From positions 1 to 32,559 of the forward strand of contig JAKSYS010000697.1 of the NCBI GenBank assembly GCA_022925895.1: a stretch of 32,559 bases of DNA, written 5' to 3'. The notes under the pieces were generated by a model. That model saw only the letters and a list, made by a program, of their open reading frames with translations, was not told where the DNA came from and searched no databases. The translations under genes and the position numbers were made by a program. This document shows, piece after piece, positions 1-32,559 of the stretch (within the stretch, counting starts at the first letter, position 1; each line of letters begins with the position of its first letter). This DNA comes from Fragilaria crotonensis (Eukaryota; Bacillariophyta; Fragilariophyceae; Fragilariales; Fragilariaceae).

Positions 1-691
1 GGCTATGTTCCTATGGATGTAACAAGATCATAGAATTGTCCATTAGTAATTCTTGGCCCCCCTGGAACATTCAAAATGTGTCCCAGAATGGTGCCCATCT
101 ATGATTTTTACTAAGATTTTTCCTTAAGTACACTTCAACGTTTCATGCGACTATTTTGTCAAAGTCAAGCTACATGTACGGTTGCCTTAGTAGAAGTTTG
201 CGGGGTCGTAAAAAATCGAACCTGTCCATTGGACTTGGGACAACCAGCGAAAAGACTGCGTCACGTATGCAAAACCACGGACGCTGAACTCGTGCCTCTT
301 ACTTCGTAGAATACTGGTTTCCATACGAGGATTGTCGTGAAAAGGGATATCAAGTGAGAAGCCACTTTAACGTAACATGTTCGCACCGCATGTTAAATAA
401 ACTTTTTATTTAAAGGGAATGGAAACATCATTCACGATCCCGACCTGCGATACCTGGCATTCTGCATACGCAAGTCATTTCAGCGTCATCAAACACTCGT
501 GTTTCAGTTACAATTGCTTAAGTGTTCGATCGTTCTGGGTAGCAAAGGAGTGCAGCTATAACCTTTTTAAGACGCGAAAGCAAGTCACAAATTCATTGTG
601 CAACCTGGTGTTCATGCGAGTCAGGTCCAAATTCTCATCCCGTGTCCCCATTCCTCTGATATTCTCATTTACTATTATTACATCATCGACG
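1..691. other. Upstream intergenic region, no gene recognised
   Basis: No convincing gene is seen here. The frame of the next gene stays open back to an ATG at 419, but those 91 extra codons are Cys/Ser/Phe-rich and lack the composition of the downstream protein, so they are treated as 5' leader or promoter. An AT-rich patch lies near 393-417. Confidence 0.5.
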
Positions 692-1342
692 ATGCCGCAA
701 TTCAAAAGAGCCATCCATTTCGGTGAATCCTCAACTCGGGACATCCCCGCAAGAGTTGACATAAAAGATGAAGAAAAGGAGAACATTTGGTATACTGGTA
801 ATGACCTTCTGAGCATGAGAATCGACGCAGGCTTCTTGATCAGAGAAGTGCTCGATAGTCAAGATTTTTCGAATCGCAGATCCTTTGCTGCCGTACTTGA
901 GCGGACCTACGACGCATGTGGTAAAAGCTCCGTTCCCACGTCTCCCGATATCAAACTTTTGGTGAAATGGGCAAAAGCGTGCCCTGCGAGACGAGGCCTG
1001 GAGAGATTCTGTTCTCCAGAGGTGGCGGATAAAGTCAAAGACCGAAGAAAGTATGCGATTCAAGCCCTTCTGGAGGTCCAACGGAGATCTGCAGACATGG
1101 CACCAGAGGAGCGAGCCATCCGGCTACAAAAGGCCTCATTAAAACTGTCCAAGGTCACAAAGACTTACGCACGCGTCTTGGGAATTGTCGACGCTGCCGC
1201 TGCCAAGGAGGATACCAAGAGGCCTCATATTAAAGCATTTAAAGTTGCACCTGAGGATTGCTGTTTACACAAAAAGAATAAACCGCTCGCAAGTTTGGAC
1301 CAAGTGTCAGCAATTTGTCAGGAATTAGAGGTTGGCGCCTAA
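692..1342 (+). CDS. Conserved protein of a diatom-type short-protein family (216 aa)
   Basis: The function is not known. The protein starts MPQFKRAIHFGES, followed by an acidic stretch and the motif ENIWYTGNDLLSMR (about residues 28-41), then ARRGLERF with CSPEVADKVKDRRKYAIQALL (about 97-125). From memory, many predicted diatom proteins share this order: a beta-like entry, an acidic linker, a W-[YF] motif with an E/D-rich helix, then a (S/A)RGLE motif and an Arg-rich helix. The family has no characterised role that I know of. The C-terminal half is Lys/Ala-rich and probably helical. I chose the ATG at 692 because family-like sequence begins there; an in-frame ATG at 419 would give 307 aa, but its added 91 residues look non-coding. 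The gene is convergent with the adaptin gene, with about 130 bases between the stop codons. No intron is needed. Confidence 0.7.
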   Translation: MPQFKRAIHFGESSTRDIPARVDIKDEEKENIWYTGNDLLSMRIDAGFLIREVLDSQDFSNRRSFAAVLERTYDACGKSSVPTSPDIKLLVKWAKACPARRGLERFCSPEVADKVKDRRKYAIQALLEVQRRSADMAPEERAIRLQKASLKLSKVTKTYARVLGIVDAAAAKEDTKRPHIKAFKVAPEDCCLHKKNKPLASLDQVSAICQELEVGA

Positions 1343-1474
1343 ATTCTCACCGGTATACAGTTCAGGGGACGCTACGTGTGCTAGAGCTAATACAATCACA
1401 TACGCGTTTTCAGTTTTGATTTTTCACAGGCCCTTTCTTTTTAGCTCGCGAATTACATCTTTCTTCCATCTAAA

Positions 1475-4214
1475 CTAGGCACGGAGCATTTTCTCAAGCG
1501 CGGTCTTGGCCAACTGGCCGTACGCAGCGTTCTCGGTTTTGAGGCAAACCTTGCAAGCATTGACGCCTTGCTTGAAAGTAAGCTCTGTCAAAAAGTCCAT
1601 CCCAGTAATCGTTCTCATACTGAAGTAAACCACCTCTTGCCCTTCCTGATTGGGAACGGGGCGGCGAGCAATGAAGAATACATTGTAGGCCCTGAACTTG
1701 TTTTGCACTTGATCAATGCCAGTAGAGGACGGAGGTAAATCCGCGACGGTTCCGTAGACTTCATTCGTATCATCGATTGACTTCCAAGCCTCGATAAAGG
1801 CAGATCGATCAAGTGCGCCTTCAGAAGAGAACAGAGCCTCGAAAGAAAAGTTAGCGGCAAAGTAAAAGACACCGCCAGTTGCCATGTTCTTGATAGCGAC
1901 CTGGACTTGAGGGGAAGCCTGCTGACCAGGCGCAATAGGAGCCAGCATGTTCGGAGTGACGTCCAACTCCACAGTGCTTCGTCCAGCGCCACCAATCCCG
2001 ACAGGAGGGTTGCAGGCAATCTGCTGGTTGTCCGGGGTAAGGCCAAATGCGTTTTTGTTGAGCTGGATAGCCAAACTAGACAGCGGAGCGGGGCAGCTAA
2101 CATTCTGGAATTCAATGTCCATGCACACTGTGCCTCCTCTCTGGTAAAATCCGGCGAAAATGTCGAGTCCACCAGATTTATCGGCAGAGCAAACTTGAAC
2201 CAGCTCAACCTGAGGCTTGGCGTAGCTGTCTTGCACAGAGAGACCACCAATGTCGAGCAGGTCACCGCCGCCGCCACCGACGTCATTCTCATCCTCATAA
2301 TCTTCTTCGTCTTCTTCCTCCTCCTCTTCGTATGCACCACCAGTTCCACGGGGGCCACGGACCACAAATGCCTCTGGAGGTTTGTGATAGACACTAGAGA
2401 GCGTAGCGATCTGACCAATCAGAATGCTGAGAAGAGCCGGTTCTAAGCGGAAAGTGTCATCTTCGATAACAGGCTTGTCCCCCAACACCACCATCTTGGC
2501 AGCCTCGGGATCAGTACTAAGCAAACGCCAGTAAATGAAACCACGATCGCGCAAATCAGGGTTGTCTGACTCTTCAGTTGCCATATCCAAGACGCGTTGT
2601 ACCATATCTTGAGTGTCCTCGGGATTTTTGAGGAAACACTTAACAGTCGCTGTCAGTAGCTGTAGTTGGACTGCTGGATCCTCTTCTTCGAAAGTCTCTA
2701 GGAAGGTGTCGAGCAGCTCATCAGCGTTGTCAATGCGTTCGGCGTACTCTCCGATGATCCAAATCATGCTTGCCTTGGCGAGAGGTTCGTCCAAAGTATC
2801 CAAGTTATCACAGAGAGTGGCAATGATGCTCTCATAACGATTAGGATAACGACGGAAGATGTCCTTGATAACAATGACGGACTCCTGGACAACATAGTTG
2901 ACCTTCGTTTGAATCAATTCAAGGAGAACCCCAATACATCTTTCGGCAGCACGTTCCAACTTGACGGCGCATCGACCAATGGCAGAGACAGACTTACGAA
3001 CAAAATCAACATCAACCTCCGTAGAGTACTCCTTGAGCTCCAACAATACTTGATCAATGTTCTTCTCCGAAACGAGTTTGATGATGATTTCGAGTTTTTC
3101 CATCTGAAAAAAGAAAGAACGGTAAGCCTCGTCTTTTCTTGGCTTCGAGCACACTCCACTAGCACAGCGCAGGTCAGCGTACCTTCACATAGATCGGATC
3201 ATTGTATTTGCAGAAAAAGACCTTGATTTCATTCTCCAAAATGGCAGGACGTTTCTGAACAATCAAATTGATGTTTCGCAACGCCACGTACTGAATTTCA
3301 GGTTCCGAATTCAGCAATGTCACTAGCGGTGGAGCCAGCTTGCGCGTAAGGTTTCGAATGGCATCCGAGGCTCCTCCTAGGGAGTCCATGTAACTCAAGA
3401 TTACCTTAACGGCAGACATGACGACTGCCGAGTTCGCGTGTTGCAGTCGAGGTGTGACACGTTCAATGATACCTTCCGCTTCGCGACCGTCTGCAGGCGA
3501 GTACTTTGCCAGGGAATCCAAGATGAAGACTTGTCCCCACTCGGTACATTCGTTGAGCGCGGCAAGCAACTTTTGAAGTACAGACGCCGTAATCTTCATC
3601 ACATCGCGCCCAGAGGTCTCGGCGATCTCAGAAAGTGCCGCAACTCCGTTGGCGACGACGGAAGGGTTGGAATCACTAATCAAATCATGCAATACTTCCA
3701 AAAATCCGCGCTCTTGAACGAGATCAGGGGCAATATCGTACAGTTTAGCAACACAAACGGCAGCAGTCTTCCTGACGTATGGATCTTCATCACGCAAGGC
3801 ACGCGAAAGCGGTTCGCACAAGTACTCAGTAATGCGATCAACACGGATACATCCCATGGTACGGACAGCGAGAGCCCGAATCAGAGGATTTGGATCTGAC
3901 GCATCCTTGACAAAGGTATTGACTGCCAAAAGAGTTAACTCGGGCTGGGACTTGGCATAGTTAATCAGGTACAAATACACCAATTTCTTCAGCTCAATGT
4001 TCCCAGTCTGTGCACAGTTCAAAACATCGGTGAAGAGCATACTAACATCCTTTCCGACCGTCATGGACGCAATAACTTTCTTAACGGCGTCAACCTTCGT
4101 TACGCGGTCCGTCGAATTGAGTTCCATCTTGAGTTCGTGCATTTCACCCTTTTTCTGAGTGGTAAAGAAGCGAGAATCGCTTCCGCCTTCCTTGCCCAAG
4201 ATTTTGGCAGCCAT
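1475..4214 (-). CDS. Beta subunit of clathrin adaptor complex AP-1/AP-2 (beta-adaptin, 886 aa, two exons)
   Basis: This is the large beta subunit of the AP-1 and/or AP-2 coat adaptor, which links clathrin to cargo membranes at the trans-Golgi or plasma membrane. Exons read 4214-3183 and 3103-1475, with a 79-base GT-AG intron (GTACGC donor, TTTTTTCAG acceptor, phase 0) falling inside the conserved [17 protein letters not shown] block. The N-terminal HEAT-repeat trunk (about 1-590) is strongly beta-adaptin-like, including [13 protein letters not shown] near the start and GRCAVKLE after the intron. An acidic run of E/D (about 603-618) leads to a Gly patch and DLLDIG (about 625-630), a degenerate clathrin-box-like sequence. 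The C-terminal appendage follows (about 640-886), with a sandwich subdomain and then a platform. Whether it serves AP-1, AP-2 or both cannot be decided from sequence; many protists have one shared beta subunit. The hinge is short, about 40-50 residues. Confidence 0.96.
3104..3182 (-). other. Spliceosomal intron of the beta-adaptin gene (79 bases)
   Basis: The donor GTACGC follows the AAG codon ending at 3183, and the acceptor TTTTTTCAG stands just before the ATG codon at 3103. Removing it joins two halves of a highly conserved adaptin block in frame (phase 0), which makes it one of the safest introns in the window. Confidence 0.93.
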
Positions 4215-5068
4215 CTTGAATGTTCACTATTGACAAAGGGATGCAAGCAACTCAAGTGAGCACAGAAGAAACGCGGCGGCAACACATTAATCTCACTGGA
4301 GCATTGAATGGTCATATTCATGTAGCACCTCGTAGAAATCATACCACAAAGGATGCAATGGGAGAAGCCGACGACCCGACGGCATCCAACATGGATTCTT
4401 TGTCTGATTCCCTCATTTTCCCGCCGCTTCTACAGCTCGTCTGGTCTGTCACAGGTAACATGGTTGAGGATTGCCAGCAAGCTCTTACCTAGTGCAGTTT
4501 TTGGTTGAACGGTAGAAGGAATCAACGAAATGGAACTGGTCGCAAGGTGCTGTAACGCTGCGGTGTTCAATGCGGTGAAATGCCAGATTTAAACGAGTTT
4601 ATGTATGATACAGATATGAGGACAGGCCATCCCGGAGAAATCGTCACTTTGGCCATCTGAGCAGGGTGAAGGAGTGTCCAGCTGTGTCGCACGTTAGAAG
4701 ATTTAATCTTGCTCATGTACAGTAGTTTGCTCACCTCCGCTGAGCTCCTGACTACTTGTACTGACTACTGACTGCAAGTACCGCCGGGTTCTTGTGCTTG
4801 TACGGGCATAGTACTTCAGTGGCGTTTGTGCTCTGCATTGTACTGTATTACGATACTGTAGTAAAGTCTCGGTCTCGTCTGGCCACAGACTGACGTTTTC
4901 AGACATCACCATCACTCACGAAGTGTTCACAGTTAACCCAAAGAAATGAGGTGTGTCACACCAATTTATGCGTTAGACGTTTGACGTTTGACCATCACAC
5001 ATCACACTGATCATCCATCTAAGTTGAAGGGGGGGGAAAGACCACAATCAGCTTGAAGACACTCTACC
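4215..5068. promoter_or_regulatory. Divergent intergenic region between beta-adaptin and CysRS
   Basis: No gene is seen. It must carry the promoters of two divergently transcribed genes. Positions 4710-4870 are rich in GTAC, AGTA and TACTGACTAC-like strings, resembling the other GTAC-rich islands in the window. A short palindrome, GGTGTGTCACACC (4950-4962), and a TGACGT element near 4982 lie close to the CysRS start. TGACGT is the core of a described CO2/cAMP-responsive element in diatoms, but a single hexamer is weak evidence. A run of G follows near 5028-5036. Confidence 0.4.
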
Positions 5069-6676
5069 ATGAGACTCTACGCATGGGCACTAGCTATGGT
5101 CGTTGCCTCGACTTGCCCGACGGTTGATGCATGGTCTCCGTCGCGATCCTTTGTGCGGCGTACTAAATTGTTCATGTCCAGCTCATCACAAGGCACGCTC
5201 CCTGAACTCGTCCTCTACAACTCCAAATCTCGCTCCAAGGAACCTTTGCGGACCTTGGAACCTTCCAAAGTCAAAATGTACACTTGCGGCCCGACAGTCT
5301 ACGACAGCGCTCATGTTGGGAACTTTCGTGCCTTCTTGACGTACGACATTTTGAAACGGACACTCCAATACTTTGGGTATGAGGTCGACCACATTTGCAA
5401 TCTTACAGACGTAGATGACAAGATTCTGATGCGTTGCGAACGAGATTCCTTGACGGTAGAAGAATTGACATCGCAGTGTACCGACGCATTCATGAAAGAT
5501 TTGGAGGCGCTCAACATTGTCCCCGCTCGCGCATATCCCCGAGCCACACAGCACATTCAGGACATGGTCGAGATGGTCCAACAGCTAGCGGCCAAGGATT
5601 TGGCGTATCAGACACCAGATGGGAGTTGGTACTTTGCCACTGCAAATGATCCCAAGTATGGGACCCAATTGGTAAATTTGAAGGTGGATGAGATGGAGTC
5701 ACAAGAACGCACGTCTGCGCAAGATGATATGGGTAAACGAAGCAGTCAAGATTTTTGTCTTTGGAAGGCTTTCAAGAATGGCGTCGATCGTGAGGATGCC
5801 ACATGGGATACACCTATTGGGCGCGGTCGTCCAGGATGGCACCTGGAGTGTTCTGCCATGGCGCGAGTCTTTTTGGGTGATACCATTGACGTTCACTGTG
5901 GCGGTATTGATTTGAAGTTTCCTCATCACGAGAATGAGATTGCACAGTCTGAGGGTGCTACTGGCAAATTATTTTGCGAATGCTGGATTCACAATGGATT
6001 TGTCAACATTGACAATGAGAAAATGTCCAAAAGCAAGGGTAACTTCCTCACCTTGAGAGGAGCATGTCCCAAACCAGACGAAGTTCGTGCCTATCGATAC
6101 CTAGTAGTGAGTTCGCAATATCGCAACCCTCTCAATTTTACGGAGAAGGCAACCAAAGCGGCCCAGAATGCGCTCCAACGAATTGATCGGGTTCGAGAGC
6201 AACTTGAAGCCATCATATCCAAGGACGCGACCGCGGCTGGAGACTCTGAAATTGCAACGGCAGTTGTTCCGAATGAAATAAAGAATTTTGACGCGGCCCT
6301 GCTGGATGACCTAAGTATGCCAAGAGCTGCAGCGTCTCTCTTCGCCTTGGTCAAGTTAGCAGAGAATGAATTCAAGAAAGGCGACGATGTCATGGATATT
6401 GTTGGCCTTCAGGCAATCAACGCGGCGCTGTTACAGATGGACAGAGTATTCGGAGTGTTTTATCGTGTTCCACTGTCAGAAATAGAAGAAAAGGAACAGT
6501 CGAATGCTCTGATAGTACCCGTTGAGGTCATGGACTTGGTAGGTCAACGAACTGCTGCGAAGGATTCCCAGGATTGGGAACTGGCTGATAGCCTCAGAAA
6601 GCGTATTGCTGAAATGGGATTCACAGTGAAGGACGTGAAGGGTGGAGAACCAATTGTGAGTCGACTTCAAGCGTAA
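5069..6676 (+). CDS. Cysteinyl-tRNA synthetase, plastid-type targeting (535 aa)
   Basis: This class I synthetase charges tRNA-Cys with cysteine. Its signatures are intact: TCGPTVYDSAHVGN (about 72-85, the HIGH-equivalent), the zinc ligands C73, C261 (GWHLECSAM), H286 and E290 (HHENE), and KMSKSKGNF (318-326), spaced as in the E. coli enzyme. The anticodon-binding helical domain follows. The C-terminus includes a DWELADSLRKRIAEMGF block typical of CysRS. The first 20 residues are hydrophobic and end in VDA-WSPSRSFVRR. This is a signal peptide with an ASAFAP-like site where W replaces F, followed by a basic, Ser-rich transit peptide. Plastid import is therefore likely, with possible dual use in mitochondria. 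The ATG at 5069 is preferred because it supplies this signal peptide. The gene is a single exon. Confidence 0.97.
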   Translation: MRLYAWALAMVVASTCPTVDAWSPSRSFVRRTKLFMSSSSQGTLPELVLYNSKSRSKEPLRTLEPSKVKMYTCGPTVYDSAHVGNFRAFLTYDILKRTLQYFGYEVDHICNLTDVDDKILMRCERDSLTVEELTSQCTDAFMKDLEALNIVPARAYPRATQHIQDMVEMVQQLAAKDLAYQTPDGSWYFATANDPKYGTQLVNLKVDEMESQERTSAQDDMGKRSSQDFCLWKAFKNGVDREDATWDTPIGRGRPGWHLECSAMARVFLGDTIDVHCGGIDLKFPHHENEIAQSEGATGKLFCECWIHNGFVNIDNEKMSKSKGNFLTLRGACPKPDEVRAYRYLVVSSQYRNPLNFTEKATKAAQNALQRIDRVREQLEAIISKDATAAGDSEIATAVVPNEIKNFDAALLDDLSMPRAAASLFALVKLAENEFKKGDDVMDIVGLQAINAALLQMDRVFGVFYRVPLSEIEEKEQSNALIVPVEVMDLVGQRTAAKDSQDWELADSLRKRIAEMGFTVKDVKGGEPIVSRLQA

Positions 6677-6897
6677 CTCTTTGATTTAGACTATTGAAGC
6701 TGCGTTTGATACACTAGTTGAACAATAACTTTTCTATGCTGTGAACTGAGCGCAACTCATTGCGTTTTGGTGAGAAACCTGTTAACATAGCTAAAAAAGT
6801 CGTTAGGAGTCGAAACTTGGTTTTTCGGCAAACTCTACCAGTAAAAAACATCGAGATAGCAGTCAGAATTCAGAAGAATCAACATCAGAATGCGAAG

Positions 6898-7575
6898 TCA
6901 AACTTGATCATCAGAGTCCTTGTCATCGCCGAACATGGCTTTGGTTGAATTCTGAGGGATGAGACGCAACCTAGGATTGTCGGAACCTCGATGACTGTTG
7001 TCACCAAGTATAGCTTGGGTTGAATTTTCAGGCACGAGCCTTACTGTTCGATTCCCCTTCTCTTTTGGAGAGAGCGATCGATCAACAAATATAGCTCGAG
7101 ATCTCCCATTTGATGAGGAAACCTCAAAATCTGGATATTCCCACCCATTCCCTCCGTCATCATGGGAGTTGGTTTGACTGTCATCGATCCCTTTGATGGA
7201 CACGAACTCGACAGCAGCAATTGACGCTTCTTCCTTCAGTAGACCCGCGCGCAGGGTCTCATACTTTTCTCCGCTCCGTTCAGAACCGACATTAGAATCT
7301 GTAAATGAGTCTGTGCTGCCCATCATACCATCGGTGCTGTTGTTCATGAAGCTCTCAGTCCTTCTTAGTGATCCAAGGTCATCTTTCAACTGTATAGTGT
7401 AAGATTTAATATCATCCAGCGTCAACTCGAGGGACGGTCTCTTTTTCACCTCGTTGCTGTCCTCGAATGTATTGGCCATGATCAATGTATCGTACATCAG
7501 AGGCAGTTTACCTGGTATTTTCGACTTGAGTGGCACGATACGCACCTTAAAGGTTCTGATGGTTGTTGATCTCAT
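6898..7575 (-). CDS. Unknown Ser/Asp-rich protein with a C-terminal repeated motif (225 aa)
   Basis: I do not recognise this protein. The frame starts at the ATG whose first base is 7575 (MRSTTIRTFKVRIVPLKSK) and runs 225 codons. The middle is low in hydrophobics and rich in Ser, Asp, Asn and Glu (probably disordered). Near the C-terminus a motif occurs twice: RTVRLVPENSTQAILGD and PRLRLIPQNSTKAMFGD, separated by about ten residues. This suggests a short binding repeat or a phosphorylation/glycosylation motif (each holds an N-S-T sequon). A weaker third relative, KVRIVPLKSK, may sit at the N-terminus. There is no signal peptide or membrane segment. It could be the 3' part of a larger spliced gene, because nothing upstream clearly defines a start. 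The protein-like composition and the conserved internal repeat argue that it is real. Confidence 0.5.
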   Translation of the reverse strand: MRSTTIRTFKVRIVPLKSKIPGKLPLMYDTLIMANTFEDSNEVKKRPSLELTLDDIKSYTIQLKDDLGSLRRTESFMNNSTDGMMGSTDSFTDSNVGSERSGEKYETLRAGLLKEEASIAAVEFVSIKGIDDSQTNSHDDGGNGWEYPDFEVSSSNGRSRAIFVDRSLSPKEKGNRTVRLVPENSTQAILGDNSHRGSDNPRLRLIPQNSTKAMFGDDKDSDDQV

Positions 7576-8610
7576 CTCCACGAGGAATTATGTACGAGGC
7601 ATATGTAAGTTGGCATCCGAAAGGCATGTGATTCGCTTCGTGACTCAATCATAATGGAGATCGTCCTCAATGATTAGCTCGAAGAGAACACGTCAATAAG
7701 AAAAGAATTACTATATTCAGATCCCAGATTTCGGGTGCGACGTTTCGATGCGGTATATACATTGGGTCGCTCGATTCTATTGCAGTCTTTCAAGATCTCC
7801 ACTACCTGGTACTGGTACAGAAAGAAGGTAGCACTCGGATTCTCTATATTGTGTACTCCGAGTCATTCACTTATTTAGATGGTATTTAGGACCAAGACAT
7901 TCATGTCACGAGTCCCGAGTCCGGACTTAGAATGCATACTGAGACAGAATCGTAACATAGACACGACGGCTACCTCATTGTCCGAAATCCGAACGAGTCG
8001 AATGTGTCACTCGCGTTTTCATCTTCGTTTTAATTACTACATACATGTAAGTGAATGTCGTAACTTGTTGGATCAGTCCCATTGCTTTTCCTGGCTTCTT
8101 GGAGTCCGCCAGCAGGCAAGTGCTTCCTTCCAACAACTGCAGCATAATGGCCTCACGGTAATTCGCCTGTACTCGGAGTAGTACAGTACTCTGTAGTACT
8201 CGAGTACTCCGTACTCAGCATAGCCGATTCTACCCCAGTACCGGTAATAAAAATGTTACTGGTTAGGGATACTCCGTACTCCGTACTACTCCGTGTACCT
8301 GGTACGGTAGCGTACTACCACTCGGCACTTTTATGCTTTTATGTAGTACTCCGTACTGTAGTTTGCAGTTTGGAGTTTGGAGGCCGAAACAGAGATGAAA
8401 ACCACAAGTTCATGTACGGTCGTCTATTGTCTACTGGAGTACTCGTTACTTGTATTTTGTCGTAACGGACAACAGGTCTGATTCCACGATGGAGATTGCC
8501 TCCACTCTCTGCTATCTACATTAACCTGGTACTGAACCCCATTGACAATCTGAAGTTGAAAATCGCTTGGTGTAGTCCCTGAGGCGGTGGTTGTATACAT
8601 AGTCACAAGC
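7576..8610. other. Intergenic region with a GTAC-rich island
   Basis: No gene is seen over about 1 kb between two divergent genes. From about 8160 to 8460 the sequence is dominated by strings such as AGTACTCCGTACT, GTACTCGAGTACTCC and CTGGTACGGTAG. The tetranucleotide GTAC is greatly over-represented and can form many short hairpins. Small open frames here are of this simple sequence and are not considered genes. Confidence 0.5.
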
Positions 8611-10344
8611 ATGTCGACGAATTGGAATCAAGGTATGGGGTGGAGGTTAGGGGTGCCTGTACCTGTGCGCCTATCGAATCAAAGCGAGAATCGTCGTCAG
8701 CCTGGAAGTGTTTCGAGTGATGGAAGGTTCATGTCGCAAGCGCCTCTGCACCTTCACCGGCGTCAGCAGCCATCTCCTCCAAAGTCACGTGCGGTCGATG
8801 CCTCGCTGCCTCCACAACCATCGCAGCCTCGACGTTCCAGGTGGGGAACTCCGTTGTCCAAGTCAAGTCGACAACACAACAGCGAACAGGGTTCCGTTCT
8901 TTCCTATAGCTCGCCATTTCAAAATCAAACACGAAACACTACTGATTCGCACCAGACACGGTGTCCAGCGACGACAAAACATCCACCAGCTCCACCGCAA
9001 CCTCCATTGTATGCCGAACTTGGTACCACCATTATCATCGATTCGATGGAACAATCTGGTAATGCTTTGGACAGTGAAATATCCGTTCACGCCACACATC
9101 ATACAGGAAAGAATCCGCTGTCCCAAGGTAATTCTGCAGGAACGATTTCGTCTATCGTTGCGGATGGTATGAGAGTCAGCGCGTCGCATGCATCGAAGGA
9201 ACCGTTCGTCGAAAGCAGCGAGAATGTCGAGTGTGGGTCTACAGAAGCCCAGGTGGAAGACCACCAAAGTACCTCGGCTCGATTCCAAACTGTAGATGAA
9301 ACAATTCCATCTCACGCGGCTTCACCTCAAGTCGATGCTGAGGATGATCGGCAGGATGTCGAAGTGCGCATGGAAATTGAGACTTTCCCGAAAATGGCAG
9401 ATGGGGAGGATTCCAAGTGCCCTCTGCCGTCCAACGAGCCGCACAACGCGTTGATTCTTTCACATACTGATGTGAAGCAATCAGCTCAACGCTCTCTTTT
9501 CGAGGATTCAGACAAGTCCGGAACGATGTATTTGGACAAATCCGAAGATTCAACCAGTGTTGTTCAGAAGGCCACCCTTGTTCGACTTGCCAAAATGAAG
9601 CTTCGTCATGCCAAACTCCAATTAGTCACTGCACTCACACGGCAACAATCACTCGCGGAATCGCCGACATTGCCACCTATTACGGCACTCAGCCAGCCAC
9701 TTTTCGTCCAGAATATTCTCAGCAAAGACAAATCTTTGGTGCAGCTGTTACCAGAACCAGCTCTGACGGAGGGCGAATGTAATGTCGTCATCCCGTATCA
9801 TTCTGACAATGAGGACGATCAACGCGTTCCCGATGACCTCCATCAAAAGAGTAAAGAGTTGCGAAAGAATTTGTTGCTACTGAAAAAGGAAAATCTTGAG
9901 TTGACACTCCGGAATCACGAACATGCGAGCGCCAGTCTACCGCAGAATGAGGAAGTGACGGAACCCCGTGTTTTCGACAAGCAGGCTTTGAAGAGACGCC
10001 AAGAGGAGCTGCAACAAACAGTGGACGCGGCTTATTGGAAGCGCTTGGTGATTCAGCAACGAAATCTGCTGGCGGCCGAAAGGAAGGAGGTGCTTCAACA
10101 CGAACAGAAGCTACTTTCGTGTCAAGAAGAAATCAAGATCAAGCAGGAGTCCATTTGGGAATGTGAACGGAAAATTGATGAATCAAGAGTTCGAGAGAAA
10201 TGCGTAGATGAGATGATAGAAAAGGCCGTCAGAGGGGTTCTCAACGCTCGAAAGCGACGGCACGAGATGCAAGGTTCAAGGCAAAGCCAGCCAAAGAAAA
10301 GCAGATTCTCAAATCATGATGTTATCGACCTGACTTCTCCTTGA
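8611..10344 (+). CDS. Coiled-coil nuclear protein with C-terminal SUMO-interacting motif (577 aa)
   Basis: The family is not recognised. The first ATG in the frame is at 8611 (MSTNWNQGMGWRL); the open frame extends slightly further upstream but without an ATG. The first 150 residues are rich in Pro, Gln, Ser and Arg and look disordered. A basic helical stretch follows at about 320-345 (LVRLAKMKLRHAKLQL). From about 405 to 535 the sequence is a long charged coiled coil, including SKELRKNLLLLKKENLEL and KRRQEELQQTV. The end carries basic clusters (ARKRRHE, QPKKSR), plausible nuclear import signals. The last residues are DVIDLTSP, matching the canonical SUMO-interacting core (V-I-D-L-T). I infer a nuclear scaffold that binds SUMO-modified partners. 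The gene is uninterrupted and convergent with uL4m. Confidence 0.75.
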   Translation: MSTNWNQGMGWRLGVPVPVRLSNQSENRRQPGSVSSDGRFMSQAPLHLHRRQQPSPPKSRAVDASLPPQPSQPRRSRWGTPLSKSSRQHNSEQGSVLSYSSPFQNQTRNTTDSHQTRCPATTKHPPAPPQPPLYAELGTTIIIDSMEQSGNALDSEISVHATHHTGKNPLSQGNSAGTISSIVADGMRVSASHASKEPFVESSENVECGSTEAQVEDHQSTSARFQTVDETIPSHAASPQVDAEDDRQDVEVRMEIETFPKMADGEDSKCPLPSNEPHNALILSHTDVKQSAQRSLFEDSDKSGTMYLDKSEDSTSVVQKATLVRLAKMKLRHAKLQLVTALTRQQSLAESPTLPPITALSQPLFVQNILSKDKSLVQLLPEPALTEGECNVVIPYHSDNEDDQRVPDDLHQKSKELRKNLLLLKKENLELTLRNHEHASASLPQNEEVTEPRVFDKQALKRRQEELQQTVDAAYWKRLVIQQRNLLAAERKEVLQHEQKLLSCQEEIKIKQESIWECERKIDESRVREKCVDEMIEKAVRGVLNARKRRHEMQGSRQSQPKKSRFSNHDVIDLTSP

Positions 10345-10727
10345 TTGTTTGCGACTGTCGTCTAACTCGTTTTTGTTGTGCGGCAGCAATGAAACAGATT
10401 GGCACATTAAGGTCAGAATCGAACCTGAGCTATGATCAGCTAGCGTGTGGCGGTAAGCTTTGGATCCATGGTTTCTATGCCACTGTCGTTTTGTGAAGTG
10501 CTTGCATTTCGTTCCAGTTAACCGATCCCCTTTTCGTGGCTTCTGGTTCATAGGTTGCATACACTTGCCACTGACAAAATCCAAACGCCTACCGGTAGGA
10601 AAGGATAAGTATCACATCGTGTGTGAGAAGAATGTGCGCTGGGGCGATTCGCCGTAATCACGACGTTCTATATAACTTCAGGGTTTTGCGTCACCTTTTC
10701 CTTCTTTGCCTTAATCATCAACTTCTG
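10345..10727. other. Convergent intergenic region
   Basis: These are the 3' flanks of two convergent genes. I see no further gene, tRNA or repeat. Confidence 0.5.
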
Positions 10728-11897
10728 CTAGTATGCTACTTTACCTAAGCGCGCTTCAAGTGCCTGAATCGCGGACAGAGTGAGGACCAACTTCTCGTGC
10801 TTGACAACATCATAGACATTGATTTTCGCCTGCGTCGACACCTTGATCCTCGGTAAGTTTGCGGCCGCAACGGCCAAGTTGAGAGGCAGGTTTCGCAAAA
10901 CAAGCGGGTCCTGATCATCGGCCCAATCCACAAGGTACGCCGAGGTGCCCTCCACACCTGAAAGCCCCACATTCGTTAGGATTGACGCCAATGGTTTAGT
11001 TTTATGCGCCTCCAACTTGAAATCATTCATCACCATCAAATTTCCTTCCTTCAACTTCTGCGAGAGCGCATGCAACAGTCCCAATTTTCGCGTCTTCTTA
11101 TTGAGTTTTGTTTCATAGTTCTGTACCTTTCCCTTTGGCCCATGCGCCTTGGCTCCACCGCGCCAGTGGGCTGGTCTCTTGTGCCCGGCCCGGGATGTTC
11201 CGCCTCCCTTTTGGGGTCGCATCTTTTTGCCACTCCCACTGACGGTCGATATGGTCTTGGTCAATGCGGGAAATCGCTTGCCACGTTTCTTATTACGCTG
11301 GTACACAATGACGCGTTGTACCAAATCGAATCGGATCGGGTCCAAGCCAAAAACAGAAGACGATAAGTGGATGGACCCGACGGGTGTGGAGAAATCAGTC
11401 TTGTCGATCACTGTCACATGCAATCGTTCTGGGAGGGGAATGACAAAACGAGGTGTAGGAGGTTCAAACCAAAACTCTTCTTCGTCGTCGTCATCATCAT
11501 CATAACTATCATTAAGAGCAGTAGCAGTGCGATATTTCTCGTCTGCGGCAGGTGCATCAACAAGTGCTTCGCGATCCTTTGCCTTAGTTGCGTTCTTGCG
11601 TCTGTCATCATCTTCTTGCTGGCCCACGTTGGGAAGTTTCACAAAGAACGGACCAAGCTTGGAACGAGGATCCACTTTGAGATTGGGTGGCAGTTGCACC
11701 CTTGTAGTAATAGTAGGCGAAGCCGAAGCACTTCTCGACGCTGCCGACTGCGATGAGATATTGCACCGTAAGCCACCGCTGCAAGTGGATGACCTTGATG
11801 GAAACGACGACGCGCCCAGCAGAGGTGCCTGCGGCTGTGGTATCAACCGCGAGAGCCGCAGCGCCGCAAAGGAACGAAGAATTGTTCGGGACATCAT
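10728..11897 (-). CDS. MRPL4: Mitochondrial large-subunit ribosomal protein uL4 (389 aa)
   Basis: This protein lines the peptide exit tunnel of the large ribosomal subunit. The uL4 core begins near residue 150 (LHVTVIDKTDFSTPVGSI) and carries GLDPIRFDLVQRVIVYQRN, then the Arg/Gly-rich extended loop (MRPQKGGGTSRAGHKRPAHW, then RGGAKAHGP) that reaches into the tunnel, and a C-terminal alpha/beta region. The N-terminus MMSRTILRSFAALRLSRL is Arg-rich, amphipathic and lacks acidic residues, as expected of a mitochondrial presequence. Known red-lineage plastid genomes keep their own rpl4, which also favours a mitochondrial role. Between presequence and core lies an unusual 100-residue insert with an acidic run (DDDDDDEEEF). 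The protein is almost twice the bacterial length of about 200 aa. The start is the first of two adjacent ATGs at 11897; a frame extension beyond it has no ATG. Single exon. Confidence 0.93.
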   Translation of the reverse strand: MMSRTILRSFAALRLSRLIPQPQAPLLGASSFPSRSSTCSGGLRCNISSQSAASRSASASPTITTRVQLPPNLKVDPRSKLGPFFVKLPNVGQQEDDDRRKNATKAKDREALVDAPAADEKYRTATALNDSYDDDDDDEEEFWFEPPTPRFVIPLPERLHVTVIDKTDFSTPVGSIHLSSSVFGLDPIRFDLVQRVIVYQRNKKRGKRFPALTKTISTVSGSGKKMRPQKGGGTSRAGHKRPAHWRGGAKAHGPKGKVQNYETKLNKKTRKLGLLHALSQKLKEGNLMVMNDFKLEAHKTKPLASILTNVGLSGVEGTSAYLVDWADDQDPLVLRNLPLNLAVAAANLPRIKVSTQAKINVYDVVKHEKLVLTLSAIQALEARLGKVAY

Positions 11898-12669
11898 GGT
11901 CAACTGTCACAGCAAATGGACTCGATTGCTTCGATACAACGTCTCACACCACGCTCTGCTCGTCGATGAGTCGGTGAGTGATGGGCAACTGTACGCCAGT
12001 ACGTCAAATCCGACGATTGTCAACCACGAACTGCAGTGTGTGTCACGCCGTGTATTCTGTACAGTACTCTACGACTGTAGAGTGGTGATACGATAGTACT
12101 TATGTACTTATACTACCGTACCAGTAGAACGAGTACTTCTGTACATAGCTTCTACTAGTAGAGGACTCACGGTACAAACATAATACACAGTACTTGTAGT
12201 CGGGCCGTGCGTCATTCTACATCTACTGACTATGAACCTGGTACTGTGCAGTCCGAGTCGTCAGACAGCCATCCACCAGCCTTGCTCGCGTGGCCCAACT
12301 CTATTAAAGCCAACGTTACTTTACACTACTGGAGTACCAGTCGTACGTATGGGGAATTACAAGTACCGCAGGTTTGCAGTACTGGTACGAGAAACGAAAA
12401 CTCAGACTTAGAGTGCAGACTACGTTGAAAAAAAGTACCGGAATACCAGTACTAGCATACTCTCCAGTACCGCCACGCCAGGATTGCTCACCTTGTTGTC
12501 GGCATCTATTCTTGAGCCATATCATGAGGAGAGAGACGTGCAGTGTTGTGATTTGTGAGTTGTGATTCGACTGACGCCATCTATATTCATCCAATATAAC
12601 ACAACCCTCAAGGAACGAACAGACAGGCAAGAGTTTCCACTTTCCACAGCAAGTCAAGCATCAAGCATC
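11898..12669. promoter_or_regulatory. Divergent promoter region with a GTAC-rich island
   Basis: This stretch separates uL4m (-) and the aminopeptidase (+). From about 12055 to 12470 it is crowded with GTAC, AGTACT and CCAGTACTGG strings. Nothing in it is protein-like; the small open frames are simple-sequence by-products. Confidence 0.45.
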
Positions 12670-14292
12670 ATGGTTCGATCTATACTTGGAATCGCTGTTA
12701 CAGTAACGATGATGATGAATCACCTCGCCACTGCCTTTCAGCCACACTTTTCTTCGTCAGTAATCGTTGCACCACACCGTTCTCCAACTTCATCATCATC
12801 ATCATCATCATCCACATTGCTTTTCATGAACAAGAAAAGACGTGATCGGGACAGGAGCGCACCCAAAGGATTTGGGGCAGCCATTCGGCAGCTGCAATTG
12901 GAAACGTTCCCGTACGCTGGATCCGTCCGTCCTGGGAAGCAATCACCTCAACGCATTGTTTTGGAAGAAGGTGTCGTCAAACCAGATTATTGGGATGATG
13001 GAGTGGTAAGGAAATATATATTTACCTAGTAGTCATGTGTGATTGCGATGTGTGACAATATGCGACTACTATAACGTTGAATTGCATAATCCGCACGCTG
13101 CCTACTCACCTTTCCTCCTCATCATACCTGGATTTCCACACTCGGTTTCTCTACTCGTTTCCAGCCCAAATCAAAATCACAAATGTTGCCTTGGATTGTT
13201 GAGGTCAAGACGGCAGAGGAAATTGTCAAGATGCGTGCCGCCGGAAAGGTGGCACGAGAGGTCTTGGACATTGCCGGGCAGGCAGTTCGACCCGGCATTA
13301 CCACCGATGAGATTGATGCCCTTGTCCATCAGGAAACAATCAAGGTGCGTGCCATATCATCAAGTGTACCAAAGCAACACGAAATTATATCTTACTGATT
13401 TCGGGATCGTCTAACCCCACATTCACTCACTGATGATCAATGAAAACACAGAGAGGAGCGTATCCATCACCCCTGAATTACCACGGTTTCCCAAAATCAT
13501 GCTGCACGTCGGTCAACGAAGTCATCTGCCACGGCATTCCTGATGATCGCCCTCTCAAGGAAGGTGATCTCGTTAATTTGGACATTACGTGCTACTTGGA
13601 TGGATACCACGGCGATTGTTCCGAAATGTTCATCGCCTTGGGCGATGCAGGCGAACCCGACGAGGCGACGAAAAAATTGCTGCAAACGACCTACGATTGC
13701 TGGGTTTCAGCCATGAATTTCGTTCGGCCTGGGAACGATTATAAGGATATTGGCGCCATTATCGAAGACTACGTTGTCGCCAGGGGATTCTCCACAGTCA
13801 GGAACTTTTGTGGACATGGAATTGGATCAGTCTTTCATACGAATCCGAATATTTTGCATTACCGAAACAATGAACCGAATGGACAAATGGCAGCAGGACA
13901 TACCTTCACCATTGAACCCATGATTTGCGAAGGAACAGGTGAGCGTGTGTTTTGATAAGGTGTATTTCTTTTTTCATTTGCATATCCTCTGACATTTCTC
14001 GTCCACCTGTCGGCCCCACCATTGCTACAATACCTTTTCAGCCAAGGCTCTAACATGGCCTGACGAATGGACTGCCACAACGGCAGATGGTAAGCGATCG
14101 GCACAATTCGAGCACACCTTGCTAGTCACCGCAGATGGTGTTGAGGCTCTCACCGGAAAACTAGAAGGATCGCCCATGCAATTTTGGGAGAGGGAATCCA
14201 AAATTCATAAAGGGTACTGGCTTGGAAACACCCCAGATGCCCTGGAGCGAGCTGCCTCCTTGACCGCAAAGGTTTTGGGCGCAGTGCAGTAG
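12670..14292 (+). CDS. Type I methionine aminopeptidase, plastid-targeted (417 aa, four exons)
   Basis: This metalloenzyme removes the initiator Met from new proteins. Exons are 12670-13005, 13165-13344, 13452-13938 and 14042-14292; all introns are GT-AG and the joined frame is 1254 bases. The five metal ligands of the family are present: D216, D227, H294, E327 and E358, spaced exactly as in the E. coli enzyme. Also visible are [34 protein letters not shown] and SAQFEHT. The N-terminus [27 protein letters not shown] is a signal peptide ending in a TAF-QP site of the ASAFAP type, followed by a long Ser run, so plastid delivery is expected. This suits a plastid that translates its own genes with formyl-Met. 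It resembles the organellar MetAP1D class and lacks the N-terminal zinc-finger domain of cytosolic MetAP1. Confidence 0.95.
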
Positions 14293-15629
14293 CGAATTGG
14301 TCCGATTTCAAGTTTCTATTCCCCCATGCCATACATTCGCGTAACCAGGCACGGTGCGACGTCAATGAACGGCCCTATCAAAGTATTGTATGTAAATTGT
14401 TACTAAGGGACGTTACTCTACTTTAATAGCACTTGATTGGGGGCCATCTTCCTTAAACAGCGCAGTGTCAAAGGGATTTCGAGAATGAAAGTGTTTTGGT
14501 GGTGCAAATATGACCTTATGAATCTACCCGTGTCCTCGAAACAAGGTTCATCACATCCTTCTCTTCAATTCAAGAATCCACACCAACTAACTTCTTCCTT
14601 GAAGTTATGTCTCTGGTATACATGTCCCTCGTGAGAGTCCCCTTCAAGCAATCCTTTTGCTTGGTGGAGTAGACCTATCCTACATACATCCTACCGTGAA
14701 AAATGACAAGTGGTCCGCCCGCGACCCGCGACCCGTGACAATTGATGGGGCCGAAAGAAGTGATTGGAAGTGACCGGAGCCGGCCCGGACCTAAAAAAAA
14801 TAAATACACGGACCGCAGCCGCCCGAAATCACGGCCGGCCCACGGTTTCCGGCCGGCTGCGGCCAACGGGCCCCGACGTCATCTGCACTGCTGGTTGGAC
14901 GCGCCCATACCCCATACCCACCCATTATCCATGGGTATCGGTGGGTACTTGTACTGGGGGGCCGTATGGGTACCAGGTATGCCAGGTACCGGTAACATAA
15001 TATCAATGGGTATGGGTGGGTACCTGGTACAAGTACTGGGTATGATACCAGTACATCATTGCAACCATTCTCGTACCTGGTACCGGTATGATGCTACTAG
15101 AGTGATAGGTTGGTACTGTACATATTACATATCCATAGAGGGATGAAAAGCAAAGAGCCACGAGCCACAGCCCGATACCCACTTGCCACGCGCCACGAGT
15201 GCAGCACATCGGCAAATTAATATTTCACTGATCCGTGTTATCTTAAACAGCCTAATTATATAACTTAGGGACTGAATAGCTTTATAAGAATTTTACGTCG
15301 ACCTACTTTAGGTGATGCACATGGATTTTTCATTTCATTTAAAAACGTATGTATGAAAGTTAAGGTTTCTTCTTTGCAATCAAAGTCTACAGAAAAGAAC
15401 GAAAGACAAAATTACACTTCATAAGATGATTCGATAGTCACCATCGAGTCACAGCTGTTTCTCTATATAATGGCGTGTGCTCGAACGTTATCGCAGTACC
15501 GAGCTAGGCATTGGCGCGAACGCTAGCTTGGATAACTTAAATGAAAAATTTGCCGAGGCCAATAGTCAATAATCCATGCCAATAGAGATCACATAATAAT
15601 TCATTTCCCCCCGTATGGAGAAATAAACG
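14293..15629. other. Intergenic region with GC-rich patch and GTAC/GGTACC hairpin-prone repeat
   Basis: No gene is seen over 1.3 kb. Positions 14700-14880 are strikingly GC-rich with CCGGCC strings. From 14905 to 15125 there is a low-complexity stretch made of CCCATACCC, GGGTACC, GGTACCGG and CCTGGTAC, with many self-complementary arms (for example CCCATACCCACCCAT against ATGGGTATCGGTGGGT). After 15220 the sequence turns AT-rich. A TATATAA string at 15464-15470 lies about 165 bases before the ATG of the next gene and could be a TATA element. Confidence 0.5.
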
Positions 15630-18594
15630 ATGAAGTTGGCTTTCTCCGTTTTCCTCTTCACCTTGTTTGGCTATGCAGTGGCGGAATCATCGTCGTCGTC
15701 CTCGATATGTCTGCCTGATTGCTCTTCTGGTTCGTGTGTCTTCGACTTGAATGTTCGACTCACAGCTGGTCAACTCGGTACGTTGGTAAAGCAGTCTGAG
15801 ATCTGACGATGACCTATCTTCTGACAAACTTCGCCTGCCCCTCTGTTGATTTTCTTCACTTCTCTATGTGATTAGGCTACTTTGAAGTAAGGGGGTGCGA
15901 TGGTGTTAACCCCACCCTCGGGTTGGAAATTGGTGTGACGCATACGTTCCTGCAACATGAGTACGAAAACTTCTACCACCCAATGGGATTTGCCTACTTT
16001 CCTGATGGCGCTCACGACGGCGTTGATGAATTGCAGCCCGATATTGCGCCTCCAGGAAGCGGCAGTGATTGTGCTAGCAGCGCAACGTGTCCTTCCCCGA
16101 TGTACTTTTTGAATGGAGAGTATTTGGGTTCCTACAGTAATGACCCCGATGTATTGCCGACGACTACAAACGAGACAGACTTTGGTTTAGATAGCTACGA
16201 ACCAGTCTTTTTCTACCCATTCAACCAATGGGTTGAATTTGGCTTATTCAGCATCAATCTTCGATTTGACCAAGTCTACGACAAAGATATTTTCTACTTC
16301 TGTCACGTACGTACTTCGGTGCCTGGTGTGTGTGGTGTCGATTCTAGTCTCACCTCTTTCTTTCACATTGTTATCGGGACGCAGATTCATCAATTCATGA
16401 CTGGCAGAATTAAGCTTCTCCAGAATGGTGTCCCGACGCAGCCTGATGATGACCTTCCAGAGATTCCCTACGAATACGATGTGCCATCAGAATACGACGT
16501 GGAATGTGGCTCGTATGGAATGGCTGATTTTCAGCTTCCGAACCCACAATGCCCAGATAGATTTGTCTGTGGCGCTGGTTCTCTTGGAACGTTTGCTCAT
16601 TGTATCGAGACACAGAACTGCTACATGTTCATCGGCATGACTACTGGTGCTTCGGCGGGATCTGAGGTAGCCCTCTTTTTGCATCAGATGATTCCTCACC
16701 ACGAGAACGCCATCAACATGGCGAAGACCTTGCTCAAAGAAGCCGGCCTCAGCTGTGGTACCTTTGTCGACTCCCCTGATTGCGTCATGTATCAGATTGG
16801 TTTGGAAATTGTTAGCGATCAAAACTTTCAAGTGCAGGCCATGAGAGGATTAATTGAAGCATACGGCTTCAATGCGACGAACGATTGCGTTGTTCCAGTA
16901 TCAAGTCGCGACCAAGGAGGTTATTCGCAGTATGACAGGCGTGGTTTGATAAGCGATGAAATCGAAGAGAGGCCAACAATCGCTGCGCGAGATAACTCGC
17001 CGAAAAAATCTGTTCGCGGAGCCGACAAGGAGAGCCGAACGCTCAGCGAAGGGGAAGACAGTAACATTTGCATCTCTTCCACGGGAACATATACTGTTCG
17101 AGTCGACTTGTACGCAGGTGAACTCGGTAAGTAAGGCATACCTGTGTGTCTTATTTCCAAGCAAGAGTTGAATACAGCTGACATTGTCTCGAATTGCTCA
17201 GGATACTTCACGTTTGAAGAATGCGGCGATCTCATCAATCCCACTATTGGCATGGAGATCGGAAAAACGTATGTCTTTGAACAGAAAGATCGTTCCAATT
17301 ACTACCATCCTTTAGGTTTCGCGTACTTCCCAGATGGAGCTCACGCTGGTTTGGACGAGCTCGAGCCTGGCATCCCACCGTACGGTAGTGCCTCCGAATG
17401 TGCCGATGACCTGACATGCCCTGCTCCCATGTACTTTAAGGACGGCGAGTATTTGGGAAACTTCAGTAACATCCCAGAAGTACTAGCAGCGACCACGGGC
17501 GAGGAATACTTTGGGTTGGATGACTACGAACCTCTCTTCTATCGCCCTAGCCACGAATGGGCAGGTGCCAACTTTTCGATCTCTCTCAAGTTCGACGTGG
17601 ACGACTTTGCTAGTGATTTGTTCTATTTCTGCCACATTCATCAATTCATGGCGGGTCGCATCAAGTTGCTCAAGCATGGAGTTCCGGTAACGTCTGACGA
17701 CGTTCCTGAAGTTCCATACAAGTACGACAAGCCAGGAAACTTTGATGTCAAGTGCGGTTCATTCGGACTCGATAACTTTCAGCTTCCCAACCCTCAGTGC
17801 TTCGAGCCGTTCGTATGTGACGTCCAAAGCGGTAATTCCAACCTGGAGTTATACGCTGAGTGTATCGAGGCCATGAATTGCCACATGCTTGCAGGCATGA
17901 CGACCAAGGCCACGTCCATGTCCGGAGTCGCTCTCTTTATTCACCACATGGTCCCTCATCATCAGAACGCAGTCAACATGGCCAAATCTACGCTTAAGCT
18001 TGCCAGCTATCAATGTGACGATTTGACCGTAGACTCGAGTGACTGTATCCTCGAACGAATCCTTCGCGAGATTGTCAATAGTCAAAACTTCCAAATTCAG
18101 GTATGTCTGTTCGCTTTGCCTGCTGCTATCCGTGCCAAAACTTGTCCTCACAATCCGTCCACGTGTAGTCCATGTACAAGGTCCTAGAAGCGCAAGGCTT
18201 CCCCAAGACGGACGATTGTATCGTGACGTTCAATCCAGTCGGCAATGGAGAAAATGACGATGATGCTGCGGAAGAGAACTCAACTGATGATCACAGTGAC
18301 GATGACGAAAGCGGCGATGACGAAAGTGGAAGCGACGACGACGAAAGCGGCGATGACGATGACGACGACGATGATGATGATGATGACGACGAAAGCGAAT
18401 GCGACGACGAAAGCGGATGCGACGACGACGATGAAAGCGATGATGACGAGAGTGGAAGCGGCGATGACGAGAGTGGAAGCGATGATGACGCTAGTGATGG
18501 TGATGATAGTAGTGACGATGAATCCTCAACCGAGGACGGCAGCGATGATGATGGTGACGCCGATGGGAGAAGGCTAGGCGGATCAAGGCGGTGA
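15630..18594 (+). CDS. Paralogue A: secreted double cupredoxin-DUF305 protein with acidic tail (881 aa, five exons)
   Basis: Exons: 15630-15777, 15876-16306, 16385-17126, 17202-18100, 18169-18594; the joined frame has 2646 bases. A signal peptide (MKLAFSVFLFTLFGYAVA) precedes CLPDCSSGSC. Module 1 is a cupredoxin with YHPMGFAYFPDG and, across the exon 2/3 junction, FYFCH/IHQFMTGRI, giving type-1 copper ligands His, Cys, His, Met in the spacing Cys-X2-His-X2-Met. Next comes a DUF305-like domain with MFIGMTTG and LHQMIPHHENAINMAK, rich in His and Met. Module 2 repeats this order: YYHPLGFAYFPDG, FYFCHIHQFMAGRI, HMLAGMTTKATSMSG and IHHMVPHHQNAVNMAK. The last exon ends in about 100 residues of Asp/Glu/Ser, then RRLGGSRR. 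No plastid motif follows the signal peptide, so a secreted, periplasmic or wall location is inferred. Role inferred: extracytoplasmic copper binding, transfer or redox. Intron 2 (78 bases) is free of stops in frame. Confidence 0.9.
18250..18570 (+). repeat. GAT/GAC/GAA-rich repeat encoding the acidic tail of paralogue A
   Basis: Imperfect trinucleotide-like repeats encode blocks of Asp, Glu and Ser such as DDESGSDDDESGDD, with two Cys residues inserted (ESECDDESGC). It lies within the coding frame of exon 5, and neither B nor C has anything like it at the same place. Replication slippage is the likely origin. The reverse-strand Ser-rich reading is a shadow. Confidence 0.85.
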
Positions 18595-20110
18595 GCGGAA
18601 TTGCAGAAAAGACAAGAACCGCCAACGACGCCCAAAGGCATCGCGGTCTTGATCGCCAATGTTTGTTGACCACTTTCCTGTTCTTCATGAATACCTTTTC
18701 ATAAATTGTCTGTCGTGGATGTGTTGACAGCAACGAATAGTCTGCAATAGTGGTGATACTGGCAGCATTGGCATACGATTAACGCCAGGCCACTTACCAG
18801 CAATTAAAATATCAGAAAATCTGTTAATTGCTCAAGAGCTTCTGTTGCTTCGAACGAACTTAGCTGCTGCCGATGCATTCATGAAAGCCCGGCTCAAGCT
18901 GTTTTTGTTTGGGTGCATCGGATATCTCATTGAAGCGATAGGACTCTCCTTTGCCTACGAACTCTTTCAAATTGCAAACATCGATCCCACGGCGTAAAGC
19001 TTGAGCGAGGGTGCCACCATTCATGGAATCTCGCAAGCTGCACTTTAATGGTGCTGCCAACCAGCATCGCTTGAGCGAACATTCCTCGTGACATCAAGTT
19101 ATAGTCTGTGTCCCATTTTTTTTTACACCGAACACATTTTTATTGATTTGTGAGGTTGGAAATATGGACGGGAGTGGATCTCATGTTACATTGCCACCCT
19201 TGTGATAGTCCTATAGTGTATGAAGTATGCGGTACTGGTACAAGTACAGTACCAGGGACCAGCCCTCGCAGCGCATGCCATGAAGCAAGCAGCAACCATT
19301 TTTTTTTGCATCCTACTATGATACTACTACTCTACAAGGCGTTCGTAGTACAAGCTGTATTTCATCGCGGTCCGAACACCCAGGTAGAATTCAACTATGA
19401 TATGAACCGCTTGAATCGAGCTAATGACATACTAGCCGTTAGCCGTACAGTTGAGGCTAGACGCTAGACGCTAGACCAAACTAAAAGGAGCGTGGCGAGC
19501 ACGCGCCAAACCCTGTGCACCCGAAGCCTTCTGATGTTTTTATCTTTTTTCTTCAAGTCGACGTCCAACAATACATCGGTATCATACCAGCTCTACCTTA
19601 TTTCAATGGCGCGCCGAAGATCCAGGTCGGCGCATCGATTGGTCCTTGGGATTCGGCCTTGGGATATCCTCCCCTTTCGCCTTGACCACCTTCCGTTCCA
19701 GCACCAAGCACGCAACAAAAGCATGCCAGCACCTGGTATTTAGAATTTAGACTTCGTGAATGATCGCACATGTGCGCCTTGTATGCGTGTCCTCCGTGTC
19801 CCAAGGATTTGACTGGAGGAAATAGAATGTGAGGTTAATGGTGCCCGCCCCTGCATTTGTGGCAGGGATCCTGGACCATTCCCTGCACATGCGCAGGATC
19901 AAGAATCTACGTTTGTCGCTTCCAAGTGACGCGCATCTATGCAACAATCAACAATACACAATACACAATACGAGTGCGAGTACCGGTTGGTGCCAGGATT
20001 CTCCCCTTCCCTCCCCACTCTCCACCCTCCACACATCATTGAGATCAAACATCAAACATCAAATCCACCTACGTCAACGCACAAATACCCAACATCTTGT
20101 GCCAGTCACC
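18595..20110. other. Spacer between paralogues A and B
   Basis: No gene is supported over 1.5 kb. It holds the 3' flank of A, a short GTAC-rich patch (about 19205-19345), several A/T homopolymer runs and the promoter of B. Upstream of B, positions 19945-20040 are CA-rich and then C/T-rich (ACAATACACAATACACAATACG, then CCCCTTCCCTCCCC). A 66-codon reverse frame at 18860-19060 has no recognisable similarity and is left out. Confidence 0.45.
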
Positions 20111-22934
20111 ATGAAGGCAATATTTCCTGCGTTATTGCTTATCATCGCAGCTCGTGCACAAGAGTTGTGCCTTCCAGATTGCTCGACTGGCAAATGCGTG
20201 TTCGATGTTACCGTACTACTGACTGCCGGTGAACTCGGTAAGAGGATCGGCCAGTGGACGTTATTCACCGAGGCGATGCAATGCATCATATACTCACCAT
20301 TTCGCAGGTTACTTTAAAGTCGAAGGATGTGATGGCGTGAACCCGACGCTTGGCTTGGAAATCGGAGTCACGCATACCTTCCTTCAAACTCATGACCACA
20401 ACTACTACCACCCCCTGGGCTTTGCATATTTTCCTGACGGGGATCATGCCGGTCTGGAGGAACTGGAGCCCGGCATTCCACCTCCTGACAGTGGTAGCGA
20501 TTGCGCCGAGACCATGACCTGTCCCGCTCCAATGTATTTTTTGAATGGCCAGTACTTGGGTTCCTACAGCAACGATCCCGACGTATTGAAGCCAACCACC
20601 AACAAAACCTACTTTGGTTTGGACGACTACGAACCAGTCTTTTACTATCCTTACGATCAGTGGTTGGGTCTTGGAAAGTTCAGTGTCAACCTTCGATTTG
20701 ACCAGGTGTACGACAAGGATATCTTCTACTTTTGTCATGTACGTTTTTTTTGCTGGGAAAGGATCGACAATCGATTCCTGTGTAAAGGATTATGCCAACG
20801 ATCTTCACAGTGATACACTCACACTTTTTTCACGCCCTTTTATTACTCAGATTCATCAATACATGACCGGCAGAATCAAACTTCTCCAAAATGGAGTCCC
20901 CGTCCAGCCTGACGAGAACCTGCCGGAGATTCCGTATAAGTACAACGAGCCAACCGAATACGACGAGACTTGCGGATCATTTGGTCTCACTGACTTCCAG
21001 CTTCCGAATCCGCAATGTCCTGATCGATTCATATGCGACGCCCCATCCGACGGGACTATGGGGCAGTTTGCCGCCTGCATTGAAGCACAAAATTGCCAAA
21101 TGTTCATGGGCATGACGACGGGAGTATCAGCACAATCCGTTGCTGCACTCTTTATGCATCAGATGATCCCGCATCACGTGAACGCAGTCCACATGGCCAA
21201 GACCTTGTTGCTGCATGGTGAACTAGATTGTGATGAGTTTAATCCTGACGATCCTGGATGTGTCATGTATGCGATGGGTTTGTCAATTGTAGACAGCCAG
21301 AATTTTCAGATTCAGAAAATGAGGGAGCTCCTCATAAACCAGGGTTTTCCCGAGACTGACGATTGTGTTGTACCCGTTTCTGGAAGTGTTGAGGGTAGCG
21401 ATGAGGAGGGGAAAAGGAACCTCCGCAGATTGGCCGGAGACCACACTGGCGAAGAAACTGGATATGCGTCAAAGGCCGCGAGGGACGTAGTATCCGAAAG
21501 ACCTGAGGACAGCCGAGTGAGTCGAGAGAGCGACATTGCTGCACAACGAAATCTTGAGAACGGCGAAGAAAGCATTTGCATTTCTACCACAGGAACTTAT
21601 ACTGTTCGTGTCAACCTGTATGCAGGCGAACTTGGTAAGTGATGCATACCTGTACTGATTGTATCCGATCATTGCCGGGCTGCACCTAACGTCGCCTCCG
21701 CAATGCGCAGGATACTTTACCTTTGATGAATGTGGCGATCAGATCAATCCTACCATCGGCATGGAGATTGGAGACAGCTACATCTTTGAGCAGTTTGATC
21801 GCAGCAATTACTTCCATCCCTTGGGTTTTGCCTATTTCGCCGACGGAGATCACGCCGGTTTGGACGAGCTTGAGCCTGGCATCCAGCCACATGGAAGCGA
21901 CTCTAGTTGCGCAGCAGATCTGTCCTGTCCAGCCCCCATGTACCTCAAGGACGGCGATGTGCTGGGAACGTACAGTAACAATCCAGACTTGCTAGCAGCA
22001 ACCACGTGGCAGGAAAATTTTGGATTGGACGACTACGAACCACTATTTTACCGTCCCATCCCTGAGTGGTCCGCATCCAAGTTTTCGATCTCTCTCAAGT
22101 TTGACGTGGATGACTTTGACCGTGATCTGTTCTATTTTTGCCACATTCACCAATTCATGTCGGGTCGCATCAAGCTTCTCAAGAACGGAGTTCCTGTCAC
22201 GGAAGGCGATGATCCGGAAGTTCCATACTCGTATGACCAGCCTGGCGAATTCGACGCCAAGTGTGGTACATTTGGCCTCGACAGTTTTCAGCTGCCGAAC
22301 GATCAGTGCTATGACCGTTTCGTTTGCGACGTACCTGACAATGATGCAAACCTGGAGTTATACTCCGAGTGTATCGAGGCGATGAATTGCCACATGCTTG
22401 CAGGCATGACAACCAAGGCCACGTCCATGTCCGGAATCGCTCTCTTTATTCACCATATGGTCCCACATCATCAAAACGCTGTAAATATGGCCAAGGCCAC
22501 CCTTAAGCTCGGCAATCTCGACTGCGATGACTTGACTGGAGAATCTGATGACTGCGTTCTGGAGCAAATATTGCGAGGGATAGTCAATGGTCAGAACCGA
22601 GAGATTCAGGTATGTCTGTGGAGTGTTTGCATCACCTTCATTTGCGCGTTTCTCAATTGTTCGCACGCAGGACATGTACGGAGTCCTTGAGGCTTTGGAA
22701 TTCCCCAGGACGGATGATTGTATTGTGCAGATTCGTGGCAGCGAAACCGCAGACGATGCCGGGTCCTCGGACACCCCTAGCGTAAATAACACTGTTGATA
22801 CAGACGTATTCCCTTGGGAGAAACCCAGGCAAAAGAAAGCCAAGTCTTCGAAGTCGATGGGCATGGAGACCAAGAAGATCGCAAAACGTCATTTGGCGGA
22901 AGGAGTTACACGAGGTTGGATTCGTGGAAGTTGA
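20111..22934 (+). CDS. Paralogue B: secreted double cupredoxin-DUF305 protein with basic tail (834 aa, five exons)
   Basis: Exons: 20111-20237, 20308-20738, 20851-21634, 21711-22609, 22671-22934; the joined frame has 2505 bases. Signal peptide MKAIFPALLLIIAARA, then CLPDCSTGKC. Module 1 shows YYHPLGFAYFPDGDHAG and FYFCH/IHQYMTGRI, followed by DUF305 MFMGMTTG and MHQMIPHHVNAVHMAK. A hydrophilic linker with NLRRLAGD leads to module 2: YFHPLGFAYFADGDHAG, FYFCHIHQFMSGRI, HMLAGMTTKATSMSG, IHHMVPHHQNAVNMAK. The DUF305 end pattern is visible as IVNGQNREIQ/DMYGVLEAL across the last intron. The tail is short and basic (RQKKAKSSKSMGMETKK). The cupredoxin halves and exon 3/intron 3/exon 4 junction are nearly the same as in paralogue C, while introns 1 and 2 are unlike those of C. 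Predicted secreted copper-binding protein. I am sure of the domain order; the biological role is inferred. Confidence 0.9.
21635..21710 (+). other. Intron 3 of paralogue B, nearly identical to intron 3 of paralogue C
   Basis: The 76-base intron runs from GTAAGTGATGCATACCTGTA to CAATGCGCAG. Its counterpart in paralogue C (27013-27090, 78 bases) differs by only one visible substitution and a two-base indel. The other introns of the two genes cannot be aligned by eye. Non-coding identity this close indicates recent conversion or exchange. Confidence 0.9.
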
Positions 22935-23679
22935 CTCCACGAGATGACAGCAAATGCATATGCACATGAATACATAGTAAGCGATTAGAGCTTGAGCATG
23001 GCGATATGTCCCTGTGAACCCTATCAACTACAGTCAGGGATGTGACTTTGAGACCCAAACGATGGTCAAGATATAGAGGGGATGTGAAAGGTGGAACATG
23101 CTACACCAATAATCAGTAGCGATTCACAAGTGACGATAAACGCTAAAAGTCGTACAGACACATCAGATCCATCTAGTATTGCGTTTGGAAGTGTCGTTTG
23201 CCTGGTTGTGCTCGCCTGAATGGGTCCAAATTATAACCTTGACCGATCGGGCGCCAACACTATGACATATTCATTTTTGATTTGAAGTCGACCTGCCACC
23301 AGTGTGTTAAAAATGTTAAATGCAAAAAGGATGATCTTTATTCAAAACAAAACCGTCATTTGCCGGATCAATCCTTTCGTACACGGTGATACCAGTATGA
23401 CAATCGTACTACATACTTGGCGCAACAAGTACTGCTACACCCCATGTGGGGGGTGGGGGGGGGGCACTTCATCGCACCGTACACCGTACGCCGTAGACTC
23501 CGATTCTATGCTGTATCACAGTCCGTAGTGTCAGTGTATGTATGCATACTGCATACTACGCACTACGCACACAGAATACTCAGTTGATGGCTGTCCTGAA
23601 TATGCTCTCGATGGGAAACGCATGGGCACGCAGCAACATACCCTGCCGCAGATCACAACGACTACCGTAGGTCATAACC
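22935..23679. other. Spacer between paralogue B and the cyclophilin gene
   Basis: No gene is seen. It includes a G-rich run at about 23446-23464 (interrupted by a single T) and a following CCGTACACCGTACGCCGTAG patch, part of the GTAC-rich class. The cyclophilin promoter must lie at its end. Confidence 0.45.
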
Positions 23680-24444
23680 ATGATTTACTCAGCATTCGTC
23701 TTATCGCGTCGACTCACCTTTCAAACGAAGAATCAATTAGTTCGGACTCTCTCAAATGCTGGTCAACAAAGCAGCGGCAATGGCGGTCCTTCCGTCCGTC
23801 AAATCGGCACCTTCGCCGTTGCTGGAGCCGCAGCGTTTGGCATTTACTTTGTCGCTCGCGAGCTCATGACAAATGATGATGATGGCGAAGATAACACGAA
23901 TCCCACGCCGGTGCCTCCACAAGCAACAATCACCTCCCGGGTATTTTTTGATATCACAATTGACGGAAATCCAGTCGGTCGCATTGTGATGGGATTGTAT
24001 GGAGATGTAGTTCCGAAGACGGCTTTGAATTTCCAAACGTTGTGCGAAGGTGACAAGGAGCTCAATGGTCAGAAACTATCGTATATTGGAACACCCTTTC
24101 ATCGCATCATTCCAGGGTTCATGTGTCAATCCGGTGATATTACTAATCACAATGGTTTTGGGGGAGTGAGCATCTACGGAACCAAATTCGAAGACGAGAA
24201 TTTTCAACTCAAGCACACGGGTGGTGGCGTCTTGAGTATGGCAAATGCTGGACGCAACACCAATGGTTCGCAGTTTTTTATCTGCACCAAGAAAACGTCG
24301 CATCTTGATAATAGGCATGTCGTTTTTGGGACTGTTCTTGAGGGGTACGACGTTGTTAAGATGATTGAAGCGTGTGGACGAAGCAATGGAACGCCGTTCA
24401 AAAGGGTTGTGATTGCAGGTGCAGGTGTGCTGCCTTTGGTTTAA
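23680..24444 (+). CDS. Membrane-anchored cyclophilin-type peptidyl-prolyl isomerase (254 aa)
   Basis: This is a cyclophilin with an N-terminal extension. The catalytic domain covers about 87-252: [31 protein letters not shown] (about 88-118), the active-site [14 protein letters not shown] with R142, F147 and Q150, and [18 protein letters not shown]. At the position of the cyclosporin-contacting Trp of human cyclophilin A (the WLDGKHVVFG block) this protein reads [10 protein letters not shown] with His208, so drug affinity is probably low. The first 28 residues hold Arg but no acidic residue and look like a mitochondrial presequence. A hydrophobic segment (about 42-59) then anchors the protein, with an acidic linker before the catalytic domain. 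Inferred site: mitochondrial inner membrane, although a signal-anchor reading is possible. It lies between two copper-protein paralogues, but nothing in the sequence links their jobs. Single exon. Confidence 0.94.
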
Positions 24445-25407
24445 GATTCAGGTAAAGCACATAGCATGATGAGAAACGACTTAAATCATAAAACTGATTC
24501 ATGTGTTCACCTAATGCAGCGAATCGTGTACGAATAGACGTGCCTATCGGTAGACCAAGGGTTACTCGAAACGTTCCTCCTGGTATATACGACTGGTACA
24601 TGCAAGTATCATAGCTACCGGCTGGGGCGGCACGCTGGCAATCATTCACTGTATGGCACCAGTTCCTGGTCAAAGGTACTAGTACCTTGTACTACAATTA
24701 CGCAGAGAAAATGCATTCAACTAAAAATGCCATGCTCACTGCTCTGCGGCTCCCTCGAAGTCAACTCGAACTGGCGCCAACGAAGACTCGAAGGGGATAG
24801 GTTTTCCAGTTGACCGAGACGACTCGAAATTTGGAACTGGATCAAACGTTATAATGCTTCGGATATCTTGTGACTAAAAAACGTAATCACATAATTGAAC
24901 CACGATCAATAGACACTCGCCCGATTGAGTCATGTGGCACGTGTCCTATTAAATGTGAGAGAAATGGCGTATCTATGTCTTCACATTTCAAACGAAAGAA
25001 TTGGTGTGCCACCTCTTCCGGTTTTGAGCATAGACAGAGAGGTTCTCGACGTAACGAGTAAATAACGTATAAAACACCTTCATGCAGAAAAACTCGTATA
25101 AGGAAGTTCTACTATCGCTGAATTAAGTGCGCGCTGGGTACAATGCCACACGTCGTCGAGTGCGCCGAGCAGGACATTCAGTTAGCAATGCACAAAACAC
25201 TTCCATGGCTACAGCGCGTCACTTATCAATGTGCACATGCACCGTGACGCACGATTCAAAATCTTATGGACAACGGATCGGAGCCGTATTCGCCAAACAA
25301 AGGTGCGCGGGAAGAGGCTGGAGGGACATAACACAGGGAAGAGATTCACATTGCTTGTTTTCTTGGTCAGTAGGGCTCGAGAATTGACACAAAACCACTG
25401 CAAATTC
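24445..25407. other. Spacer between cyclophilin and paralogue C
   Basis: No gene is supported. A short GTAC-rich patch lies at 24590-24700. GTATAAAACACC near 25068 resembles a TATA box, but it lies about 340 bases before the ATG of C. Small open frames here have no recognisable similarity. Confidence 0.4.
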
Positions 25408-28400
25408 ATGAAGTTGCTAATTTCAGTTTCCTTGCTACTGGCCGTTCGCGCCGAGGACAAGCCATTGTGCCTACCGGACTGCTCAAGTGGCACATGCGTT
25501 TTTGACGTTAGTGTTCGACTTTCTGCTGGTCAATTAGGTAAGGTGGCTAACGATCCAACCATGTGAGAGGATTCCAATGCAGCCCATCTGTAGCTTGGAT
25601 ATGGTTTTGGCGTTGACAATAACAGTGAATCTGAAAGCATCAGTCGCGGCGATGAGTCCAAGAAAGCGCTAGCTAATGCATCTCTGGCTATTCCTTGCAG
25701 GATATTTCAAAGTCGAAGGATGTGGGGGCGTGAATCCGACTCTTGGCTTGGAAATCGGAGTCACGCATACCTTCCTCCAAACTCATGACCATAACTACTA
25801 CCACCCCCTGGGCTTTGCATATTTTCCTGACGGGGATCATGCCGGTCTGGAGGAACTGGAGCCCGGCATTCCGCCGCCTGATAGTGGTAGCGATTGCGCC
25901 GAGACCATGACCTGTCCCGCTCCAATGTATTTTTTGAATGGCCAATATTTGGGTTTCTACAGCAACGATCCCGACGTATTGAAGCCAACCACCAACAAAA
26001 CCTACTTTGGTTTGGACGACTACGAACCCGTCTTTTACTATCCCTACGATCAGTGGTTGGGTCTCGGAAAGTTCAGTGTCAATCTTCGTTTTGACCAGGT
26101 GTACGACAAGGATATCTTCTACTTTTGTCATGTACGTGATTTATCAATGATTCACGATCTTTTTTGTGTATCCATGCTGCTGCATGATTTGTGTGTGATC
26201 TCACAATGATTTACTAATGCTCATGCGCTTTCCACGCCCTCTCGTTTCAAAGATCCATCAATACATGAGTGGCAGAATCAAACTTCTCCAGAATGGTGTC
26301 CCCGTCCAACCCGATGAGGACCTCCCGGAGATTCCGTACAAGTATAACCATCCAACTGAATACGATGAGACGTGCGGATCATTTGGTCTCACTGACTTCC
26401 AACTTCCCAACCCACAATGTCCTGATCGATTCGTATGCGACGCCCCATCCGACGGGACTATTGGCCAATTCGCTGCCTGTATAGAAGCACAAAACTGCCA
26501 AATGTTCATGGGCATGACGACGGGAGTATCGGCACAATCCGTTGCTGCCCTCTTTATGCATCAGATGATTCCACATCACGTGAACGCAGTTCACATGGCC
26601 AAGACCTTGTTGCTGCATGGTGAAGTAGATTGCGATGAATTTGATCCTGAAGATCCTGGCTGTACGATGTATGCGATGGGGTTGTCGATTGTGAATAGCC
26701 AGAATTTTCAGATTCAGAAAATGACGGAGCTTCTTGAACTGTATGGCTTTCCCGAGAGTGACGACTGCGTTGTTCCGGTTTCAGGAAGAGTTGATGAGAG
26801 AGAAAGGCAAGTTCGTAGATTGACCGGAGGCTACACGGGCGAAAAATCTGGAAATGCATCAAAGGACACAATGGAAGGAGTGTCTGAAAGACCCAAGAGT
26901 CGAGACAGCGATATTGCTACACAACGTATCCTTGACGAAGGGGAAAGTAACATATGTATTTCTACTACGGGAACATATACTGTTCGTGTCAACCTGTATG
27001 CAGGCGAACTTGGTAAGTGATGCATACCTGTAATGATTTTGTATCCGATCATTGCCGGGCTGCACCTAACGTCGCCTCCGCAATGCGCAGGATACTTTAC
27101 CTTTGATGAATGTGGCGATCAGATCAATCCTACCATCGGAATTGAGATCGGTGACACCTACACCTTTGAACAGTTTGATCGCAGCAATTACTTCCATCCA
27201 TTGGGTTTCGCCTATTTCGCCGATGGAGATCACGCCGGTTTGGACGAGCTTGAGCCTGGCATCCAGCCACATGGAAGCGACTCTAGTTGCGCAGCAGATC
27301 TGACCTGTCCAGCGCCCATGTACCTCAAGGACGGCGATGTGCTGGGAACCTACAGTAACAATCCAGACTTGCTAGCAGCAACCATGTGGCAGGGAAATTT
27401 TGGATTGGACGACTACGAACCACTATTTTACCGTCCCATCCCTGAGTGGTCCGCATCCAAGTTTTCGATCTCTCTCAAGTTTGATGTGGATGACTTTGAC
27501 CGTGATCTGTTCTACTTTTGCCACATTCACCAATTCATGTCAGGTCGTATCAAGCTTCTCAAGAACGGAGTTCCTGTCACAAAAGAGGACGTCCCCGAGC
27601 TTCCATACGAATACGACGCCCCCGGCGAATTCGACGCACAGTGCGGATCCTTCGGCCTCGATGATTACCAACTTCCCAACGATCAGTGCTTCGATCGGTA
27701 CGTTTGCGGAGCCCCTGATGATGACTCAAGCCTTGGACTGTATTCTAGATGCATTGAGGCAATGAATTGCCGAATGATCGCAGGTGTGACGACAAAAGCA
27801 ACGTCCATGTCTGGAGTCGCTCTATTCATCCATCACATGGTACCGCACCATCAGAACGCTGTCAATATGGCAAAGAGTACCCTGAAGCTTGCCGGGCTTG
27901 AGTGTGACGACTTGACTGGGGACTCGAATGACTGCGTTCTCGAGCAGATTTTGCGTGAGATCGTGAATGGTCAAAATCGCGAGATTCAGGTGAGTATTAC
28001 GGATCAGTTTCTTCTCGTTCGTTCGACGTAATGTTGGCCTCTAACTCTGCTTTCATCGACTGCAGCTTATGTATGGAGTTCTCGAGAAACTTGGCTTCCC
28101 CAAGACTGACGACTGCATGGTCAAGATGGAGCAGCACAGCGCAGATGACGGTCATGACGTTGTCGTTGAAGTTTCCAACGCCAGTACTAACGCCAATGCC
28201 GATATGGACAATCATGAGTCAACGAATGGCGGCACATCAGTGGAAGGCATGCATAAGAAAGCAGGCGAGTCGCCGAAAGGCATGCAGATGAGAGGCGCGT
28301 CGCTGAAAGGATCGTCAACAGCAGAAAAGTCAAGCAAGTCTACGAAGGATGTGACTTCGTCAAAGATGAAAGGGATGTCGGCAAGAGCCAAGTCAGGGGA

Positions 28401-28461
28401 GACGCCCAGTTCATCAAAGATGGCGATGCCTTCGTCTAAGATGAAAGGCAAAAAGTCGTAA
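25408..28461 (+). CDS. Paralogue C: secreted double cupredoxin-DUF305 protein with Lys/Ser/Met tail (871 aa, five exons)
   Basis: Exons: 25408-25537, 25701-26131, 26253-27012, 27091-27989, 28066-28461; the joined frame has 2616 bases. Signal peptide MKLLISVSLLLAVRA, then CLPDCSSGTC. Copper ligands of cupredoxin 1: His78, Cys186, His189, Met192; cupredoxin 2: His476, Cys584, His587, Met590. The loop length Cys-X2-His-X2-Met equals that of amicyanin. DUF305 domain 1 spans about 265-352 (MHQMIPHHVNAVHMAK at 289-304), and domain 2 about 664-750 (IHHMVPHHQNAVNMAK at 687-702, ending REIQ/LMYGVLEKL across intron 4). The linker between modules has QVRRLTGG. The last 70 residues are Lys, Ser and Met rich (for example KGMQMRG and SSKMAMPSSKMKG), quite unlike the tails of A and B. 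DUF305 is, as I recall, the family of the cyanobacterial copper-binding protein CopM. Predicted secreted copper handler; no enzyme activity can be assigned. Confidence 0.9.
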
Positions 28462-29069
28462 ATTTTTTGTCGGCTTGGACCGGCGGATATAGAATATAGA
28501 GAACACAGCCGGTGCCATCGCCATCAATACTGACATCAGTGAAGCCACGGTGAAAGCATTGTTCAATTGTTACGAGAGTGATGTAAGTGGTTGGTAGTTG
28601 TACTTAAACACTAGTAGCGTAGATCTGTTCTGGAGTGCCATACGTAGATTACCACTACAGTACAAATCTCCATGCGACCATGCTCATGTGCAACGCACAT
28701 CCAACACGGAGAAATCGGATCTTCTTGCAGTCTCGGGTCTCGGCTCTCGGATCGGACCCCCTGCGAGAACAATTTCGAACTCAATTGAACAGGTTCGAAG
28801 TTCGAAGCATGGCAAGATCGCAGGCGACGGAATGCTATCTACGGAGTCATAGTAGAAAGGTACTCGTACAACAAGACAAATCTGAAGTATGGACATACTC
28901 CAGTACACATTCTCTCTATGCATATATAGAGTATGATAGTACAGGCGCCGAGTACAATGGTACAGGCACGTAGTACAAATACTGTGCTCAGAGAACTAAT
29001 GCTACTTTTCTCAAGATCCATCATCTACATATCGAACACATAATTTCAAGCACACCCTCTACAAGGATC
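28462..29069. other. Spacer with GTAC-rich patch before the dehydrogenase-like gene
   Basis: No gene is seen. Positions 28600-28640 and 28855-28985 hold GTAC-rich sequence. Near 28770-28808 the string TTCGAA and its neighbours recur (TTTCGAACTCAATTGAACAG, then GTTCGAAGTTCGAAG), giving an inverted-repeat patch of unknown meaning. Confidence 0.4.
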
Positions 29070-29780
29070 ATGTCAACCTTCAAGAAACTCGCGATCGTTG
29101 TTGGTTTGGGTAGGGGAGGCATTGGTGACAATCTGGCCAAGAAATTCTCCGCCGAAGGCTACAATGTGGCCATGGTAGCTCGATCCTCCCTCTCTCACCT
29201 CGAGGAGGCAATCCCGAACTCCAAATCGTATCAGTGCGACGCGGGCGACCCAGCTCAAGTTGCCGAGACAGTTGAGGCCATCAAGAAGGATATGGGAGAC
29301 AAAATTGACGCGCTCCTCTACAATGTTGGTTCTGGTGTCTTCCGTCCTTTCGCCGACACGTCGTACGAAGACTTTGAACTCTCTTGGCGCGTGGGACCAG
29401 CCGGAATCTTTGTGTGGACCAAGGCTTGTCTTCCATCCATGGGGCCAGGATCCAGCATTGGACTCACTGGGGCGACCGCGAGCTGGCGTGGAATGCCATA
29501 TGCATGTGCCTTTGCATCGAGCAAAATGGCGACCCGAGGATTGGCCCAGGCTCTGGCCCGCGATTTGGGTCCCACCAAGGGCATTCATGTCTTCCACGTT
29601 ATTATTGACGGAATTGTGAAGCTTGCAGGTTATAGTGGGGACAATCCAGATAATGAAATGCTTCATCCAGAAGATATTGCTGAAACCTTTTGGCAGCTTC
29701 ATCAGCAGCCTCCAAACTGCTGGACCCAGGAAACGCACGTTGCTGCCCAAGGAGCCTACGCGAATATTGCTTCAATCTAG
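29070..29780 (+). CDS. Short-chain dehydrogenase/reductase-like protein lacking the catalytic Tyr (236 aa)
   Basis: This is a Rossmann-fold protein of the SDR superfamily. The nucleotide-binding Gly motif is VGLGRGGIG (11-19), an Arg at 38 (MVARSS) suggests NADP(H) preference, and CDAG at 56-59 is the adenine-ring position. The usual NNAG is replaced by LYNVGSG (83-89). The catalytic region reads SIGLTGATASWRG, then FASSK (148-152): the Lys is present, but Phe148 stands where the catalytic Tyr of the YxxxK motif should be. The Ser position is occupied by a Thr (T133 or T136). I recall a subgroup of bacterial SDRs with FAxxK and a following GIHVAHVVIDG, which this protein matches (GIHVFHVIIDG at about 171-181). 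It may therefore have altered chemistry or only bind nucleotide. There is no targeting signal; it is probably cytosolic. Single exon. Confidence 0.92.
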   Translation: MSTFKKLAIVVGLGRGGIGDNLAKKFSAEGYNVAMVARSSLSHLEEAIPNSKSYQCDAGDPAQVAETVEAIKKDMGDKIDALLYNVGSGVFRPFADTSYEDFELSWRVGPAGIFVWTKACLPSMGPGSSIGLTGATASWRGMPYACAFASSKMATRGLAQALARDLGPTKGIHVFHVIIDGIVKLAGYSGDNPDNEMLHPEDIAETFWQLHQQPPNCWTQETHVAAQGAYANIASI

Positions 29781-29948
29781 ACAAATCCGAGTGCGTCGCA
29801 TACTTCTAAACTCTAAAATTCATGGATAACACCTTCCTTATTGATGCAGCATGCACTACGTCTGTCTCTTTTGTTTTGAGCATCGAGGACGCGAAAATTC
29901 AAGTCATACGACACATCTTTGACGATGGCGTGGCTAAATGATACTGTC

Positions 29949-31314
29949 TTACAGCTCAACCTCGTCAATGCAAGCATGATCGCATCCCTCAGACCAAATA
30001 TAACACGTTCTGTTGGGTTCTGGAATTTCCACTCCTCCATCTGTACAGATGGGGCGAACTTTACCCATACAACTTTCTGCAGCCAACTTGAGCCCTCGCT
30101 GTAGCGCTGCCATGTTCTTCTGAAATTCGACTGGATCCAGTGATGCGATAGTCCGATCCAAGGACTTATTCACTGCTTGGTACATCAGAATGTCGTTGGC
30201 GACAGTGAGTTTCCACTCATCCGATTCAAAGTACGCTTTCATATGGGGCGTCAAAAAGGATTTCATAATGAATATGCACGGTCGGCCATGCCAACCGTTG
30301 GAAAAGGTCCCAGAAGACCTCGCTCTCGTGTACAAGATTTCTTTGGTCGTCAAACCAAGCAGCATTTGAAACACCACTAAACTCTCATCCATGCGCTCCA
30401 TTATGGCAATAAAGTCGTAATCATCCAAAATATCCTGAACGACTCTGTTGGGGTCGTAGTTCAGCCCAAATTCATTGCTGGAAAGGCGCTGTCGGCGCAA
30501 CAGTTGTGTCGGACCCGGCTTGGGCGACCTTATTGCAATCTTTAAATCACGCACTGTTGCGTAGCCCACGGACTTGGCAAAATCAAGGTCGGATACGACT
30601 GTCCCATTGGGAACGTACTGTCGGGTGGAGAGCTGAGATAGGTAGTGATTGAAATATGCGGACCTCGCCATTTGGAGAAAATTGTCGTCTGTTGGTTCCT
30701 TTTGATAGGCAGTCACATCAAAATGAAAGAACTGGAGATATTAATCGGGCGGTGGGATCTCGAATGATGGAAAAGAGGAATGATTTTGTTCGGTCTCTCT
30801 TGCCGTATTGGTAATGTTTCGCTACGCCATGCATGGTTCGATGTTTGCACTTGTCAAATGTTCCTCCTTCTCGATGCATCTTGGCCCGATTATGCGCCAA
30901 TCTCAGGATGATGCCCACCATTGTGGTTGATCCAGTCTTGTGCGGTCTCTGAAACAGAATTCCTTCTGCAGCAGGAGTCTCTTTCATCAGGAGTGGTTCA
31001 CCTTTAAAGCAAGGAAATGGATGCTCGAATTTCGGAAAGACACGAGACGGGCCCGTGTATGGTTCAGTGATTATTGCAACAGATTTTTCTTTATATCTGT
31101 CTATTTTGCTTGCGCTCAGGCGGTGCGGAATTGAGTAAACAATTGCTGTGTCATTTGGTTCGATGGTTATTGGTATGGAATGAATCACCGAAGCGAGTGT
31201 CCAAGTAATGCATGCTGTGATGACAACTATCAGGGAACTTGAATGCCACGGCAGTGATGTCTGTCTTTTCTCAGGTACACGAATTATTGCTTTGTCCTTC
31301 CTTGACCTCGCCAT
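29949..31314 (-). pseudogene. Golgi-type sulfotransferase with an internal frameshift
   Basis: The gene reads in two frames: 31314 down to about 30736 (193 residues), then 30734 down to 29949 (261 residues). Together they would make about 454 aa. The first part has a single hydrophobic anchor (about 27-47), as in type II Golgi enzymes. The PAPS 5'-phosphosulfate loop FQRPHKTGSTT (121-131) and the 3'-phosphate motif SIIRDPTARLIS (182-193) follow. Directly after that motif one extra C (complement of base 30735) shifts the frame and brings a stop after SPVLSF. The other frame continues at once with the expected FFHFDVT, then IMERMDESLVVFQMLLGL and a Cys-rich end. The pattern resembles galactose-3-O-sulfotransferases, which sulfate cell-surface glycans. 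It could be a recent pseudogene, an allele, or an assembly error; no splice donor rescues it. Confidence 0.82.
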
Positions 31315-31683
31315 ATTATTGGAGTAATGAACTGGAAATCTATTCTGACTGATGACTGATACCTGTAATACTTTTCTTCATTGTGTTTATTTCCGTTGAG
31401 CCTGTAATTTTAAGTTTTAACCAGTCTGGGGGGCTGCCGTTGGCCGCGTATTGAATGTCGTAGTGTTGTACTGTCGTAGAGGAGGAAGGTCTGGCAACGC
31501 ACCTTTGTTCGGTATGTTTTGCTTGTAGAAGCTACGAGACAAAATCTGATTTTGCCGGACCTTCCCAGGATCTGTTGATAGTACATGTAGTGTATGTTGT
31601 ACGATTTTTTTTTGACGGTGCGACTTCATGGTTCTGACACGTATGACAAAGACTACGTCGCGACAACGTCGCGACAGTAATAT
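31315..31683. other. Region upstream of the sulfotransferase
   Basis: No gene is seen. It includes the sulfotransferase promoter and, at 31421-31500, the sequence CCAGTCTGGGGGGCTGCCGT with GTCGTAGAGGAGG, which recurs in altered form at 32020-32076. It therefore belongs to the repeat block that fills the end of the window. Confidence 0.45.
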
Positions 31684-32019
31684 GTAGTTTTCTACTGCAA
31701 AATTTGTACCACATTAGAATCTGGAATTCAAAACACATTTTCCAGTATTTCTAGACAGATTGAACAAACTGGATATGGCATTAACGGAGTACTTGTACAT
31801 AAAACTTTTGTCCTTTCTACACAACGATTCGTACCAAGTTATACAATATACATTGCTGTACACAGTGAAAGATTTCTTCCGTGTAGGTTTCTACTGAAAA
31901 ATTTGTACCATGTACTTTTCTACCGCAAATGCTACGTCAGTACGTGGATTAAAAAATAAATATATACGATTACTTTTGAAAATACAGTACGACAATATCT
32001 GAGTTATTTTAGGTATATA
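31684..32019. repeat. Direct repeat, copy 1 (about 335 bases)
   Basis: It begins with GTAGTTTTCTACTGCAAAAT and ends with TTATTTTAGGTATATAC. The same order of blocks is found in copy 2: TCTGGAATTCAAAA, TTTCTAGACAGAT, GGATATGGCATTAACGGAGT, ACACAACGATTCGTACCA, CTACCGCAAATGCTACGTCA. Only scattered substitutions and small indels separate the copies. It has no coding capacity that I trust. It could be a satellite-like unit or a decayed non-autonomous element; no terminal inverted repeat or target-site duplication was recognised. Confidence 0.85.
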
Positions 32020-32212
32020 CCAGTCTGGGGGGCGGCCATTGGCCGCGGTTGTTGCACGACGGTAGAGGAGGTCTGGTAAGATCTATACAGAGTACGGAGT
32101 ACGATTGAAAAATTTGTACCACGTTATAAGCATTGGAATCTGGAATTCAAAATATATTTTCCATGGAATCTGGAATTCAAAATATGTTTTCCAGTACTCT
32201 GGACATTGGACA
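32020..32212. repeat. Repeat linker with shortened relatives of the flanking units
   Basis: It begins with a second copy of CCAGTCTGGGGGGCGGCCAT followed by GACGGTAGAGGAGG (compare 31421-31500). It then carries two successive short copies of GGAATCTGGAATTCAAAATA with a TTTTCCA end (32134 and 32164 onward). These are partial duplications of the block at the head of the large repeat. Confidence 0.75.
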
Positions 32213-32543
32213 TGTAGTTTCTACTGCAAAATTTGTACCACGGAATCTGGAATTCAAAATACATTTTCCAGTATTTCTAGACAGATCGAACAAACTGGAT
32301 ATGGCATTAACGGAGTACTTGTACATAAAATTGTTGTCCGTTCTACACAACGATTCGTACCACGTTATACAATATACATTTCTGTACACAGTGTAAAAAG
32401 TTTTCATGTAGATTTCTACTGCAAAATTTGTACCATGTACTTTTCTACCGCAAATGCTACGTCAGTACGTGGATTAAAAATAACTATAAACGATTACTTT
32501 CGAAAATACAGTACGACAATATCTGGAGTTATTTTTAGGTATA
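32213..32543. repeat. Direct repeat, copy 2 (about 330 bases)
   Basis: It is the close relative of copy 1, shifted by about 528 bases, from GTAGTTTCTACTGCAAAATT to TTATTTTTAGGTATACAT. The short motif CTACTGCAAAATTTGTACCA occurs at both the start and middle of each copy, so the unit itself is built from a smaller duplicated element of about 200 bases. Open frames across the copies are products of the repeat. An AATAATAATAAT run follows at the window edge. Confidence 0.85.
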
Positions 32544-32559
32544 CATAATAATAATAATG

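Follow-up and report, generated by a model that had tools for sequence, protein, structure and literature searches.

The window, meaning the whole stretch of 32,559 nucleotides that was analyzed, carries three tandem genes whose products each contain the same two-domain module twice, a cupredoxin-like domain followed by a DUF305 domain similar to the copper protein CopM. The reading that we favor, with somewhat more belief than doubt, is a tandem family of the ISIP3 type (iron starvation induced protein 3), in which this secreted and doubled module would have a copper redox or copper-holding role under iron starvation. The gene models with their domain order, the DUF305 relationship, the conserved ligands, the clustered RXL sites and the low dN/dS are shown by the sequence, while the domain pair of ISIP3 and its induction at low iron come from the literature. 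ISIP3 membership, copper loading, electron transfer, RXL cutting and cell location are what we infer in this reading.

Organization of the three genes

All three genes are aligned on the forward strand, and the following coordinates are those of spliced models: gene 1 at 15630-18594 (881 aa; exons 15630-15777, 15876-16306, 16385-17126, 17202-18100 and 18169-18594), gene 2 at 20111-22934 (834 aa; exons 20111-20237, 20308-20738, 20851-21634, 21711-22609 and 22671-22934) and gene 3 at 25408-28461 (871 aa; exons 25408-25537, 25701-26131, 26253-27012, 27091-27989 and 28066-28461). Five exons make up each model; the GT-AG introns between them measure 61-163 nt, and their four positions are common to genes 1, 2 and 3. 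The three proteins share one domain order: a signal-peptide-like N-terminus, then cupredoxin and DUF305, a linker, a second cupredoxin and DUF305, and the tail. An earlier note on this DNA had described three genes with a signal peptide and a doubled cupredoxin-DUF305 pair, and its first ATG (15630) and last stop (28461) agree exactly with our models. The array of three proposed there holds as a local expansion of three genes, with the amendment that a cyclophilin gene (23671-24444) lies inside it, between genes 2 and 3. Intron 1, in module 1, and intron 3, in module 2, are inserted at a matching site, AG[EQ]LG^YF, indicating that the four-domain chain is a repeated two-domain module.

Homogenization of genes 2 and 3 is patchy. 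Intron 3 is identical at 75 of 76 positions between the two genes and cupredoxin-like domain 2 of gene 2 (21574-22198) shows 94-98% identity with gene 3 per 100 columns, while DUF305 domain 2 shows 72-79% identity in 100-column steps from 22185 to 22583. The dN/dS between genes 2 and 3 is far below 1 (0.038/0.453 for module 1 and 0.073/0.714 for module 2).

The products of genes 1-3 are probably secreted, as the earlier note had proposed, judging from their N-termini, which by eye are hydrophobic and end in A-x-A type sites. The peak 19-residue hydropathy beyond the N-terminus is 1.2-1.3 in the three proteins; in gene 3 it exceeds that of its own N-terminus, whose hydrophobic stretch is short and is surpassed in hydrophobicity by a 19-residue window elsewhere in the protein. 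An ASAFAP-like plastid motif was not found in the three proteins.

Contigs of prokaryotes and viruses, when scanned with the modules, yielded no relatives. The genome itself contains 19 silicon-transporter matches, 18 of them above the cut-off, pointing to a diatom host.

DUF305 domains and the proposed relation to ISIP3

The DUF305 domains were located by Pfam at 16439-16900 (with MIPHHENAINMA at 16688-16723) and 17690-18231 in gene 1, at 20905-21378 and 22199-22733 in gene 2, and at 26307-26780 and 27579-28128 in gene 3. Pfam PF03713 (DUF305) was matched by six of six modules, in agreement with the earlier assignment of DUF305 to all of them. When eight single-exon frames were scanned, the six bearing DUF305 all matched PF03713 (E from 1.2e-4 to 2.9e-7; two of the six exceeded the gathering score of 27 bits) and the two carrying cupredoxin exons only gave no Pfam match. 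The sequence M[IV]PHHxNA[IV]xMA, with His-His in an M-x-P-H-H context, is present in all six domains. The NCBIfam CopM model (NF049983) was also matched by the six modules, with a best E of 6e-8; member 1, at 27.6 bits, fell far short of the curated cut-off of 90 bits for this equivalog. A profile built from the six modules matched seven PDB sequences at E up to 5, headed by two CopM (1.4e-6 and 2.2e-6) and followed by 7vw0 (DUF305, 0.024), 2qf9 ('putative secreted protein', 0.027), 7vw1 (DUF305, 0.063), 3bt5 (DUF305, 0.23) and a prefoldin subunit (0.55). By profile comparison, no solved structure stands closer to the DUF305 part than the copper protein CopM, which binds Cu(I) tightly, is secreted, partly extracellular and involved in copper resistance (PMC4335983). 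CopM of Synechocystis (PDB 5fej), the best PDB match of the profile at E 1.4e-6, shares with the present proteins the M-x-P-H-H ... M-A core, the presence of two DUF305 domains in one chain and secretion, but it is described as two DUF305 domains, with no cupredoxin mentioned in the accessible part of its description, and is induced by copper (PMC4335983). This closeness to CopM, together with the cupredoxin ligand set, upholds the link to metal- and copper-binding families drawn from the letters before.

ISIP3 has been reported from diatoms, Pelagomonas and Karlodinium, and one clause of a 2026 paper gives it a DUF305 plus a cupredoxin/plastocyanin-like domain (PMC13284251). Genes 1-3 are likened to ISIP3 through this published description, and differ from it in the doubling of the module and in the presence of the gene three times in one stretch. 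ISIP3 is described as iron-responsive and is listed as a cell-surface protein; of four diatoms, three have one gene copy and one has two (PMC3491386). As proteins with duplicated domains, Lommer et al. give CREGx2 and ISIP2x8, and not ISIP3 (PMC3491386). ISIP3 of T. oceanica, when put into P. tricornutum, is reported to localize like internalized siderophores, and a chloroplast role was proposed (PMC9873189). ISIP3 also serves as an iron-stress indicator for ocean phytoplankton (PMC10632500). The iron-uptake link guessed at in the earlier note is in line with this published work, although ISIP3 was not named. The architecture had also been thought undescribed, which holds for the doubled form, for which no description was found in the literature searched, but not for the two-domain module. 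As far as we searched, the doubled module, its three copies, the RXL cluster in the linkers, the unlike tails, the patchy homogenization of genes 2 and 3 and the bacterial two-gene DUF4142-cupredoxin counterpart are new. A published iron-responsive motif, ACACGTGC, was found once in the window, 471 bp upstream of gene 3, which is the chance level, and was absent within 1000 bp upstream of gene 1 or gene 2.

It is possible, though doubtful, that these proteins are copper scavengers and not redox partners: iron-starved cells would take in or encounter more copper, and the secreted protein, like CopM, would soak up Cu(I)/Cu(II) outside the membrane, with the cupredoxin as an extra site. The secreted copper binder CopM, with its role in copper resistance (PMC4335983), is in line with such a function, as is Myxococcus xanthus, in which DUF305 sits within the copper-tolerance operon curA, whose nine genes include one for a cupredoxin protein as well as one for a DUF305 lipoprotein (PMC3707914). 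Iron-limited P. calceolata showed higher copper quotas, to which ISIP3 may be related according to the authors (PMC13284251). Among five plasmid DUF305 contexts, two contain annotated copper/silver genes and two contain none; the fifth, a Synechocystis plasmid locus that encodes an efflux adaptor and a two-component system, was taken as the copper-responsive pcopM. ISIP3, however, has been reported to follow iron, with no copper response found in the accessible parts of the two reports (PMC9873189, PMC3491386), and no copper pump was annotated within 1.2-1.5 kb of the three bacterial DUF4142-cupredoxin pairs (see below) whose wider surroundings were examined. By our reasoning, the full type-1 ligand set and the low dN/dS suggest electron transfer rather than plain storage.

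We regard as unlikely that the proteins store or bind iron at the surface, the DUF305 domains being ferritin-like iron sites and the doubling lifting the iron capacity. This account draws on the assignment of DUF305 to the ferritin superfamily (PMC7966952), the term putative iron-storage protein for ISIP3 (PMC9481584), the proposal that domain duplication in iron-regulated surface proteins allows more iron to be bound (PMC3491386) and the absence of a ferritin match in the searched genome. It leaves the cupredoxin unexplained, however, and the nearest solved DUF305 protein binds copper; we also reason that Met/His sites suit Cu(I) and that induction by starvation fits storage poorly.

Linkers and tails

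The linker between the modules contains two RXL sites in gene 1 (16901-17065; sites at 16940-16948 and 17036-17044), three in gene 2 (21379-21573) and two in gene 3 (26781-26951). These are 7 sites per 177 residues against a mean of 0.89 in shuffles, with none of 20000 shuffles reaching 7; the sites of the three linkers are not independent, because the linkers are paralogous. The three tails contain 2 RXL (0.13 in shuffles) and the remaining 2113 residues contain 5. The sequences QRIL, QRNL and SRTL directly precede module 2. The tail of gene 1 (18232-18591, 120 aa) is acidic, with 42% Asp, 17% Ser and 12% Glu and a net charge of -61, and ends in RRL-GGSRR. The tail of gene 2 (22734-22931) contains Lys and Ser, with RHL near the end, and that of gene 3 (28129-28458) contains Ser (20%), Lys (14%) and Met (8%).

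These features could belong to cell-wall proteins, in which the acidic tail of gene 1 or the Lys/Ser-containing tails of genes 2 and 3, together with cutting at RXL, would lead to biosilica and the metal domains would serve wall chemistry, not iron nutrition; we consider this quite unlikely. In the precursors of silaffin, cingulin, frustulin and silacidin, the repeats are closed by RXL, the silaffin repeats ending in RRIL or RRNL as compared with the tetrapeptides before module 2 here, and the Asp/Glu/Ser-rich tail of gene 1 resembles silacidins as described (PMC4557024). Like the RXL-processed wall proteins (silaffin, silacidin, cingulin), the present proteins have RXL at module borders and charged tails; they differ in having folded domains between the RXL sites, and their cutting and silica binding are hypothetical. 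In the tails, KXXK exceeds shuffles weakly at best, with p values of 0.03 in gene 2 and 0.29 in gene 3, and gene 1 has none. The RXL tripeptide alone is weak evidence, because phytotransferrin-type frames of the same genome, taken from stop to stop, also carry it (5 in 887, 2 in 260 and 6 in 746 residues). A wall location, which is also among those considered in the favored reading, is poorly matched by the siderophore-like localization of T. oceanica ISIP3 (PMC9873189).

Cupredoxin-like domains and bacterial counterparts

Besides the domain of gene 2 given above, cupredoxin-like domains were placed by profile comparison at 15705-16438 (ligands H84, C192, H195 and M198) and 17066-17689 in gene 1, 20165-20904 in gene 2, and 25465-26306 and 26952-27578 in gene 3. 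The pattern H ... C-x2-H-x2-M is retained in all six, which are not six independent observations because the domains are paralogues. The cupredoxin part of the six members gave no Pfam match, and no PDB match, at E up to 10. In the hhalign comparison with 13 bacterial (plasmid) cupredoxins, it was aligned with a probability of 77% and a score of 35.3, as against a maximum of 22.1 in 200 column shuffles and 10.8 for the reversed profile. The aligned region is the strand and the loop bearing C-x2-H-x2-M, corresponding to the Cys-His-Met half only. The half with the first His was not significant by itself (6 of 200 shuffles scored as high; probability 0.5%), and when the whole domain was forced into a global alignment, the probability was only 3.4% and the first half was mispaired. 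Since the spacing from the first His to Cys is 108 residues here and 39 in amicyanin, an insertion of about 70 residues must be accepted. Amicyanin and amicyanin-like cupredoxins thus have the C-x2-H-x2-M loop in common with the present domains and can be aligned from Gly to His, although not significantly, but they lack these extra residues, and there is no family match. The ligand pattern and the profile match support the cupredoxin assignment of the earlier note for the Cys-His-Met half, at the level of sequence; the first-His half and the family searches did not bear it out. It is very unlikely that this part is another beta domain and not a copper site, with Cys, His and Met present by chance: the absent Pfam and PDB matches, the non-significant first-His half with the poor global alignment and the long insertion would agree with it, but the profile match centered on the copper loop exceeded all 200 shuffles, a cupredoxin/plastocyanin-like domain has been published for ISIP3 (PMC13284251), and the four ligands are kept in six of six modules even though 44-48% of residues differ between modules 1 and 2.

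Within one subfamily in Alphaproteobacteria, a DUF4142 gene is located directly upstream of an amicyanin-like cupredoxin gene at 79 of 80 loci, a proportion that overstates the generality of the pairing, because these 80 were the best among 442 and the cupredoxins used to find them were already known to have a DUF4142 neighbor. Among 15 plasmid cupredoxin places, DUF4142 was upstream in 6, another or no annotated neighbor was present in 5, and 4 were not judgeable. The DUF305 profile also matched DUF4142 (7 of 7 hand-picked proteins and 1 of 2 in another set), by which DUF4142 is a relative of DUF305. As in the present module, a DUF305 relative and an amicyanin-like cupredoxin adjoin in this pair, but as two genes, in reversed order and with DUF4142 instead of DUF305 proper. 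The curA operon of M. xanthus mentioned above is a further bacterial case in which cupredoxin and DUF305 occur together. No paper naming DUF4142 and cupredoxin together was found in the literature searched.

For the favored ISIP3-type family with a copper role, the secretory route would take the protein to endocytic vesicles, the wall or the surface of the cell. Copper would be bound, as Cu(I), by Met and His residues of the DUF305 domain, and the cupredoxin would carry one type-1 copper and relay single electrons. The pair may then act as a copper-dependent redox and copper-holding unit in the iron-starved cell, beside the phytotransferrin route, and the linker could be cut at its RXL sites to give two modules per gene, with unlike tails. 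The earlier suggestion that the proteins feed copper oxidases of the iron-uptake route has lost ground, the multicopper oxidase domains PF07732 and PF07731 not being found in the genome (8 and 9 of 14 control genomes matched); this absence lowers the idea without excluding it, because the controls were all prokaryotes, the genome is possibly incomplete and the search was made exon by exon. A more far-reaching proposal is tentative and, in our judgment, rather unlikely: ISIP3-type proteins would be copper redox proteins and not iron stores, with modules that are the fused counterpart of the bacterial helix-protein/cupredoxin pair and perform a one-electron step of iron handling, such as Fe(II) oxidation for phytotransferrin, in a cell without a detected multicopper oxidase, the polyprotein of this diatom being cut at RXL and its modules routed to different destinations by the acidic or Lys/Ser-containing tails.

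The residues and relatives found here point to copper, as against the 'putative iron-storage' label of ISIP3. The question of ISIP3 function becomes directly testable at the bench using a single module, and natural comparisons are offered by the bacterial gene pair and by the doubled form, which is possibly cut. If the module does bind copper and oxidize Fe(II), iron starvation would be tied to copper supply in diatoms.

Gene models and history of the array

The three plus-strand genes (gene 1, 15630-18594; gene 2, 20111-22934; gene 3, 25408-28461) were modelled by hand, with conserved GT-AG borders as guide, in the genome assembly of 62.1 Mb and 881 contigs that carries the window on contig C666. 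The spliced models encode 881, 834 and 871 residues, respectively, and agree exactly with the starts and stops in the earlier note, whose array of probably secreted proteins, each with two modules of a cupredoxin-like and a DUF305 domain, is real and was well described. Four introns are present in each gene, at positions common to all three. The protein site AG[EQ]LG^YF is interrupted by intron 1 in module 1 and by intron 3 in module 2, suggesting that one module was doubled together with its intron before the genes were copied. Resemblance is 71-93% among modules 1 and 76-87% among modules 2, against 52-56% between modules 1 and 2. A module search of the genome gave 15 matches, 14 of them, including all strong ones, inside the window and a weak fifteenth on contig C47 (E 0.68). 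No relatives of the modules were detected in the prokaryote or the viral contigs scanned.

Genes 2 and 3 share patches of high identity. Exon 2 is 95% identical and intron 3 matches at 75 of 76 positions, while the other introns reach 61-85% over their alignable parts, with gaps. From about 21587 to 22185 the identity is 94-98% per 100 columns, and beyond about 22185, near the end of the second cupredoxin domain at 22198, it falls to 72-79%. Because the first DUF305 domain is intermediate, at 80-94 identities per 100-column step, a plain contrast between the two domains does not describe the pattern. An intron at 99% identity amid differing introns speaks for gene conversion or recent exchange in such stretches. 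The dN/dS ratio between genes 2 and 3 is about 0.08-0.10; comparisons of modules 1 with modules 2, and of gene 1 with the other genes in module 1, were left out because dS was saturated.

A cyclophilin gene (23671-24444, plus strand) lies inside the array and separates genes 2 and 3. GTACC/GGTAC words in both orientations, apparently abundant by eye, are found in the intergenic stretches 14890-15130, 19220-19280 and 24590-24700, possibly a dispersed repeat. The window holds a single exact match to the iron-responsive promoter motif ACACGTGC; copies with at most one mismatch number 21 against 27 expected; the 7- to 10-mers common to the upstream regions of the three genes are inside the shuffle range. 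At the window start, two minus-strand frames (1475-4223) match beta-adaptin (AP complex) in Pfam, an endocytosis-type gene that probably stands beside the array by chance. Two overlapping minus-strand open frames occupy 29949-31377: 30718-31377 contains a sulfotransferase-like KTGSTT stretch, and 29949-30740 is without Pfam match.

The silicon-transporter profile has 19 matches in the genome, 18 of them above cut-off, and matches only one of 14 control genomes, below cut-off, indicating that the host is a diatom. Some of these frames hold two or three units, in tandem in a 1456-aa frame (three units; C97:29749-33762) and a 1008-aa frame (two; C771:21664-24330).

Domain assignment and probable identity as ISIP3

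In a Pfam profile search DUF305 was matched in all six modules, as the earlier note had expected, and CopM, a DUF305 copper protein, was the closest solved relative of this part in a PDB profile search. The cupredoxin part found no match in either Pfam or PDB at E up to 10, and for this reason was compared with a purpose-built profile made from 13 aligned cupredoxins encoded on plasmids, with full conservation of G, W, H, C, H and M. The profile-profile score was 35.3 (probability 77%), against at most 22.1 for 200 column shuffles and 10.8 for the reversed profile. The matched region consists of a strand and the loop FYFCHIHQ[FY]M-x-GRIKLL, with the C-x2-H-x2-M spacing of amicyanin. Around the first His, PTIGMEIGKTYVFEQ is aligned with PELHVKVGDTVTWIN in the right order, at a probability of 0.5% and with 6 of 200 shuffles as high; forced global alignment of the cupredoxin part gave 3.4% and did not recover this register. 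The profile comparison thus supports the copper loop of a putative cupredoxin fold.

The proteins are probably of a kind already known, ISIP3 (iron starvation induced protein 3), a name absent from the earlier note. This assignment rests on DUF305, the stated mark of ISIP3 in PMC7966952, and on the cupredoxin/plastocyanin-like domain also ascribed to ISIP3 in a 2026 paper (PMC13284251). In T. oceanica, ISIP3 is strongly tied to low iron (PMC3491386, PMC9873189); once iron is supplied, its transcript needs no more than 30 minutes to drop to the level seen at high iron (PMC9873189). Other papers describe its function as unknown or as putative iron storage (PMC9481584, PMC10632500). A doubled ISIP3 or a tandem array was not found in the portions of the ISIP3/DUF305 literature covered. 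DUF305 is not mentioned in the phytotransferrin proximity paper (PMC7972479), nor are iron, ISIP, copper, cupredoxin, DUF or plastocyanin in the main text of the F. crotonensis pH paper (PMC9732472). Within the literature searched, what is new is the doubling of the module, its presence in three genes, the RXL sites of the linkers and the gene pair in bacteria.

RXL tripeptides in linkers and tails

The linkers between the modules contain seven R-x-L tripeptides (RXL) in 177 residues, against a mean of 0.89 when each linker was shuffled and never seven in 20000 trials, a count weakened by the paralogy of the linkers. The tails contain two against 0.13 expected from shuffles (p 0.004), and the remaining 2113 residues five. 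In all three genes an RXL stands directly ahead of module 2 (SRTL-SEGED, QRNL-ENGEE and QRIL-DEGES). According to three papers (PMC4557024, PMC5647440, PMC5525289), precursors of diatom wall proteins are cut, or presumed to be cut, at RXL, and RRIL or RRNL ends the silaffin repeats. The tail of gene 1 is 42% Asp and has a C-terminal RRL-GGSRR, unlike the tails of genes 2 and 3, in which Ser and Lys are present; silaffin-like KXXK in the tails is weak. The presence of RXL also in phytotransferrin-type frames of the same genome counts against its significance, so it is weighed here solely as clustering in the linkers.

A bacterial gene pair and the predicted copper redox unit

A DUF4142 gene lies upstream of the cupredoxins of Sinorhizobium, Mesorhizobium, Ruegeria, two Rhizobium and one Aminobacter. 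Among 15 plasmid cupredoxin places, six have DUF4142 upstream, five another or no annotated neighbour, and four were not assessable. When prokaryote contigs were scanned with five cupredoxins having a DUF4142 neighbour, 442 relatives were obtained; in 79 of the best 80 loci (L036-L115) a DUF4142-like frame is directly upstream on the same strand, a proportion that describes this subfamily and not cupredoxins generally, since the queries were taken from loci with that neighbour. The lone exception has just 153 bases ahead of the match. From their title names we take the 80 loci to be Alphaproteobacteria, save one ('Bacterium M00...'). The alphaproteobacterial pair was also observed at L029, L030 and L116.

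In seven of seven DUF4142 proteins, hand-picked from the 79 loci, DUF305 is the second family match, with E values from 1.2e-4 to 3e-3 that do not reach the curated cut-off; it also matches one of two DUF4142 proteins in a separate search (E 1.2e-5). When one DUF4142 protein was compared with the PDB, no clear relative emerged, the single match being at E 0.53, and a literature search found no paper mentioning both DUF4142 and cupredoxin. Looser pairing is seen in Myxococcus xanthus, whose nine-gene copper operon curA encodes a DUF305 lipoprotein along with a cupredoxin protein (PMC3707914). In the bacterial pair a DUF305-related helix protein and an amicyanin-like cupredoxin are separate genes, whereas in ISIP3 both are in one chain. 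The pair supports a joint function of the DUF305-type and cupredoxin parts.

Profile matches in the genome include Fea1 (three, presumably phytotransferrin-type), FTR1 (one) and the reductase-type FAD_binding_8 (nine). A long frame at C54:25345-27033 carries two Fea1 profile matches and a hydrophobic stretch at its C-terminus; it would be another doubled iron-related protein of this genome. The multicopper oxidase partner suggested earlier found no support, PF07732 and PF07731 being without match in the genome, as were PF00127 (plastocyanin type) and PF00210 (ferritin), in an exon-by-exon search in which gene recovery may be incomplete; the published F. crotonensis assembly was reported as 81% complete (PMC9476933).

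Copper, rather than iron, is the favoured metal of the modules, given that the DUF305 part is related to CopM, that Met and His residues are present and that a putative cupredoxin accompanies them; the complete type-1 ligand set speaks for electron transfer more than for mere scavenging. On the favoured reading, the proteins would be secreted, bind copper and act together as a redox unit in the response to low iron.
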